A DNA stretch of 64,000 nt, taken from the NCBI RefSeq assembly GCF_000243115.2, contig NZ_CP007035.1:4278001-4342000 (forward strand), in the 5' to 3' direction. The notes under the pieces are model-generated. The model did no database searches. It saw only the letters and a list, made by a program, of their open reading frames with translations, and had not been told where the DNA came from. The position numbers and the translations under genes were made by a program. This DNA comes from Niabella soli DSM 19437 (GTDB taxonomy: Bacteria; Bacteroidota; Bacteroidia; Chitinophagales; Chitinophagaceae). Within the stretch, counting starts at the first letter, position 1. Each line of letters starts with the position of its first letter. Below are positions 1 to 64,000 of the stretch, in pieces.

Positions 1-6
1 ATGTGA

Positions 7-57
7 ATACCTGTGAGGTTTCCTCCACGGCGGACAGGTTCAAAACCTAACAGGTAT
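7..57. repeat. Palindromic hairpin repeat, family A (copy 1)
   Basis: An imperfect inverted repeat: the arm at 7-21 (ATACCTGTGAGGTTT) pairs with 43-57 at 14 of 15 positions around a spacer of about 21 nt. It abuts the stop codon of the aconitase gene, so it probably acts as a terminator or 3' end stabiliser for that leftward transcript. The core ACCT..GAGGTTT / AAACCT...AGGT is shared with hairpins at 5309-5341, 10943-10975 and 56828-56861. Confidence 0.6.
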
Positions 58-2831
58 TAATTATTCCTCAAATACTCCCTTAGCACGTACTGCAATATGC
101 CATCGTTCTTATAATATTCAATTTCAATAGCAGAATCCAGTCGGGCTTTTACTTTAAAATTGGTTACAGCGCCGCCAGGGTGGACGGCTTGCACGTCCAA
201 TAGTTTATGTGGCGTAAGATTGTCGGCAAGACCAGTAATGGTGTATGTTTCCGTTCCATCCAAACTCAATGATGCGGCGTTTTGTCCGTCCACAAAAACC
301 AGCGGAGCCACACCCATGCCCACCAGGTTGCTGCGGTGGATGCGTTCGAAACTTTCGGCAATTACGGCCTTTATACCCAGGAGAAAAGTGCCTTTTGCCG
401 CCCAGTCTCGGGAAGAGCCGGAACCATATTCTTTCCCGGCCAGCACAATCAGGGGTGTTTGATCTTCCTGGTAGGCCATCGCCGTATCAAAAACGGTTTT
501 TACTTCGTTCGTAGGGAAGTAGCGGCTAAACCCGCCTTCCTTATCGGCTATTTTATTTTTGATCCGCACATTAGCAAACGTGCCCCGCATCATTACTTCA
601 TGATTGCCCCTTCTTGATCCGTAGGAGTTAAAATCAACTTTCTCCACTCCATGTGCCATGAGGTATTGACCCGCAGCGCTTTCGGGCTTAAAGGATCCGG
701 CGGGGGAGATGTGGTCGGTGGTAACCGAATCGCCCAGGTATAATAATACGCGCGCATTTTTAATATCGGCAACCGGGGCCGGGGTTTCCTTCAGGTGCTC
801 AAAGAAAGGCGATTCTTTTATATAGGTGGAGCTACTGCTCCAGTGATAATTTTCACTCAAACTTACTTCCAGTTGCTGCCAGTCGGTAGAGCCATCAAAA
901 ATAACATCATAGACTTCCTGGAAATCTTCCTGCTTCACGCATTCATTAATGGTGTTGAGGATCGTTTCCCGGCTGGGCCAGATATCTTTTAAATAAACAG
1001 GGTTACCATTGGGATCATATTCCAGCGGGTCTTCCAGCAGGTTAATATCTACCCGGCCCGCCAGTGCATAAGCCACTACCAGCATGGGTGACATCAGGAA
1101 ATTCATTTTTACCTGCGGGTGTACTCTCGCCTCAAAATTCCGGTTGCCGGAAAGCACGGAAGCTACTACCAGCTCACCTTTTTCCACCGCTTCAGCTATC
1201 TGCGCGGGCAGGGGACCCGAGTTTCCAATACAGGAAGTACAACCATAACCCACAGTGTGGAAACGCAACGCATCCAGATCCGTATTTAAACCCGAACGCT
1301 CCAGGTACTGCGTCACTACCTTCGAGCCGGGAGCTAAAGAAGTTTTAACCCATGATTTAGTGCGTAAACCCTTTTCTACAGCATTACGTGCCAGCAAGCC
1401 CGCGCCTACCATCACGGCAGGGTTGGAGGTATTCGTACAACTGGTGATAGCGGCAATAACGATGCTGCCATCGCTGAGCACATATTCCTGGTTTTTGTGT
1501 TTGATGCGTACAGACTGAATAGATTCGGTGGTAACCTCATGTGGGGCGCTGCCTTCCACGGGTACTTTGCCAAAAGTAAATTCCGTTCCGGAGCCGCCTT
1601 CGGTTAACCAGGCCGATTCCCTGCGCTCGGTTACAGATTGGTAAACCCGATTATGCTCCTTATTCAAAAGATCGGCAAATTTTGTGGAGAGCTCCTTTAC
1701 AAGTATTTTATCCTGCGGACGTTTCGGGCCGGAAACAGTGGGGTCCAGTGAGGAAAGATCAAACTCAACCACTGAAGAATATGTGATACTCTCATTCCCC
1801 GTGCGCCATAATAAATTTTCCTTGCAATAGGTTTCCACGATTTTTATCTGCTCCGCAGAGCGATTGGTGGAGTGCATGTATTCCAGCGTACGATTGTCGA
1901 TCGGGAAATAAGTAACCGTGCAGCCAAATTCCGGCGACATATTGGATATAGTAGCGCGATCGGTTACGGTCAGGTGGTCCAGCCCGTCACCAAATACTTC
2001 TACAAATTTTCCCACTACACCTTTATCGCGCAATACTTTTGTAATCGAAAGTACCATATCTGTTGCGGTGCACTGGTCGGGAATTTTACCGGTTAATTTT
2101 AGTCCGACTACTTCCGGACAGGTAAAAAAGATCGGCTGGCCCAGCATGGCCGCTTCCGCTTCAATACCACCCACACCCCAGCCAATAACGCCGATCCCGT
2201 TCACCATGGGCGTGTGCGAATCGGTACCCACCAGGGAATCAGGGAACAGCCATCCATCGCGCTCTATAATGCCTTTGGCGAGGTATTCCAGGTTTACCTG
2301 GTGACAGATGCCCATGCCCGGCGGTACCACCGTAAAATTGTTTAATCCTTTTTGCGCCCACTTCAGCAGCTCATACCGCTCTTTGTTCCGCTCGTATTCC
2401 AGATCCACATTCCAGTTATAGGAATAGTTAGTGCCAAAATAGTCCACCTGCACGGAGTGATCAATAACCAGGTCTACCGGGATGGCGGGGTTAATCTTTT
2501 GCCCGTCCTTGCCATGCCGAACAAATTCGGCTCTTAAAGAGGCCATATCTACTACAGCAGGTACGCCGGTGAAATCCTGCATCAGGATGCGCGCGGGCTT
2601 GAAGGGGATATCTTTATCTGCTGGCGCCGGCGACCAGTGGATCAGCGTTTGAACGTGCTCATCGGTAATGCCAAAGCCGTCATAATTACGCAGCACGTTT
2701 TCCAACAAAATACGAATGCTAAAAGGAAGGTGGGCAACAGAACCTTCCGGCAGTTCTTTTAAGGAACTGTACTGATGACGTTTGCCATTTATTTCTATTG
2801 CTGTCCGGGATTTTGCTTTTGATGTGCTCAT
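57..2831 (-). CDS. acnA: Aconitate hydratase
   Basis: Aconitase A interconverts citrate and isocitrate in the TCA cycle, using a 4Fe-4S cluster in the cytoplasm. The 924-residue product has the length of the AcnA/IRP1 family. The cluster-ligand motifs are visible: TSCTNTSNP, and GYGCTSCIGNSGP with its two cysteines. The C-terminal swivel domain carries the GSSRDWAAKG motif. The start is ATG, and the stop lies directly against a hairpin repeat. It is divergent from the Crp-like regulator with a gap of about 70 bp. It appears intact, and the family assignment is firm. Confidence 0.97.
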   Translation of the reverse strand: MSTSKAKSRTAIEINGKRHQYSSLKELPEGSVAHLPFSIRILLENVLRNYDGFGITDEHVQTLIHWSPAPADKDIPFKPARILMQDFTGVPAVVDMASLRAEFVRHGKDGQKINPAIPVDLVIDHSVQVDYFGTNYSYNWNVDLEYERNKERYELLKWAQKGLNNFTVVPPGMGICHQVNLEYLAKGIIERDGWLFPDSLVGTDSHTPMVNGIGVIGWGVGGIEAEAAMLGQPIFFTCPEVVGLKLTGKIPDQCTATDMVLSITKVLRDKGVVGKFVEVFGDGLDHLTVTDRATISNMSPEFGCTVTYFPIDNRTLEYMHSTNRSAEQIKIVETYCKENLLWRTGNESITYSSVVEFDLSSLDPTVSGPKRPQDKILVKELSTKFADLLNKEHNRVYQSVTERRESAWLTEGGSGTEFTFGKVPVEGSAPHEVTTESIQSVRIKHKNQEYVLSDGSIVIAAITSCTNTSNPAVMVGAGLLARNAVEKGLRTKSWVKTSLAPGSKVVTQYLERSGLNTDLDALRFHTVGYGCTSCIGNSGPLPAQIAEAVEKGELVVASVLSGNRNFEARVHPQVKMNFLMSPMLVVAYALAGRVDINLLEDPLEYDPNGNPVYLKDIWPSRETILNTINECVKQEDFQEVYDVIFDGSTDWQQLEVSLSENYHWSSSSTYIKESPFFEHLKETPAPVADIKNARVLLYLGDSVTTDHISPAGSFKPESAAGQYLMAHGVEKVDFNSYGSRRGNHEVMMRGTFANVRIKNKIADKEGGFSRYFPTNEVKTVFDTAMAYQEDQTPLIVLAGKEYGSGSSRDWAAKGTFLLGIKAVIAESFERIHRSNLVGMGVAPLVFVDGQNAASLSLDGTETYTITGLADNLTPHKLLDVQAVHPGGAVTNFKVKARLDSAIEIEYYKNDGILQYVLREYLRNN

Positions 2832-2903
2832 GATCTATTGCTTCTATTGAAACAACAAGTTACTACAAAAAAAGGTTTTATTTTGCTGGTAAAAGCTTCT
2901 TTT

Positions 2904-3479
2904 ATGCATGATTTGGTAATTGCGGCCATTGGTCGTCTTATAGAGCTGAATGAGGAGGAGAAAATATTTATAAAAACGATCTTTAAAGAAAAAAGCGTAA
3001 AAAAAGAGGAGTTCTTTTTAAGAGAGGGTGTTGTTTGCCGGGAAGTGGGTTTTATCATAAAAGGCATGGTACGCTATTACATTAATAAAGGCGGCGAAGA
3101 AAAAATTTATGGATTTGGAAAAGAAGGCGATTTTGTTTGTAATAATGAAAGTTTTCTAAGCAGACAGCCTTCCAGTAAAAATATTCAGTATATAGAAGAT
3201 GGAGTGCTGCTGATGCTTTCTTATGACAACCTGCAATTGTTTTATAAAAAAGTGCGCGGTGGTGAACGTTTTGGCCGCTTAATAGGCGAATATCTTTTTG
3301 TAGAAGCGCTTCGCCAGATCACCTCATTGTATACCGATTCTGCAGAAGAACGCTATCTTAATTTTTTACAACTATATCCCGGGTTGCAGCAGCGTATTCC
3401 GCAATATTTTATTTCTTCTTTTGTGGGCGTAAAACCGCAATCGCTTAGCCGTATAAGAAAAAGATTGTCGATTAATTAA
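2904..3479 (+). CDS. Crp/Fnr-family transcriptional regulator
   Basis: A 191-residue protein with an N-terminal cyclic-nucleotide-binding-like beta-roll (REGVVCREVGFIIKGMVRYY, then KIYGFGKEGDFV) and a short C-terminal helix-turn-helix ending VGVKPQSLSRIRKRL. Many Bacteroidota paralogs of this type regulate neighbouring genes without a known ligand. The reading frame also opens at a TTG at 2838, but the first ATG at 2904 fits the family's N-terminus better. The two small membrane-protein genes downstream on the same strand may be targets or operon partners. The effector is unknown. Confidence 0.85.
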   Translation: MHDLVIAAIGRLIELNEEEKIFIKTIFKEKSVKKEEFFLREGVVCREVGFIIKGMVRYYINKGGEEKIYGFGKEGDFVCNNESFLSRQPSSKNIQYIEDGVLLMLSYDNLQLFYKKVRGGERFGRLIGEYLFVEALRQITSLYTDSAEERYLNFLQLYPGLQQRIPQYFISSFVGVKPQSLSRIRKRLSIN

Positions 3480-3542
3480 CCTGGGTGCATCATGCCCTCC
3501 GGTTATTGCTGTTGCTTTGCATAATAATAAAATAATTATGCA

Positions 3543-3953
3543 ATGAAAACAATTACACAGAAAAGCATTTTTGCACTGACTCTTATTACAGGGTTTACGC
3601 TGGTTTTTATCGGTATTCGCTTTTTAATAGCGCCATGGGCCGCTGAGCTGGCTTTTGGCATTCATGTGAATACCGGAGGCGATTATTCCTTTCAGTACAT
3701 TAAAGGTATACGGGATCTTTTTAGCGGCGTTATTCTTTTGCTGCTGCTTTTTACGAGGCAATACCGGGCGTTGGGGTTGATTCTGCTTAGCAGTATGATG
3801 GTCCCCGTTACTGATTTTAGAGTGGTGCTGGCGCATGCTGATTTTGAAACGGCAAAATTGTACCCGCATCTTATTGCCATACTCCTTGGTCTTTGTCTCG
3901 GGCTGTATTATTTAGTAAACAATTCAAAAAATAAAAATCATGTGGCTCTTTAA
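3543..3953 (+). CDS. DUF4267-like small membrane protein
   Basis: A 136-residue protein with about four hydrophobic segments (for example FALTLITGFTLVFIGIRFLI and LFSGVILLLLLF). The motif YIKGIRDLFSG and the overall pattern resemble DUF4267 proteins of unknown function, which are inner-membrane. The stop region overlaps the start of the next gene by 14 nt, so the two are probably translated together. No catalytic residues are recognisable. It may be controlled by the Crp-like regulator 63 bp upstream, which is inferred from position only. Confidence 0.75.
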   Translation: MKTITQKSIFALTLITGFTLVFIGIRFLIAPWAAELAFGIHVNTGGDYSFQYIKGIRDLFSGVILLLLLFTRQYRALGLILLSSMMVPVTDFRVVLAHADFETAKLYPHLIAILLGLCLGLYYLVNNSKNKNHVAL

Positions 3954-4269
3954 TACTGTTTTGATCTTACATTTTCTGTCTTTTCTGACTTTTGCTGCTA
4001 CACTAGCGGCGCGATTTCCTCAAAAGGAACGGAGACTTTATAGGCATACTCTTTTTCTGGGCATCGCTATATTGGCTACGGGATTGGGTATGGTAGCTAT
4101 AACATATCCTGCTGTTCAATACAATAAAATTGTTCCAAAGTTGCTTCTTTTTGTTGCCATCAGCATATTGTGCGGTATTTACAATAAAAAGGTTGTACCG
4201 GCGGGTGTTTATTATACGATGATTGGGCTGTTGGTGCTGGCAAGTGTTATAGGTGTGGCGCGGTTTTAA
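3940..4269 (+). CDS. Small four-helix membrane protein
   Basis: A 109-residue hydrophobic protein with four predicted transmembrane segments (from LILHFLSFLTFAATLAARF to MIGLLVLASVIGVARF). I do not recognise the family. The ATG sits inside the 3' end of the preceding DUF4267-like gene (14-nt overlap), which supports a real, co-translated gene pair. A role as a partner of that protein is inference. Confidence 0.7.
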   Translation: MWLFNTVLILHFLSFLTFAATLAARFPQKERRLYRHTLFLGIAILATGLGMVAITYPAVQYNKIVPKLLLFVAISILCGIYNKKVVPAGVYYTMIGLLVLASVIGVARF

Positions 4270-4333
4270 TGAAACAGGATCCTGTTTGCAGGCCGGCATA
4301 GTTGTATTTTTCTTACTTTGAGCTCAAAATACC

Positions 4334-4347
4334 ATAGTGTTTACTAT
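4334..4347. promoter_or_regulatory. Inverted repeat before the WYL regulator gene
   Basis: ATAGT-GTTT-ACTAT is a perfect 5-bp inverted repeat that ends 8 bp before the ATG of the WYL-domain regulator. This position would suit an autoregulatory operator. Only position and symmetry support this. Confidence 0.3.
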
Positions 4348-4355
4348 TTTGCATC

Positions 4356-5318
4356 ATGGCCACCGAACCCATAAATAAATTTGATCGTATCGTTTCGATC
4401 CTGATCCAGTTACAATCGAAGCGGATCGTAAAAGCCCAGGATCTTGCCGATCGGTTTGATGTAAGCCTGCGCACCATCTACCGGGATATACGCAGTTTAC
4501 AAACAGCCGGTGTGCCTATTTCCAGCGAAGCAGGAGTAGGCTATGAATTGGTGGAGGGGTACCGGTTGCCTCCTGTTATGTTCACCCGGGAAGAAGCTTC
4601 CAGTTTTGTGGCGGCAGAAAAGCTGATGCAGAAATTTATCGACAAGCGCTTGCGGGATCATTTTGTCGCGGCCATTACCAAAATGAAAGCAGTATTGCGT
4701 ATGGCGGAGAAGGATTGGATCAGCAGTATCGAATCACAAGTGTTGGTGAGAGGCGGGCAACATATTTTTAACGAAAAGGTGCCAGAAGCTTTGTCGGTAT
4801 TATTTGATAGCCTGGCGCAAAAAGTGCAGTTGGAGATCAGCTATAAAAAACTGGAATCTGATAAAGCGGAAAAGCGACAAATAGAGCCGGTAGGCGTCTT
4901 TCATGAAAACAATTTTTGGTATTTAATGGCCTGGTGTCATTTGCGGAGCGACTACCGCCAGTTCCGGACGGATCGCATCCAGGCGATCCGGAAGCTGGAT
5001 AGCGCTTTTACAAAAGAGCATCCCGAGCTGGAACATTTTTTAACACAACCCAAAGATGGCCCCAGGACGAAAGTGCGCATCGTTGTGGACCTGCAAATAG
5101 CAAGATATCTGGACCGCCAAAAAGAACATCATGGCTTTGTAGCGCAAGAAAATACCCCAGAGGGTATTGAAATGACCTTCATGTGCCGCTATGCTGAAAA
5201 TGATTTTGCGCGCTGGTTCCTTACTTTTGGTGATTATGCTAAAATACTGGAGCCGGAAACGGTGAAGCAAGCCGTGCGAGAGATCCTGGCAAAACAGTTG
5301 GAGCATATAGACCGGTGA
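4356..5318 (+). CDS. HTH and WYL-domain transcriptional regulator (YafY-like)
   Basis: A 320-residue DeoR-like regulator. An N-terminal winged helix (residues about 8-65, with DLADRFDVSLRTIYRDIRSL as recognition region) is followed by a WYL ligand-sensing domain (around residues 160-235, QIEPVGVFHENNFWYLMAWC) and a C-terminal extension. Such proteins usually repress or activate a nearby gene in response to a ligand or nucleic acid. The convergent DinB-fold gene is a frequent kind of neighbour in Bacteroidota. The stop codon lies inside a palindromic hairpin repeat. The ligand is unknown. Confidence 0.9.
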   Translation: MATEPINKFDRIVSILIQLQSKRIVKAQDLADRFDVSLRTIYRDIRSLQTAGVPISSEAGVGYELVEGYRLPPVMFTREEASSFVAAEKLMQKFIDKRLRDHFVAAITKMKAVLRMAEKDWISSIESQVLVRGGQHIFNEKVPEALSVLFDSLAQKVQLEISYKKLESDKAEKRQIEPVGVFHENNFWYLMAWCHLRSDYRQFRTDRIQAIRKLDSAFTKEHPELEHFLTQPKDGPRTKVRIVVDLQIARYLDRQKEHHGFVAQENTPEGIEMTFMCRYAENDFARWFLTFGDYAKILEPETVKQAVREILAKQLEHIDR

Positions 5319-5341
5319 GGTTTTAGCAACCTCGCAGGTCT
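5309..5341. repeat. Palindromic hairpin repeat, family A (copy 2)
   Basis: The arm at 5309-5322 pairs with 5328-5341 at 13 of 14 positions (one of them G-U) around a 5-nt loop, with core GGTGAGGTT / AACCTCGCAGGTCT. It contains the TGA stop of the WYL regulator (5316-5318) and sits just beyond the 3' end of the convergent DinB gene, so it can act as a bidirectional terminator. Confidence 0.65.
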
Positions 5342-5346
5342 GCTTG

Positions 5347-5841
5347 TCAGGCCTGCCGCTCCCAAAAGAAAGGCGGCTGAATGCCTAAAGCTCTCAGGTA
5401 TACATAGCCCTGCGCCCGGTGATGGATCTCATTATCTATGAAATAAAGAATATTTTCATAAATAGGGAATTCATATTGGCCGAAAAGCTTGAATGTTTCT
5501 GAAAAACCTTCTTCAGGAATCTGGTTAAAATAGCCATGGATCGTTGCTGTTTCCTCGTCCCATTTTTCCAGCAACTCTTTTTTAGTGTTTACAATAATCC
5601 CCTCTTCATTGTAGGAGTTGGTATTTCGGCTCACGATGTTTTTTAAGGCCGGACCTCCAATGGCCAGTAATTCTACAACCAATTTTGCAAAAGGGCGCAT
5701 GCCGCCTACAGAGAATTCAAAAAGCTCTTTTTCGGGAAATGCTTCAATGGTTTTCCGGGTTAGATGACGATGGCCCAGCCAATGCCTTAATAATTGTTCT
5801 TTGTTGATTACTGATTCCTGTGTGGTTGTTGCGGTTGTCAT
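5347..5841 (-). CDS. DinB-fold protein
   Basis: A 164-residue four-helix-bundle protein of the DinB/YfiT group, whose members are often metal-dependent thiol transferases or stress proteins of unknown function. The C-terminal metal motif is visible as EIHHRAQGYVYLRALG, followed by PPFFW. The first histidine of the usual triad seems replaced in PFAKLVVELLAIGG, so metal binding may be altered. It is convergent with the WYL regulator. A TAGTTTTG -7-like box (5866-5873) and a perfect 7-bp inverted repeat (5885-5900) lie upstream, suggesting regulation by the neighbour. Confidence 0.85.
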   Translation of the reverse strand: MTTATTTQESVINKEQLLRHWLGHRHLTRKTIEAFPEKELFEFSVGGMRPFAKLVVELLAIGGPALKNIVSRNTNSYNEEGIIVNTKKELLEKWDEETATIHGYFNQIPEEGFSETFKLFGQYEFPIYENILYFIDNEIHHRAQGYVYLRALGIQPPFFWERQA

Positions 5842-5865
5842 AATTTTTGTTTTTGTTTAATAATC

Positions 5866-5900
5866 CAAAACTAAAACGGGGTGGTGACAACAGGTTGTCA
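5866..5900 (-). promoter_or_regulatory. Putative promoter and operator of the DinB gene
   Basis: On the minus strand, TAGTTTTG (5866-5873) matches the Bacteroidetes -7 element TAnnTTTG. Just upstream, TGACAAC-AG-GTTGTCA (5885-5900) is a perfect 7-bp inverted repeat at roughly the -20 to -35 region, where a repressor would act. No good -33 TTTG is seen. The WYL regulator next door is the natural candidate binder, by inference. Confidence 0.4.
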
Positions 5901-5914
5901 GCAGGAAAAGTATT

Positions 5915-7147
5915 TTATACCAGGTAACTGAATAAAGTATTGTCCTTATTCAATTCCGTAAATTCTATCTGGCTTTTGGTAAGTCTCCCGATAAAAGGTT
6001 CGTAGTCTTCCCGGTTTTTTAATTCAATGCCGATCAGGGCCGGGCCACTTTCCTTATTGGTCTTTTGCATGTATTCAAAACGGGTAATATCATCGTCGGG
6101 ACCCAGTATGTTGTTCACAAACTCTTTCAGGGCCCCCGGCCGCTGCGCGAAATTGATCAGGAAATAGTGTTTCAATCCTTCGTATTGCAGGCTGCGTTCC
6201 TTGATCTCCTGCATGCGGTCGATATCATTATTGCTGCCGCTTACAATGCACACCACATTTTTGCCTTTGATCTGTTCTTTAAGCAGGTCCAATCCTGCTA
6301 TGGACAGGGCTCCGGCGGGTTCGGCTACTATGGCATCTTTATTATAAAGTTGTAATATAGTAGTACAGATCTTCCCTTCGGGCACCAGCAATACATCGTC
6401 CAGGATGCTTTTACAAATAGAAAAAGTCAGATCCCCAACCCGTTTTACGGCAGCGCCATCAACAAAACGGTCAATACTGCTTAGGGCTACCGGATGCCCG
6501 GTCTTTAAGGCTTCGGTCATCGATGGGGCGCCCAGGGGCTCCGCACCAATAATTTTTGTTTTGGGGCTGACTGATTTTAGATAGCTACCTACTCCGGCAC
6601 ATAATCCGCCGCCTCCAATGGGTATAATGACGTAATCAATGTCTTTTAGCGCTTCTGTTATTTCCCGCCCCACGGTTCCCTGGCCCTCAATAATTTTTTC
6701 ATCGTCAAAAGGGTGGATAAAGGTCATTTGGTGCTGGTTGCAATAGGCAATGGCCGCGGCAGCACAATCATCATAAGTATCTCCAACCAACTGAATGGTT
6801 ATATGGTCCCCGCCAAACATATTGGTTTGCTCCACTTTTTGATTGGGCGTCGTAATGGGCATAAATACCACGCCCTTAATGTTCAGTTGCTGGCAGCTAT
6901 AAGCAAAGCCCTGGGCATGGTTACCAGCGCTTGCACACACCACGCCTTGCTGTGCCCGTGTTTTGGGCAAAGAGGATATAAGATTATAGGCGCCGCGCAA
7001 TTTATAAGAACGGACGATCTGCAGGTCTTCCCGTTTGAGATAAACCTTGCAATTGTATTGTTTTGAAAGGTTCTGGTTGTATTGTAAGGGGGTGTGGATT
7101 ACAATGCCTTTTAATCTTTCTGCTGCTTTTTCAAATTCGATGCTCAT
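5915..7147 (-). CDS. ilvA: Threonine ammonia-lyase (threonine deaminase)
   Basis: Converts threonine to 2-oxobutanoate with pyridoxal phosphate, the entry step to isoleucine. The 410 residues contain the PLP lysine region KREDLQIVRSYKLRGA near residue 39, the asparagine loop ASAGNHAQG and the phosphate-binding glycine loop PIGGGGLCAG, followed by one ACT-like C-terminal regulatory domain (from about residue 330). A single ACT domain matches the shorter ilvA forms. It stands apart from the ilv/leu operon at 10.9-21 kb. A TACCTTTG -7 box ends just upstream of the ATG. Confidence 0.93.
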   Translation of the reverse strand: MSIEFEKAAERLKGIVIHTPLQYNQNLSKQYNCKVYLKREDLQIVRSYKLRGAYNLISSLPKTRAQQGVVCASAGNHAQGFAYSCQQLNIKGVVFMPITTPNQKVEQTNMFGGDHITIQLVGDTYDDCAAAAIAYCNQHQMTFIHPFDDEKIIEGQGTVGREITEALKDIDYVIIPIGGGGLCAGVGSYLKSVSPKTKIIGAEPLGAPSMTEALKTGHPVALSSIDRFVDGAAVKRVGDLTFSICKSILDDVLLVPEGKICTTILQLYNKDAIVAEPAGALSIAGLDLLKEQIKGKNVVCIVSGSNNDIDRMQEIKERSLQYEGLKHYFLINFAQRPGALKEFVNNILGPDDDITRFEYMQKTNKESGPALIGIELKNREDYEPFIGRLTKSQIEFTELNKDNTLFSYLV

Positions 7148-7152
7148 ACCCC

Positions 7153-7160
7153 CAAAGGTA
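7153..7160 (-). promoter_or_regulatory. -7-type promoter element before ilvA
   Basis: TACCTTTG on the minus strand is a full match to TAnnTTTG, but its end lies only 5 bp from the ilvA ATG and no -33 TTTG stands about 19 bp further up. If used, the transcript would be leaderless or nearly so. Confidence 0.35.
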
Positions 7161-7180
7161 GAAAAGGAACGGCAGTTTTT

Positions 7181-7999
7181 TTAAAGTTTAAAACCAATAC
7201 CCAGTGTCATGTAAAAAAGGTTTTTACCCGTTTCCCCTTCTAATAAGTTTTGAGGCATTACATAAGAGGGAATTGCGGTAATATAGAATTTCTTTACTAC
7301 GGCAACCAGCGGAACCGATGCCTCATATGCTAAAATATGGAAGCTACTGTACGTTTGGGTAGTCTGCTGCTGCGATATGGGTTGTCCCAGGAATTTTTTT
7401 TGCTCGATATAGGTTTTAGTAAATTTTTGCGTGCCTGCATACAGGTACGCAGAGGGATCAATAGCAAAGGCTACCGGGCTGCCCGCTTTATGGATAATAA
7501 AAATATGATCAAGCCCCAAAGTGGCGCCAATATCCGTTTGCCCGCTGCTGAATTTCAGATCACCTCCAACGTTTATATTTACCGCCGTGGAATACGTGGC
7601 ATTGATACCGGTTTGCGCCTTTAACGCCGACTGGGGCAACTGGGTATTGTCCCGGTACAGGATCTGCGAATAAAAAATGTTCCCGTTAAAATGCCTGGAA
7701 GGTTTGAAGCGATATCCGCCTTCTATTATAGTGCCGGCATAAGTGGTGCCCACGGACTTATTTTGGAGGAAAATGAAGTTGCTTTGTATATACAGCCCGT
7801 TTTTTAACTGGTATCCGATGTTTGGGAGGAGTGCGCTGCTCCTCAGGCTGTCCGTTCTTCCAAAATAGTGCAGTCTGGACTGAAAATTAACGCCAACGGT
7901 TAATTCATTGTGCCGGGTACTATCTGTCTGACTAAAAGCTAATGCGGGCGCTAATAAAAGCCCCCATAGAAGAAGCCTTTTTCTGTTCCGGAGAAGCAT
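7181..7999 (-). CDS. Outer-membrane beta-barrel-like protein of unknown function
   Basis: A 272-residue protein with a clear signal peptide (RKRLLLWGLLLAPALAFSQ) followed by alternating beta-strand-like segments and a C-terminal GIGFKL ending with hydrophobic residues, typical of Bacteroidota outer-membrane barrels. The frame is open further up to 8065, but the ATG at 7999 gives a proper signal peptide and keeps the upstream terminator outside the gene. I do not recognise a specific family. It follows the Ala-rich secreted-protein gene on the same strand. Confidence 0.75.
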   Translation of the reverse strand: MLLRNRKRLLLWGLLLAPALAFSQTDSTRHNELTVGVNFQSRLHYFGRTDSLRSSALLPNIGYQLKNGLYIQSNFIFLQNKSVGTTYAGTIIEGGYRFKPSRHFNGNIFYSQILYRDNTQLPQSALKAQTGINATYSTAVNINVGGDLKFSSGQTDIGATLGLDHIFIIHKAGSPVAFAIDPSAYLYAGTQKFTKTYIEQKKFLGQPISQQQTTQTYSSFHILAYEASVPLVAVVKKFYITAIPSYVMPQNLLEGETGKNLFYMTLGIGFKL

Positions 8000-8023
8000 A
8001 TGTAAAAAGTTAGTGTATAAAAT

Positions 8024-8048
8024 TTGCCCTCTTTGAATAAGAGGGCAA
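8024..8048 (-). terminator. Intrinsic terminator after the Ala-rich protein gene
   Basis: The 8-bp perfect stem TTGCCCTC / GAGGGCAA has a 9-nt loop. Read leftwards, the stem is followed by AAATTTTAT. It lies 27 bp past the stop of the gene at 8076-8789 and before the next gene's ATG at 7999. Confidence 0.65.
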
Positions 8049-8075
8049 TTATTACGATATGTCATGTAAGCCGTC

Positions 8076-8789
8076 TTATTTAGCTTTTACATCGCCGGAA
8101 GCACTTACCTTAACGTCTGCGGATGGCTTTACGCTTTTAGCTTTTGCTGCGCCTTTTTTTACAGCTTTTGAAGTTGCCTTGGCAGCGGCGGCTGTTTTAT
8201 TTGTTGCCGCTTTTGTGCCGGATTTGGCGTCATCTTTCATGGATGTTGCTGTTCCCTTAACCTTTGATCCGTTTGTTTCAACGGTAGCGCCGGTAGCGGT
8301 GCTGGTACCTGCTGAAAGGGCTCCCTGCTGCACTGCGGAATTTTGATTTGCATTTTCTGTCGCATGCTCATTGGCATGCGCTGCTGCATTTGTTTGTCCG
8401 TTAGCGGATGCTTCAACCGATACCGGGCTTGGGCTGCCGGCATTCGCATTTACATCCGTACTGGTGCTTGTTTGCGCTGCTGCACCTGCGTTTGCTGCAT
8501 TGCTGGCTGCTGCTGCTGTTTTTTCTACCGCGGTACTTGTGGCCGCTTTTGTTTTTTCCACGGCGTTGGAAGTGGCTGCTGTGGTCTTACCTATTGCCGT
8601 TGAAGTGGCCGACGATACTTTTGTTGCCGCATTGGTGGCTGCACTGGCGGCCTTGGCTGCAGTGGCCGCAGAAGATACAGAGCCGCCTACAGATGCTTTA
8701 ACAGCGGATCCCACGCCTACTTGCGCATGCGCAGCATTGAATGCGAGTATAGAAAATGCTGCCAGGGAAAGTTTCATAATCTTTTTCAT
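8076..8789 (-). CDS. Secreted Ala/Thr/Lys-rich protein with LEA-like repeats
   Basis: A 237-residue protein with a signal peptide (MKLSLAAFSILAFNAAHAQ). The mature part is strongly biased to Ala, Thr, Ser, Asn and Lys. Residues about 55-100 hold consecutive 11-residue units (AATSNAVEKTK, AATSTAVEKTA and variants), the period of group 3 LEA and similar amphipathic helices. The middle is Asn/Ser/Gly-rich, and the C-terminal 70 residues are basic (KATSKAVKKGAAKAK). It is probably exported to the periplasm or surface. LEA-like desiccation or stress protection is a hypothesis; low complexity makes family assignment unsafe. The long open frames on the opposite strand are by-products of GC-rich codon bias. 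Confidence 0.75.
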   Translation of the reverse strand: MKKIMKLSLAAFSILAFNAAHAQVGVGSAVKASVGGSVSSAATAAKAASAATNAATKVSSATSTAIGKTTAATSNAVEKTKAATSTAVEKTAAAASNAANAGAAAQTSTSTDVNANAGSPSPVSVEASANGQTNAAAHANEHATENANQNSAVQQGALSAGTSTATGATVETNGSKVKGTATSMKDDAKSGTKAATNKTAAAAKATSKAVKKGAAKAKSVKPSADVKVSASGDVKAK

Positions 8790-8822
8790 AAAAACGGATT
8801 TTTGATTTTTTAATTTATTATA

Positions 8823-8853
8823 CTAAAATAATTTTTCAACTACTATGCCAAAA
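8823..8853 (-). promoter_or_regulatory. Possible promoter of the Ala-rich protein gene
   Basis: On the minus strand TTTTG (8849-8853) and TATTTTAG (8823-8830) are separated by 18 bp, one mismatch and one base short of the Bacteroidetes consensus. The element lies about 34 bp before the start codon. The rest of the spacer at 8854-9110 shows no gene or clear structure. Confidence 0.35.
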
Positions 8854-9110
8854 TTGGGATGGAAAAATGAAGCCTTCATGAAGCCGGCGCTAATCGCTTA
8901 ATATCAACTGTGTTTATGGTGCAACCTGCTAAAAGGATTAACAGATTCTTAGCGGATATTTTTTTTCTGTCGTGCGCAGCGCCGGGAAATACAGTGGTGG
9001 TCAGGTTTTCATCAAATTTTCATAAATGGGTGGTGTAGCTATTGCAAAAAAAATTACTGAAAACTGTTGCATTCAGAAGGAATGGATCGTCTTTGTATAA
9101 AATTGCCAAA

Positions 9111-9437
9111 ATGAAGAAAATACTGACTCTGATCTTGCTGTTTTTAACCATTAGCTGCGGCAAGAACAATGAGACAGATCTTACTGCCTGCGATCAACAA
9201 ATGATCGCAAAATTCAAAAATGAAGTTACCTGTCCCTATGATCCGCAAATGTCTCGGTTTCTCGGTAAAGGCATGTATAGAGGTCAGTTAGTCTATTTTA
9301 TTGATATTGTCTGCATTGCCTGTAATACGGCTCCGCCCCCAAAAGTGTACACCTGTTCCGGAGCTGAAATACCGGTTACTAATTTTTATAATACAGTAAC
9401 GGGAAGAATAAGGGTCGATGCCTGTGGCAATAATTGA
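9111..9437 (+). CDS. Small putative lipoprotein
   Basis: A 108-residue protein beginning MKKILTLILLFLTISCGKNN: a short hydrophobic signal followed by a lipobox-like TISC, so it is probably a lipoprotein anchored after cleavage at Cys. The mature part has several further cysteines (CDQQ, TCPYD, CIACN, TCSG, ACGNN) that could form disulfides. The frame is open from 9042, but the ATG at 9111 gives the proper signal. No family recognised. It converges on the ABC protein gene, only 5 bp from its stop. Confidence 0.7.
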   Translation: MKKILTLILLFLTISCGKNNETDLTACDQQMIAKFKNEVTCPYDPQMSRFLGKGMYRGQLVYFIDIVCIACNTAPPPKVYTCSGAEIPVTNFYNTVTGRIRVDACGNN

Positions 9438-9442
9438 TGCGA

Positions 9443-10879
9443 TCAGAACGATTCGTTTAAGATCATTTTACCCTGTGCTAATACCAGTTTATGAGTGAGG
9501 CATGAAGGTAGCTGCGATTCAAAATGGCCTACATAAATAATGGTGACGCCATTTTTACTGATAAGATCTACCAGGTGATTAAAATATTGGGTTTGCTGCT
9601 GGTCCAGCCCCTGGCAGGGCTCATCCAATACTAATAATTGGGGATTTTTTATAATGGTACGCCCCAGGAGCGCCAGGCGCTGTTTGCCCAGCGGAAGTGT
9701 TGTTAATAATTCATTCCGCAGATCAAACAGGTCAAGAAATTTTAGTAATTCCTCTAATTGTTGCTTTTGTGCATAACGTAATTGCTGATACTGCCCATTG
9801 CTGTCGAAAAAGCCCGAAGCGAGACTTTGGGCAACGGTTGCATTCGCATCAAAATACCAATGCAATTCGGGCGATATAAGCCCGATGCGCTTTTTAATAT
9901 CCCAAATGCTTTCGCCGCCTCCCCGTTTTACGCCAAATAAGGTAATGTGATTAGCATAAGCCTGTGGATGATCGGCAGTGATCAAACTTAACAGTGTAGA
10001 TTTTCCGGAACCATTAGGCCCCTGCAACAACCAACGTTCGCCCGCTTTTACCTGCCAGTCAATGTTGGATAATACATATTTTTCATCGTAGCGCACGGCA
10101 ACATCATGCATCCCGATGATATCGCGCGAGGTGTACTGTGGCGGTGTTACCAGGAAGGAGGGGAGTGGCTTTGCGGGCCTTTCTGTCGTGGACAATACTG
10201 CGCCGGCGGGTACTATACGGCCTTCTTTCAAAGTGATAAAATGGGAAATGCATTCCGGCAACCCGGTATCATTGCTGATGAGCAGTAAAGCGCCGCCCGC
10301 GGTTGTGTAATTATTTAGAAGTGCATTCAGGTTTGCACGCGATTTGACGTCCAGCCCCGTGTAAGGCTGGTCGATGATCAGCAATTGCGGACGCAGCCAC
10401 AAGGCTTTGATCAATTGTAGCTTCTTGTGCTCGCCGCTTGATATTTCAAAAAGCTGCTCGTCTAAAACCTCGCGGTAGTTAAGCGTTGTAAGTAACTCCT
10501 CCAGGCGCTCTTTGTTTAACCCCTGTTCCTTTCCATATTGCTCCAGTTCATGGGCAACGGTAATAGTATCTTTTCTCTGGTAATGATTATAACGCTGCTG
10601 GTAATAAAAGTTTCGATCTCCCTCCAGGTTGGTAAAACGGTACCAGCTTTCTACAAAAAGTACTTCCGCCGGCAGTGGGCTTTGTGGATTAAAATCGATC
10701 TTAAGCTGACCGGTGGAGCGAAGTTGTCCGCTGACCGCTTTGCCCAGCGTGGTTTTGCCGGCTCCGCTTTGACCCTGGATCACCCAGCCTTCACCTGCGT
10801 TAACGGTAAAGGAAAGGTTGTGCAGCACGGTTTTTAGTCCGTAATGCACGGAGAGGTTTTCTATATTGAGCAATGCCAT
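9443..10879 (-). CDS. Twin-ATPase ABC protein (ModF-like, no membrane domain)
   Basis: A 478-residue protein with two fused nucleotide-binding domains and no transmembrane segment, as in ModF/YbbA-like ABC proteins. Domain 1 has Walker A GQSGAGKTT, signature ISSGE and Walker B LLIIDQPYTGLD, where Gln replaces the catalytic Glu. Domain 2 has Walker A GPNGSGKST, a degenerate signature (LPLGKQR) and a normal Walker B LLVLDEP. Only one composite site may hydrolyse ATP. The ATG at 10879 is preferred over the open frame to 10984, which would cross the ilvC terminator. The substrate or partner is unknown. Confidence 0.85.
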   Translation of the reverse strand: MALLNIENLSVHYGLKTVLHNLSFTVNAGEGWVIQGQSGAGKTTLGKAVSGQLRSTGQLKIDFNPQSPLPAEVLFVESWYRFTNLEGDRNFYYQQRYNHYQRKDTITVAHELEQYGKEQGLNKERLEELLTTLNYREVLDEQLFEISSGEHKKLQLIKALWLRPQLLIIDQPYTGLDVKSRANLNALLNNYTTAGGALLLISNDTGLPECISHFITLKEGRIVPAGAVLSTTERPAKPLPSFLVTPPQYTSRDIIGMHDVAVRYDEKYVLSNIDWQVKAGERWLLQGPNGSGKSTLLSLITADHPQAYANHITLFGVKRGGGESIWDIKKRIGLISPELHWYFDANATVAQSLASGFFDSNGQYQQLRYAQKQQLEELLKFLDLFDLRNELLTTLPLGKQRLALLGRTIIKNPQLLVLDEPCQGLDQQQTQYFNHLVDLISKNGVTIIYVGHFESQLPSCLTHKLVLAQGKMILNESF

Positions 10880-10901
10880 TTTTACGCGGTTTTTATGGTG
10901 C

Positions 10902-10934
10902 AGAAAAAAATTGCGCGCCGGTGGGCGCGCAATT
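10902..10934 (-). terminator. Strong intrinsic terminator of the ilv/leu operon
   Basis: The perfect 11-bp stem AATTGCGCGCC / GGCGCGCAATT has a 4-nt loop. Read leftwards it is followed directly by a T run (AATTTTTTT). It ends the leftward operon after ilvC and lies just before the ABC gene start, so the ABC gene needs read-through or its own promoter. Confidence 0.85.
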
Positions 10935-10942
10935 AAGGAGTA

Positions 10943-10975
10943 AGACCTATGAGGTTTTTTAAACCTCATAGGTCT
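10943..10975. repeat. Palindromic hairpin repeat, family A (copy 3)
   Basis: The perfect 15-bp inverted repeat AGACCTATGAGGTTT / AAACCTCATAGGTCT with a 3-nt T loop lies between the ilvC stop and the intrinsic terminator. It is closely related in sequence to the copies at 5309-5341 and 56828-56861. Confidence 0.75.
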
Positions 10976-10983
10976 GTTTAGCA

Positions 10984-12465
10984 TTACGCGGTTTTAATCG
11001 CTTTCATTGCGGTCATTGCCTTGCGCAATTTCCGGCCTACGATCTCTACAGGGTGGTTGCGGATGGCCTCATTGATCTCCACCAGTTCCTGGTTGTCTAC
11101 GGAGCCGTCTTTGCCTGCGTTGTAATTTTTACCCACCAGGTCGGTATCAACGGTTTTCATGAAATCGGCCAACAGCGGTTTGCACGCCTGGTCGAACAAA
11201 TAACACCCATATTCCGCAGTGTCGGAAATAACGCGGTTCATTTCAAACAATTTTTTACGTGCAATGGTATTGGCAATTAAAGGCGTTTCGTGCAGCGACT
11301 CGTAATAAGCAGATTCGGGTTTGATACCGGCTTCCACCATCGTTTCAAAAGCCAGTTCCACACCTGCTTTAATAAAGGCTACCATCAACGTGTAATTGTC
11401 AAAATATTCCTGTTCGCCTATTTTTACGTCGCCGGCCGGTGTTTTTTCAAATGCGGTTTCACCGGTCTCTGCACGCCATTTTAATAAGTTGGCATCGCCA
11501 TTGGCCCAGTCTTCCATCATTACCCGGCTAAAAGTGCCGCTCATGATGTCATCCTGGTGTTTCTGGAACAGCGGACGCATAATTTTTTTCAGTTCCTCTG
11601 AAATCTTGAAGGCTTTGATCTTTGCGGGATTGCTTAAGCGATCCATCATGCCGGTAACACCGCCATGTTTCAGGGCTTCGGTCACTACTTCCACACCATA
11701 TTGTACCAGCTTGGAAGCATAACCCGGATCAATTCCTTTTTCGATCATTTTATCAAAAGAAAGGATGGAGCCGGTTTGCAGCAGGCCGCATAAGATCGTT
11801 TGCTCGCCCATCAGATCCGATTTTACTTCTGCTACAAAAGAAGATCGTAATACCCCTGCGCGGTGTCCACCGGTGCCTACACAATACGCTTTTGCCTGAT
11901 CAAACCCTTTTCCTTCGGGATCGTTTTCAGGGTGCACAGCAATCAGCGTGGGAACGCCAAAACCGCGTACATATTCGGCTCTTACTTCACTGCCGGGGCT
12001 CTTGGGTGCTACCATGATCACGGTAATGTCCTTGCGGATCTGCATGCCTTCTTCAACAATGTTGAAGCCGTGAGAATAAGAAAGGGTAGCGCCCTGTTTC
12101 ATCAATGGCATCACGGCACTTACCACACTGGTGTGTTGTTTGTCCGGGGTCAGGTTAATCACCAGGTCTGCACCGGGGATCAGCTCATCGTATGTTCCTA
12201 CAATAAAATTGTTGTCGGTTGCGTTTTTCCAACTGGCTCTTTTTTCTGCTATGGCTTCTTTACGCAAGGCATAAGAAACATCCAGACCACTATCTCTTAA
12301 GTTTAAACCCTGGTTCAGGCCCTGTGCGCCGGCACCAACGATTACGATTTTTTTCCCTTTTAGTGCATCCACGCCGTCAGCAAATTCGTCATTGCTCATA
12401 AATTCAGCAACGCCTAATTGATTTAATTGCTCTCTTAACGGTAGTGTGTTAAAGTAATTTGCCAT
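10984..12465 (-). CDS. ilvC: Ketol-acid reductoisomerase (class II, NADP+)
   Basis: Catalyses the isomerisation and NADPH-dependent reduction of acetolactate or acetohydroxybutyrate, the second common step of valine and isoleucine synthesis. At 493 residues it is the long class II form, with a duplicated helical domain. The Rossmann motif [10 protein letters not shown] lies near residue 43, and the cofactor loop [13 protein letters not shown] is of the NADPH-preferring type. It is the last gene of the leftward leu/ilv operon, 41 bp after a DinB-fold gene, and is followed by a hairpin repeat and a strong terminator. Confidence 0.97.
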
Positions 12466-12506
12466 TGTTTATTCTTGTTTAAAGTGTTTGTTTTTTTATT
12501 TATTAG

Positions 12507-12968
12507 CTATGCTGCCAATATACGTTTATAATCTTTTATGATCTGGAAATGTGCCGTATCGTGCGCGGCCACCGTTGCCAGCATTTCATCAATCGTGGTA
12601 ACCGGCACCCCAAACGTGTCAGTAGTATACGGAGTGACCGTTTCAAATTTTTTTTTATCAAGCGCATCTTTTACTGCCTGGGTAAAAGTATCCGATAAAA
12701 GGATCAGTTCCTCCAGCTCTTCCTGTGTGGTAGGCGCTGAGGGTTTGGTGCCTTTCCTGTATTTATCCTGCAGGGGAATTACAAAGGCGGTATCTGCACC
12801 GGTAACCTTAAATACCAGGCTGTAACCGCTTACGATCAGGTGGCCAAAATTCCAGGCCATACTGTTATTGAATCCTTCGGGTATTCTGTTTAAATCTTCC
12901 AGGGAGGTTTCTTTCACCAGGCGGATGGCTTTTTTTCGAATACTATCTATAATATTTAATGTGTACAT
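12507..12968 (-). CDS. DinB-fold protein within the ilv operon
   Basis: A 153-residue four-helix-bundle DinB-like protein. The three-histidine metal site looks intact: H43 in NFGHLIVSGY and the pair in HDTAHFQIIKDY near the C-terminus. Members bind a divalent metal and some transfer thiols such as bacillithiol or mycothiol; the substrate here is unknown. It is only 3 bp from the VOC-fold gene upstream and 41 bp from ilvC downstream, so it is almost certainly co-transcribed with the ilv genes. Confidence 0.88.
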   Translation of the reverse strand: MYTLNIIDSIRKKAIRLVKETSLEDLNRIPEGFNNSMAWNFGHLIVSGYSLVFKVTGADTAFVIPLQDKYRKGTKPSAPTTQEELEELILLSDTFTQAVKDALDKKKFETVTPYTTDTFGVPVTTIDEMLATVAAHDTAHFQIIKDYKRILAA

Positions 12969-12971
12969 GAA

Positions 12972-13349
12972 CTATTTTTTGTTGTCATTGATTCTTTCGT
13001 TGAAAGAGATCCGGTTATTGAAAGGATCGTTTACAATAAAACTGAGCGCTTCATAGAAGGTTTTTTCCAGTCCCGGCCGGTTGTATTTGTAGTTTTTATT
13101 GATCAGTTCCTCATGATAGGCCGCCACTCCTTCACACCATATAAACACATGTGAACCGGGGGTCCCATCGCCATGATGCTCGCTTAAATGCAATACAATG
13201 CCGTCGCGTTCCACTTCAAAATACACGGGGGTATTGGGTTCAAACCGGTGCTCCCAGTTGATGGTAAAGCCCAGCCAGTCTACATAAAACTCCACGGCTT
13301 TATCGTAGTCGAAGATGCGCAACATGGGGATTACTTTTTCTACTTTCAT
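12972..13349 (-). CDS. VOC-fold protein (glyoxalase/bleomycin-resistance-like)
   Basis: A 125-residue single VOC module with the start motif VIPMLRIFDYDKAVEFYVDWLGF and a paired beta pattern (GIVLHLSEHHGD, SHVFIWCEG, NDPFNNRISFNE). It resembles small bleomycin-resistance-like binding proteins rather than glyoxalase I. The activity is unknown. It sits 11 bp after ilvN and 3 bp before the DinB gene, inside the BCAA operon, so it is likely co-expressed. Confidence 0.87.
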   Translation of the reverse strand: MKVEKVIPMLRIFDYDKAVEFYVDWLGFTINWEHRFEPNTPVYFEVERDGIVLHLSEHHGDGTPGSHVFIWCEGVAAYHEELINKNYKYNRPGLEKTFYEALSFIVNDPFNNRISFNERINDNKK

Positions 13350-13360
13350 AACAGATGTAT

Positions 13361-13948
13361 TTACATGCTGAATACAGTAGCGTTCTGGCTCAGGAATTCG
13401 TTCTCAATAACTTCTTCCCCCGGTTGCTTTGCCTCGAACTCTTTTATTTTTTTATGGAAACCTTCGCTGTCTTTAATAATGGCTACCCGTGCGCCCCGTA
13501 CAAATTCGATCAGGCCATAATTTTCAAATACCTTCACCAGTTTGTCGGTCTCCTCCCGGTGACCGGTGCACTCAAATACGGTATAGTCAGTATTGATAGA
13601 AACCACGCGGGCTCCGTATTCCCGCAGGATACGCTCCACGTTCATTTTTTCGGTAACCTGGCTGGTAGGTACTTTGTATAATGCCAGTTCCTGCCACACA
13701 ATTTCATCATTAAGATGGTAATAGGCTTTTAATACCTCCACCTGCTTTTCAATTTGTTTGCAAAGTTTCTTTACCACTTCTTCTGTTTCATCAATAAGGA
13801 TATTAAACCGGTGGATGCCCGGTATCTCCGATGAAGAGGTGTTCAATGCATCGATATTTATTTTTCTTCTGGAAAAAATAATGGTGATGCGGGCCAGTAA
13901 TCCAATCTGGTCTTCTGCGTAAACGGTGATCGTATATTGCTGTTTCAT
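13361..13948 (-). CDS. ilvN: Acetolactate synthase small (regulatory) subunit
   Basis: The regulatory subunit that binds valine and activates the large subunit. The 195 residues start with an ACT domain (ITVYAEDQIGLLARITIIFSRRKINIDALN) and have the usual C-terminal ALS_ss_C half. It lies 23 bp after the methyltransferase gene and 11 bp before the VOC gene in the leftward operon. Separated from ilvB by the methyltransferase, which is unusual because ilvB and ilvN are normally adjacent. Confidence 0.95.
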   Translation of the reverse strand: MKQQYTITVYAEDQIGLLARITIIFSRRKINIDALNTSSSEIPGIHRFNILIDETEEVVKKLCKQIEKQVEVLKAYYHLNDEIVWQELALYKVPTSQVTEKMNVERILREYGARVVSINTDYTVFECTGHREETDKLVKVFENYGLIEFVRGARVAIIKDSEGFHKKIKEFEAKQPGEEVIENEFLSQNATVFSM

Positions 13949-13971
13949 TCTTATTGCTTATTTGTAATTTC

Positions 13972-14553
13972 TTATTTCTTATTTTTTATCGCGATGATGA
14001 TTCCGGTGGACCAGGCTAGTTTGGTTAGGATAACATCCCTGCGCTGCTCCAGCATTTTTATAAAATCCCCGACTCGTTCGGCATGCCCTTCCGGCCAGTT
14101 GGGCTGCGGAAGCATATCATCAATAAAATAAATACCGCCGGGGTTCAATAACGCAACCGTCTCTTCAAACAGGTCGTATTTACCAGGCATGGCATCGGCA
14201 AATATAAGGTCGAATGATTCGCCTTTGTAGCTGTTGATCCACTCATAACCATCGGCGCAAACAAATTGTACACGGGTGTCGGGTAACTGTTCCTGTGCTA
14301 CGGCAAGCAGCAGGCCGTTGTTCTCAACTGTAATCAACTGCGCCCTGTTGTCCATTCCGCTCAGGATCCAGGAAGTGCCCAATCCGGTTCCCGTTCCCAG
14401 TTCGAGGATGCGGCCCCCGGGTTTCGATGCTACCAGGGTTTTTAGTAAAGACCCGGTCTGTAAATCAGACGGCATATCAAACCCCAACGCTTTTGTTTTG
14501 AGCGCTATTGCGGCATATCGAGCCGGGATATCTTTAACTATATTATCCGTCAT
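13972..14553 (-). CDS. Class I SAM-dependent methyltransferase (O-methyltransferase-like)
   Basis: A 193-residue Rossmann methyltransferase. Motif I GGRILELGTGTGLG, the motif II region LITVENN, FDLIFADAMPGKYD and GGIYFIDDMLP resemble the small O-methyltransferase group (catechol/caffeoyl-CoA type), though it is shorter and the substrate is unknown. It is inserted between ilvB and ilvN with short gaps (49 and 23 bp), so it is likely co-transcribed with them. The flanking spacers are AT-rich with repeated ACTATT/TTATT words. Confidence 0.85.
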   Translation of the reverse strand: MTDNIVKDIPARYAAIALKTKALGFDMPSDLQTGSLLKTLVASKPGGRILELGTGTGLGTSWILSGMDNRAQLITVENNGLLLAVAQEQLPDTRVQFVCADGYEWINSYKGESFDLIFADAMPGKYDLFEETVALLNPGGIYFIDDMLPQPNWPEGHAERVGDFIKMLEQRRDVILTKLAWSTGIIIAIKNKK

Positions 14554-14602
14554 TTTTACAAAACTGAGTATTACCTATTCCCCACTCACTATTGACTATT
14601 CA

Positions 14603-16381
14603 TTATTTTAACCTGATTTCGGCCACACTACTACCCTGGGGTACCATGGGAAATACGTTATTCTCTTTACCCACCATCACTTCCAGCAAATAGGAACCTT
14701 TATGATCGAGCATTGTTTTTAAAGCTGTTTTCAGCTCGGAACGCTGATCGATCGACTGTCCTTCAATTCCGTAGGATTTGGCGAGCATCACAAAATCAGG
14801 GCTGGTGATGTTTACAAAGGAATAGCGTTTGTCGTTGAACAACTGCTGCCACTGGCGTACCATTCCCAGGAACTGGTTGTTCAGGATAAGGATCTTTACC
14901 TCAGCACCAAATTGCATTATAGTGCCCAGTTCCTGTAAGGTCATCTGGAAGCCACCATCACCTATAATTGCCACTACCGTTCTGTCCGGTGCCCCGTATT
15001 TGGCACCAATAGCAGCCGGTAAGCCGAAGCCCATGGTTCCCAGGCCGCCGGAAGTGATATTGCTGCGGGTTTTATTGAATTTTGCATAGCGACAGGCCAC
15101 CATCTGGTGTTGGCCCACATCGGTAACAACTATAGCATCGCCTTTGGTCAGTTCATTCAACGCGGCTACCACTTCCGCCATCGACATAACATCCCCCCCG
15201 GGGTGCATTTCAGGCTCAATGCATTCTTTTAGTTCTTCCTTTGCATATTTTTTAAATTGTTTCTGCCATTTTGAATGGTCCTTTGACTCGATCAGTTTGG
15301 TAAGCAAGGGTAGTGTTTCCTTGCAATCACCCCAAACGGCAACCGTGGTTTTTACGTTCTTATCAATTTCCGCAGGATCAATATCCAGGTGGATCACTTT
15401 AGCCTGTTTGGCATATTTATCCAGCCGGCCGGTTACGCGATCATCAAATCGCATACCTACCGCAATCAACACGTCACATTCGTTGGTCAGTACATTAGGG
15501 CCATAATTCCCGTGCATACCCAGCATACCTACACCCAGCGGATGGTCGGTGGGAAGGGCACTTTCACCCATGATGGTCCAGGCCGCCGGCAGGTTACCTT
15601 TTTCAATAAAATTTTTGAATTCTTTTTCCGCCTGCCCCAGGATAATCCCCTGGCCGAAAATAACAAAAGGCTTTTTGGCGCTGTTAATCAGCTTTGCTGC
15701 TTCGGCAATATATTCTTTCCGTATGATCGGCTTAGGCCGGTAGCTGCGCACATGGTGGCACTGCTGGTAGCCAGGATATTCAAATTGCTGGATCTGCGCA
15801 TTTTTGGTAATGTCTACCAATACAGGGCCGGGGCGCCCGCTCCGTGCAATATGGAAGGCTTTTGCCAATACAGATGGAATTTCTGTTGCATCTGTAACCT
15901 GGTAGTTCCATTTGGTCACGGGCATGGTTACATTGATTACATCGGTTTCCTGGAAGGCATCCGTGCCTAACAGGTGTGCAAAAACCTGGCCGGTGATGCA
16001 AACAATGGGAGTGGAGTCTATTTGCGCATCGGCCAAACCAGTTACCAGGTTGGTGGCGCCGGGACCGCTGGTGGCAAAGGCTACGCCTACTTTTCCGCTG
16101 GTGCGGGCAAAGCCCTGTGCCGCGTGTACGCCTCCCTGTTCATGCCGCACCAGGATATGTTCTAACTGATTGGAATAATCATACAGTGCATCGTAAATAG
16201 GCATAATAGCGCCGCCGGGATAACCGAAAATGGTAGAAACGCCTTCTGCGATGAGCGCCTCCAGCACCGCCTGGCTTCCCGAAAGGGTGGTTCCTCTTTT
16301 TATTACTTTCGGCGCTTTGGCCGGAGCGGGTTTTGTTTTTGCCTGTTTTTTTGCTTTATTTTTTATCTGGATCGTTTCCAT
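14603..16381 (-). CDS. ilvB: Acetolactate synthase large (catalytic) subunit
   Basis: A thiamine-diphosphate enzyme that condenses pyruvate with pyruvate or 2-oxobutanoate. The 592-residue protein has a Lys/Ala-rich N-terminal stretch of about 30 residues, then the ThDP activating Glu in VRHEQGGVHAAQG, the FAD-binding middle domain and the ThDP-Mg motif GDGGFQMTLQEL with a following NNQFLGMVRQWQ. It is in the leftward leu/ilv operon between a DinB gene and the methyltransferase. Confidence 0.96.
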   Translation of the reverse strand: METIQIKNKAKKQAKTKPAPAKAPKVIKRGTTLSGSQAVLEALIAEGVSTIFGYPGGAIMPIYDALYDYSNQLEHILVRHEQGGVHAAQGFARTSGKVGVAFATSGPGATNLVTGLADAQIDSTPIVCITGQVFAHLLGTDAFQETDVINVTMPVTKWNYQVTDATEIPSVLAKAFHIARSGRPGPVLVDITKNAQIQQFEYPGYQQCHHVRSYRPKPIIRKEYIAEAAKLINSAKKPFVIFGQGIILGQAEKEFKNFIEKGNLPAAWTIMGESALPTDHPLGVGMLGMHGNYGPNVLTNECDVLIAVGMRFDDRVTGRLDKYAKQAKVIHLDIDPAEIDKNVKTTVAVWGDCKETLPLLTKLIESKDHSKWQKQFKKYAKEELKECIEPEMHPGGDVMSMAEVVAALNELTKGDAIVVTDVGQHQMVACRYAKFNKTRSNITSGGLGTMGFGLPAAIGAKYGAPDRTVVAIIGDGGFQMTLQELGTIMQFGAEVKILILNNQFLGMVRQWQQLFNDKRYSFVNITSPDFVMLAKSYGIEGQSIDQRSELKTALKTMLDHKGSYLLEVMVGKENNVFPMVPQGSSVAEIRLK

Positions 16382-16442
16382 ATTTTAATTTTTTCTCTTT
16401 TTAATGTTATCAGCTGCAGTGCATAACTGAGCTTTAGTTGTG

Positions 16443-16979
16443 TCACTCACTTGAACTTTCTGTTCTCTGCTGGGCCAGCCGGTAAAAACCCATCAGGTCC
16501 GTTGACTGAACGCCGGTAAAGCCAACCTGCCGCAGCAGGGTCACCAATTGCCCCCTGTGGTAGGTGGCGTGGTTGACGACATGCGCAAAGAGCTGATAGT
16601 AGGGTATGGAATGGGCTTCCCCGTTCTGTCTTTTAAAATCAAGCGGGGTATATAATAAGGCTTCATCAAACCCTTCAATAAATGTTTGGAACGCTGCCGA
16701 AGTTTGTTTCCAAAGCGCTACATGCGCTGCTTTGCTTCCTTCAAAAGCCGTTTGCAGCCACCTGACTTCAGAGCGCTTTTGAAACCGCTCCACCCAGGCA
16801 TTTTCTGCGCTTATCATATGCAATACCGTATCCCGGATACTGGTAAAGCTGCTGACAACAGTACGGTTCCATTGCTCGTCGGTCAATTGGTCGATCCAGC
16901 CGCAGGCAAGGGTATTGGCCCATTCATTAAACGCCGCCAATTCTTTAAAATATTGCTTGGTCATAATTATTTTAGACAT
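16443..16979 (-). CDS. DinB-fold protein within the ilv operon (second)
   Basis: A 178-residue DinB-type protein with a complete histidine set: H54 in TVLHMISAENAW and the C-terminal HVVNHATYHRGQLVTLLRQ, the most canonical DinB motif of the three in this window. The function is unknown; a metal-dependent thiol or detoxification role is possible by family. It lies 69 bp after ilvD and 61 bp before ilvB, in the same direction. The spacer to ilvD contains repeated TTTCCACATTT-like words. Confidence 0.9.
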   Translation of the reverse strand: MSKIIMTKQYFKELAAFNEWANTLACGWIDQLTDEQWNRTVVSSFTSIRDTVLHMISAENAWVERFQKRSEVRWLQTAFEGSKAAHVALWKQTSAAFQTFIEGFDEALLYTPLDFKRQNGEAHSIPYYQLFAHVVNHATYHRGQLVTLLRQVGFTGVQSTDLMGFYRLAQQRTESSSE

Positions 16980-17048
16980 TTACCACTTCGCCATAGGGAT
17001 CACATTTATCTCTCCCTCATTTCCACATTTTCACATTTCCACATTTGT

Positions 17049-18731
17049 TTAGTCCTCATCTGTTACACATCCCTGAGAAGCATCTTTTACGAGTTTTGCA
17101 TATTTGTACAGGATCCCCCTGTTTACTTTTAACGGAGGCTTTGTCCAACCGGCCTTACGTTGTGCAATTTCTTCATCAGATACCTTTAGCGTAATCGTAT
17201 TATTGACAGCGTCAATTTCGATAACATCATCATCATGCACAAAGCCAATTAACCCGCCTTCGTAAGCTTCGGGGTTAATGTGCCCCACCACAAAACCGTG
17301 CGTGCCCCCGCTAAAGCGCCCATCGGTGATCAATGCCACGCTTTTGCCCAGGCCGGCGCCAATGATGGCGGAAGTGGGCTTCAGCATTTCGGGCATGCCG
17401 GGCGCCCCTTTGGGGCCTTCATTTTTAATAACGACAACATCCCCGGCTTTAACCTTGCCGCTGGAGATACCGGCGATCAGGTTTTTTTCGCCATCAAACA
17501 CACGGGCAGGTCCGGTGAATTTTTCACCTTCTTTGCCACTGATCTTTGCCACGCTTCCTTTTTCTGCCAGGTTGCCATAAAGGATCTGCAGGTGACCCGT
17601 TGCTTTCAGCGGACTTTCCAGCGGATGAATGATGTCCTGTGTTTCAAAATCCAGATCGGGCACTGCTTCCAGGTTTTCTGCAATGGTTTTACCGGTAACC
17701 GTCAGGCAACTGCCGTCAATCAATCCTTTTTGCAACAAATATTTCATTACAGCCGGCACGCCGCCTTTTTTATGGAGGTCCTCCATCAGGTACTTCCCGC
17801 TGGGTTTAAAATCAGCCAACACCGGAATGCGGTCACTTACCGCCTGGAAATCATCCTGCGTGAGGGGGATATCCACGCTGCGGGCCATGGCCAGCAAATG
17901 TAGTACTGCATTCGTGCTGCCGCCCAGTACCATGATCACCGTCATGGCGTTTTCAAAAGCCTGGCGGGTCATGATATCGCGCGGTTTAATATCTTTTTCC
18001 AAAAGCAGCCGGATCGCTCTACCGGCGTCTTCACATTCTTTCTTTTTCTCTTCGCTCAGGGCGGGGTTGCTGCTAGAGTAGGGAAGGCTCATGCCCATCG
18101 CTTCAATGGCAGAAGCCATAGTGTTAGCGGTGTACATGCCGCCGCAGGCCCCGGCGCCCGGGCAACTTTTTTGAACAATGGCCTTAAAATCGGCTTCATC
18201 CAGTTGCCCCGCAATTTTTTGTCCCAGTGCTTCAAAGGCTGAAATAATATTCAGGTCCTGTCCTTTATAATGGCCCGGAGCAATCGTTCCCCCATATACC
18301 ATGATGGCCGGCCGGTTCAGGCGGCCCATGGCCATTAATGATCCGGGCATGTTTTTATCGCAACCCGGAACGGTGATCAAAGCATCATAATACTGTGCGC
18401 CACAAACGGTTTCTATAGAATCAGCAATCACATCACGGCTCACCAGTGAATACCGCATGCCGTCGGTACCGTTGCTCATACCATCACTTACACCAATGGT
18501 GTGAAAGGTAAGCCCCACAAGCCCCTGTTGCCATACCCCATCCTTTACGTGCTGCGCAAGGCCGTTCAAATGCATGTTACAGGGATTTCCGTCGTAGCCC
18601 ATGCTTACAATACCTACCTGCGCTTTTTTCAGATCTTCTTCGGTAAGGCCGATGGCATATAGCTGTGCCTGTGCAGCAGGCTGGGTAGGATCCTGTGTAA
18701 TCGTCCGGGAGTATTTGTTCAGCTCTGTCAT
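17049..18731 (-). CDS. ilvD: Dihydroxy-acid dehydratase
   Basis: Dehydrates 2,3-dihydroxy acids to the 2-oxo acids in valine and isoleucine synthesis, with an Fe-S cluster. The 560 residues show the family motifs: [15 protein letters not shown], then [20 protein letters not shown], and [17 protein letters not shown]. The cysteines for the cluster are present. It follows the LeuB-like gene by 50 bp in the leftward operon. Confidence 0.97.
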
Positions 18732-18781
18732 TATTTTTATTTAGGTATTATGTATTAAAATTGAAGCAATAGAAAGGGTCT

Positions 18782-19771
18782 TTATATAATCGTCGATTTT
18801 TGTAACGCCATATTTTCACCCTTGGCAAAACCAGGGATTGATCCCCGGATAAAATCGCTGACCAGATCTCCGATGGTACTGGTGGAATAATTATTTACGA
18901 TATCTATGTCTTTTGCTACAAAACCATGCAGCAGCGTCCAGTTAACTGCTGTGCGCACAATATGCGCTTCTTCGGGCATATTAAAAAGATTGAGCATCAT
19001 AGCCACAGAAAGGATGCTTCCAACGGGATTGGCCTGGCTTTTTCCCGGCGCACCGGTGCTGCAACCAAAGGCTGGTCCAAAGAATGAAGTGGTTTCGGTT
19101 GCCAAAACACTGGGGATCATTGCCGGTGTGCCGGAGAGGGCGGCTGCCTGGAGAAACAGGTAGTTGCCCGCTGCAGTATCGGTAATGATAATATCAAAAT
19201 CTGCCGGATGATGTAACAACTTGTTGATCGCGGCCTCTACAGATAGCTGCTCCACCATAATAGTACTATAGGTCTTTTGGAACGCAGCGGTTATTTGCTG
19301 CCATGCAGTTGTGACGCCGTCATTTGTGGGCTCAACAATAGTTACTTTTTGCTTTCGGGCGGCTGCCTGTTCAAAAGCCGACTGGGCAATCCGCTGCCGG
19401 CTTTTTTCGTCTGCCGCGGCTACGGGCTCCTGGTAGATCAATAAATTAACACCGTCGCTGTATTTGTTTTTTAAAGGCGACAAATGATGGAGGGAATGAT
19501 AAACCGTAACGGGTTGTGCAATGGCAAATACCTGGAAAGCTTCTTTAATAGCTTTTGCAGCAGTGTCGCTCGAAAACAGCACTGCATCGCTTTGAGCAAT
19601 GGTGCTTTTGTCGTCCGAAGTAAAATAGGACGGCGGGCTATCCGGCGCCAAACGGCTGATCTCAAAATGATGATCATACTGTTCACCAACAGCGTTCAGG
19701 ATTTTAACCGCCTGCTCCATCACTTCGGCGGCGGCTCCTGATTCTTCTATGATCGTAATTCTTTTTTTCAT
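18782..19771 (-). CDS. LeuB/isocitrate-dehydrogenase-fold protein lacking catalytic residues
   Basis: A 329-residue protein that aligns by eye along the whole of 3-isopropylmalate dehydrogenase: EVMEQAVKILNAVGEQ, LSPLKNKYSDGVNLLI, FEQAAARKQKVTIV, DFDIIITD and ANPVGSILSVAMMLNL are shared. Against Thermus LeuB the substrate arginines become Q86, H96 and Q114, the tyrosine loop is deleted, the catalytic lysine is P148, and the three metal/catalytic aspartates become E179, N203 and L207. The NAD loop GSAPDIAGKG reads GCSTGAPGKS. It is therefore probably a pseudoenzyme or has a new function. It is 20 bp after leuA and in frame throughout, so it is not simply decaying. leuC and leuD are not nearby. 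Confidence 0.8.
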   Translation of the reverse strand: MKKRITIIEESGAAAEVMEQAVKILNAVGEQYDHHFEISRLAPDSPPSYFTSDDKSTIAQSDAVLFSSDTAAKAIKEAFQVFAIAQPVTVYHSLHHLSPLKNKYSDGVNLLIYQEPVAAADEKSRQRIAQSAFEQAAARKQKVTIVEPTNDGVTTAWQQITAAFQKTYSTIMVEQLSVEAAINKLLHHPADFDIIITDTAAGNYLFLQAAALSGTPAMIPSVLATETTSFFGPAFGCSTGAPGKSQANPVGSILSVAMMLNLFNMPEEAHIVRTAVNWTLLHGFVAKDIDIVNNYSTSTIGDLVSDFIRGSIPGFAKGENMALQKSTII

Positions 19772-19791
19772 GTTATGAAACGGAGTGACGT

Positions 19792-20952
19792 TTATTGCGC
19801 TGTGCTTACTTTGTCTGCCATCTCCCTCAGATCACTGTCCTCTACCTCTTTTTTCGCATCAGCAACATTTAAAAACTGCTGGTACAATTCATCTACCTGG
19901 TTGCGGTCGAACTCATAGCCCAGGTTCTTAAAGCGGTAGGCCAATGCACTGCGGCCACTGCGGGCAGTTAATACAATGCGGGAAGTATCTGCGCCAACTT
20001 CATGGGGAGCGATAATTTCGTAAGTGGATGATTCTTTAAGAAAGCCATCCTGATGTATGCCTGATGAATGAGAAAAGGCGTTGTCCCCGACGACCGCTTT
20101 ATTGGGCTGCACCACCATACGCATGGTATCGGCCACATTACGGCTTATCGGCAATAGCTGTGTGGTGTCGATACCGGTATAAAGATCCAGCTCCGGATGC
20201 TTTTTAATAGCCATCACCACTTCTTCAAGAGAGGTGTTGCCCGCACGTTCGCCAATTCCGTTAATGGTGCATTCAATCTGGCGGGCCCCGGCAATGGCGC
20301 CGGCTATAGAGTTGGCGGTTGCCAGCCCCAGGTCATTATGGCAATGACAGGAGAAGATGGCTTTATCGGCGTTGGATACATTATTTAAAAGGTAGCTGAA
20401 TTTTTCGGCGTACTGGTGGGGCAGGCAGGAACCGGTGGTATCGGGTATATTTACCACTGTTGCTCCCGCAGCAATAACAGCTTCCACCAGTTGGGCCAGG
20501 AATTGCAGATCGGCCCGGCCGGCGTCTTCTGCAAAGAACTCCACATCCGGAACCAGGTTGCGCGCCAGCTTCACCGCGGCAACCGCACGCTCAATTATTT
20601 TTTCCCGGGTGGTATTGAATTTATACTTGATATGGTTGTCGGAGGAACCGATGCCGGTATGGATACGCGGTCGCACCGCGGGTTTCAGGGCTTCTGCAGC
20701 TACCTCAATGTCTTTTTGTACTGCACGGGTCAGCCCGCAAACAGTGGCATTTTTTACAACGGTAGCGATTTCATTTACCGACGCAAAATCACCAGGGCTT
20801 GAAATCGGGAAACCGGCTTCAATGACATCCACTCCAAGAGCTTCGAGTTGGAGCGCCAGTTTCACTTTTTCATCGGTGTTCAGTTTACAACCCGGCACTT
20901 GTTCGCCATCTCTTAATGTAGTGTCAAAAATAAAAACCTTGTTATCCGCCAT
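19792..20952 (-). CDS. leuA: 2-Isopropylmalate synthase-type enzyme, short form
   Basis: Condenses acetyl-CoA with 2-oxoisovalerate in the first leucine step. Motifs: [13 protein letters not shown] at the N-terminus, [11 protein letters not shown] for metal binding and [17 protein letters not shown]. At 386 residues it lacks the C-terminal leucine-feedback domain of roughly 130 residues found in the 510-residue forms, so leucine inhibition may be absent or different. Homocitrate or citramalate synthase-like specificity cannot be excluded by eye. It is the first gene of the leftward operon. The 190-bp spacer to the divergent gene has no obvious leucine-rich leader peptide or T-box. Confidence 0.88.
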
Positions 20953-21142
20953 AATTCAATTTATTTAATTTAGAATTGTTATTTTGTCCGCAACCTTCGA
21001 AACAGATCATTATATTACATTTAAAAGTAAGAATAGATTTTAAGATTTGAAAGTCAATTTGTTGCGTTTGTTACATTGAATAAATAAGGCTGTTTAATTA
21101 TAAATAACTGATAGTCAGTGCTAAAAGGAGGTGTAAATTACG

Positions 21143-22708
21143 ATGCCCAGTAGGTCTACAGATGCATTGTTCCAATTAATAAAATCGCTGGAAAAATCTG
21201 AAAAGCGGAACCTGAAGCTGTTTGCCGGCCGGAACTCGGGCGCGGAGGCCTTGAAAAGCATGCAATTATTTGATGCGTTGGATAAATTGCCGGAATATGA
21301 TGAAAAATTGCTTTTAAAAAAAGTGCCCTCTGTAAGCAAACAACAACTATCCAATACAAAGGCATTGTTATATAAACAGATCCTCGGAAGTTTGCGCATC
21401 ATCCGCGAGGATATGAATGTGGATATGCAACTGCGGGAAATGATGGACAGCGCCCGGATCCTCTTTAACAAGGGGCTGTACCTGCAAACATTGAAGGTCC
21501 TCGATAAAATGAAGGAGCTGGCGAGAAACTATCACCAGCTTACTTATTTGCAACAGGCGCTATTTTTTGAAAAAAAAATTGAGGCCTTATTTATTACCCG
21601 GAGCATTCAGAACCGTGCGGATGAATTGACGGAAGAATCCAATGCCATATCGGAACAAATTGCAAATGTGAACGTATTGTCCAACCTGGCGCTGCAACTT
21701 TACAGTTGGTATATTCAAAACGGTCATGCCCGTAATGAGAACGATATAAAAACCGTAAAATTATTTTTCGAAAAAAGCCTTCCTAAAAATGCAGCGGAGT
21801 TAAAGGGTTTTTATGAACAACAATATTACTATCAGAGTTATGCCTGGTATGCCTTTATAAAGCTGGATTTTCTGCTATTTTACCGGTACACCCAAAAATG
21901 GGTGGATGCCTTTGCCGCCAACCCGCAAATGATACCGGTAGAAACCACTATGTATGTTAAAGGGGTGCATAACCTGATGAGCGCGCATTTTGATCTGATG
22001 AACCGCGATGGACTGGCGGTTTGCATCAACCAATTCAAAAAATTTGTGCAAACGCCTTTGGTTCAGGGCAATAATAATAACCGCATTACCGGGTATGTGT
22101 ATTTATATACGGCGGTTATTAACCTGCATTTTCTGGAAGGAACCTTTAACCGGGGGCTGAAAATGGTGCCCTACCTGGAAGAAATGCTTATTGCACACGG
22201 ACAATACCTCGACCGGCACCGGGTGATGGTGTTTTATTATAAGATCGCGTGTCTTTATTTTGGCAGCGGCGATAATAAAAAAACGATCGATTATTTAAAT
22301 CGGATCATTAACCAGAAAGATGACCTGCGCACCGACCTGCAATGCTATTCCCGGTTGCTGCATTTGATTGCGCATTATGAGTTGGGCAATTTCAATTTAC
22401 TGGAATATCTCATCAAATCGGTATACCGGTATATGGCCAAAATGGAGAGCCTGAGCAAGGTGGAGGAGGCGATTTTTCATTTTTTAAGAAATGCATTTAA
22501 GTTCAACGCCAAAACGATCCGGCCCGAATTTGAAAAATTATTAACAAAGCTGAAACGCTACCAGCATAATCGTCTTGAGGCACGGGCTTTTGCTTACCTG
22601 GATGTGATCAGTTGGCTGGAAAGCAAACTCTATGGCATCAATGTACAGGATGTGATCCGCAAAAAGTATTTGCGCGAAACCCGGAGCACAAAAAAAATCG
22701 CTCCGTAA
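21143..22708 (+). CDS. Large helical protein of unknown function
   Basis: A 521-residue protein, almost all predicted alpha helix, with repeating patterns such as YLQTLKVLDKMKELARNYHQL and YKIACLYFGSGDNKKTIDYL that recall TPR-like helical repeats. No signal peptide, transmembrane segment or catalytic motif is seen. It resembles conserved hypothetical proteins of Bacteroidota. It is divergent from leuA, and its stop codon falls in the loop of an intrinsic terminator. Confidence 0.75.
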   Translation: MPSRSTDALFQLIKSLEKSEKRNLKLFAGRNSGAEALKSMQLFDALDKLPEYDEKLLLKKVPSVSKQQLSNTKALLYKQILGSLRIIREDMNVDMQLREMMDSARILFNKGLYLQTLKVLDKMKELARNYHQLTYLQQALFFEKKIEALFITRSIQNRADELTEESNAISEQIANVNVLSNLALQLYSWYIQNGHARNENDIKTVKLFFEKSLPKNAAELKGFYEQQYYYQSYAWYAFIKLDFLLFYRYTQKWVDAFAANPQMIPVETTMYVKGVHNLMSAHFDLMNRDGLAVCINQFKKFVQTPLVQGNNNNRITGYVYLYTAVINLHFLEGTFNRGLKMVPYLEEMLIAHGQYLDRHRVMVFYYKIACLYFGSGDNKKTIDYLNRIINQKDDLRTDLQCYSRLLHLIAHYELGNFNLLEYLIKSVYRYMAKMESLSKVEEAIFHFLRNAFKFNAKTIRPEFEKLLTKLKRYQHNRLEARAFAYLDVISWLESKLYGINVQDVIRKKYLRETRSTKKIAP

Positions 22709-22723
22709 GAAGCGATTTTTTCT
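22692..22723 (+). terminator. Intrinsic terminator overlapping the stop codon
   Basis: The stem AAAAAATCGCT / AGCGATTTTTT has an 8-nt loop (22703-22710) followed by T-rich sequence. The TAA stop of the helical-protein gene (22706-22708) lies inside the loop, so a terminating ribosome would cover the hairpin. Confidence 0.8.
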
Positions 22724-22744
22724 TTTGTACGAAACCGGTTATTA

Positions 22745-23104
22745 TTATTTAGAATAATTTCTGAGGGTTTCGTTCGGATTAAAGGTAAATCTGTTCAACA
22801 CCACCTTCTTTTGATAAGGAACAATATAGGTATTCTGCCCCTTTTGATAAGAGATGGAGGTGTTCAAATTAATATAATTATTCGTCGACGTCTCAGGCGT
22901 TAACAGCTTATCGCCCCTGAACTGGAATTTGGAACGCAGGGAGAAAGCGTTTAACTGACTGTTAAATGAATTGTCATAATATCCATTTTTGGACTTTTCT
23001 TTTCCCCGGTCGAAATTATCAGGAGAAGATTCTTCGGCAGCAAAAGAAAAACCCCCTAAAACCAGGACGAACAATGCGCTAAGCAAGAAGGTTTTTAACA
23101 TCAT
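22745..23104 (-). CDS. Small exported protein of unknown function
   Basis: A 119-residue protein with a signal peptide (MLKTFLLSALFVLVLGGFSFA) and a polar, Asn/Ser/Lys-rich mature part. No family recognised. It has its own promoter-like element upstream (23132-23162) and is convergent with the helical-protein gene, whose terminator lies in between. Location in periplasm or outside is inferred from the signal. Confidence 0.7.
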   Translation of the reverse strand: MMLKTFLLSALFVLVLGGFSFAAEESSPDNFDRGKEKSKNGYYDNSFNSQLNAFSLRSKFQFRGDKLLTPETSTNNYINLNTSISYQKGQNTYIVPYQKKVVLNRFTFNPNETLRNYSK

Positions 23105-23131
23105 AAAAAAAATTTATTAATTAAACTAATA

Positions 23132-23162
23132 CAAAAGTATAACATAATCCTAAAACTGAAAA
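23132..23162 (-). promoter_or_regulatory. Bacteroidetes-type promoter of the small exported protein
   Basis: On the minus strand, TACTTTTG (23132-23139) fully matches TAnnTTTG and a TTTT (23159-23162, one off TTTG) lies exactly 19 bp upstream. The rest of the AT-rich spacer at 23163-23451 shows no gene; it should also hold the promoter of the TPR gene, for which no full consensus was found. Confidence 0.5.
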
Positions 23163-23451
23163 ATTTTAAATTTTATTTAACCTAAGGAAAATAATATTTT
23201 ACAGATAACTGTTTGATATTGATTTTATTGCATTTTTTTCATTTAATAACATCAAAAATGATTCCAAAATTAACAAAGTGTTGATATTCATTTTTTTACA
23301 ACTATGCAACAAATAAATGGCCGAAAGCTTCTTATCTAAAAGTTTTGCACATCAGAGGAAAACTTGTAGGTAGAGGCAATAAAAATATTTACCTATATTG
23401 AAACAAAATGCGGTTTTTTGTGGTTTTGATAATAAGTAAAAGGAATGGGAC

Positions 23452-24873
23452 ATGAGAGAGTATTTTCACCAAAGCGAGGAGCGCAAAGATGATATAGAAG
23501 AGTTGTTGCAACGCTATGAAGACCTCAGGAATGGGAATTCCACTTCTTATCTGGAAGAAGAGTCTTTTGAACGGATCATCAACCATTTTGAATCTAAAGA
23601 GGCCTTTAAAAAAGCATTGCAGGCTACAGAAATGGCTATCGGGCAGTTCCCGTATTCAGCAGGATTGCTTATAAAAAAGGCAGACCTGGTGTTGAATAAC
23701 CGGGAATATGACACGGCGCTGGAATTACTGGATAAAGCGGCAATTTTTGACGGCAATAATATTGATATCTATATCCTCAAAACAGAATCGCTGTTGGCGC
23801 TGGACCGGCAGGAAGATGCGGTAGCCCTACTGGAAGAAGCGCTTAATCTTTTTGAAGGCGAAGAAAAAGTGGACCTGCTGTTTGAGTTGGCGGATGTATA
23901 TGATGATTATGAGGATTTTGAAAAAGTGTTCGACTGCCTTAAATGGATCCTGGAACTGGAACCTGCCAATGAAGAAGCGTTATATAAGATCTGCTTTTGG
24001 ACGGACTATACCGGGAGGAATGCAGAAAGTATCGAACTGCATCAGAAAATAATTAATGAACATCCTTACAGTGAATTGGCCTGGTTTAACCTTGGAGCCG
24101 CTTACCAGGGAATAAAATTATATGAAAAAGCAATCGACGCGTATAAATATGCGATCGTTATTGATGAAAAATTTGATTATGCCTACCGCAATATCGGGGA
24201 TGCATATATACGGCTTAGAAAATACAGGGATGCGATTGAAAACCTCGAACGCGTGCTGGAACTGGCTAAACCGGAGGATGTTATTTACGAGGCTATCGGT
24301 TATTGTTACGAAAAACTGAAGAACTATGCGCAGGCCCGGTTTTATTTCCGTAAAGCATCACACCTTAATGAAGACAAAGGCGCATTACTATACAAAATAG
24401 CGTTAACGTATTATAAAGAAGACAAGTTCGAGTTATGCGCACGCCAGTTGGAGGCTGCACTGAAAATTAAGAATAATAACTCCGAATATTTACTACTGTT
24501 GGGGCAGAGTAAACTGGCCCTGGGGCTCGACAAGGAAGCACTGCAGTATTTTTTAAATGTAGTGCGGCTGCGTCCGAAACAACTGGCGGGCTGGGAAGCG
24601 TTATTTATTGGTCTTTACAAGGCGGAATTCTTCGAACAGGGTTTGATGCAGCTTAATAACGCGTTTCTGAGAATGGGGGCAGACAAGCCTTTGTTTCATT
24701 ATTACAAAGCACTCTTTTATTTTGGGCTGAATCAGCCCAAGCAGGCGCTGATCGAATTTGAGGCGGGGTTGGTTGGGGCGCCGCGTCTTTTAAAAAGAAT
24801 TCTTGAAGTGGAACCTGAGCTGTTGCAGCGTTCAACGGTCAATGCGCTTATTCTGAAGAATAAAAAGAAATAA
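23452..24873 (+). CDS. Tetratricopeptide-repeat protein
   Basis: A 473-residue protein with about ten consecutive TPR units. Good examples are AWFNLGAAYQGIKLYEKAID and YRNIGDAYIRLRKYRDAIEN, with the 34-residue period and the small/aromatic residue pattern. No signal peptide, so it is probably a cytoplasmic scaffold for protein interactions. The N-terminal 30 residues are very acidic. Similar TPR proteins are conserved in Bacteroidota without known function. It is followed by a spacer with a repeat element. Confidence 0.88.
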   Translation: MREYFHQSEERKDDIEELLQRYEDLRNGNSTSYLEEESFERIINHFESKEAFKKALQATEMAIGQFPYSAGLLIKKADLVLNNREYDTALELLDKAAIFDGNNIDIYILKTESLLALDRQEDAVALLEEALNLFEGEEKVDLLFELADVYDDYEDFEKVFDCLKWILELEPANEEALYKICFWTDYTGRNAESIELHQKIINEHPYSELAWFNLGAAYQGIKLYEKAIDAYKYAIVIDEKFDYAYRNIGDAYIRLRKYRDAIENLERVLELAKPEDVIYEAIGYCYEKLKNYAQARFYFRKASHLNEDKGALLYKIALTYYKEDKFELCARQLEAALKIKNNNSEYLLLLGQSKLALGLDKEALQYFLNVVRLRPKQLAGWEALFIGLYKAEFFEQGLMQLNNAFLRMGADKPLFHYYKALFYFGLNQPKQALIEFEAGLVGAPRLLKRILEVEPELLQRSTVNALILKNKKK

Positions 24874-25068
24874 GCGGGAGCTAATGTAGAATAAAAAATA
24901 TTGAATAAGGAATGTAAAAGTAGATCGGGTTTCAGCAATGAAAATTTCTAATCTAGCGGGATGTTCTTTCTCATTTCTTATTCTATATTTCCATAAGCAC
25001 GAAATCCCTCTCTTCGTTGCCAATGACATATGTTTTTTAGGTTATGAAAACCAATCATTAATATTGTC

Positions 25069-25188
25069 GTCGTTTCGACGGAACGCAACCTAGTGAAGTG
25101 AACGGAAAAATCTCGTTCTTTAATAATGAGATTTACCTTCGGTGAAAAAGTTCTCTTCATCCGCCATTGGCGGACTCATCGAAATGAC
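25069..25188. repeat. Inverted-repeat element, family B (copy 1)
   Basis: Its ends, GTCGTTTCGA (25069-25078) and TCGAAATGAC (25179-25188), are inverted with one mismatch. Inside are the short hairpins AAATCTC...GAGATTT (25108-25134) and CCGCC-ATT-GGCGG (25161-25173). It resembles the GTCATTTCGA...TCGAAATGAC intergenic elements seen across Bacteroidota. It lies in the 323-bp spacer between the TPR gene and the AsmA-like gene, just past the latter's 3' end; the rest of the spacer (24874-25068) shows nothing else. Confidence 0.6.
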
Positions 25189-25196
25189 CAGCGCGC

Positions 25197-28100
25197 TTAA
25201 TGCGCCTTAATCCCCTCATGGTTTTTTATTGCCCCTTTAAAATACTTCCGTTGCTTCTTTTTTACCCCCGGTATCCCAACTCCGGATTTGATCCCGCTCA
25301 ATGTTGTTTTGATCAAAAAGTTAATCGGCGATTTATCCTTTAAACGTTCAAAGAAAACAGGAGAGCTTTTCCCCGCGTTATTCCTTCGCAATATGAAGGT
25401 GTTCGCCACCCAGCTAATGATCTTATTCTTTAAACGCTGCTGAGCAGGGTCGTTGCTGTTCATGAGCCGCATCCCCAGCCCCCGGTAGTACATTCGCATC
25501 GTTCCCTGTGCGAAATTGTTGTTGCCTTTGGCTGTTAGGTTAAGACTATCCAGGTATCCGCCTGAAACCCCGGCGCCTGCCAGGGGAAGTAACACCGAGT
25601 TCCACTGATCCAACTGCATCGGGCCGGTATGCAATTGCATCAGAAAGGGACTAAAGGCATTGGTATAAGATTCCTGCACCTGCAGTCTTGTGTTTAGCGT
25701 GCCCAAAACATCTGCGCTGGCATAAATGAGCAGGCTGTCATGCGGCCGGAGATCATAATTTTTGATATGGTAAAAACCGGCGTCAAGATGCTCAACCGGA
25801 ATGATACCCATTCTTCCTGTTTTGGCATTCACTTCCCGGTATTCTACATATGTATTGGAAAGCTGTACCGAATCGATCGCCAGTTTTACAGGCACTGAAA
25901 GGATGAGATCAGTTGGCAGCCGTTTGTATTTCGGAGCGTCGGGCTGTGTTTTATCTTTGACGGATAGCAGCCGGGCCTCGTCAACCTTTATGCCTCCGAT
26001 CATCAGGATGCTGTCCGTGCCATAAATTGAGGTGTTGATGGGTCCGCCTGTAATAGTGCCGGTTTTTAAACTGAGATAATCGCCAGGGAAAGCTTTTTTC
26101 CTCAGGTAAGCAGCAAGGTCCTGGTTCGGACGCAGGTCAAGCGAGTCCGCCTTAAAAAAGCCATTTTTTAAATTCAGCTTATGCCATTGCAACCTGTTTT
26201 TAGGTGTTATAAAGATTCCTGAAGTGTTGCTCATGGTTAACCCGGTGCTGGCTTTCAGGATTTCGCCTGCATTGTTTATGGTTTTTGAACTTAGATAGAT
26301 ATTGCCTATCGCGCCAGAATCCAGTTTCAGTATGGAATTGTTCTTCCCCAGGCTGTCAAATACAAGAGGGTTCATGCTGTGAATACTTAGCAAGGTGTTC
26401 CAGTTTATTTGATTGTTACCGCTGCTTCTTTCAGCCCGAAGATTGTTTAGCTGTATATCCAGCTTATTGGAATCTGTTGCATATCGTTTCCCGTTGCTGT
26501 TATTGATAAACTCAAAGCCGGTGAGGTATGCCTGTACCCGGTCTACATTTAAAACTTGCTCAGGAGTGGACTTAAAATTGAGAAGGTGTAAAAAACTATT
26601 TGCGGCCGAACCATCCCATTTAACCGTATTGGTTTCATTCTTTTTATTCACAAACCGGATCGCTACTTTGGGGCGTTCCAACAGGGCATCTCCAAGGGTA
26701 AGTACCCTTGATTTTTTTTTCTGTTGTTGTGAAGAAGAGTCTTTCCTGCTGAAAAAGGCCGTTATGCCTGGGTCGGAAAGCCTTAATTTGTTTAGGGTAA
26801 GGTCGCCATCCATGATGCGGCTGATATCCGGGACGACCGCAATTTCAGGTATCCTTATCCGGACCGAATCGGGTCCGGATATTTTCTGATAGAAAAAATT
26901 TTTGAAATTGCCACGCTCTTTATCATGGATCGTCATTCCTTCTATGGACAAGCGGGTGTCGGGTGCGGTCATTAAAAAATCTTTTCCGGAAAAGGAAAGC
27001 CTTTCTATTAATAGCCCCGCTTCTTTTCTTTTATAGATCTTTTCTGCAGCTACGGCGCCTAAAACCGCTGTTATTTCTTTATCGCCTTCATAGATATGCA
27101 GGGTTGTATTTTTTGCATCAAGATCTTGAATGCGCAAAAAAAGTGGGGGGGCTTTTTTTTCAGGATGAGGTTGAAGCGCCTTATGGTAGTTGATCGAAGC
27201 ATTTGCCCAGCTTACACCCGACAAAAGCAAGCTTCGTTTAATGCTGTCCAGGATCAGATCATGGATCACAAGGGTGCGGGCTGCGGCATCCAGCCGGGGG
27301 CCTTTTAAATTAAGCGTCGCCGCCCGTATGCCATTGGTGTTATCCATTTTTACATCGCTCAGTTCGGCGGTTACATCGTTCTTTTTGAACAGCGCTTTTG
27401 AAAAGGTAAAGCTGCGCACGGAGTTCTGGATGTTTTTTACTTCTTTGGAAGCGGTGAGTTTATCCGGAATGACAGAAAGGCTGGCATTATTTAATTTGAG
27501 TGTGGCGCCGCTGTGAAAATTCAATAATATATTGCCGTTCCGGATATTCAGGGCATCAAGGTTCATTACTTTTCCCACATCGCTTAAGGTTTGGAAGATA
27601 CTTTTTCTGCTGCCATCCTTGCGGTGCGGAACGGCATAAACTATATCCGGATTAATAAATACAGCGCTGCTGGCATTGAATTTATTATCATAAATGAGCG
27701 ATTCCCAGGAGAGCCCTTTTAGCTCAAATTGCGGCATGCTGAGATCGTTGATCGTTTGGCCATTCTTAAACTCCCGTAACCGGAATTTTGTAAGATAAAT
27801 AGCATCGTTAAGAAACTGTATGCTGTCAAACGATGTGGCATAACGCCCGTTTTGCAGGGAGGTTTGATAATTGTGCAGGGTCATTATAAATTTGTCCACC
27901 TTTACGGGTCGCTCATAGTTCTGGCGCACCTGGAACCCCTGCAGTTCGAAATCATTGTCATTCGAAGTAAAAGTGTTGGCCTTTCCTTTCCGGATCGTAT
28001 TGATGTTCAGGTATCCATTTTGAACCACCACATACTTAAGCATAATGTCCCCCACGAGCTGCTGGATCAGGTCATCGATCCGCTGAATACGTTTGGTATG

Positions 28101-29093
28101 TTTTACCGTTTTCTGGTCGGCATCAATATCCAGGTAGATTTTTGGATTAGCCGCAAATGCAGAGTCGGCTTTTATTACCTCGGAATAGAACAGGGTATCA
28201 AAATTGATATTGGTAAGACGCAGGCTGTCAAAGTAAACCTTAAAAGCCGTTTTGGAACTATCACCCTTGATGCCGCGTATGGAGCAGCTATCAAATTCCA
28301 CCCGTTTGTCCTGCAGCGTAATTTTAAAGTTTTTGAAGCTGATCGTATGCCGGTTCCCCGGAAGGGTGAGGTTCTGGTCATGTGTTTGAATAGCGATATC
28401 ATCCGTGAACAGGATCTTGCCCTGCTTTTTTTTGTGGGCCCCTGCCGTGGTGCTGTCCACACGCAGGCCATCCAGCCGGATATGGATCTTATTCAGAACG
28501 AAGGGGGTTTCGTTCGGCCGGGTGTTATCGATAAGCGACAGGGCGCCGTCGTCCAGGAGGAAGCGGTTTATCTTTAATACATTGATCGCATCATTGATTG
28601 ACTTTGCGATGCGTCCCATTTCCTTTGAAACAGTAAAGTGCTCTTCTATAGTGGAATCGGCAGACCCTTTTTGTCTCGCTGTTTTTATGCGGTGTTGTAA
28701 TTTGGTAAGGGTTACAGAAGGGGAAAACAGGTGTATAGAATCAATCAGGATCTGTTTACTGAACAACAAGGGTAAAAATCCCTTTGCCTTTACCGTAATC
28801 CGTTTTATATTGACGTTATAAACAATGCCGGTCGAACTGTCTGTTGAGTAGAAAACGGCTTTATTGAATTCAAGTTTGTTTTTAATCCAGTTGAATTTGA
28901 ATTTTTCAACTTTGAGCCGCAGTTTTCCTTTCGACTGCTGCTCTACGATCTGTTCAATTACATCTTCGGCATGTTCGATAAACCAGAAATTAAAAGCAAG
29001 AAGGACGGTTGCAAAAATGCCCAGGGCCATCAACCAGGTGTGATACCGCTTCCTTTTAAATTTTAAATTTCCTAAGATGATTTCTTTATCCAA
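25197..29093 (-). CDS. Very large AsmA-like envelope protein
   Basis: A 1298-residue protein with one N-terminal membrane anchor (TWLMALGIFATVLLAFNFWF, after about 18 basic residues) and a long beta-rich periplasmic part. The start of the mature region (KGKLRLKVEKFKFNWIKNKLEF, then VNIKRITVKAKGFLPLLFSK) and the repeated short beta-strand units match AsmA/TamB-like proteins, which form lipid-carrying bridges between the membranes. A role in phospholipid or outer-membrane assembly is inferred from family only. The C-terminus ends in a basic stretch. The gene stands alone, flanked on both sides by family B repeat elements. Confidence 0.75.
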   Translation of the reverse strand: MDKEIILGNLKFKRKRYHTWLMALGIFATVLLAFNFWFIEHAEDVIEQIVEQQSKGKLRLKVEKFKFNWIKNKLEFNKAVFYSTDSSTGIVYNVNIKRITVKAKGFLPLLFSKQILIDSIHLFSPSVTLTKLQHRIKTARQKGSADSTIEEHFTVSKEMGRIAKSINDAINVLKINRFLLDDGALSLIDNTRPNETPFVLNKIHIRLDGLRVDSTTAGAHKKKQGKILFTDDIAIQTHDQNLTLPGNRHTISFKNFKITLQDKRVEFDSCSIRGIKGDSSKTAFKVYFDSLRLTNINFDTLFYSEVIKADSAFAANPKIYLDIDADQKTVKHTKRIQRIDDLIQQLVGDIMLKYVVVQNGYLNINTIRKGKANTFTSNDNDFELQGFQVRQNYERPVKVDKFIMTLHNYQTSLQNGRYATSFDSIQFLNDAIYLTKFRLREFKNGQTINDLSMPQFELKGLSWESLIYDNKFNASSAVFINPDIVYAVPHRKDGSRKSIFQTLSDVGKVMNLDALNIRNGNILLNFHSGATLKLNNASLSVIPDKLTASKEVKNIQNSVRSFTFSKALFKKNDVTAELSDVKMDNTNGIRAATLNLKGPRLDAAARTLVIHDLILDSIKRSLLLSGVSWANASINYHKALQPHPEKKAPPLFLRIQDLDAKNTTLHIYEGDKEITAVLGAVAAEKIYKRKEAGLLIERLSFSGKDFLMTAPDTRLSIEGMTIHDKERGNFKNFFYQKISGPDSVRIRIPEIAVVPDISRIMDGDLTLNKLRLSDPGITAFFSRKDSSSQQQKKKSRVLTLGDALLERPKVAIRFVNKKNETNTVKWDGSAANSFLHLLNFKSTPEQVLNVDRVQAYLTGFEFINNSNGKRYATDSNKLDIQLNNLRAERSSGNNQINWNTLLSIHSMNPLVFDSLGKNNSILKLDSGAIGNIYLSSKTINNAGEILKASTGLTMSNTSGIFITPKNRLQWHKLNLKNGFFKADSLDLRPNQDLAAYLRKKAFPGDYLSLKTGTITGGPINTSIYGTDSILMIGGIKVDEARLLSVKDKTQPDAPKYKRLPTDLILSVPVKLAIDSVQLSNTYVEYREVNAKTGRMGIIPVEHLDAGFYHIKNYDLRPHDSLLIYASADVLGTLNTRLQVQESYTNAFSPFLMQLHTGPMQLDQWNSVLLPLAGAGVSGGYLDSLNLTAKGNNNFAQGTMRMYYRGLGMRLMNSNDPAQQRLKNKIISWVANTFILRRNNAGKSSPVFFERLKDKSPINFLIKTTLSGIKSGVGIPGVKKKQRKYFKGAIKNHEGIKAH

Positions 29094-29179
29094 GCCGGGG
29101 CTTTTTCTTAAAAATAGCGAAAAATCGCCGAAGGCGGACTATGGACGAAAAGGAAAGGGGCGGTGTCAAAGTAAAGAAA

Positions 29180-29281
29180 CCGTCATATCGACTACAACGA
29201 AGTGAAAGGAGATATCTCAAGGTCAATTCATTTCACCGGAGGAGATTCCTCGGCTCCACTACGTTGCGCTCGAAATGACGG
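29180..29281. repeat. Inverted-repeat element, family B (copy 2)
   Basis: CCGTCATATCGA (29180-29191) and TCGAAATGACGG (29270-29281) are terminal inverted repeats about 12 bp long. Internally, ACGAAGTGAAAGGAGATATCTC and GGAGATTCCTCGG are characteristic of the same element as at 25069-25188. It lies between metG and the AsmA-like gene. Confidence 0.65.
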
Positions 29282-29313
29282 CCTCCATATGGGTACTGAA
29301 AATAGTTTAAAGC

Positions 29314-31437
29314 CTAACTGATCGCTGCTCCGTCGGGCGCTTCATCACCAGCCGCTACAAACACGAGCTTACCGGCTGCATCTTCTGCCATCAGGATCAT
29401 ACCATTGCTTTCGATGCCGCGCATTTTCCGCGGAGCCAGGTTGGCTACCACCACTACTTTCTTCCCGGGTAATGCTTCCGGCGAAAAATGCTGCGCGATC
29501 CCGGAGACGATCACTCTTTTTTCGAAGCCGAGATCTATTTCGAGTTTTAATAATTTATCCGCTTTTGCTACTTTTTCTGCGCTGAGAATAGTACCGGTGC
29601 GCAAGTCTATTTTGGAAAAATCATCGAAGACGATTTCAGGTTTGATCCCGGTAGCTATCGGGACTGCCGTTTGCCGTTTGCCGTCTGTTGCTTCAGGCTT
29701 GATAGATGCAACCGGTTCCGGCTGCTGCTCGCTGCCTGCTTTCAGCTTTTCCAGTTGCGCTGCTATCTCCGCGTCCTCAATTTTCCGGAACAATAATTCC
29801 GGGGCGCGCAACGTGTATCCTACGCTCAGTAAATTGATTTTACCCGCGTTTTCCCAGTCCAGCATACGTTCCACTACTTTCATCATGTACAGCATTTTTC
29901 CTGCAGCGGTGGGAAGGAAAGGGTTGATAAGGATCGCAAGGTTCGCCGTCAATTGTAAGCAAAGATGCAAACAGTTGTCTATTTTTTGCTGGTTACGCTC
30001 ACGCTCAGGGTTATCCGCCGTTAGGTGTTTCGCCACGATCCAGGGCTCTTTTTCCTGCATGTATTTATTGCCCTTACGCGCCAGGTCGATCACTTCAAAC
30101 AGGGCATCGCGGAAGCGGAAGTTGTCGAGCGCGGTTTGCACGCGGGCTACAGACTGTTGTATATCCGAGATGATCGCCTTGTCCGTATCATCCAGCGTCG
30201 CTGCATGCAACGGAGGCACTTTGCCGCCACAGAGTTTGTGCATGAGCACGAAAGTGCGGTTGACGAAGTTCCCGAAGATCGATACCAGTTCATTGTTATT
30301 GCGGTCCTGGAAATCTTTCCAGGTGAAGTCATTGTCCTTGGTTTCAGGGGCATTGCTGCAAAGCACGTAGCGTAGCGCATCTTCGCAGCCCGGGAAATCT
30401 TTTACATACTCGTGTACCCATACCGCCCAATTGCGACTGGTAGAAACCTTTTGCCCTTCAATGTTCAGGAATTCATTGGCAGGCACGTTGTCCGGCAGCA
30501 CAAAATTGCCATGCGCTTTCAGCATGGAAGGGAAGATGATACAGTGGAAAACAATATTGTCCTTACCGATAAAATGGATCAGACGGGTATCTTCTTTGCA
30601 CCAATAATCTGCCCAGTTTTCGGTTAGTTCTTTTGTGGCCGAAATATAACCGATCGGCGCATCAAACCAAACATACAATACTTTTCCTTCCGCATCCGGC
30701 AAAGGCACTTTAATGCCCCAGTTGCTGTCGCGCGTCATGGCACGCGGCTGCAAACCATTGTCCAGCCAGCTTTTGCACTGGCCGTATACATTGGCTTTCC
30801 ATTCTTTATGGTCTTCCAGTATCCATTGTTTCAGCCAGGGCTCATAGTTTTGCAGGGGGAAATACCAGTGTTTGGTTGTTTTTTTTATGGGAACTGCATC
30901 GCTCAGGGTGCTGCGCGGGTTAATCAGTTGCTCCGGTGATAAAGAACTGCCGCATTTTTCGCATTGATCACCATAGGCATTGGGATTACCACATACCGGG
31001 CAGGTACCAGTGATATAGCGGTCTGCCAAAAAGGTGTTAGTCTTTTCATCATAAAACTGTTCGGTTTCGCGCTCTTCAAAAAGCCCCTTATCATATAGTT
31101 CTTTAAAAAAAGCAGCGGCTGTTTCATGATGGATCTTGTCGGAAGTACGGGCATAAATATCAAAGGAAATGCCCATCTGTGCCATACTTTCTTTGATCTG
31201 TGCGTGGTATTTATCCACAATATCCTGTGGGGTAACGCCTTCCTTCATTGCCCGGATGGTGATCGGAACGCCATGTTCATCGCTGCCACCCACAAATTTT
31301 ACATCCTTTTTTTGCGCCCTTAAGTACCGGGCATATATATCCGCCGGAATATAACATCCCGCCAGGTGCCCGATATGGATCGGTCCGTTGGCATAAGGTA
31401 AAGCGGCGGTAATTAATGTTCTTTTGAAATCTTTCAT
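29314..31437 (-). CDS. metG: Methionine-tRNA ligase
   Basis: Charges tRNA-Met. The 707 residues contain the HIGH motif ([14 protein letters not shown]), a zinc knuckle ([18 protein letters not shown]) and the KMSKS-loop equivalent KVSTSRNW. The anticodon-binding helical domain is followed by a C-terminal EMAP-like tRNA-binding domain from about residue 600 ([32 protein letters not shown]). The ATG at 31437 is chosen over the open frame to 31464 because a -7 promoter box lies at 31462-31469. It is complete. Confidence 0.97.
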
Positions 31438-31461
31438 TTGAATGAACCTGAATTTAGCCTG

Positions 31462-31469
31462 CAAAGGTA
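31462..31469 (-). promoter_or_regulatory. -7-type promoter element of metG
   Basis: TACCTTTG on the minus strand matches TAnnTTTG and lies 24 bp before the chosen ATG. No TTTG stands at -33. It argues against the upstream start codon at 31464. Confidence 0.4.
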
Positions 31470-31508
31470 CGATGAATTAGGCTATCTGCCTTAAGGGTGG
31501 GAGTTTGG

Positions 31509-31800
31509 TCAGTAATATAAAGGTGATCTGCTGGTATGCCGCATACGAACAATACGTATTTCATGCTTCATAATGCGATAGGAATACCCTGAATTTGAAC
31601 TGTTCAAATGCCCGCCAGTTCCCGTCATTGTTCTTTTTATATTTGTCAGGAGGATGTATTTCCGGGTGTTTGGCTAATGCAATACTGAGATCAATCAATT
31701 GATCGCAAACGTTAGCGGCATTTTTCGGAGAATCCTGATAAATGTATTCATAAGCTCTTAAAAGTTCTGTCATGGCCCGCTTGCTCCAAACGGTTACCAT
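31509..31800 (-). pseudogene. RelE/ParE-family toxin, frameshifted
   Basis: The frame from 31800 encodes 79 residues (VTVWSKRAMTELLRAYEYI, then NWRAFEQFKFRVFLSHYEA) and stops at 31561. In the next frame the sequence continues as YRIMKHEIRIVRMRHTSRSP, the normal end of a ParE-type toxin with its RIVRMRHTSR motif, to a stop at 31509. An extra base in TTCC (31581-31587, GTATTCC on the minus strand) explains the break; removing it gives a 96-residue protein of normal length. It may be a disabled toxin or a sequencing error. It overlaps the antitoxin by 7 nt. Confidence 0.75.
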
Positions 31801-32009
31801 TTTCCAGCCTGCTTTTTCAAATCCGCAGCAGTAATAAAATGTCCTTGCTCTATTTCGTCATTACCGGCTTCTAAATCATCATTATATTCTTCCAGGGTCT
31901 GTGGTGTCTCTTTAGACTTGTAGCCAATGCCCATTAATTTAAACGTGTGCAGCAGCCATTCCCGCTTTGAGGAATCATTTATATTGTCGAAATTGATTAT
32001 TAATTCCAT
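31794..32009 (-). CDS. Antitoxin of the RelE/ParE-type pair
   Basis: A 71-residue acidic protein with a C-terminal pattern (EEYNDDLEAGNDEIEQGHFI, then TAADLKKQAGKW) typical of small antitoxins that precede ParE-like toxins. It sits upstream of the toxin with a 7-nt overlap, the usual order. The N-terminal half lacks a clear DNA-binding fold. With the partner toxin frameshifted, the pair may be inactive or in decay. Confidence 0.75.
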   Translation of the reverse strand: MELIINFDNINDSSKREWLLHTFKLMGIGYKSKETPQTLEEYNDDLEAGNDEIEQGHFITAADLKKQAGKW

Positions 32010-32114
32010 AATGACTGTTTGTTAAAGATGTTTAAGAAGCGTTCTCATCCGCCTTGACAAATTTTCCAAATTTTCCTTAAACAGCGTGTCGTACTTTCAT
32101 TTATCTTAGCCTTT

Positions 32115-33143
32115 ATGAACCGTAAAACCTTTGTCCAGTCTTCTCTTGCCGCCCTGGCGGCTGCCGGACTGCCCACGGCTGCTGTTAAAGCCAGGGCTAC
32201 AAAGCCGGAGTTACCTGCAAAACTGCCTCCCTTTTTAAAACCGGGTGATATGATCGGCATTACTTCCCCAGCAGGATATATTCTGCGGGAGGGAATCCTG
32301 CCGGCGGCCACCTTAATGCAACAGTGGGGGTTTAAAATAAGAGCCGGCGACACCATCGGGAAACGCGATTTTACTTTTGGCGGAACCGATGCGGAGCGAC
32401 TGAATGATTTTCAGAAAATGCTGGACGATCCGGAAATAAAGGCCATTATGTGCGCCCGGGGGGGATATGGTTCGGTGCGCATTGTGGATGGTATTAACTG
32501 GTCTGCATTTAAAGCGAATCCGAAATGGATCATCGGCTTTAGTGATATTACGGTTCTGCATTCCCATATCAACCGCAATTTCGGGATTGCTACGATTCAT
32601 TCAAAAATGTGCAACAGTTTTCCCGATGTGTGGGATACTGCAGACCCGTTGCAAAAAGATACGATCGAATCCATACGAAAAGCGCTTACCGGTGAAAGGA
32701 TGCAATATGCAGCCGAGGCTTTTAACAGTTTGAATAAACCCGGCACCGCAACCGGTGCTTTAGTGGGAGGGAATTTGAAAACGCTTGAAACGCTGGCAGG
32801 ATCTGCATCTGATATTAATACCGATGATAAGATCCTTTTTGTGGAAGACACAGGCGAATACCTGTATAGTATCGACCGCATGTTCTGGAACCTGAAACGT
32901 ACCGGGAAATTATCGAAGCTCGCCGGACTGGTGGTGGGGGGCATGAAACTGAAGCAGGATCCGCTGGATGAACAGTTCGGGAGAAGTATTTATGATATTG
33001 TACTGGAAAAAGTAAAGGAATATAAATACCCGGTTTGTTTTGATTTTCCCGTGGGGCACCAGATCGATAATTATGCGCTGCGTTGCGGCACGCCTCACCA
33101 ACTGAATGTGACCGTTAAAAGCGCTACTTTAAACAGTTTATAA
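32115..33143 (+). CDS. LD-carboxypeptidase (S66), exported
   Basis: A 342-residue S66-family peptidase that cleaves the terminal D-Ala from muropeptide tetrapeptides (LD bond) in cell-wall recycling. The nucleophile elbow GFSDITVLHSH, the glutamate region FVEDTGEYLYSIDRM and the histidine region DFPVGHQIDNYAL give a complete Ser-Glu-His triad. The N-terminus (MNRKTFVQSSLAALAAAGLP) looks like a signal peptide with a Tat-like NRK, so it is probably periplasmic. It forms a tandem pair with the next gene, 13 bp apart. Confidence 0.9.
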   Translation: MNRKTFVQSSLAALAAAGLPTAAVKARATKPELPAKLPPFLKPGDMIGITSPAGYILREGILPAATLMQQWGFKIRAGDTIGKRDFTFGGTDAERLNDFQKMLDDPEIKAIMCARGGYGSVRIVDGINWSAFKANPKWIIGFSDITVLHSHINRNFGIATIHSKMCNSFPDVWDTADPLQKDTIESIRKALTGERMQYAAEAFNSLNKPGTATGALVGGNLKTLETLAGSASDINTDDKILFVEDTGEYLYSIDRMFWNLKRTGKLSKLAGLVVGGMKLKQDPLDEQFGRSIYDIVLEKVKEYKYPVCFDFPVGHQIDNYALRCGTPHQLNVTVKSATLNSL

Positions 33144-33156
33144 AATTGAGATCAAG

Positions 33157-34071
33157 ATGCCTGTACAGCAACCTCCTTTTTTAAAAAAGGGCAATACCAT
33201 CGGGATTGTTTGCCCCTCGGGGTTTATGGAATTTACAAAAGCAGCCGAATGTATCCGGACGCTTCAACGCTGGGGCTTTAAGGTAAAGACCGGCAGCACG
33301 CTGGGTGGTGATTCCACTACTTATTTTTCGGGAACGGATGAACAACGCCTTGAAGATTTTCAGCAAATGCTGGATGACGACACGGTACAGGCCGTCCTTT
33401 GTGGCCGGGGGGGGTATGGCATGGGACGCATTATCGATCAAATCAATTTTAAAAAATTCAGGAAAAAGCCCAAATGGGTGATCGGCTACAGCGATATTAC
33501 TATTTTTCACAGTCATGTTTATTCAAATTTTAAAATAAGCGGTTTGCATTCACCCATGGCGGCGGCCTTTAATGATGGCGGATACCGCAATAAATATGTA
33601 CGCTCGCTGCAGGATGCGCTTTTAGGTGAAAAAGCGATTTACAATACAAAGCCGTCGAAATATAATCGCCGCGGAACCGTGGAGGGCAGGCTGTTGGGCG
33701 GCAACCTCACACTGTTGGTAAATGCGGTGGGCACAAAATCGGACCTGCAAACAAAAGGTGCTATTTTATTTATTGAAGACATCGGGGAGCAGAAATATTC
33801 TATTGACCGCATGCTATACCAGTTAAAACGCAGCGGCAAGTTGAAGCAACTGGCCGGACTGATCTTTGGCGGGTTTACGGATCTGGGCGATACTACAAGA
33901 CCCTTCGGACAAAGCATTCAGGAGATCTTGTGGAATATGGTTAAGGAATATGATTACCCGGTCTGCTTTGATTTCCCGGTGAGTCACGATAAAGAAAATT
34001 ATGCGTTGAAAGTTGGAGGCTATTACCAATTATCTGTAAACGGAGACGGAGTGCAGTTGTGTGAACGATAA
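33157..34071 (+). CDS. LD-carboxypeptidase (S66), second copy
   Basis: A 304-residue paralog of the preceding gene, without a signal peptide, so probably cytoplasmic as LdcA usually is. Motifs: GRGGYGMGRII, nucleophile GYSDITIFHSH, FIEDIGEQKYSIDRM, and DFPVSHDKENYAL, all conserved. The two share the same layout throughout, which points to a tandem duplication. One exported and one cytoplasmic copy would act on different pools of peptides; this is inference. It is followed by a 426-bp spacer with repeats. Confidence 0.9.
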   Translation: MPVQQPPFLKKGNTIGIVCPSGFMEFTKAAECIRTLQRWGFKVKTGSTLGGDSTTYFSGTDEQRLEDFQQMLDDDTVQAVLCGRGGYGMGRIIDQINFKKFRKKPKWVIGYSDITIFHSHVYSNFKISGLHSPMAAAFNDGGYRNKYVRSLQDALLGEKAIYNTKPSKYNRRGTVEGRLLGGNLTLLVNAVGTKSDLQTKGAILFIEDIGEQKYSIDRMLYQLKRSGKLKQLAGLIFGGFTDLGDTTRPFGQSIQEILWNMVKEYDYPVCFDFPVSHDKENYALKVGGYYQLSVNGDGVQLCER

Positions 34072-34186
34072 CCGCTAGCTAACGGGTATTGTGCACCGGG
34101 GCAACAACATTTTGCAACGGTTCGGCTGAACGGATGCAGGAATATCCTTTACGCGGAACAAACACAATAAAAAAATTTCCTTGAGG

Positions 34187-34337
34187 GGCGCCGTCAGGCG
34201 CCAGGTGTTTATAGAATGGGGCATTATTTTAATATTCCGGCTCCTGCCGGAGCCGCGTAAACATGGAACACGGGGCTCCTACAGAGCCCGGATTTGTATG
34301 CCGCATCGTGCTAGAAACACGCTGCTCCGCAGGAGCA
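34187..34337. repeat. Composite GC-hairpin repeat, family C (copy 1)
   Basis: Four GC-rich hairpins in a row: GGCGCC-GTCA-GGCGCC (34187-34202), CGGCTCC-TGCC-GGAGCCG (34238-34255), GGGCTC-CTACA-GAGCCC (34273-34289) and TGCTCC-GCA-GGAGCA (34323-34337). Between them are GTGTTTATAG and CGTAAACA linkers. The same order and linkers recur at 61073-61220. The surrounding spacer (34072-34497) shows no gene. Confidence 0.7.
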
Positions 34338-34497
34338 ACAAAATTGTTCCGTTTCCCCAGATTTCCGGCTGGCTATTGGTTTGCGACTTTTGGTCGACCG
34401 CAAAATGTTATGTGCCCGGCCCGATTTGTGTTCGTAGCATTTAACGATTTTGTCTATTTTTACTTACTCCTAATATTTTAAACATACCGCATTATAT

Positions 34498-35745
34498 ATG
34501 GAACCCTTTTCAGCAAAACAAGTATGGAAGAATTATTCAGGGATCCTGCTGTTGCTGCTGGGGATGCTCGTGGGGGGCTTTACGGGAGCGCTTTTTCCGG
34601 GCGTCGCCGGCTATTTAAAACCGGTAGGGGATATTTTTTTGAACTTACTTTTTGTAACGGTGGTGCCGCTGGTCTTCTTTGCCATTGCTATATCGGTCGC
34701 CGCAATTGAACAAAAAAATAAACTGGGAAAAGTATTGGCAATAATGGCGTTCACTTTTCTCGTGTTTATTCTGCTGGCGGCGTTGTTTACAATGGGTATG
34801 ACCTATGTGTTCCCCGTCGGAAAGATAGGCGTGCAGGCAGCCGTGGCGGATCCGGCGATTGGGGAGCAAAGATCATGGGGCGCTATGCTGGTTGATTTTT
34901 TTACCGTTGGGGAATTTTATATGCTGCTCTCCCGGAAAAGCATGCTGGCATTGCTGGTGTTTTCTTTTTTGTTGGGAACAGCGGTGCGGAAGTCGAATCA
35001 ACTGGCAAAACCTTTTTATGATTTCCTGGTTGCCGGCAATGAAGTGATGAAGCAACTGTTATTGTTAATCATGAAAATTGCGCCCATTGGCCTGGGCGCC
35101 TATATAGCTTACCAGGCGGCAGACCTCGGTCCGCAGTTATTTGGTTTTTATGCCCGGCCGATGGCTTTGTATTACGGCACGGGCATCCTGTATTTTTTTA
35201 TTTTTTTTACACTCTACGCGTTCGTCGCCAACGGAGGCTTGGGGGTGCGCTTATTCTGGAAGAACAATATTGTGCCCTCCCTTACTGCGGTCAGCACCTG
35301 TAGCAGTTTGGCTACCATGCCGGCAAACCTGATCGCCGCGGAGCGGATGGGCATCCCTTCTTCCATAGCCAATGTTGTCATTCCTTTGGGGACCACGTTG
35401 CATAAGAACGGGTCTTCTATTTCTTCTGTGGTTAAAATATATGTGGTGTTCCAGATGCTGGGATGGGATTTTTTCGATCCGAAAAGTCTTGTAATTGCGC
35501 TGGGCATCACAGTGCTGTGCAGTATGGTGGAAGGGGGCATCCCCAACGGGGGGTATATCGGTGAGCTGCTCATGATCTCCGCCTACCACCTGCCCACGGA
35601 AGTAGTGCCGGCGGTGATGATCATCGGCACGCTGGTAGATCCGCTGGCTACGGTGCTCAATGCTACGGGCAATACGGTTGCCGCGATGGTGGTAACACGA
35701 TTGTCGGGTGAAAAGTTTTCGCCACAAAAATTGGGTAGTGGTTAG
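34498..35745 (+). CDS. Dicarboxylate/amino acid:cation symporter (DAACS family)
   Basis: A 415-residue Na+- or H+-coupled transporter of the GltP/GltT type with about eight transmembrane segments. Hallmarks are the serine-rich hairpin VSTCSSLATMPANL and the signature DPLATVLNATGNTVAAMVV. The substrate cannot be decided between glutamate/aspartate, C4-dicarboxylates and serine/threonine; the hairpin has a cysteine where the usual motif is SSSS. It sits in the inner membrane. It converges on the antiporter gene, with an inverted repeat between them. Confidence 0.93.
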   Translation: MEPFSAKQVWKNYSGILLLLLGMLVGGFTGALFPGVAGYLKPVGDIFLNLLFVTVVPLVFFAIAISVAAIEQKNKLGKVLAIMAFTFLVFILLAALFTMGMTYVFPVGKIGVQAAVADPAIGEQRSWGAMLVDFFTVGEFYMLLSRKSMLALLVFSFLLGTAVRKSNQLAKPFYDFLVAGNEVMKQLLLLIMKIAPIGLGAYIAYQAADLGPQLFGFYARPMALYYGTGILYFFIFFTLYAFVANGGLGVRLFWKNNIVPSLTAVSTCSSLATMPANLIAAERMGIPSSIANVVIPLGTTLHKNGSSISSVVKIYVVFQMLGWDFFDPKSLVIALGITVLCSMVEGGIPNGGYIGELLMISAYHLPTEVVPAVMIIGTLVDPLATVLNATGNTVAAMVVTRLSGEKFSPQKLGSG

Positions 35746-35752
35746 CCGGGAA

Positions 35753-35805
35753 GCCGGAAAAACGGGAAGGCTTTGTTTTATTTACCGCCTTGCCGCCTTT
35801 TCGGC
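35753..35805. terminator. Putative bidirectional terminator
   Basis: The arm at 35753-35771 (GCCGGAAAAACGGGAAGGC) pairs with 35787-35805 at 16 of 19 positions (one G-U) around a 15-nt loop, between the convergent symporter and antiporter genes. There is no long T run. Confidence 0.5.
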
Positions 35806-35814
35806 CTAAATACT

Positions 35815-37959
35815 TTATCTCCTGAAAATATTCCCGATCCCTTTTCCGATCCGCTGAATGGCTTCTATTCCTTTGGTGATCGGTTCGTTGGTTACTTCAG
35901 AAAAATTATCAATACTACTTACAAGATCATATTGTTGCGGGAACAGCACCATCTTGTTGCAACCTTCCAGATGCTTTTCCATTTTGCCGGGCAAACTATC
36001 AAGCAGATAAAAATGAGAAGCGGATCCACGTCTTGCCGAAATAAGCACAAAAAGGTCATCAGCCCTGCTGTTTTTTGTGAGGCTAACAAAATCATCCCAA
36101 TCCGTAAACAACTCGGTACTTACGGTTATGTTGAGCTTGTTCTTTTTCAAATAACTCATCAATGCCTGGGCGGTTGCGGCGTTCGAAAATAAATGAACCG
36201 GCGCGCTTAACTCCAGCGACAGCAATGCGATTTTATGTACCCAAAACATAAAAGAGGGCTCAAATTCCGCCAGGGGCGGTACTGCAAGCGGAATGCGTTT
36301 TATGGTGACCAAAGGATTCTCAAATCCGCAGATAAAAGTGGTCTTGTCGGACCCTGACAGGATATTGTCTAGTTTTTCCCCGGTGAGCCGGCTGAGCAAA
36401 CCCGCATGCCTCGGCCATCCCAATACAATGATATCAGCCATTATCTCCTTGGAAATCCGGATGATGCCACTGGCAATATTATGATCAATAGTGGTAACCA
36501 CGTTCACTTTGGTTTCTGATGCTGAGGCCTGTTTTACATACTCTTCGAGTTTGGTGCGTGCCTTGCGAATGTTGACTTCTGCCTCTGCGTTATTGGACAC
36601 TACGGAAAGGATCGAAATAGGGTTGGATGATTTTTTGTTTTTTAGCAGGATCGAAAATTCAAAAAGTTTTTCAAAGTTTTCGATCTCTGCGATGGGCACC
36701 AGTATGTGTTCATCTTCTCCGTTCGTAGCGGGGTTCGCTTCTACCGCTTCATCTTCTGACTCTATGATAATTTTTTTTGCCGCTTTTTCTGTAGCAAAGG
36801 ACGCCACAATGCAGGTGATCAGGATCAGTATGATGGTGCCGTTCAAAATATTTTCATCCAATATTTTAGCATTGTAACCCACTAGTATTACGGCCAGGGT
36901 GGCGGCAGCATGGGAACTGCTTAACCCGAAAATAAGCTGTCGCTGGGCGGCAGAGTACCGGAATACTTTTTGCGTAAGGAAGGCGGCCAGCCATTTGGAA
37001 CAGATCGCCACAGTGGAAAGTGTTCCGGCGATGATCCACGCCATGGGGCCGTTTAACAGCACGCTTACGTTTACGATCATCCCTACACTGATCAGGAAAA
37101 AGGGTATGAATAAAGAATTGCCGATAAATTCGATACGGTTCATCAGTGCCGAAGAATGCGGGATCAGCTTGTTTAGCGCCAGTCCTGCGGCAAAAGCGCC
37201 GATGATGGCCTCCACGCCGGCAACCTGCGCCAGGAAGGCCGCAAAGAATACAACGGACAACACGAAAATGTAGTGGGAATGTTTTTCGCTTTCCAGTTTG
37301 CGGAAAAACCATTTTGCGATGCGGGGGATTAAGAAAAATACGATTGCTGAAAAAATTGCCAGGGAAACCCCCAGCCGTATCCAGAACTGGCTGTTCAAAT
37401 TGCCGTGGCTGTTACTCATGACCACCGCCAATATGATCAGCACCGCGGTGTCGGTTAATATGGTTCCTCCCACTGTTACGGCCACCGCCTGATTTTTTGC
37501 CACGCCCATTTTGCTTACGATAGGGTAGGCAACAAGTGTGTGGGTGGCAAACATGCTGGCTGTAAGAAAGCTGGCGTTAAAATCGTATTTCAACAAATAA
37601 TAGCAAACCGGAAAGCCCACCAGTATAGGAATAATAAAGGTAAACAGACCAAACAATGCACTCTTACGCTGGTTGGCTCTGAACTCATTCATATCCAGTT
37701 CCAGGCCGGCAATAAACATGATATATAATAAACCGATGGTGGAGAAAAGGTTGATGGCGGAGTTTTTCTCCAGGATATTGAGCCCGTGCGGACCAATAAC
37801 AACCCCCGAAATGATCAACCCGATTATACCGGGGATATTCAGCTTTTTCAGCAATATAGGAGAAAGCAGTATGATCAGCAGGATGAGCGAGAATACGAGC
37901 ACTGGGTTTTCGAGCGGCAACTTAAATTCATGCAGCAACTTGCTAAAAAACTCATTCAT
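35815..37959 (-). CDS. Cation:proton antiporter (CPA2) with USP-like C-terminus
   Basis: A 714-residue membrane protein. Residues 1 to about 395 form the CPA2/KefB-type transport domain of about twelve helices (LIISGVVIGPHGLNIL, IMFIAGLELDMNEF, VEAIIGAFAAGLALNKL). The rest is soluble and resembles universal-stress-like nucleotide-binding domains (HILVPIAEIENFEKLF, ADIIVLGWPRHAGLLSRL), a common fusion in Bacteroidota. It probably exchanges Na+ or K+ for H+. The ATG at 37959 gives a normal N-terminus; the open frame up to 38100 adds an odd 47 residues. Confidence 0.9.
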   Translation of the reverse strand: MNEFFSKLLHEFKLPLENPVLVFSLILLIILLSPILLKKLNIPGIIGLIISGVVIGPHGLNILEKNSAINLFSTIGLLYIMFIAGLELDMNEFRANQRKSALFGLFTFIIPILVGFPVCYYLLKYDFNASFLTASMFATHTLVAYPIVSKMGVAKNQAVAVTVGGTILTDTAVLIILAVVMSNSHGNLNSQFWIRLGVSLAIFSAIVFFLIPRIAKWFFRKLESEKHSHYIFVLSVVFFAAFLAQVAGVEAIIGAFAAGLALNKLIPHSSALMNRIEFIGNSLFIPFFLISVGMIVNVSVLLNGPMAWIIAGTLSTVAICSKWLAAFLTQKVFRYSAAQRQLIFGLSSSHAAATLAVILVGYNAKILDENILNGTIILILITCIVASFATEKAAKKIIIESEDEAVEANPATNGEDEHILVPIAEIENFEKLFEFSILLKNKKSSNPISILSVVSNNAEAEVNIRKARTKLEEYVKQASASETKVNVVTTIDHNIASGIIRISKEIMADIIVLGWPRHAGLLSRLTGEKLDNILSGSDKTTFICGFENPLVTIKRIPLAVPPLAEFEPSFMFWVHKIALLSLELSAPVHLFSNAATAQALMSYLKKNKLNITVSTELFTDWDDFVSLTKNSRADDLFVLISARRGSASHFYLLDSLPGKMEKHLEGCNKMVLFPQQYDLVSSIDNFSEVTNEPITKGIEAIQRIGKGIGNIFRR

Positions 37960-38112
37960 TATCTGATATTTAGTTTGTCCAGGATTGGTGGATAGATCCG
38001 GATTCCCGATAAACCAGCAAAAATACTTGCTTCGGTTTATATGACCTTCTTTTAAACGTAACCATATGATTAATATTATCTGGCGCAGGTATAAAATCAA
38101 TATTCCTGTAGA

Positions 38113-38308
38113 TGTGGATAAATTGCACCAGGTATAATGTATTTAAAACTAATAATTTATATTACTTTTATGCCTTAAATTCATCGTTTGCTCACCTGTT
38201 ATCCACATTAAAAGCACACATATGCACATTCGTTTTGCTGTTTCCTGTGTTTTATAGCCTGAAACCCTTTGCTGTACTTGTTTTTACCGGTTTTTAATTT
38301 GTGGATAA
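38113..38308. promoter_or_regulatory. Cluster of DnaA boxes upstream of mraZ
   Basis: Three perfect DnaA boxes (TTATCCACA) lie at 38113-38121 (minus), 38199-38207 (plus) and 38300-38308 (minus), with a one-mismatch box ATATGCACA at 38220-38228. The stretch between is AT-rich. The last box overlaps the -33 element of the mraZ promoter. It may be an origin of replication or a DnaA control region; the 292 bp from 38101 to mraZ show no gene. Confidence 0.6.
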
Positions 38309-38328
38309 ATGAATCTGTTCTAAATTTG
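38298..38328 (+). promoter_or_regulatory. Promoter of the dcw cluster
   Basis: TTTG (38298-38301), 19 bp, then TAAATTTG (38321-38328): a full match to the Bacteroidetes -33/-7 consensus. It is 65 bp before the mraZ ATG, so it should drive mraZ-rsmH and possibly the whole cluster. Confidence 0.75.
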
Positions 38329-38333
38329 GTCAA

Positions 38334-38370
38334 TAAGTGGGAAAAAGTGTTATTTTGTGTTAGAATAGTG
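38334..38370 (+). promoter_or_regulatory. MraZ-box-like direct repeats
   Basis: GTG triplets recur at 38337, 38347, 38357 and 38368 (10, 10 and 11 bp apart) in the units TAAGTGG, AAAGTGT, TTTGTGT and AATAGTG. This matches the 10-bp-spaced MraZ operators reported in Mollicutes (AAAGTG) and E. coli (TGGG). The boxes begin at the expected transcription start, which suits repression by MraZ. Confidence 0.55.
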
Positions 38371-38392
38371 AAATTTTAAAAAATCCAGGTTT

Positions 38393-38842
38393 ATGACAGG
38401 TTTTCTCGGCGAATTCGAGGCAACTATAGACGCAAAAGGACGTTTCCTGCTGCCGGCTGGCTTTAAAAAGCAGCTTCAGCCGGAGGATGCTGACCGTTTT
38501 GTCATCAACCGGGGCTTTGAAAAATGCCTCAGTCTTTATCCGCTCAGCTCCTGGAGCCCCCTGGCTGAAAAGATCAATGCACTGAATGATTTCGATCCGA
38601 AGACCCGCGCCTTCAAACGTTACTTTTTAAATGGTGCCACTCTTGTAGAGCCCGATAGCGCCGGCAGGTTATTGCTGCCGGCTAACCTGAAAGAGTATGC
38701 GTTGCTTGAAAAGGACATTGTGCTGGTACCCGCCGGCAACCGTATGGAGATCTGGAATACCACTAAATACAAAGAGTTCTTTGATTCTTTCTCACCCGAA
38801 TCCTTTAGCGACCTGGCAGCCCAGGTGATGGGAGGTGTTTAG
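38393..38842 (+). CDS. mraZ: Transcriptional regulator MraZ
   Basis: A 149-residue AbrB-fold protein with two MraZ repeats (FLGEFEATIDAKGRFLLPAG, and the second half ATLVEPDSAGRLLLPANLKE). It binds repeats in its own promoter and represses the division cluster in other bacteria. The repeats at 38334-38370 are the likely operator. First gene of the dcw cluster, 37 bp before rsmH. Confidence 0.95.
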   Translation: MTGFLGEFEATIDAKGRFLLPAGFKKQLQPEDADRFVINRGFEKCLSLYPLSSWSPLAEKINALNDFDPKTRAFKRYFLNGATLVEPDSAGRLLLPANLKEYALLEKDIVLVPAGNRMEIWNTTKYKEFFDSFSPESFSDLAAQVMGGV

Positions 38843-38879
38843 TTGACAGGTGAACATGTTTAAAAGTTGACAAGGAAAA

Positions 38880-39833
38880 ATGAGTAAACAAAAAAAAGAG
38901 ATACTACCTGTCAGCGCGTTAACGGATCAACCGGAAACTTACCATATTCCTGTGTTGCTGCACGAAACGATCGAAGGCCTGCATATTGTGCCCGATGGTA
39001 TTTATGTGGATGCAACCTTCGGCGGCGGCGGACATTCGGCTGCGATACTGAAAGCGTTAGGCCCCAAGGGGCGGCTGGTGGCTTTTGACCAGGATGCGGA
39101 TGCTGCGAATAATTTGCCTGCAGATGAGCGGGTGTTATTTGTGCCGCAGAATTTTCGCCACCTGAAGCGTTTTCTGCGCCTGCACGGGATCAGTAAGGTA
39201 AATGGCCTGTTGGCGGACCTGGGAGTGAGCAGTCACCAGTTTGATGAGGCTGCACGCGGGTTCAGTATCCGTTTTAACGCGGACATGGATATGCGGATGG
39301 ACAGAAGGCAGTCCCGGACAGCGTTTGACGTAGTGCAGACGTATTCTGAACAACAGTTGCATAAGTTATTTGAACAATATGGAGAGGTGACGAATGCGAA
39401 AACGCTGGCACGCGCCATCGTGGAGATCAGAGGCCGGGTATCGTTAAAAACGACGGAAGGCTTTAAGAACGCGTTGCGGCCGGTAGTGAAAGGGAATCCG
39501 AATAAATATTTTGCCCAGGTGTTTCAGGCGCTGCGGATTGAAGTGAACCAGGAGCTGGAAGCATTAAAGGAACTGCTGGAGCAGGCAAAGGAAGTGGTAC
39601 AGGCTGGTGGGCGGATTGCAATTATTACGTTCCATTCGCTGGAAGACCGGCTGGTGAAAAAATTTTTCAGGGACGGTGGATTCGATCAAAAGGATGATAA
39701 TCCTTTCATACAGCACCCTACTGAAAAGGTATTTAAAATAATAACAAAGAAACCGGTAGAAGCAGGGGAAGAAGAATTGAAGAAGAATACAAGATCGCGG
39801 AGCGCAAAGTTGCGGGTGGCAGAACGGGTTTAG
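38880..39833 (+). CDS. rsmH: 16S rRNA m4C1402 methyltransferase
   Basis: RsmH (MraW) methylates N4 of C1402 in 16S rRNA with SAM. The 317 residues include YVDATFGGGGHSAAILKALG (motif I), LADLGVSSHQFDEAARGFS and the C-terminal IITFHSLEDRLVKKFFRD. It follows mraZ, as in most bacteria. The 109-bp spacer to the next gene contains degenerate GGATACTGGAT/GGTAGATGCTGGATAC word repeats. Confidence 0.96.
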   Translation: MSKQKKEILPVSALTDQPETYHIPVLLHETIEGLHIVPDGIYVDATFGGGGHSAAILKALGPKGRLVAFDQDADAANNLPADERVLFVPQNFRHLKRFLRLHGISKVNGLLADLGVSSHQFDEAARGFSIRFNADMDMRMDRRQSRTAFDVVQTYSEQQLHKLFEQYGEVTNAKTLARAIVEIRGRVSLKTTEGFKNALRPVVKGNPNKYFAQVFQALRIEVNQELEALKELLEQAKEVVQAGGRIAIITFHSLEDRLVKKFFRDGGFDQKDDNPFIQHPTEKVFKIITKKPVEAGEEELKKNTRSRSAKLRVAERV

Positions 39834-39942
39834 TTCATAGTTAATAGGTCATAGATACTGGATGGTAGATGCTGGATACTTGTTGTCAGGTCAAGATCGA
39901 GAATCCAGGATCAGGTATCAAGAATCGAGCAAATAAAAGAAA

Positions 39943-40290
39943 GTGGCAGAAAAAAAGGAAAAGGAATTTAAGTTGAACTGGAAGAAGGTGCTGAACTACC
40001 AGTCGATTGTGCGGCAGGTACCTTTTCTGTTTTACCTGGCTTTTTTGGCCATCGTGTACATCTACAACGGGCATATGGCCGATAAAACGGTACGCAAGAT
40101 CAACGCTACCGCAAAGGAGGTAAAGGAATTACAGTGGGAATATAAAAGCTTGAAAAGCGAGGTGATGTTCCGCAGTAAACCCAGCGAACTGACCAAAGCC
40201 CTGCAACCATTGGGGTTGAACGAATTGCAGGAGTCGCCCTACGTGCTGAAAGATTCGTTAGAACAATATATGCAAACCGTAAATAAATAG
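39943..40290 (+). CDS. ftsL: FtsL-like cell division protein
   Basis: A 115-residue bitopic protein: a basic N-terminus (KEKEFKLNWKKVLNYQ), one transmembrane segment (VPFLFYLAFLAIVYIYNG) and a helical, coiled-coil-like periplasmic part (KINATAKEVKELQWEYKSLK). It has the size, topology and position (between rsmH and ftsI) of FtsL of the FtsQLB complex. Sequence similarity in this family is weak, so the name rests on position and topology. It starts at GTG. Confidence 0.8.
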   Translation: MAEKKEKEFKLNWKKVLNYQSIVRQVPFLFYLAFLAIVYIYNGHMADKTVRKINATAKEVKELQWEYKSLKSEVMFRSKPSELTKALQPLGLNELQESPYVLKDSLEQYMQTVNK

Positions 40291-40299
40291 GAACAGGCA

Positions 40300-42432
40300 T
40301 TGGAAATTAAAAAGGACATATTGTGGCGGGTGTATCTCTGTTTTATAGGGATTGCCTTATTGTCTGTTATTGTATTCGGCAGGGCAACCTATATTCAGCG
40401 GATACAGGGTGATCACTGGCGCAGTATGGGCGACAGCATGCACCAGAAAATTGTGGAGATCAATGCCGATCGCGGTACCATTTTCAGTGAGGACGGCCAG
40501 ATGCTGAGCACCTCGCTGCCGCAGTTTGATGTGTACATGGATTTTATGGCCGACGGGTTACGCGATAAAAATGGAAAAGTATATAAAGAGAATATCGACT
40601 CCTTTGCCATAGCCATGGCGGATCATTTTAAAGATAAAACGGCAACAGTATACCTGAAGGAATTTAACGCTGCTTATGCTAAAGGGAACCGCTATTATGC
40701 GTTAAAGAAAAAGATCTCCTTTGAAGATTATAAAGCATTGCGGGATTTTCCGCTGATCCGTTTGGGCAAAAATAAAAGCGGGATCGTGGTGGAAGAAACC
40801 AGCAAACGCATTGCTCCATTCGGCTTGCTTGCCAACAGAACCATCGGGCTGAGTAGGGAGTACGTGAACAGTGATGGCAAGATAAAGAAAATGAACGTAG
40901 GGCTGGAAATGAGTTACGACAGTTTACTCAATGGCCAGAACGGCCAGCGCGTCATGCGGTTTATTTCCGGCGGCGCTGTTCCGGTGGAAGGCTTCCAGGT
41001 AGAGCCGGAGAACGGCAAGGACATTTATACGACGATCGATGTGAATATGCAGGATATCACCGAAACAGCGCTGCTGCGTATGATGCAGGCCAGCAGGGGT
41101 GAATACGGAACGGCAATTGTGATGGAAACGAAAACCGGGAAGATAAAAGCCATTGCCAACCTGGGGCGCAATCCAAATGATACTACCTATTGGGAAAATG
41201 ATAATTATGCGTTACGGGTTACCGAGCCCGGTTCTACCATTAAAATGGTGACCTTTCTTGCTGCAATGGACAAAGGATCTTCTAAACCCAGCGATCTTGT
41301 AGAAGTGGGCAGTGCCGGGCGCATGCAGGTGGGGCCACGTATGGTTACCGACGCGGAACGGATGCCTAAGCCGGTGCTGACCATTGAAGAATGTATAGCC
41401 CACAGCTCCAACGTAGGCATGAGCAAAGTAGCGTTGAAAGCATTTGGGTCAAGACCTTCAGAATTTGGAGAGTATTTACATAAATACCACATGGATACCC
41501 GCTCACCCATAGACCTGGCCCATGTGCCAAGACCCCGGGTGGCACCATTGGCAGTGGATCATGGCGGGCTGATGAATATGCTGACCATGAGCTTTGGCTA
41601 TGCGGTGCAGGTAAGCCCCCTGCAGGTATTAACCTTATACAATGCGATTGCGAATGATGGCGTAATGGTGAAGCCCTACCTGGTAAACAGCATTTTGAAC
41701 CAGGGGGTGGTTGTAAAACAAATGCACCCGGAAATAATGCTGGATCCCATTTGCAAACCATCTACTTTGAAGGCTGCTAAGGAAAGCCTTGAATTAACAA
41801 TAACCGAAGGTACCGGTAAGCCCGCCTTTAAAGATATGCCGTTTAAGGTAGCAGGTAAAACCGGAACGGCACACGTGGCGGATGGCAATATTAAATATGC
41901 GAACAATGTATACCAGGGAACATTTGTCGGTTATTTCCCGGCAGATCATCCCCAGTATTCCTGTATTGTGGTGATACGTACCCATCCGGGCGCCAGCACG
42001 CACTATGGCGGGCAACTGGGAGCGCCGGTATTCCGGGAGATCGCCACGAAGATCTACAGTATGTATGTGGATCGTAAAACACCGAAGAGTTATGAAGGTG
42101 CAAAGGATAGCAGCACGTATTTCTACGCGGGAAGCGCAAAGGCAATGGAGAATGTGTTGAATATGTTGAAGGTGCCTTTTGTGGATTCGGTACGGAGCGA
42201 TCAATGGGTAACCATGTACGCCAACCGGTTTAAACCCGTGCTTACGGGAAACACAGTAAAAGGATCGGTGATGCCAAACGTTCAGGGAATGGGCTTAAGA
42301 GATGCGATAGGGTTGCTGGAACGTATGGGGCTCCGGGTAAAAATACAGGGAAGCGGAAAAGTGGCAGGTCAATCCATTGCCCCGGGTACTTCCTTCACAA
42401 AAGGACAGGCGGTTATTTTAAATCTGGCATAA
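40300..42432 (+). CDS. ftsI: Penicillin-binding protein, septal transpeptidase
   Basis: A 710-residue class B PBP: N-terminal membrane anchor (VYLCFIGIALLSVIVFG), dimerisation domain, then the transpeptidase with EPGSTIKMVTF (SxxK), AHSSNVGMSK (SxN) and VAGKTGTAHV (KTG), all intact. A C-terminal PASTA domain (from about residue 645, VKGSVMPNVQGMGLRDAIGL) is fused. It cross-links septal peptidoglycan. Start is TTG at 40300, 9 bp after ftsL. Confidence 0.95.
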   Translation: MEIKKDILWRVYLCFIGIALLSVIVFGRATYIQRIQGDHWRSMGDSMHQKIVEINADRGTIFSEDGQMLSTSLPQFDVYMDFMADGLRDKNGKVYKENIDSFAIAMADHFKDKTATVYLKEFNAAYAKGNRYYALKKKISFEDYKALRDFPLIRLGKNKSGIVVEETSKRIAPFGLLANRTIGLSREYVNSDGKIKKMNVGLEMSYDSLLNGQNGQRVMRFISGGAVPVEGFQVEPENGKDIYTTIDVNMQDITETALLRMMQASRGEYGTAIVMETKTGKIKAIANLGRNPNDTTYWENDNYALRVTEPGSTIKMVTFLAAMDKGSSKPSDLVEVGSAGRMQVGPRMVTDAERMPKPVLTIEECIAHSSNVGMSKVALKAFGSRPSEFGEYLHKYHMDTRSPIDLAHVPRPRVAPLAVDHGGLMNMLTMSFGYAVQVSPLQVLTLYNAIANDGVMVKPYLVNSILNQGVVVKQMHPEIMLDPICKPSTLKAAKESLELTITEGTGKPAFKDMPFKVAGKTGTAHVADGNIKYANNVYQGTFVGYFPADHPQYSCIVVIRTHPGASTHYGGQLGAPVFREIATKIYSMYVDRKTPKSYEGAKDSSTYFYAGSAKAMENVLNMLKVPFVDSVRSDQWVTMYANRFKPVLTGNTVKGSVMPNVQGMGLRDAIGLLERMGLRVKIQGSGKVAGQSIAPGTSFTKGQAVILNLA

Positions 42433-42440
42433 ACAAAAAC

Positions 42441-43901
42441 GTGCAGTTAAGCGAACTACTATATAAAACCAAATTACAATCGGTAAGCGGGAATACTGCG
42501 CTGGATATTACTGCGGTTTGTATCGACTCCCGGAAGATAACGCCCGGATGTGTTTTTATAGCCGTGCGGGGTGGGGTAGACGGGCACCAGTTCATTGACA
42601 ATGCGGTTCAAAATGGCGCTATAGCGGTTGTTTGCGAAACGCTGCCGGAAAACAGGAAAGAAGGCGTTGTATATGTTCAGGTAGAAAGCAGCGCAGCAGC
42701 AGCGGGCATCATTGCCCATAATTTTTATGGACGCCCGTCGGAAAAGCTGAAACTGACCGGTGTTACCGGCACCAATGGCAAAACAACCATTGCAACGCTG
42801 CTGTATAAATTGTTCAGCAAGCTGGGCTATGCCTGCGGCCTGATCAGCACGGTTCAGAACCTGGTTGGCAACGAGCTGCTGGAAGCTACGCACACCACAC
42901 CAGACCCCGTTAGTTTAAACCGGCTGCTGGCCTACATGGTGGAGCAGGGTTGTGCGTATGCTTTTATGGAAGTAAGCTCCCATGCTATTCATCAGCACCG
43001 GGTGGCAGGGTTGGAGTTTGCCGGGGCGGTCTTCAGCAATATCACACACGATCACCTGGATTATCATAAGACCTTTGATGAATACATCCGGGTAAAAAAA
43101 GCCTTTTTTGATGCCTTGCCGAAACAGGCATTTGCATTAACGAATATTGACGACAAGCGTGGCCTGGTGATGACCCAAAATGCCAGTGCAACCGTTAAGA
43201 CCTATAGTTTAAAGGCGGTCAGCGATTTTAAAGGGAAGATCATTGACAATAATATTATGGGCCTGCACATGATGGTGAACGACCAGGAAGTGCATTTCCG
43301 TTTGATCGGGGAGTTTAATGCCTATAATCTGCTGGCGGTATATGGCGCGGCTGTTTGCCTGGGCGAAGACAAGCTGCAGGTGTTGCAAACCCTCAGTATG
43401 CTGAGTGGCGCGGCCGGCCGGTTCGATTATATCATTTCAGCAAAAGACAAAGTGATCGGCATTGTTGACTATGCGCATACCCCGGACGCCCTGCTGAATG
43501 TGCTGGCTACTATAAAAAAACTGAGAAAAGGATTTGAGCAGGTGATAACTGTGGTAGGCTGTGGCGGCAACCGGGATAAAACGAAGCGGCCCATTATGGC
43601 TGAGGTGGCCTGTGAATACAGCGACCGGATCATTCTTACCAGCGATAACCCGCGGAACGAAGACCCGCAGGATATTATAAGAGATATGGAGGCGGGTGTG
43701 AACGCGGGGTGCAGACGAAAATGTCTTTCGATTGTAGACCGGAAGGAAGCGATTAAAACAGCCATAAGCCTGGCAAATGCCGAAGATATTGTATTGGTTG
43801 CCGGTAAGGGGCATGAAACCTACCAGGAGATCAACGGCGTGCGGAATCATTTTGACGATAAAGAAACGGTTAAAGAAATATTTGAATTATTGGAGAAGTA
43901 G
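42441..43901 (+). CDS. murE: UDP-MurNAc-tripeptide synthetase (meso-DAP adding)
   Basis: Adds the third peptide residue. The 486 residues have the ATP loop GVTGTNGKTTIATLLYKL, the Mur-ligase region VFSNITHDHLDYHKTFDEY and the motif SDNPRNEDPQDI; DNPR is the meso-diaminopimelate specificity signature. It starts at GTG, 8 bp after ftsI. It is followed by a 123-bp spacer with a long inverted repeat; murF, often next, is missing. Confidence 0.96.
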   Translation: MQLSELLYKTKLQSVSGNTALDITAVCIDSRKITPGCVFIAVRGGVDGHQFIDNAVQNGAIAVVCETLPENRKEGVVYVQVESSAAAAGIIAHNFYGRPSEKLKLTGVTGTNGKTTIATLLYKLFSKLGYACGLISTVQNLVGNELLEATHTTPDPVSLNRLLAYMVEQGCAYAFMEVSSHAIHQHRVAGLEFAGAVFSNITHDHLDYHKTFDEYIRVKKAFFDALPKQAFALTNIDDKRGLVMTQNASATVKTYSLKAVSDFKGKIIDNNIMGLHMMVNDQEVHFRLIGEFNAYNLLAVYGAAVCLGEDKLQVLQTLSMLSGAAGRFDYIISAKDKVIGIVDYAHTPDALLNVLATIKKLRKGFEQVITVVGCGGNRDKTKRPIMAEVACEYSDRIILTSDNPRNEDPQDIIRDMEAGVNAGCRRKCLSIVDRKEAIKTAISLANAEDIVLVAGKGHETYQEINGVRNHFDDKETVKEIFELLEK

Positions 43902-43907
43902 CGGTGG

Positions 43908-43986
43908 GTTGATAAGTTGAAAAGTTTATAGGTTAACAAGGTTAAACCCTTGTCAACATTTTAACCTGTAAACTTTTAAACTCAAC
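43908..43986. repeat. Long inverted repeat between murE and mraY
   Basis: 43920-43936 (AAAAGTTTATAGGTTAA) pairs with 43961-43977 at 17 positions with one G-U; the inner pair CAAGG/CCTTG (43937-43941, 43948-43952) and an outer pair GTTGA/TCAAC extend it. The TTGACAAGG-like words also occur in the mraZ-rsmH spacer. It could act as a weak terminator or mRNA processing hairpin inside the operon. Confidence 0.6.
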
Positions 43987-44024
43987 ATTGGCACATTATC
44001 ACATTAGCTAATTAGCAAATTAAT

Positions 44025-45302
44025 ATGTTGTATCATCTGTTTGAATGGTTTAAGTTACACGGGATCAATTTTCCGGGGAGGAATCTGATGGACTTTATCA
44101 CCTTCCGGGTAATGATGGCGGTATTGTTGGCATTGACCATTACACTCATATTTGGTAAAAGGCTGATTGAGATATTGCGCAGGAAGCTCGCCGGTGAAAG
44201 CGTGCGCGACCTGGGGTTGGCAGGTGAACAGGCAAAAAAAGGAACGCCTACAATGGGCGGACTGATTATCATTTTGGGCATACTGGTGCCCACGCTGCTT
44301 TTTGCAAGATTGGATACGGTATATATCCTGTTGATGTTATTTGCAACGATCTGGTTAGGGGCGGTTGGATTTACAGATGATTACCTGAAGCTGCGTGCAA
44401 AAAGAATTGCCGCTGAAAAGGGCGAAGTGTATAAAAAAAGCGATAAAGACGGGCTGGCGGGTAAGTTTAAAATTTTCGGACAGGTAGTACTGGGCATCAC
44501 CGTTGGGTCTGTTTTGTATTTTAACAGCAATGTGAAAATATGGAGGGAATATATCGGTACGCCGGGTTCTAATGAAACAGAAGTGATCACCAAAACGGTA
44601 AACAATAAAACAAAACATTTTGTACCCAGTAAAGATCCCATAACAACGATCCCTTTTGTAAAGAACCATGAGTTTAATTATTCCAGGTTATTGCCCGAGG
44701 CCGTACGGCCCTATTCATGGGTATTGTATATAGCTATTGTGGTATTTATAATTGTTGCGGTTTCAAACGGGGCGAACATAACAGACGGGCTGGACGGGCT
44801 GGCTACCGGAACGTCGGCCTTGATCGGGGTGATGTTGGGCATTTTCGCCTATGCCAGCGGCAACTTCAATTTTGCAGACTACTTAAATATAATGTATATC
44901 CCCAACCTGGGTGAGTTGTCCATTTTTCTGGCAGCGATGATCGGGGCCTGCGTCGGCTTTCTTTGGTACAACTCGTATCCCGCGCAGGTATTTATGGGTG
45001 ATACGGGAAGTTTAACATTGGGGGGGATTATCGCATCGATCGCAATTATTGTGCACAAAGAGTTGCTGATCCCCATTTTTTGCGGGGTTTTTCTGGTGGA
45101 GAATGTCAGCGTGATGTTGCAGGTAGCCTATTTCAAATATACAAAACGAAAATATGGTGAAGGGCGCAGGATCTTTTTGATGAGCCCGCTGCACCATCAT
45201 TACCAGAAATTGGGATACCATGAATCAAAGATTGTAACCCGGTTCTGGATCGTGCAGATCATGTTGGTAGTAGTGTGTATTGTAACCTTAAAGCTGCGGT
45301 AG
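44025..45302 (+). CDS. mraY: Phospho-MurNAc-pentapeptide transferase
   Basis: Makes lipid I at the inner membrane. The 425 residues exceed the usual 360 because of an extra soluble loop around residues 170-230 ([18 protein letters not shown]), typical of Bacteroidota. Catalytic motifs: [29 protein letters not shown] and the histidine cluster [14 protein letters not shown]. It is 3 bp before murD. Confidence 0.95.
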
Positions 45303-45305
45303 GCA

Positions 45306-46643
45306 ATGGCGAAGCGTTTAGTGATATTAGGAGGCGGAGAAAGCGGTGTGGGTGCGGCTTTGCTGGGAAAGCAAAAAGGGTATGATGTTTTTTTATCCGA
45401 TGGAAGTTCTTTGAAAGAAGTATATCGTAACGAATTGCAGCAGGCGGCAATTGACTGGGAGGAAGGCGGGCACACAGAAACATTGATATTGAACGCTGAT
45501 GAAATTGTGAAAAGCCCGGGCATCCCTGAAAAAAATGAACTGGTTAAAAGAATACGGGCAAAAGACATTCCGGTGATCAGCGAAATAGAGTTGGCGTATC
45601 GTTTTGCAGGTGACAGCCGGATCGTGGCCATTACCGGGAGTAACGGTAAAACCACCACCACTTCGCTGATCCATCATATTTTAAAGACCGGCGGTCTGGA
45701 TGCGGCGCTGGTGGGCAATATTGGCGAATCATTCGCCAAACAGGTGGCATTGGACCCCAAACCGGTTTATGTGGTGGAGGTGAGTAGTTTTCAACTGGAT
45801 GATATTGACCGCTTCCGGCCTTATATCGCAGTATTGACCAATATCACAGAAGATCACCTGGATCGTTATGAATACAATTTCAATAATTATATCGCAAGCA
45901 AGTTCCGGATCATAAAAAATCAGGAGGCAACCGATTATTTTATATACAACGAAGATGATGAGGTAACAAAAGCGTCATTAGACAAATTTAATATTCAATC
46001 AATTCAACTACCGATTAGCATGGAGAATGAAAACAGCGCGGCTTTTATTAAAGATGGGGATATGTACATCAGGACAGGCGAAGATTTCATAAATATGAGC
46101 ATTTATGATTTTACGCTCAAAGGTAAACACAATCAGTATAATACTATGGCGGCAGGCGTTACAGCGGCAACAATGGATATCCGGAAGGAGAAGATCAGGG
46201 AGGCGGTGCAAACCTTTCAGAACCTGGAACACCGCATGGAACATGTGGCTACGATACGCGGGGTTGAATTTATCAATGATAGCAAGGCTACCAATGTAAA
46301 CTCTACCTGGTATGCTTTGGAGAGCATGACAAAGCCTACCATATTGATCCTGGGTGGAGTGGATAAGGGTAACGACTATTCAACGATGACAGAAATGGTA
46401 AAAGAAAAAGTAAAGACCATTATTTGCCTGGGCGTCGATAATAAAAAGATCCATGAGGCGTTTAGCGGGATTGTTCCGAATATTATTGATACGGCCAGTG
46501 CGGCAGAAGCAGCCGGTGCAGCCTTTGCGCACGCAGAAAAAGGAGATGTGGTGTTGTTAAGCCCTGCCTGTGCCAGTTTTGATTTATTTAAAAATTATGA
46601 AGATCGCGGTACACAGTTTAAACGTGCAGTGATCGATTTATAA
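45306..46643 (+). CDS. murD: UDP-MurNAc-L-alanine:D-glutamate ligase
   Basis: Adds D-Glu to UDP-MurNAc-L-Ala. The 445 residues show the N-terminal Rossmann start LVILGGGESGVGAALLGKQK, the ATP loop ITGSNGKTTTTSLIHHIL, the VEVSSFQLDDIDRFRP motif and the C-terminal LSPACASFDLFKNYEDRG. It is 3 bp after mraY and 15 bp before ftsW. Confidence 0.96.
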   Translation: MAKRLVILGGGESGVGAALLGKQKGYDVFLSDGSSLKEVYRNELQQAAIDWEEGGHTETLILNADEIVKSPGIPEKNELVKRIRAKDIPVISEIELAYRFAGDSRIVAITGSNGKTTTTSLIHHILKTGGLDAALVGNIGESFAKQVALDPKPVYVVEVSSFQLDDIDRFRPYIAVLTNITEDHLDRYEYNFNNYIASKFRIIKNQEATDYFIYNEDDEVTKASLDKFNIQSIQLPISMENENSAAFIKDGDMYIRTGEDFINMSIYDFTLKGKHNQYNTMAAGVTAATMDIRKEKIREAVQTFQNLEHRMEHVATIRGVEFINDSKATNVNSTWYALESMTKPTILILGGVDKGNDYSTMTEMVKEKVKTIICLGVDNKKIHEAFSGIVPNIIDTASAAEAAGAAFAHAEKGDVVLLSPACASFDLFKNYEDRGTQFKRAVIDL

Positions 46644-46658
46644 AACGGATAGTTTACA

Positions 46659-47996
46659 ATGTCAGCTACAGCAGAAATAGCAGTGGAAGAAAAAAGCGCC
46701 CGGATAAAGAGCTGGAAAGGCGGACTGGATCAGCATGCCCGGGGTGACAAAGTGATCTGGGCGCTGGTGGTATTATTAACATTAGTATCGTTGCTGGCAG
46801 TATATAGCGCAACAGGCTCTTTGGCTTATAAGAAATATAAAGGCAATACAGAAGTTTACTTATTTAAACAGGTGGTCTTTATCCTGCTGGGTTTTGGTAT
46901 TGTTTATTTCGCGCACCGGGTCAACTATACCATTTATTCAAAAGTAGCGCGGATACTCTTTATCCTCAGTATTCCCCTGCTGGCTTATACTTTGTTCTTT
47001 GGCGTAAAGATGAATGAAGGCAGCCGCTGGATCCGGGTGCCGCTGATCAATATGACGATGCAGACATCGGATCTGGCCAAACTGGCCTTGTTTATGTACC
47101 TGGCGCGGTTGCTCAGTCGGAAACAGCAGGTGATAAAGAATTTCAGAAAAGGATTTATCCCCGTCATTTTACCGGTAGGGGTTACCTGTTTGCTGATCGC
47201 CCCGGCCAATCTGTCCACCGCATTATTACTGGGGGCCAGTTGCTTGATGTTATTGTTTATCGGACGTGTCAGTCTCAGGCATATTGCATTGGTTATTGCC
47301 CTTGCGTTAATTCCTATTATTATGCTGATAATGGCCGCAATGGTACAGCATAAAAAAGGCGGAACGGCAACAGCAGCAACTCCCACAGAAACAGTTAAAA
47401 AATCAGGCAGCGGACTAACGGGAAGGGTAAGCACCTGGGTCGGCCGTGTTGAGAATTTTATATATGGCGGTAAAGAAGCGGATAATGATGAGATGTACCA
47501 GGTGAACCAGGCCAAGATCGCTATATCAAAAGGAGGTCTTTTCGGGGTAGGGCCGGGGAACAGTACCACAAGGGATTATTTGCCGCAGGCCTATAATGAC
47601 TTCATTTTTGCGATCATCATCGAAGAATACGGATTACTGGGCGGTGCGTTTATACTTTTTGTGTACGTGGTATTCCTGTACCGCTGCATACGGATCTTTA
47701 AAAGATGCCCTTTTGCATTTGGCGCATTTCTGGCATTAGGACTGAGCTTTACGCTGGCCATACAGGCAGTGGCGAATATGGCAGTGACGGTAAACCTGTT
47801 CCCGGTAACGGGAGTAACCCTTCCGCTGGTAAGCATGGGCGGTTCCAGTTTTCTGTTTACCTGCCTGGCTATCGGGATCATATTAAGCGTGTCGAGAAAT
47901 GTGGAAGGCATAGAACAGCCAAAAACGGCAACAGTAGCAGATCCGGTGGTAGCTGAAGCTGAACCGGAAGTAGAACCTGAAGCAATAAATGAGTAA
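46659..47996 (+). CDS. ftsW: Peptidoglycan glycosyltransferase FtsW (SEDS)
   Basis: A 445-residue SEDS-family polymerase of septal peptidoglycan, working with FtsI, with about ten transmembrane segments. Motifs include MNEGSRWIRVPLINMTMQTS and VNLFPVTGVTLPLVSMGGSS. The N-terminal 35 residues and the C-terminal 30 (acidic, EVEPEAINE) are soluble. It overlaps murG by 8 nt. Confidence 0.95.
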   Translation: MSATAEIAVEEKSARIKSWKGGLDQHARGDKVIWALVVLLTLVSLLAVYSATGSLAYKKYKGNTEVYLFKQVVFILLGFGIVYFAHRVNYTIYSKVARILFILSIPLLAYTLFFGVKMNEGSRWIRVPLINMTMQTSDLAKLALFMYLARLLSRKQQVIKNFRKGFIPVILPVGVTCLLIAPANLSTALLLGASCLMLLFIGRVSLRHIALVIALALIPIIMLIMAAMVQHKKGGTATAATPTETVKKSGSGLTGRVSTWVGRVENFIYGGKEADNDEMYQVNQAKIAISKGGLFGVGPGNSTTRDYLPQAYNDFIFAIIIEEYGLLGGAFILFVYVVFLYRCIRIFKRCPFAFGAFLALGLSFTLAIQAVANMAVTVNLFPVTGVTLPLVSMGGSSFLFTCLAIGIILSVSRNVEGIEQPKTATVADPVVAEAEPEVEPEAINE

Positions 47997-49077
47997 AAAA
48001 ATGATTATAGCAGGTGGCGGAACCGGCGGGCATATTTTCCCGGCCATCGCTATTGCCCATGCGCTGCAGGAAAAAGATCCATCGATCCGGATCTTATTTG
48101 TTGGAGCAAAGGGGAAAATGGAAATGGAAAAAGTGCCGCAGGCTGGGTACAAGATTGAAGGGTTAGATATTGCAGGGTTCAATCGCAGTTCTTTGATAAA
48201 AAATATTTCACTGCCGGTTAAGCTGATCAAAAGCTTCATCCAGGTGAAAAAGATCTTTAAGTCGTTCCGGCCGGATGCGGTAATTGGGGTTGGGGGTTAT
48301 TCTACCTTTCCCGTGTTGCGTTATGCGCAATCAAAAGGAATACCAACGTTTATTCATGAATCCAACTCCTTTGCAGGCAAGGCAAATATCCTGTTAGGGA
48401 AGAAGGCTACTACGATATTTACTGCAACAGACGGAATGGAAAAATTTTTCCCGGCGGCTAAAATTATCATAACCGGCAACCCGGTACGGCAGGCAATCGC
48501 CTCTATGAATATAAGCCGAAAAGCAGGACTGGATTTCTTTTCTCTGCCGGAAAATAAGCTGACGGTGTTGGTGATTGGCGGCAGTTTGGGCGCGAAATCA
48601 ATTAATGAAGCGATCCTTGCACATTATAAAGAGCTGTTGGGTGCGGGATTGCAGTTGATCTGGCAAACAGGCAAAACACTTGCAAAAGAGGCGGCGGAAA
48701 TAGCAGTAGAGCACAGGGATATTTGGGCGGCCCCGTTTATTACCGAGATGCAGTATGCCTATGCGGCGGCCGATATTATTATGGCACGCGCCGGGGCGAT
48801 GACGGTGGCGGAAATAACGGTGGCTAAAAAGCCGGTTGTTTTTGTGCCATACCCTTTTGCGGCAGAAGACCATCAAACGATGAATGCGTTGCAGTTGGTT
48901 AATAAAGGAGCGGCCTGGCTGGTGAAAGATAGCGACGCGAAGGAGAGCGCTGTTGCAAAAATAATTGAACTGGCTAAGGATGCGGCCACCCGGAATTATA
49001 TGGCGGAAGTGCTGGGGACATTGTCCATAACCAATGCAGATGAACGGATTGCCGGTGAAATTTTAAAACGGATATAA
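47989..49077 (+). CDS. murG: UDP-GlcNAc:lipid I GlcNAc transferase
   Basis: Converts lipid I to lipid II at the inner face of the membrane. The 362-residue GT28 protein begins MIIAGGGTGGHIFPAIAIAH and has VIGVGGYSTFPVLRYAQ, the VIGGSLGAKSINEAI sugar-nucleotide site and IMARAGAMTVAEITVAKKP. It overlaps ftsW by 8 nt and is followed by murC after 1 bp. Confidence 0.96.
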   Translation: MSKKMIIAGGGTGGHIFPAIAIAHALQEKDPSIRILFVGAKGKMEMEKVPQAGYKIEGLDIAGFNRSSLIKNISLPVKLIKSFIQVKKIFKSFRPDAVIGVGGYSTFPVLRYAQSKGIPTFIHESNSFAGKANILLGKKATTIFTATDGMEKFFPAAKIIITGNPVRQAIASMNISRKAGLDFFSLPENKLTVLVIGGSLGAKSINEAILAHYKELLGAGLQLIWQTGKTLAKEAAEIAVEHRDIWAAPFITEMQYAYAAADIIMARAGAMTVAEITVAKKPVVFVPYPFAAEDHQTMNALQLVNKGAAWLVKDSDAKESAVAKIIELAKDAATRNYMAEVLGTLSITNADERIAGEILKRI

Positions 49078-49078
49078 C

Positions 49079-50482
49079 GTGGAAGCAAAGAAAATAGCGG
49101 ATATAAAAAGAATTTATTTTATCGGGATTGGGGGCATTGGGATGAGCGCAGTAGCCCGCTATTTTCATTCAAAGGGAATCCGGGTAAGCGGTTATGATAA
49201 AACAGAAACGCCGTTAACAAAGGCCCTGGTGGCAGAAGGAATACCGGTTCATTATGAAGATGCAGTTGAGCAGGCTCCGAAAGATGCAGACTGGGTGGTG
49301 TATACACCCGCTGTTCCAAAGGAGCACACCGAGCTGAATTTTTATAAAGAAAACGGTTATCCCGTAATGAAACGCAGCGATGTGCTGCAGCAGATCACAG
49401 AAAGTTCTTTTAATATATGTGTGGCCGGAACGCATGGCAAAACCACTACCACCACGATGATCGCGCACCTGTTGCGGGACAGTGGGTATGGTTGTAATGC
49501 ATTCCTTGGCGGTATTGCGGCAAATTATGACACGAATTTCTGGAGCGATGCAAATGATGTTTGTGTAATTGAAGCCGATGAATACGACCGCAGTTTCCTG
49601 AAGCTGAGCCCGGATATTGCAGTGGTTACGGCCATTGACCCCGATCACCTGGATATCTACGGAACAGAAGAAAATGTGCGTAAGGCATTTGCTGAATTTG
49701 CACAACGACTGAAACCGGGAGGCCTGTTGATCCGCAAGCTGGGTATTGGAAAAGAGTTGAGCGCGGCCCGCATATGGCAGTATAGTTTGCAAAATAACAG
49801 CGCTAATGCCTACGCGGCCAATATCGAAATAAAAGGGGGGGGGTATGTTTTTGATGCGGTACTGCCCACACAGCTCATCGAAGGAGTTCAATTGCATATG
49901 GGCGGTATGCACAATATTGAGAATATGATCGCCGCCATTACCGTGGCAAGTTCTTTAAATATTGATAAGGATAAAATTAAAAAAGCAGTAGCGTCCTTTA
50001 AAGGAGTGAAGCGCCGGTTTGAATATATCATTCCTCCTGATCCGGAAGACGGGAATGGTCTTGTTTTTATTGATGATTATGCGCATCATCCGGAAGAATT
50101 AAGGGCGTTGATAAATGGTGTAAAAACATTATTTCCAACAAGGAAATGTACACTAATTTTCCAGCCACATTTGTACAGCCGTACAAAAGATTTTGCCCTG
50201 GAATTTGCTGCTGTTTTGAGTTTGGTGGATAAGGTTATCTTATTACCCATTTATCCTGCAAGGGAACAACCGATCCCCGGAATTGAAAGCAATATCATTG
50301 CTGAAAAGATGGAAGGAGGTGACCCTGTAATCATGACGAAAGACGAACTATTGCATTGGGTTGGAAATGATTTTTTGAAGGAAGGAAATAAGGAGTTGGG
50401 AGACGTGATCATTACCGCCGGTGCGGGAGATGTGGATAAGCTGGTAGGAGTAATAAAAAACAGTTTAGAAAAAATAAAGTGA
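49079..50482 (+). CDS. murC: UDP-MurNAc:L-alanine ligase
   Basis: Adds the first peptide residue. The 467 residues begin FIGIGGIGMSAVARYFHSKG, have the ATP loop CVAGTHGKTTTTTMIAHLLR, EADEYDRSFLKLSPDIAVVT and FIDDYAHHPEELRALI. It starts at GTG, 1 bp after murG, and overlaps ftsQ by 4 nt (GTGA). Confidence 0.96.
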   Translation: MEAKKIADIKRIYFIGIGGIGMSAVARYFHSKGIRVSGYDKTETPLTKALVAEGIPVHYEDAVEQAPKDADWVVYTPAVPKEHTELNFYKENGYPVMKRSDVLQQITESSFNICVAGTHGKTTTTTMIAHLLRDSGYGCNAFLGGIAANYDTNFWSDANDVCVIEADEYDRSFLKLSPDIAVVTAIDPDHLDIYGTEENVRKAFAEFAQRLKPGGLLIRKLGIGKELSAARIWQYSLQNNSANAYAANIEIKGGGYVFDAVLPTQLIEGVQLHMGGMHNIENMIAAITVASSLNIDKDKIKKAVASFKGVKRRFEYIIPPDPEDGNGLVFIDDYAHHPEELRALINGVKTLFPTRKCTLIFQPHLYSRTKDFALEFAAVLSLVDKVILLPIYPAREQPIPGIESNIIAEKMEGGDPVIMTKDELLHWVGNDFLKEGNKELGDVIITAGAGDVDKLVGVIKNSLEKIK

Positions 50483-51900
50483 ATACGAAACGGGCAATAA
50501 AGCGAATGTTATTAACACTCATGTGGCTGGGTGTGGGTATAATAATGTTTACGATAGTGGCAGCGGCTATGCGGGTGCAGGATGACAGTGTTTGTGCAGG
50601 TTATGATATTAATATAAAAGGCGCCGGTGGCGGAGGAAGTCTTTTTACCTCAGAAGCGCAGATCATAAAGTTGTTAAAAGAGGCGGCTCACGGGGACATC
50701 AAAGGGGAGCGCAAAAGCGGGTTCAATTTGCCGGGCATTGAAGATCTTTTGGAACAAAGCTCCTGGGTGTACAATGCTGAATTGTATTTCGATAATAAGG
50801 ATATACTTCGGGTAAATGTAACCGAGCGCAGGCCCCTGGCGCGGGTATTTACAGCAGGTGGTCAGTCGTTTTATATTGATGAGGCCGGAAAACAGATTCC
50901 GCTTTCTGATAAGGTTTCATTGGATGTGCCCGTATTTACCGGGTATCCCAATAACAAGATCATGAAGGCATCAGACAGTTCTTTGTTAGAAAATATGATT
51001 GCGGCGGCATCCTTTATCAATAATGATTCCTTTTGGGTGGCCCAGGTGTCTCAGATCGATATTCATCCGGACGGCAAGGATCGATGGGATATGCAAATGA
51101 TCCCGGTTGTGGGAAATCATCGGGTGGATTTGGGTGATGGAAGTGAGATCGCTTCAAAATTTCACCGCCTGTATCTGTTTTATGACCAGGTGTTGAAACG
51201 CACGGGGTTTGATAAATACAAAACGGTAGAGGTGCAGTATAATGGGCAGGTAGTAGGCGTTAAAGGAACCTACACAAAGCTGGACTCTATCCAGTTGCGT
51301 AAAAATATCGAGCAGTTATTGCAGCAGTCCCGGAAGGCAAATGACCTGATTGAAGTGGCGCCTGCTGTAGCCGGAGTAAAAAGGATCGAGGTGGATACTG
51401 CGGCGGAAGCGAAACTGGTTTATGGTCAGCCGTTGAATGATGATGGTTTGGATACGCTGGATCTAATGCCGGTAGGAGATAAATCTCAGGTAAGCGCTTC
51501 TGAGGCGGTTGCAGCGCCGCCCGTTGTAGTGCCTGCGGGGCAGCCGCTTAAAAATGCGGAAGAAGGCAAAGAGGTTGTTAAAAAAACAGCGCCAAAAAGG
51601 TCAGAAGAAAAAGAACCCGTGCATAAAAAGACAGCACCGGCAAAAAAAGCAGTAAAGCAGGCTCCGGCGCGTGTAACGAATACGAAAGAAGCGCATAAAA
51701 AGCCGGCTGAAAAGAAAGTTGTTGCAAAGTCCGCGCATACAACAGCAAAAAAACCGGCAGTGAAGCCCAATGCCACCCGAAAAGAGCATTCAGCAAAACC
51801 GGCAACAGGCAAGGGAACGTCTAACAAAAAAGATGTAAAAAAGCCCGTTGCAAAGCCGGCCGCGGATAAAAAAAAGACGACAAAGAAAAACACTGATTAA
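50479..51900 (+). CDS. ftsQ: Cell division protein FtsQ with long Lys-rich tail
   Basis: A bitopic division protein of the FtsQLB complex. After a short cytoplasmic start comes one transmembrane segment (LLTLMWLGVGIIMFTIVAAA), a POTRA-like region (RKSGFNLPGIEDLLEQSSWV, with NVTERRPLARVF) and the FtsQ beta domain. Residues about 338-473 form an extra tail rich in Lys, Ala, Pro and Thr, with roughly 31 lysines in the last 106 residues; by topology it is periplasmic. At 473 residues it is far longer than the usual 250-300. Start GTG, overlapping murC by 4 nt. Confidence 0.9.
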   Translation: MNTKRAIKRMLLTLMWLGVGIIMFTIVAAAMRVQDDSVCAGYDINIKGAGGGGSLFTSEAQIIKLLKEAAHGDIKGERKSGFNLPGIEDLLEQSSWVYNAELYFDNKDILRVNVTERRPLARVFTAGGQSFYIDEAGKQIPLSDKVSLDVPVFTGYPNNKIMKASDSSLLENMIAAASFINNDSFWVAQVSQIDIHPDGKDRWDMQMIPVVGNHRVDLGDGSEIASKFHRLYLFYDQVLKRTGFDKYKTVEVQYNGQVVGVKGTYTKLDSIQLRKNIEQLLQQSRKANDLIEVAPAVAGVKRIEVDTAAEAKLVYGQPLNDDGLDTLDLMPVGDKSQVSASEAVAAPPVVVPAGQPLKNAEEGKEVVKKTAPKRSEEKEPVHKKTAPAKKAVKQAPARVTNTKEAHKKPAEKKVVAKSAHTTAKKPAVKPNATRKEHSAKPATGKGTSNKKDVKKPVAKPAADKKKTTKKNTD

Positions 51901-51924
51901 ATAAAACAACTAAAAACGAAGTAT

Positions 51925-53313
51925 ATGAACGCTGAACAACCCATTATCGTTGGACTGGACATAGGAACCACCAAAATTGCTGTAATCGCCGGACGGAAAA
52001 ATGAATTCGGGAAGCTGGAGATCCTTGGCTTTGGAAAGGCCAACTCCAATGGAGTAAAGCATGGCCAGGTCCTGAATATTGACGAAACGATTAAAGCGAT
52101 CAAGATGGCCCTTGATAACTGCCTGTCTGTAAACCCTAATTTAAACATCGGTGAAGTGTATGTCGGCATTGCCGGGCATCATATAAAAAGCCTGCAGACA
52201 AGAGGTGATATTGTTCGCGAAAATGAAGAGGAAGAAATTACCCAGGCGGAAGTGGACCTGCTGGTAAGCAAACAATACAAAACCTATATTCCGGCGGGTG
52301 ATCAGATTATTGATGTTATCCCCCAGGAATACACTGTAGATAATATGCCCAATATCGTTCGGCCCATCGGCTATAGCGGTGTAAAGCTGGGCGCAAATTT
52401 TCACATCATCACCGGTGATAAAAATGCCATTCGAAATATCAACCGCAGTGTTGAAAAGGCGGGGTTATATACAAAGGACCTGGTGTTGCAACCGTTGGCT
52501 TCTGCAGCAGCCGTAATGGGGCAGGAAGATCTGGAGGCCGGGGTGGCGATTGTTGATATTGGCGGCGGTACCACTGACCTTGCCGTATTTGCCGATGGCG
52601 TTTTGCGGCATACTGCGGTGATCCCGTTTGCCGGAGAAAATATCACTAATGATATAAAAACAGGTCTCGGCGTATTAAAAAGCCAGGCCGAACAAATGAA
52701 AACGCAGTTTGGCAGCGCACTGGCAAACGAAGCAAAAGCAAACGCTTATATCACCATTCCCGGGTTACGGGGCATGCCGGCAAAAGAGATCAGCGTAAAG
52801 AACCTGGCCAATATCATCCAGGCAAGAATGAGCGAGATCCTTGATTTTGTTACCTATCACTTAAAGCAGATCGGTATGGATAACCGCCAGCTCAATGGAG
52901 GCATTGTTCTTACAGGAGGCGGATCTCAATTAAGGCACCTGATCCAGTTAACAGAATATGTAACCGGCCTGCCCGCACGTATCGGTTTACCAAACGAGCA
53001 TCTGGCTGCAGGTCATATAGAAGAGCTGGCGAAACCTACTTATTCCACCTGTTTGGGACTGATCTTAAAAGGATACGATGATTTCGAAAATAACCGCAAA
53101 GTATTTGAGAAAAGCTTTATCACCGTGCAGGTACCGCAGGACCTTATTAAGCAGGCCGCAGTTGCCGAAGTGGCCGAAGTAGCAGTAGCCTCCGGTGAAG
53201 AAAACAGTGCAGCGACTACCAGTAAAAAACGTCAGCCACTGAAGAATTTCTGGGATCAGTTTAAAAACGGTATTATCGAAATTTTCAAGGAAGAAGAAGA
53301 CGGTCATTTATAA
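51925..53313 (+). CDS. ftsA: Cell division protein FtsA
   Basis: An actin-like ATPase that tethers FtsZ to the membrane. The 462 residues show the ATP-binding start VGLDIGTTKIAVIAGRK, the phosphate-2 motif AIVDIGGGTTDLAVFADG and the adenosine loop GGIVLTGGGSQLRHL. The C-terminal end (FWDQFKNGIIEIFKEEE) is an amphipathic membrane-targeting helix. It is 24 bp after ftsQ and 199 bp before ftsZ. Confidence 0.96.
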   Translation: MNAEQPIIVGLDIGTTKIAVIAGRKNEFGKLEILGFGKANSNGVKHGQVLNIDETIKAIKMALDNCLSVNPNLNIGEVYVGIAGHHIKSLQTRGDIVRENEEEEITQAEVDLLVSKQYKTYIPAGDQIIDVIPQEYTVDNMPNIVRPIGYSGVKLGANFHIITGDKNAIRNINRSVEKAGLYTKDLVLQPLASAAAVMGQEDLEAGVAIVDIGGGTTDLAVFADGVLRHTAVIPFAGENITNDIKTGLGVLKSQAEQMKTQFGSALANEAKANAYITIPGLRGMPAKEISVKNLANIIQARMSEILDFVTYHLKQIGMDNRQLNGGIVLTGGGSQLRHLIQLTEYVTGLPARIGLPNEHLAAGHIEELAKPTYSTCLGLILKGYDDFENNRKVFEKSFITVQVPQDLIKQAAVAEVAEVAVASGEENSAATTSKKRQPLKNFWDQFKNGIIEIFKEEEDGHL

Positions 53314-53324
53314 TTTTTTACAGC

Positions 53325-53361
53325 CCTGTACTCTTTCTAAAAGGTGTGGAAGGAGTGCAGG
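53325..53361 (+). terminator. Putative terminator/attenuator after ftsA
   Basis: A 13-bp stem (two G-U pairs) between CTGTACTCTTTC (53326-53337) and GAAGGAGTGCAG (53349-53360), extended by one outer C-G, with an 11-nt loop. T-rich sequence starts about 10 nt later, so it is a weak or partial terminator between ftsA and ftsZ. Confidence 0.5.
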
Positions 53362-53422
53362 ATCTATAGTTCTTTTTAATTGTTTTATTTTTTTCAACTA
53401 TAACTCCTCATCTCCAATGTTT

Positions 53423-53507
53423 TTATCATTGATAATAATAGGGAAATGAGGCCTAACCCATTTACTTAACAGGTTCTCACAGGAGGGTGTGAGCCACAAA
53501 TTTTTTT
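53423..53507 (+). promoter_or_regulatory. Leader structures before ftsZ
   Basis: TTATCA-T-TGATAA (53423-53435) is a perfect 6-bp inverted repeat. Further on, CTCACA-GGAGGG-TGTGAG (53476-53493) is a hairpin with a GGAGGG loop, followed after 6 nt by a run of Ts (53501-53507) and the ftsZ ATG at 53513. It could be a small attenuator or affect initiation. No full promoter consensus is seen. Confidence 0.4.
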
Positions 53508-53512
53508 AACAG

Positions 53513-55399
53513 ATGATACATTTTGATCTACCCAAAGAACAGTCATCCATTATCAAAGTCATCGGTGTTGGCGGTGGCGGCGGTAATGCCGTTAACCACA
53601 TGTACAGTCAGAACATCGACGGCGTAAACTTTATTATCTGTAATACAGATGCACAGGCGCTTTCCAACAGCCTGATCCCCAACCGCATACAGTTAGGGCC
53701 GCAACTGACCTCAGGTTTGGGCGCCGGCGCTAATCCTGAAATCGGCCGCCAGGCAACTGAAGAATCGCTGGAAGAGATCAAGCGTATTGTGGAGGTGAAC
53801 ACCAAGATGGCATTTATCACTGCCGGAATGGGCGGTGGTACCGGCACGGGTGGTGCACCTATCATTGCAAAAATTTGCAAAGACCTGGGCGTGCTTACCG
53901 TGGGTATCGTAACGATGCCTTTTGCCTATGAAGGGAAAAAGCGGCACAAACAGGCAGAGGAAGGGATCAAGATCCTGAAACAATATGTAGATACTTTGCT
54001 GGTGATCAGCAATGATAAATTGCGGCATCAGTTTGGTAACCTTAAAATGCGCGAAGCATTTGAAAAGGCAGATAACGTGCTGGCAACGGCGGCAAAATGT
54101 ATTACCGACGTAATCAACAGCACCGGTCAGATCAACGTTGACTTTGCGGATGTTTGTACCGTTATGAAAAATGGCGGGGTAGCTATACTGGGTAGTGCGG
54201 CTGCATCCGGCGAAAACCGTGCGCAGCGTGCCATTGAAGAGGCCCTGAACTCACCATTGTTGAATGATAACGATATCCGCGGAGCCAAATGGATCCTCAT
54301 CAATATCAATTCAGCCGAAGGCGATTCAGAATTTACAATGGATGAGGTGGAAGTAATTCAGGCGCACCTGTTGAGCCAGGCGGGTGAAAACACCGATGTA
54401 ATTCTTGGGCTGGGGTATGACAATTCGCTGGGAGATGAGATCGGTATTACATTGATTGCAACCGGCTTTGAGAATAAAGACCCCTTTGTAAAACCGGTGC
54501 TGAAAAAAGAAGAACAGGCAGAAGGTAAAATTGTAATGACCTTAACGCCGAATGATTTGGTTGCATCTAAAAACGGGAAAAAAGTAGCGCCGCAGGAGGT
54601 GGTGGAGCATGAACTGAAGGAAGCAGAAAAAAGCCTGGGGCTGCAGGTAGATCCGATGATGCCACAATTAATTGACGAACCGTATGCAGAAGCCCCGATG
54701 CCGACATTGGATGATATCTCCGATATGGATTTTGCGAGCAATGCAGATGTTCATTATACCTTGTCTGCAGCGGACAATGAGAAAGTAGGCGCCAATGCGG
54801 AACCGGAAAAAGAAGTAGTGGTTGAAATAGTTGCCAACGAAGAAGACGAGGCTTTTTATTCTCCGGCAACACCCAGTGAAGACCGTGTGCTGGCGCAGCC
54901 CGAAATGAAAGAGCCCGAACCCGAAAATGATTATTCCGCAGGAGTGGGCGTACGCAGTTACCTCGCAAAACCTTCTAATATTTATGCGGAATCAAAAAAA
55001 GAAGAGATAGTTGCCAAAGCGCAGGAGCCTGCTGCCAGCGAAGAAAAAATGGAATTGGTGGAGCGCGTAGCGCCCCGGAGAGAAGAAGCGCCGGCAATGG
55101 TAAAAAATGAGGAACCCATACAGCCGCAACTGACAGCGGAAGAAGAAATGCTGCAGCAAAAACGTAAACAGGTAGAACGCTTGCAAAAATTGCGGAACCT
55201 TTCATTCAATGTTAATGGAAGTGATCCCAATAGCGAGTATGAAACCGTTCCCGCGTACATACGGCGGAATATGGAGTTGCAGGATAACAGCAACCACATT
55301 GAAAGTTACTATAGCAAGTTTGAAGTGAGCTCCGATGATAACAATCAGGGTCAGATCAATACCATTAACACCTTTCTAGATGGTAAAAAACCAGACTGA
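53513..55399 (+). CDS. ftsZ: Cell division GTPase FtsZ, with long C-terminal linker
   Basis: A tubulin-like GTPase that forms the Z ring. The 628 residues start with the GTPase domain (to about residue 320), with VGVGGGGGNAVNHM and the tubulin signature GGGTGTG at residues 107-113. A long acidic, low-complexity linker follows. The FtsA-binding peptide VPAYIRR is at residues 579-585, not at the very end: 43 more residues follow, finishing FLDGKKPD. Much longer than the usual 380-400. It ends before a strong terminator. Confidence 0.96.
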   Translation: MIHFDLPKEQSSIIKVIGVGGGGGNAVNHMYSQNIDGVNFIICNTDAQALSNSLIPNRIQLGPQLTSGLGAGANPEIGRQATEESLEEIKRIVEVNTKMAFITAGMGGGTGTGGAPIIAKICKDLGVLTVGIVTMPFAYEGKKRHKQAEEGIKILKQYVDTLLVISNDKLRHQFGNLKMREAFEKADNVLATAAKCITDVINSTGQINVDFADVCTVMKNGGVAILGSAAASGENRAQRAIEEALNSPLLNDNDIRGAKWILININSAEGDSEFTMDEVEVIQAHLLSQAGENTDVILGLGYDNSLGDEIGITLIATGFENKDPFVKPVLKKEEQAEGKIVMTLTPNDLVASKNGKKVAPQEVVEHELKEAEKSLGLQVDPMMPQLIDEPYAEAPMPTLDDISDMDFASNADVHYTLSAADNEKVGANAEPEKEVVVEIVANEEDEAFYSPATPSEDRVLAQPEMKEPEPENDYSAGVGVRSYLAKPSNIYAESKKEEIVAKAQEPAASEEKMELVERVAPRREEAPAMVKNEEPIQPQLTAEEEMLQQKRKQVERLQKLRNLSFNVNGSDPNSEYETVPAYIRRNMELQDNSNHIESYYSKFEVSSDDNNQGQINTINTFLDGKKPD

Positions 55400-55446
55400 T
55401 TTCTGTGAAAATTCAAGAGGAGTTTGGGTGTATAGTTTATAGTTGT

Positions 55447-55476
55447 AGCCCCGGTCGTTATCTACCGGGGCTTTTT
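55447..55476 (+). terminator. Strong intrinsic terminator of the dcw cluster
   Basis: The perfect 9-bp stem AGCCCCGGT / ACCGGGGCT has an 8-nt loop, followed by TTTTT. It lies 48 bp past the ftsZ stop and marks the end of the rightward cluster. Confidence 0.9.
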
Positions 55477-55531
55477 AGTGACACTTGCAAAACCGCTTTG
55501 CCGGCACCGGCGGGTGGTGCAAAACATTTTT

Positions 55532-56179
55532 TTAGGTCTTCAGCAATTTGAATGCATGCGACCATTGATTATGAAGAAAACCAGGGATGCACCACAACAT
55601 ACAAAGGGGCTCAATGGCCCTTGCTGCTTCCACTTTCCCCATGTCTTCCGTTTCCCAGCCAAAAGCGGTTAAAATAGTTGTTACAGTTTTTTTAGCAGCA
55701 TCATTGTTGCCGCAAATGAACATAGTAGGTTTTCCCTCTTTAAAATCGGGCTTATACATACGCGCATTGCCTACACTGCTGAAGGCCTTTACTACGCTTG
55801 CATAGGGAATAATTGCCTGGATCTTTTCCATCAATGATTCCTCCAATGAGGTAAAAAAATGAAGCACGCCATTCACCGGAGCATCGGATGAGATGGGATT
55901 GGTAACATCGATTACAATTTTATTGCTGAAATTATTTTTGCCGGCGGTAGCAATAGCTTCCTCCGCAACGGCACCTGAAACGGCCAACACAACCAGCTCT
56001 GCAAATACTGCTGTTTCAGCAAAAGTACCAACCGTAATTTCCGGATTTTCATTTTTGAATTTTACAATAGCTTGCTTTGAAGTGTTTCGGGTACCGAGCA
56101 TTGTTTCATGCCCTTCGTTGGCAAAAGCTTTTGCCAATGTTTGACCCACATCCCCCGAGCCTATGATTCCTATTTTCAT
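55532..56179 (-). CDS. NADP-binding protein, F420-reductase-like
   Basis: A 215-residue Rossmann protein starting MKIGIIGSGDVGQTLAKAFA with LGTRNTSKQA after the second strand, the layout of NADPH-dependent F420 reductases and related FNO/YqiN-like proteins. No F420 genes are nearby and Bacteroidota usually lack F420, so it is more likely a generic NAD(P)H oxidoreductase. The substrate is unknown. It converges on ftsZ, beyond the dcw terminator. Confidence 0.85.
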   Translation of the reverse strand: MKIGIIGSGDVGQTLAKAFANEGHETMLGTRNTSKQAIVKFKNENPEITVGTFAETAVFAELVVLAVSGAVAEEAIATAGKNNFSNKIVIDVTNPISSDAPVNGVLHFFTSLEESLMEKIQAIIPYASVVKAFSSVGNARMYKPDFKEGKPTMFICGNNDAAKKTVTTILTAFGWETEDMGKVEAARAIEPLCMLWCIPGFLHNQWSHAFKLLKT

Positions 56180-56275
56180 TTTTAATGTTTTAGTGATGAA
56201 TAAATTGCACTAAAGCTACGAAGGAATTTTGTGAGGCTAATTAATTTTGGATTGCGCCGACCAGCAATGCATTCA

Positions 56276-56734
56276 TTACCTGTTGAATTTCCATTTATAC
56301 CGGCGGTAATAAAACACCATTATAAAGGTGATACCGAAACAACAGACGAACAGCAAAAGCCGGGCTCCGGCAATGGTCATAAACACCTTATTAATGTCAA
56401 GGATCGCTTCAAAGATTTTATCGCATTTGCTTAATACATACCCGGTAAGAAAGCTTCCCAGTATTTTAGAGAATTTGCCCAGGTCCGTTTCATCCGATTT
56501 GTTCATAGGCGTTGAAACGATGGCAATGATCCAGCCAAGGATATAGCCAAAAATGCAGATAAGATAAGTGATCGGGTAAACGGCAGGATCTGGTCCCACC
56601 CGGTAGGCCAGGTAGATCAGCGTAATTCCGATAATACAGCCGGAAATAGCCGTTGCGGCCAAACTATAGCGCGAAGCTCTTTTGGCCGATGGCGCCGGAT
56701 CATCGGTAGCTGCCGTGTTAGTATTGGGGTTCAT
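56276..56734 (-). CDS. Small membrane protein of unknown function
   Basis: A 152-residue protein: a polar N-terminus rich in Asn/Thr/Ala, then about four hydrophobic segments (for example LAATAISGCIIGITLIYLAY and LLLFVCCFGITFIMVFYYRR) ending in a basic KWKFNR tail. No family recognised. It stands alone, about 95 bp upstream of the NADP-binding gene on the same strand. Confidence 0.65.
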   Translation of the reverse strand: MNPNTNTAATDDPAPSAKRASRYSLAATAISGCIIGITLIYLAYRVGPDPAVYPITYLICIFGYILGWIIAIVSTPMNKSDETDLGKFSKILGSFLTGYVLSKCDKIFEAILDINKVFMTIAGARLLLFVCCFGITFIMVFYYRRYKWKFNR

Positions 56735-56827
56735 GTTTGTATGATTTAGAGCTGTGCAAAATCCTTTCTATAAAAATAGCCAGGATCAGCGGCTAAATCA
56801 ATGACCATTTTTGGCGATGCCAAAAAT

Positions 56828-56861
56828 AGACCTATAAGGTTTTTAAAAACCTTATAGGTCT
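56828..56861. repeat. Palindromic hairpin repeat, family A (copy 4)
   Basis: A perfect 34-bp palindrome: AGACCTATAAGGTTTTT joined directly to AAAAACCTTATAGGTCT. It lies 5 bp past the accC stop codon and probably ends the leftward transcript. Confidence 0.8.
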
Positions 56862-56866
56862 GTCCT

Positions 56867-58207
56867 TTATTTCTTCATCACAAAACTTTCCATGAACTTG
56901 GTGTTGAAGTTCCCGCTGCGGAAATCCTCGTTCTGCATCAGTTGTAAATGGAAGGGAATAGTTGTTTTAATGCCTTCGATCACATATTCGCTTAATGCAC
57001 GATACATGGTGTCGATAGCTTCGTTGCGCGTACGTGCAACGGTGATCAGTTTCCCGATCATTGAATCATAATAGGGAGGAATGGTATAGCCGGCGTAAAC
57101 ATGACTGTCTACCCGAACGCCATGTCCGCCTGGTATGTTCAGGTTGGTGATCTTTCCGGGTGAGGGGCGGAAGTCATTGTAAGGGTCTTCCGCGTTGATG
57201 CGGCATTCGATCGCGTGCATCTGGGGATAATAATCGGCCCCCGACACTTTTTCACCCATTGCAATTTTTATCTGTTCCTTGATCAGGTCAAAATTGATCA
57301 CTTCTTCCGTAACGCAATGTTCCACCTGAATACGGGTATTCATTTCCATAAAGTAGAAATTGCGATGTTTATCTACCAGGAATTCGATGGTTCCCACGCT
57401 TTCATAACCAATGGCGCCGGCTGCCTTTTTTGCCGCCTCGCCCATGGCATGGCGTAATTCATCCGTCATAAAAGGAGAAGGAGATTCTTCTACCAGTTTC
57501 TGGTGCCGGCGCTGGATGGAGCAATCTCTTTCGCTCAAATGACAAACGGTGCCGTACTGATCGCCGGCTACCTGTATTTCAATATGGCGGGGCTCTTCTA
57601 CAAATTTCTCCATGTAGATGCCATCATTTTTAAATGACGCGGCTGCCTCCACTTTTGCAGTGTCATACGCGCGCTCCAGTTCCGACTCTTCCCAAACGAT
57701 CCGCATCCCTTTACCACCGCCACCGGCTGTCGCTTTTAAAATAACGGGATAACCGATTGATTTTGCTTCACTTTTGGCATGGTCCAGGCTTTTCAGCAAT
57801 CCTTCGCCACCAGGCACTACAGGAACGCCCGCCTTGATCATCGTTTCTTTGGCGGTGATCTTATCGCCCATTTTGTTGATCATATCGCCCGTAGGGCCAA
57901 TGAATTTGATCCCGTTCTCGTTGCAGATCTGTGCAAACTTTGCATTTTCGGCCAGGAAACCATAGCCCGGGTGCACTGCATCGGCATTCGTGATCTCCAC
58001 GGCCGCCATAATATTGGGTACATTCAGGTAGGAATCAACGCTCGCAGGTCTTCCGATGCATACGGCTTCGTCGGCAAACTTTACGTGCAGGCTTTCGCTG
58101 TCAGCAGTAGAATATACAGCCACCGTCTGAATACCCATTTCCCGGCAGGTCCTTATAACGCGCAGGGCAATTTCACCTCTGTTTGCGATTAATATTTTTT
58201 TAAACAT
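56867..58207 (-). CDS. accC: Acetyl-CoA carboxylase biotin carboxylase subunit
   Basis: Carboxylates the biotin on AccB using ATP and bicarbonate, first half of the acetyl-CoA carboxylase reaction. The 446-residue protein starts [20 protein letters not shown] and has the ATP-grasp glycine loop [15 protein letters not shown], the [17 protein letters not shown] region and [14 protein letters not shown], all typical. It lies 114 bp after accB in the same direction. Confidence 0.96.
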
Positions 58208-58321
58208 TGAACGAATTTGAGAATTTGAAGATGTGCTAATTTTAAAATTTAAGCCAATCCAAAAACGCTGAAAACAGCGGGGCTATTTTCAAATTTTCAA
58301 ATTGGCAAATTTTCAAATTGA

Positions 58322-58795
58322 TTATGGTTCTACGATAAATAATGGCTGATCAAACTCAACAGGAGAAGCATCGTCTACCAATACTTTTATAATCTTTCCG
58401 CTTACTTCACTTTCGATTTCGTTAAAAAGCTTCATTGCTTCAATAACGCAAATTACCTTACCCGGTGTGATGCTGTCGCCCTCTTCAACAAAATTGGGTT
58501 TTTCCGGAGCCGGTTTGCGGTAAAAAGTACCGATCATCGGGCTTTTTATTGTGATCGTATTAGAAGGGATTTCGGTTGCTTTGGGGGCTAATGCAGGAGC
58601 AGTTGGTGTGTTTTGAGGCGGAAGCAGTGCCGGCGCCTGCGGCTGGTAATGAACAGGTGCCGCTGCTACTACCTGTGTGATCTGTTCTTCCTTCTGGCGG
58701 ATGGAGATTTTGAAATCCTTTTGCTCAATGCTCAGTTCGCCAATATTGGATTTGTTAATCATCTTGATTAACTCCTGAATTTGCTTAAAGTCCAT
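58322..58795 (-). CDS. accB: Biotin carboxyl carrier protein
   Basis: The biotin-bearing carrier subunit of acetyl-CoA carboxylase. In 157 residues it has an N-terminal helical part (DFKQIQELIKMINKSNIGEL), a Pro/Ala-rich linker and the C-terminal biotinyl domain with CVIEAMKLFNEIESE, in which the lysine is biotinylated. It precedes accC; the 114-bp spacer holds tandem CAAATTTT-like words. Confidence 0.95.
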   Translation of the reverse strand: MDFKQIQELIKMINKSNIGELSIEQKDFKISIRQKEEQITQVVAAAPVHYQPQAPALLPPQNTPTAPALAPKATEIPSNTITIKSPMIGTFYRKPAPEKPNFVEEGDSITPGKVICVIEAMKLFNEIESEVSGKIIKVLVDDASPVEFDQPLFIVEP

Positions 58796-58940
58796 ATTTC
58801 TTCAAGATTTTAATGAGTTTGGAGTTTGGTTCCTTTTGTTGTAATTAAAAGAAAATTAGTAAAAAAGCGTGAAAAGCTAAGGTAAGCAATTCAACATCAT
58901 ATTTCGGCGATTTTAGATAAAAAAACCTCCGTTTAAAAGA

Positions 58941-58975
58941 AAAATGGCTTAAAATCGGGTAATTTAAGCCATTTT
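58941..58975 (-). terminator. Intrinsic terminator of efp
   Basis: The perfect 13-bp stem AAAATGGCTTAAA / TTTAAGCCATTTT has a 9-nt loop; read leftwards it is followed by TCTTTTAAA. It is 15 bp past the efp stop. The stretch 58796-58940 up to accB shows no full promoter. Confidence 0.75.
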
Positions 58976-58990
58976 CAACCAGGTATTGTA

Positions 58991-59557
58991 TTAATCCTTT
59001 ACGCGCTCCACGTATTCACCGGTTTTTGTATTCACACGTATCAGTTCTCCTTCATTTACAAACAGGGGAACGCTTACGGTAGCACCGGTTTCAACAGTAG
59101 CAGGTTTTAAAGTGCGGGTGGCGGTATCGCCTCTTAATCCCGGTTCGGTATACGTTACCAGCATCACAATTTTATCAGGAAGCTCAACGCTTACCGGCAA
59201 TTCTGTTTCAGTATTAATGGCAATGCCTACTTCCTGTCCTTCTTTCAGAAATTGCGGCGCATCGATCAGGTTCTCCGCCACGCTCATTTGCTCAAAAGTA
59301 TCGTTGTCCATAAAATTATAGCCTGTTTCGTCCTGGTACAGGTACTGATAGGCTCTTTTTTCAACACGAACAGGGAAAATGGTATCGCCGGAATTCCAGG
59401 TCTTTTCAATAGTACGGGTATTATCAACCCCTTTTAACTTCGCCCAAACCTTAGCGGCTGCGCGGGCGGTTTTGTTTTCGCCAAACTCAACTACTGAGTA
59501 AAGATTGCCATCAAGCTTTAAGATCATGCCCCGGCTTATGTCTGCTGTATTTGCCAT
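58991..59557 (-). CDS. efp: Elongation factor P, Arg-type tip
   Basis: EF-P rescues ribosomes stalled at proline runs. The 188 residues have three beta-barrel domains, ending TGEYVERVKD. The first-domain tip loop reads GENKTARAAAKVWAKLK, without the usual PGKG; Arg32 takes the place of the lysine that is modified in E. coli. The loop looks like the rhamnosylated EarP-type (NKSGRNAAV) or YeiP (PTARGAA) loops. No modification enzyme gene is in the window. It has its own promoter and terminator, so it is a single-gene unit. Confidence 0.95.
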   Translation of the reverse strand: MANTADISRGMILKLDGNLYSVVEFGENKTARAAAKVWAKLKGVDNTRTIEKTWNSGDTIFPVRVEKRAYQYLYQDETGYNFMDNDTFEQMSVAENLIDAPQFLKEGQEVGIAINTETELPVSVELPDKIVMLVTYTEPGLRGDTATRTLKPATVETGATVSVPLFVNEGELIRVNTKTGEYVERVKD

Positions 59558-59571
59558 TTAATTTTTTTTGT

Positions 59572-59588
59572 CCGAAGAACCCCTTCGG
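59572..59588 (-). promoter_or_regulatory. Hairpin in the efp leader
   Basis: The perfect 6-bp stem CCGAAG-loop-CTTCGG sits at the very 5' end of the predicted efp transcript, which should start near 59590. It may protect the 5' end or influence translation. Confidence 0.4.
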
Positions 59589-59596
59589 GAAGGCGG

Positions 59597-59627
59597 CAAA
59601 GATAACTGAAGTCGGCAAGTTCACAAA
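59597..59627 (-). promoter_or_regulatory. Bacteroidetes-type promoter of efp
   Basis: On the minus strand, TTTG (59624-59627), exactly 19 bp, then TATCTTTG (59597-59604): a perfect match to the -33/-7 consensus of Bacteroidetes. Confidence 0.8.
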
Positions 59628-59649
59628 TTCTACGGTTAAAAATGTGACT

Positions 59650-59830
59650 GGCCTGTTACAACTATATAAATTATTATTTAAAATATATGAATAATTATTG
59701 TTTAAAATTGTATTTAAATATATATTTACTATTATTATTTATAATTATTATTAATTTATTATGTATGATAATATATTTTTTGTAGTAAATAATTTATATT
59801 TTTAAAATTATAATATGATTATAAAATAAT
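59650..59830. other. Extremely AT-rich spacer
   Basis: Between the efp promoter and the porin-like gene lies about 180 bp made nearly only of A and T (runs of AATTATTATTTA, TATATTT and similar). No gene, DnaA box or good promoter consensus is seen. It could act as an UP-like element or nucleoid-protein site for the porin gene. Confidence 0.6.
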
Positions 59831-59926
59831 GCGCAATCACATTTATAACCCCTGTTAAAGCACTTCTAGATCATTGTCGTACGAAAAAATGTAACCAATT
59901 TAATAAACAAATTAAATTTTTATTTA

Positions 59927-61015
59927 ATGAGAAGGATTTTATTGCTCACAAAAACCATTCTTGTATCAGGAGCGCTGCTGGCGCAGGACACTTCGGATTC
60001 GCTCACTAAGAACCAGGAAGAAAAGCCGCTGAAGATATCCGGTTCGGCAGACGTGTATTATAAATATGATTTTGCCAAAACTAAAGCCAACTCCCTCACC
60101 AGTTTTACGCAATCGCATAACCAGTTTGCCCTGGGCATGGCCAGTATTAAAGCGGCCTATACGTTAAAAAGGGTGAGCATGGTGGCAGACCTTGGTTTTG
60201 GCCCCAGGGCGAAAGACTTCGCCTACGCGGACGCAGGCATTACGCAGGCAGTAAAGCAATTATACATCAGCTACAGCCCTGCGGAGCATTTGACGCTTAC
60301 CGCCGGTACCTGGGCAACGCATGTGGGCTATGAAGTGCTGGATCCACAGAACAACCGCAACTACAGCATGAGCTATATGTTTACCAACGGACCTTTTTCG
60401 CATACGGGCGTTAAGGCAGAATATAGCGCGGGCAGGCATGGGTTTATGATAGGAGTTTCTAATCCGGCCGACTACCGCACTGTGCCCGATGATAAGATCA
60501 ACCGGAAATCGCTGATCGCACAATACAGCTATACCTCTTCCGATGTATTTAAACTGTATCTGAATTATGTGGGCGGAAAAACAGTGGATACTTCAAGGGC
60601 GGACCAGGTTGATCTGGTGGCCACAGGGAAGTTCAGCGATAAGTTTTCATTGGGGGTGAACGCCACTTATGCTTCGGTATGCCTTTGGAATAGCACAACA
60701 CAAAAAAATGATACCGGCAAACCCTGGTGGGGAACGGCGTTATATCTGAATTACGACCCGGTGCAATGGTGTGGCATCACACTCCGGAACGAGTTTTTTA
60801 ACGACCATAACCACTTAAAATCTTTAGGAACGGCCGCTGCGGGGGATAACATTTTCGCCAGCACGCTTACGGCAAGCTTTAAAAAATCCGGGTTTATTTT
60901 TATGCCGGAGATCAGATGGGATCATGTAAATAAAAAGGCATTGTTCACAGACAGCCATCAGCGCGCTACTGCCAACGACTGGAATGTGCTGTTTGCGGCG
61001 ATTTATTCTTTTTGA
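59927..61015 (+). CDS. Porin-like outer-membrane beta-barrel protein
   Basis: A 362-residue protein with a signal peptide (RRILLLTKTILVSGALLAQ) and an almost continuous series of amphipathic beta strands ending in AAIYSF, an aromatic C-terminus typical of barrels. It resembles the BBP2/OmpL-like porin family (SGSADVYYKYDFA, EHLTLTAGTWATHVGYEVL, DPVQWCGITLRNEFF). The solute is unknown. It is preceded by the AT-rich spacer and followed by repeat-rich sequence. Confidence 0.85.
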   Translation: MRRILLLTKTILVSGALLAQDTSDSLTKNQEEKPLKISGSADVYYKYDFAKTKANSLTSFTQSHNQFALGMASIKAAYTLKRVSMVADLGFGPRAKDFAYADAGITQAVKQLYISYSPAEHLTLTAGTWATHVGYEVLDPQNNRNYSMSYMFTNGPFSHTGVKAEYSAGRHGFMIGVSNPADYRTVPDDKINRKSLIAQYSYTSSDVFKLYLNYVGGKTVDTSRADQVDLVATGKFSDKFSLGVNATYASVCLWNSTTQKNDTGKPWWGTALYLNYDPVQWCGITLRNEFFNDHNHLKSLGTAAAGDNIFASTLTASFKKSGFIFMPEIRWDHVNKKALFTDSHQRATANDWNVLFAAIYSF

Positions 61016-61072
61016 TTGGGTTGCCGGTCCCGAATGTTTTCGCATGTGCGCCAAGATAAGGAAGGCGACTCA

Positions 61073-61220
61073 GGCGCTGTAAGCGCCGAGTGTTTATAGT
61101 ATTCATGATCATCTACGCAACGCATCGGCTCCGTCAGGTGCCGCGTAAACACGGGGCGTCCTACGGAGCCCGAGTAAATACTATTGCAATTGCTATAAAC
61201 ACAACGCTCCTAACGGAGCG
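61073..61220. repeat. Composite GC-hairpin repeat, family C (copy 2)
   Basis: Four hairpins with the same order and linkers as at 34187-34337: GGCGCT-GTA-AGCGCC (61073-61087), CGGCTCC-GTCA-GGTGCCG (61126-61143), the GGGC..GGAGCCC unit (61152-61172) and CGCTCC-TAAC-GGAGCG (61205-61220), with linkers GTGTTTATAG, CGTAAACA and CTATAAACACAA. The following part, 61221-61505, has no gene but contains degenerate phrases such as CGCTGATGTGCGCAGATTT and GCTGAATGCTGAATAC. Confidence 0.7.
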
Positions 61221-61505
61221 AAAATGGCTCAAATGCTGGTGTAGTTGCAGTTCCAGCAGATTGAATGTCGCGCTTAGCTTGACGCACATGCGAATGTTTT
61301 CGGGATGCTACTATCAGCATCGTTGTGTCACTCCCTTCAGTTGCAGTACTGCTATGAACGCTGAATGCTGAATACATAATGCTTAATGCGGGGTCAGAAG
61401 CTGCGGGACGATTTCCCGCTGATGTGCGCAGATTTTATTCGCTGGTTTACGCAGATAGGGCCCTTCCGTCGCGTTTCATTTGCGCTGATCTGCAGGAACC
61501 TTTTC

Positions 61506-61970
61506 TCATTGCACATCAACCGCACAGTTGATCCATTCTCCGTCAAAGCTGGCCCCGTATTTTTTATAAAAATTGATCGCCGGTTCATTCCAGTCGAGCA
61601 CCTGCCAGCAAATGCGGTTGAATCCTTTTTCCCGGGCTTCGGCAAATAGCCGGTCAAACAACCGCGCGCCTATTTTATGTCCACGCATAGCTTCGGTTAC
61701 CAAAATATCTTCCAGGTATAGAGCCTGCCCCTTCCAGGTAGAAAAGCGGATATAATAAAGGGCAAAGCCGTGTATTATTTCCCCTTCAGGAGTAGGGGTA
61801 GTTGCTACAAACGCCCACCAAACCGGGTTGGGGCCAAAACCGCTTTCGGTAAAATGTTCCAGAGAAACAGTTACCTCCTGCGGCGCTTTTTCATAGGTTG
61901 CCAGCTCCTGTACCAAATCCAAAATACGCGGGCAATCTGAAGCAACCGCTCTTCTAATTGTTATTTCCAT
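61506..61970 (-). CDS. GNAT N-acetyltransferase (diamine/SSAT-like)
   Basis: A 154-residue acetyl-CoA-dependent acetyltransferase. Strand and CoA-loop motifs are visible: LYLEDILVTEAMRGHKIGAR, where RGHKIG is the pyrophosphate-binding loop, then ICWQVLDWNEPAINFYKKYG. The layout matches small spermidine/diamine acetyltransferase-like proteins, but the substrate is not certain. It is divergent from vgrG. Confidence 0.9.
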   Translation of the reverse strand: MEITIRRAVASDCPRILDLVQELATYEKAPQEVTVSLEHFTESGFGPNPVWWAFVATTPTPEGEIIHGFALYYIRFSTWKGQALYLEDILVTEAMRGHKIGARLFDRLFAEAREKGFNRICWQVLDWNEPAINFYKKYGASFDGEWINCAVDVQ

Positions 61971-62127
61971 TGTTGCAAAGTAGGGATTTTTTCTTTTGCC
62001 ACTAAAACTCTGTGTTTCAGTGGTTCAGTGACGTTTGTCAATTTTTATCGGCAAACTGGCTTTTTTATCGTACATTTAGTCTGCTAAGAGCATATAACCT
62101 ATTTAACCACAGACAAACCCTCATGCT

Positions 62128-63972
62128 ATGCCCCAGTTAACCCAACCTATGTTCAGCATTAACGGTACACCGTTGCTGCAGTTTACTTCCTTTTGTTTAC
62201 GACAAAGTATTTTCGATCATCATCAATTTACACTGACGGTTCCTGCCCAGGCAATTGATGGCAAGGCCGGAATGTTTACCCGCTCCGGGGATATGATCGG
62301 TGGTAGTTTCGGCGCGCGGATCGATGGGGTGGGGCTTTCGGGAACCGTACTTTTCAACGGCATCATTACCGGTGTGGAAACGGCGCGGTTCACGGGTCAC
62401 CAGGGTGATGTGCTCATCACAGGTAACAGTCCTACCATCATAATGGACAGCGGCCCGCATTGCAAAAGCTGGGAGAAAAAAGCGATCAAAAATATTGCAC
62501 AGGATGTGCTGAAGTTTTTCCCCCAAAACCTGCTCGAACCCCAAGTGCAGCCGTTATATGGCGCAACACTGGCCTATACCGTGCAGTATAAAGAAACGGC
62601 CTGGCAGTTTTTAAAACGGCTGACCGCCACTTTTGGGGAATGGTTGTTTTGGGATGGCAGAAACCTGGTGATCGGCCCTCCGCGCGACAGCAAAAAAACG
62701 TCGCTGGTATATGGACAGCATTTAAGCCGGTTTAACGTTGCGCTACAGGCGCGGCCCACTCAAATGCAATTGATGGCCTGGGATTATTTAAACAGCAAAA
62801 TATATACAAGTGAACCGCAGGGCGTGGAGCAAAAAGCCGGCCTGAATGGTTGGGGCGAACAGGTGTATAAAGCAGCCCGGACGGTATACGGTACCCGACC
62901 CAAACAATGGAATAACCGGTTTTTGACGAATAAGAAACAACAGGATGATCTCGTGAATTTGCACAGCGCAATGGAAAGCAGCAAGCTGGTACGGTTCAAT
63001 GGCCAGAGCGGCCACCCCGGCGTGGCCATTGGCACCCGGATCGATGTGAGCGGCAACAATGTTTTTACGACGGGCAACGAAGGGTATGGAGAATACCTGG
63101 TAACTGCTGTCAACCATTATGCAGATGGCCAGGGGCATTATGAGAATGATTTTACTGCGGTACCCTCAGGTATCAAAGTGCCGCCGGTAATAGTACCAGC
63201 GGACCCCGTCTGTGAAACGCAAAGCGCTATTGTGACGGATAATAACGATTATAATGGCCTGGGCAGGGTGCGGGTGAAATTTCACTGGATGAACGGATCG
63301 GAGCAAACGCCCTGGATCAGGGTGGCAAGCCCGCACGGCGGGGGTTCCAAGGGGCATTTTTTTATGCCGGAGATTGGTGAAGAGGTAATGGTTGGTTTTG
63401 AGAGTGATAGTGCCACCAAACCTTATGTGATCGGCACCGTATACCACGGCGCGGCAAATAACGGTTTCAGCAATGCCGGCAATGATATTAAAACTATTCA
63501 AACCCGGAGCGGCACCAAAATACGGATGAACGATGCTGAAGGTTCGGTATTTGTGGAGGATCCCAGCGGCAATACCTGGTTTATGGATGGCAAAGGAAAT
63601 ATCAATGTGAACGCGCCGGAAACGATGACATTTACGTGTAAGAATATGAACATTAATGTGCAGGAAAATATGAGCACTTATGTGGGGCAGGACAATTCGC
63701 AGACCGTTGGTATGAATAATACGATTGGTGTGGGGGCCAACCACAGCGCCAGTGTGGGAATGATGAACAGCCTTACAGTAGGTGGTGATAGCCTGCACAC
63801 GATCACTGGCACTTTTACAGAAATGATCGAGGGGGATTTTATCTCGGAATCGAAGCAGGAGCGAAAGGAGATCAGTGAAAAGGGGATTGAGATTTCAAGC
63901 AATGACAGCATTGCCAAGCACGCTCAAAAGGAAATTCACAATAACAGCTTTGGAAACACAAAAGCCAACTAA
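62128..63972 (+). CDS. vgrG: VgrG-type spike protein of a contractile secretion system
   Basis: A 614-residue VgrG/gp27-gp5-like protein. The N-terminal gp27-like part (VYGTRPKQWNNRF, FNGQSGHPGVAIGTRIDVSG) is followed by a gp5 OB domain (around residues 367-445; NDYNGLGRVRVKFHWMNG, FFMPEIGEEVMVGFESDS) and a C-terminal repetitive beta-prism region (residues 450-600). It is the puncturing tip of a type VI system or similar machine, most likely the Bacteroidota T6SS-iii. Another gene starts 5 bp later, so a vgrG/effector operon probably continues past the window. Confidence 0.9.
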   Translation: MPQLTQPMFSINGTPLLQFTSFCLRQSIFDHHQFTLTVPAQAIDGKAGMFTRSGDMIGGSFGARIDGVGLSGTVLFNGIITGVETARFTGHQGDVLITGNSPTIIMDSGPHCKSWEKKAIKNIAQDVLKFFPQNLLEPQVQPLYGATLAYTVQYKETAWQFLKRLTATFGEWLFWDGRNLVIGPPRDSKKTSLVYGQHLSRFNVALQARPTQMQLMAWDYLNSKIYTSEPQGVEQKAGLNGWGEQVYKAARTVYGTRPKQWNNRFLTNKKQQDDLVNLHSAMESSKLVRFNGQSGHPGVAIGTRIDVSGNNVFTTGNEGYGEYLVTAVNHYADGQGHYENDFTAVPSGIKVPPVIVPADPVCETQSAIVTDNNDYNGLGRVRVKFHWMNGSEQTPWIRVASPHGGGSKGHFFMPEIGEEVMVGFESDSATKPYVIGTVYHGAANNGFSNAGNDIKTIQTRSGTKIRMNDAEGSVFVEDPSGNTWFMDGKGNINVNAPETMTFTCKNMNINVQENMSTYVGQDNSQTVGMNNTIGVGANHSASVGMMNSLTVGGDSLHTITGTFTEMIEGDFISESKQERKEISEKGIEISSNDSIAKHAQKEIHNNSFGNTKAN

Positions 63973-63977
63973 AACCC

Positions 63978-64000
63978 ATGAGCCACACAAGATATGTAAA
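63978..64000 (+). CDS. Start of a gene cut by the window edge
   Basis: An ATG at 63978 opens a frame (MSHTRYV...) 5 bp after vgrG. Only seven codons are visible, so the function is unknown; an effector, adaptor or PAAR-like gene would be expected in this position. Confidence 0.4.

What the first reader, a model, noticed from the sequence alone, without database searches (positions are those of the whole stretch)
18782..19771. LeuB-fold pseudoenzyme in the leu/ilv operon
The protein keeps the whole LeuB/isocitrate dehydrogenase fold pattern but all key residues differ: the three substrate arginines are Q86, H96 and Q114, the tyrosine loop is gone, the catalytic lysine is P148, and the aspartates are E179, N203 and L207. 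The NAD-binding loop is also changed. The frame is intact over 329 codons and the gene sits between leuA and ilvD, so it seems maintained. It may be a regulator of the pathway, a partner of LeuA or an enzyme with a new activity.
Basis: partly seen in the sequence, partly recalled or inferred. Interest (0 to 1): 0.8.

Follow-up and report, generated by a model that had tools for sequence, protein, structure and literature searches.

The report
Conserved dead LeuB in Niabella operon
One group of soil bacteria keeps a copy of a leucine-making enzyme whose catalytic machinery has been stripped out while its tail end has become almost unchangeable, which suggests that the old enzyme has been turned into a non-catalytic helper or regulator of the pathway.

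Summary
Window 19771-18782(-) encodes an intact 329-aa protein with the isopropylmalate dehydrogenase (LeuB) fold (model, Foldseek TM 0.85) that has lost most catalytic, substrate and NAD residues and two active-site loops. One correction: H96 is not a loss; canonical relatives also have His there. A normal LeuB (LeuB-II) sits elsewhere in the genome, beside leuC, leuD and a CimA-like synthase. In the genus (Niabella) 9 of 17 genomes carry the gene in the same slot between leuA and ilvD. They form one clade. Six other genomes lack it but have LeuB-II; two basal ones have a catalytic version there and no detected LeuB-II. Purifying selection is clear (dN/dS 0.11-0.14) despite a stem of about 2 substitutions per site. 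Constraint is inverted: the catalytic two-thirds drifted, while the last 80 residues and the KSTII tail are almost invariant. Best reading: LeuB-II took over dehydrogenation and the old operon LeuB survives as a non-catalytic binding or regulatory subunit. Its partner is unknown; LeuA is the first candidate, on weak evidence. An IDH3-like activating heterodimer with LeuB-II is unlikely.

The parts
18782..19771 (-). pseudo-LeuB: intact 329-codon gene, catalytically stripped descendant of the operon LeuB (LeuB-I)
18785..19027 (-). residues 249-329: C-terminal part under strongest constraint (57 of 81 columns invariant in 9 orthologues; 23 of 27 LeuB-I near-invariant residues kept in all 9, against 34 of 130 before residue 249)
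18785..18841 (-). residues 311-329 (S-IPGFAKGENMALQKSTII): tail of the LeuB-I type; 18 of 19 positions invariant in 9 of 9 orthologues; residues 315-329 have pLDDT under 50 in the model
19133..19177 (-). residues 199-213: former catalytic helix, also part of the subunit interface in this superfamily; the two former catalytic Asp positions (203, 207) vary, 9 of 15 positions are invariant, 6 of these changed from LeuB-I and then fixed (A201 Y204 F206 Q208 A210 A211)
19394..19420 (-). site of the missing arm (IYFG...Y), residues 118-126; the Tyr-139 position is gone in 9 of 9
19550..19555 (-). site of the missing loop that holds VRPEQGLL in canonical LeuB (between residues 73 and 74)
19792..20952 (-). 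leuA1, 386-aa isopropylmalate synthase without a LeuA_dimer (allosteric) domain match; gene directly upstream (20-bp gap)
17049..18731 (-). ilvD, gene directly downstream (50-bp gap)

Best explanation
Shown from sequence: this is the former operon LeuB (LeuB-I) of Niabella. It lost its catalytic residues before the common ancestor of a nine-genome clade whose sampled members all carry a separate canonical LeuB-II, and it has been kept under purifying selection since. Inferred: LeuB-II took over the dehydrogenase step, which released the catalytic constraints. The protein is retained for a non-catalytic, protein-binding job carried by its C-terminal part and KSTII tail, a surface that canonical LeuB-I already had and that survives here almost unchanged. 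Most likely it acts as a structural or regulatory subunit of an enzyme encoded in the same operon. The first candidate is LeuA1, which lacks its own leucine-sensing domain and is the adjacent gene in this genome. That would work like HisZ, a catalytically inactive HisRS paralogue that regulates a short HisG.
For: Fold kept: model pLDDT 80.4, pTM 0.84; the best 39 of the 50 listed PDB hits are isopropylmalate dehydrogenases, TM up to 0.85. A second, divergent orthologue gives pLDDT 76.2 and TM up to 0.82. Catalytic, substrate and NAD residues lost. One clade in the species tree, support 100/100, all 9 sampled members keep the gene. dN/dS 0.106-0.143 in the four least saturated pairs, Fisher p from 4e-17 to 3e-44. 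The gene tree nests it inside LeuB-I on a stem of 2.07 substitutions per site, and it shares the LeuB-I tail. Constraint inversion: 34 of 130 LeuB-I near-invariant residues kept before residue 249, 23 of 27 after it, Fisher p 1.3e-8; 33 of the last 39 residues invariant. In the four pairs, dN of the last 75 codons is 0.057, 0.000, 0.017 and 0.023. The tail is conserved as protein rather than DNA: shared four-fold sites differ at 0.46 (8 sites) in the last 20 codons, against 0.59-0.68 (32 sites) in the first 258 columns. All 9 carriers have LeuB-II (split over two contigs in G158). LeuA1 matches HMGL-like and HCS_D2 but not LeuA_dimer. Weak hint for LeuA1: its stem in the carrier clade is 0.068 against 0.022 in the deleted clade, and it has 5 carrier-derived substitutions against 1 deleted-clade-derived, 3 unresolved.
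Against: No interaction was tested. The LeuA1 hint is small: on the stem/within ratio ilvD (0.259) equals leuA1 (0.267) and the non-pathway gene hyp521 exceeds it (0.369); ilvD has 4 against 3 and hyp521 12 against 10 derived substitutions. In the sister clade LeuA1 is equally short and the gene is gone, so LeuA1 does not need it in general. In 8 of 9 carriers and in both genomes with catalytic LeuB-I a ModF-like ABC ATPase lies between leuA1 and leuB, so adjacency to LeuA1 is not ancestral. dN/dS is several-fold higher than that of the core enzymes, so the role is not as demanding as theirs. The tail is predicted with low confidence, so its contact surface is not seen.
Confidence: 0.5

Rival explanations
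1. IDH3-like regulatory subunit: the pseudo-LeuB forms a heterodimer with LeuB-II and tunes its activity, as the beta and gamma subunits of mitochondrial NAD-IDH do.
For: Same superfamily; a catalytic paralogue is present in all 9 carriers; the former interface helix 199-213 is conserved and remodelled.
Against: [quoted passage not shown] Here the arm segment that I equate with the clasp is gone, and the Lys-185 and Asp-217 equivalents, which I recall as lent in trans, are lost and variable, so a mixed dimer would have no complete site. LeuB-II itself is extremely conserved (dN/dS 0.005-0.009 in four pairs). A purely inhibitory mixed dimer is not excluded.
Confidence: 0.12
2. Metabolite sensor: the former active-site cleft, now with invariant Gln (Q86, Q114, Q208) in place of charged residues, binds a neutral ligand such as a branched-chain amino or keto acid and signals to a partner or to gene expression.
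For: 14 residues near-invariant in LeuB-I were changed and then fixed in all 9 orthologues, among them R107>Q86, R135>Q114, E250>Q208, S248>F206 and I246>Y204 (LeuB-I numbering of L007). Operon position.
Against: The most catalytic positions vary freely, two pocket loops are deleted, and the strongest constraint is in the C-terminal part rather than the cleft. No ligand test was possible.
Confidence: 0.2
3. A new catalytic activity on the LeuB scaffold.
For: Fold and a set of new invariant residues are kept.
Against: At the columns of the lost Lys, Tyr and Asp no residue is fixed in the nine; the NAD-loop residues E270, H273 and S275 are replaced, mostly by Gly, Phe or other hydrophobic residues. 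Catalytic residues at new places were not sought.
Confidence: 0.08
4. Decaying pseudogene caught before disruption.
For: The stem is very long (2.07 substitutions per site) and the sister clade lost the gene.
Against: Nine open frames; dN/dS 0.069-0.200 in the 30 of 36 pairs where it could be computed, with dS above 0.9 or saturated in all but two pairs; near-invariant C-terminus.
Confidence: 0.02

Closest known systems
LeuB-I, the canonical isopropylmalate dehydrogenase of leu/ilv operons in Chitinophagaceae and some other Bacteroidia (KSTII-type tail)
   Same: Nearest kin and presumed ancestor: same operon slot, same fold, same C-terminal tail; the gene tree nests the pseudo-LeuB inside it.
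   Different: 41-54 residues shorter; catalytic, substrate and NAD residues and two loops lost; constraint moved to the C-terminal part.
Regulatory (beta, gamma) subunits of mitochondrial NAD-IDH (IDH3), and yeast IDH1 (recalled)
   Same: Non-catalytic paralogues within the same dehydrogenase superfamily, kept beside a catalytic paralogue.
   Different: Those keep the clasp and pair with the catalytic subunit (PMC6827300, passages); here the corresponding arm and the trans-acting Lys and Asp positions are gone.
HisZ, regulatory subunit of short-form ATP phosphoribosyltransferase
   Same: A catalytically inactive paralogue of another enzyme used as regulator of a first-step biosynthetic enzyme whose short form lacks the regulatory domain (PMC10795190, passages); LeuA1 here lacks LeuA_dimer.
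   Different: No binding to LeuA1 shown; LeuA1 occurs without the pseudo-LeuB in the sister clade; unrelated fold (recalled).

Membership tests
3-isopropylmalate dehydrogenase (LeuB, TIGR00169) | Iso_dh fold and Pfam PF00180 match | tested here: met
   127.7 bits against cut-off 27; Foldseek TM up to 0.85 to IPMDH structures
3-isopropylmalate dehydrogenase (LeuB, TIGR00169) | score above the curated equivalog cut-off | tested here: not met
   123.3 bits against 353.2; LeuB-II of the same genome 454.0
3-isopropylmalate dehydrogenase (LeuB, TIGR00169) | catalytic Lys and Tyr and the metal-binding Asp residues | tested here: not met
   Lys column H3 D3 P1 T1 E1, Tyr column deleted 9 of 9, Asp columns replaced except the D241 equivalent, still Asp in 2 of 9
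3-isopropylmalate dehydrogenase (LeuB, TIGR00169) | substrate arginines and VRPEQGLL loop | tested here: not met
   R94 and R132 equivalents Gln in 9 of 9, loop deleted in 9 of 9; the R104 column is His also in 30 of 31 canonical LeuB-I and is not diagnostic
3-isopropylmalate dehydrogenase (LeuB, TIGR00169) | dehydrogenase activity | not testable with these tools
   needs purified protein
IDH3-type non-catalytic subunit | keeps the clasp strands used in the heterodimer | tested here: not met
   the arm segment at the corresponding place is absent in 9 of 9; equating arm and clasp is from recalled structures
IDH3-type non-catalytic subunit | forms a heterodimer with the catalytic paralogue | not testable with these tools
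   no complex prediction available; LeuB-II present in 9 of 9 carriers
HisZ-like regulatory paralogue (mechanistic analogy only) | catalytically dead paralogue, under purifying selection | tested here: met
   (deadness inferred from residues)
HisZ-like regulatory paralogue (mechanistic analogy only) | candidate partner lacks its own allosteric domain | tested here: met
   LeuA1 has no PF08502 match at E 1e-5, LeuA2 has one; but LeuA1 is equally short in genomes without the pseudo-LeuB
HisZ-like regulatory paralogue (mechanistic analogy only) | binds the partner and the end product | not testable with these tools
   needs proteins
pseudogene | relaxed selection or disrupted frames | tested here: not met
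   9 intact frames; dN/dS 0.106-0.143 in the four least saturated pairs

The most novel reading that the evidence does not exclude
Operon-encoded LeuB of many Bacteroidia is bifunctional: besides dehydrogenation it docks, through its KSTII-tailed C-terminal part, onto another branched-chain enzyme and regulates or assembles it. In Niabella the catalytic job went to LeuB-II and was discarded here, leaving a dedicated non-catalytic regulator of leucine synthesis that exposes this hidden second function.
Probability: 0.3. Interest if true: 0.75.

Novelty: new variant of a known kind. Interest (0 to 1): 0.58.

Why it matters
Enzymes recruited as catalytically dead regulators are known, but the literature searches I made listed no report of one made from LeuB (open-access library only, listings seen). 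Here three states (catalytic, gone, catalytically stripped but conserved) occur within one genus of environmental bacteria, on a resolved tree. The conserved remainder points at the part of LeuB that does something other than catalysis. That makes a moonlighting role of LeuB in Bacteroidota testable by deletion, tail-truncation and pull-down work.

Tried and rejected
Pseudogene: rejected on dN/dS and nine intact frames.

Alignment artefact hiding the catalytic residues in shifted positions: rejected. MAFFT L-INS-i with 31 LeuB-I and 12 LeuB-II places the motifs, and the missing loops account for the shorter length.

DNA- or RNA-level reason for the conserved 3' end: not supported. Shared four-fold sites vary in the C-terminal part (0.52 and 0.46 against 0.59-0.68; few sites), and codons for KSTII vary across LeuB-I. 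A weak extra constraint on the DNA is not excluded.

Tail tied to having ilvD downstream: first seemed so on short flanks but is not strict. Three tailed LeuB (L122, L123, L124) have no ilvD in the 18-kb stretches read. The tail marks a LeuB type rather than a gene order.

Finding the partner by co-evolution of operon genes: inconclusive.

My label 'ilvA?' for the 513-aa gene at 9443-10984 was wrong. It is a ModF-like double ABC ATPase.

Dropped rows and faults: G150 left out of the species tree, in which G159, G156 and G154 fill under half of the columns. G153 ilvD and G159 ilvC left out. LeuB-II of G158 (cut by a contig end) left out of the gene tree; no LeuB-II row for G154 and G150, since their loci were not among those used. 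Two LeuB-I with tails KSTLI and QSTII (L030, L035) are missing from the gene tree because I first selected on KSTII, but are. The gene tree carries a long-branch warning for the two IDH rows and for pseudo_G153. In the alignment the G159 LeuB-I was cut at an internal Met by my start rule; corrected. The dN/dS script stopped after 12 genes (ABC513 the last) because of an N in a sequence; hyp521, TPR473, VOC, OMT and the two DinB genes were not compared. In 6 of 36 pairs dS was saturated. Paper searches found nothing; two listed papers of which one (PMC6597716) was looked at.

Full report
Observation. The gene at 19771-18782(-) is an intact 329-codon frame between leuA and ilvD. It scores 127.7 bits on Pfam Iso_dh but 123.3 on NCBIfam leuB, far below the 353.2 cut-off. 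The closest solved proteins by sequence are isopropylmalate dehydrogenases. An AlphaFold2 model from seven sequences (pLDDT 80.4, pTM 0.84) matches isopropylmalate dehydrogenase structures at TM up to 0.85, and the best 39 of 50 listed hits are of that enzyme. A model of the 317-aa N. pedocola orthologue (pLDDT 76.2) gives TM up to 0.82. So the fold is kept.

Residues. On an alignment of 9 orthologues, 31 canonical operon LeuB and 12 LeuB-II, the R94 and R132 equivalents are Gln in 9 of 9. The Tyr-139 arm position and the VRPEQGLL loop are deleted in 9 of 9. The catalytic Lys column reads H3 D3 P1 T1 E1. The three Asp columns read Q6 E1 A1 S1, then Y3 N2 D2 Q1 G1, then S5 R2 L1 H1. The NAD-loop Glu and His columns are G9 and F7 Y2. 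K101 and N248-P249 are kept. Residue names and roles follow Thermus numbering as I recall it.

Genome context. The genome (4,697,343 bp, one contig) has one further LeuB, at C1:149415-150449, and two more Iso_dh-family genes that I take for isocitrate dehydrogenases. That LeuB-II is canonical (TIGR00169 454.0 bits). It lies with leuC, leuD and a 505-aa synthase whose best NCBIfam hit is Leptospira citramalate synthase (711.2 bits, below that model's cut-off of 950) and which carries the LeuA_dimer allosteric domain. The operon LeuA1 (386 aa) has no match to that domain.

Distribution. Record titles of the five best of seven fetched contigs name Niabella, so the genus is Niabella; that the window is N. 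soli is my guess from genome size. In a search of 17 genomes of the genus, 9 (window included) carry short forms; the eight others are 54-79% identical to the window's. Two (G159, G156) carry full-length LeuB at 43 and 41%, with all catalytic motifs. Six show only LeuB-II-like hits. In all 9 the gene lies between leuA1 and ilvD. In 8 of the 9, and in G159 and G156, a ModF-like double ABC ATPase sits between leuA1 and leuB; the window has lost that gene. G159 and G156 have no LeuB-II in a PF00180 search, although G156 is only 74% complete. The six others have LeuB-II and no Iso_dh match between leuA1 and ilvD. In four of them that gap is 63, 65, 139 and 185 bp; in the other two (G150, G152) leuA1 is broken up in the assembly. 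In a sample of 147 genomes of the family (list of matches cut), no listed match outside the genus exceeds 44% identity. The listed open frames there are 356 aa or more, apart from three shorter ones (G081, G120, G121) that I did not look into.

History. A tree of seven concatenated proteins from 16 genomes (G150 left out) makes the nine carriers one clade (100/100), the five deleted genomes another (100/99), with the two LeuB-I genomes set as outgroup. A tree of 52 LeuB-family proteins puts the pseudo-LeuB inside LeuB-I (94/99 for the enclosing clade of 26 LeuB-I and 9 pseudo-LeuB), on a stem of 2.07 substitutions per site against a median tip of 0.1. The stem is long, so the exact sister within LeuB-I is open. 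The shared C-terminal tail is an independent mark of LeuB-I descent. KSTII was found in 29 of 31 LeuB-I examined, with KSTLI and QSTII in the other two; these loci were mostly the best matches to a query that has the tail, so the fraction is biased upwards. In a class-wide sample of 247 genomes, LeuB outside the family is tailed in some genomes and not in others. LeuB beside CimA-like synthases in L132, L136, L139, L140 and L141 lacks it.

Selection. dN/dS is 0.143, 0.106, 0.133 and 0.109 in the four least saturated pairs (Fisher p 4e-17 to 3e-44). Of all 36 pairs, 30 could be computed and lie between 0.069 and 0.200. For the same four pairs, where both genes were at hand, the other leu/ilv enzymes give 0.006-0.056, LeuB-II 0.005-0.009, the ModF-like protein 0.094-0.097 and the second ABC ATPase 0.064-0.143. 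The protein is thus under clear purifying selection, though looser than a core enzyme.

Where the constraint lies. Of LeuB-I columns near-invariant in 31 sequences and present in the window protein, 34 of 130 are kept identical in all nine before residue 249, and 23 of 27 after it (Fisher p 1.3e-8, treating columns as independent). Mean column entropy in the last 39 residues is 0.14 bits in the nine against 1.03 in LeuB-I; in residues 181-248 it is 0.92 against 0.32. The LeuB-I set is more diverse than the nine, so entropies are comparable only in their reversal along the chain, not in level. Shared four-fold sites still vary in the tail, so the constraint is mainly on the protein. Fourteen residues near-invariant in LeuB-I were changed and then fixed; six lie in the helix 199-213, in which the two former catalytic Asp positions vary.

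Mechanism. In human NAD-IDH the active site lies between one subunit and its neighbour's small domain, and the interface uses two helices and the clasp strands (PMC6827300, passages). In Thermus IPMDH the helix with Asp-217 lies near ligands bound to the other subunit (PMC6597716, passages). The pseudo-LeuB lacks the arm and the residues that I recall as lent in trans, so an IDH3-like activating heterodimer with LeuB-II is unlikely. The pattern fits a protein that keeps a binding surface and drops catalysis. By analogy with HisZ (PMC10795190, passages), the best candidate partner is LeuA1, which lacks its allosteric domain. Comparative support for this is weak: five carrier-derived LeuA1 substitutions against one deleted-clade-derived and a longer LeuA1 stem, 0.068 against 0.022. 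Against it, ilvD looks the same on the stem/within ratio, the neighbour gene hyp521 exceeds both, and the sister clade lives without the gene.

Literature. Searches for LeuB with 'pseudoenzyme', with 'non-catalytic' and 'paralog', and for Niabella with 'leucine' listed nothing that by title or start of abstract concerns this protein. Only listings were read for these, and only open-access papers are held.

Verdict. The pseudoenzyme is a genuine, selected derivative of LeuB, found so far in one genus, with an inverted pattern of constraint. Its partner and function remain to be shown by experiment.

Noticed in passing
L059:9535-9672(-) and equivalents in L057, L058, L060, L061, L062, L063, L087: In 7 of 9 carrier genomes (not the window, not G158) the gap between the pseudo-LeuB and ilvD holds a short leader peptide rich in I/L/V (e.g. 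...FRNILVVIVIVISCRYGGG...) followed by a terminator-like hairpin, a likely branched-chain attenuator; one is also seen before ilvD in G150.
   Followed up: partly
window 19772-19791 and 18732-18781: The window genome lacks both the ModF-like ATPase gene between leuA1 and the pseudo-LeuB and (like G158) the attenuator before ilvD, yet keeps the pseudo-LeuB.
   Followed up: partly
window 9443-10984(-): A second ModF-like double ABC ATPase (513 aa) follows ilvC at the end of the ilv gene run; related ATPases precede leuB in a number of other Chitinophagaceae.
   Followed up: no
window 12972-13349(-): A 125-aa gene (my label VOC, not checked against a family library) inside the ilv gene run was detected in 8 of 9 carriers of the pseudo-LeuB (the ninth, G155, was probably masked by my ORF picking) and in none of the stretches read from the other 8 genomes, of which G156's ends within ilvB.
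   Followed up: no
L057:7899-9584(-) and G149:C2:111767-113434: G153 has an ilvD only 78% identical to the window's although its leuA1 and ilvB are 95 and 90%, and G149 has a second ilvD at 63%; possible gene replacement.
   Followed up: no
window 21143-22708(+): A 521-aa gene of unknown function stands divergently beside leuA1 here and, as a relative at 35-49% identity, in several other families of the class.
   Followed up: no
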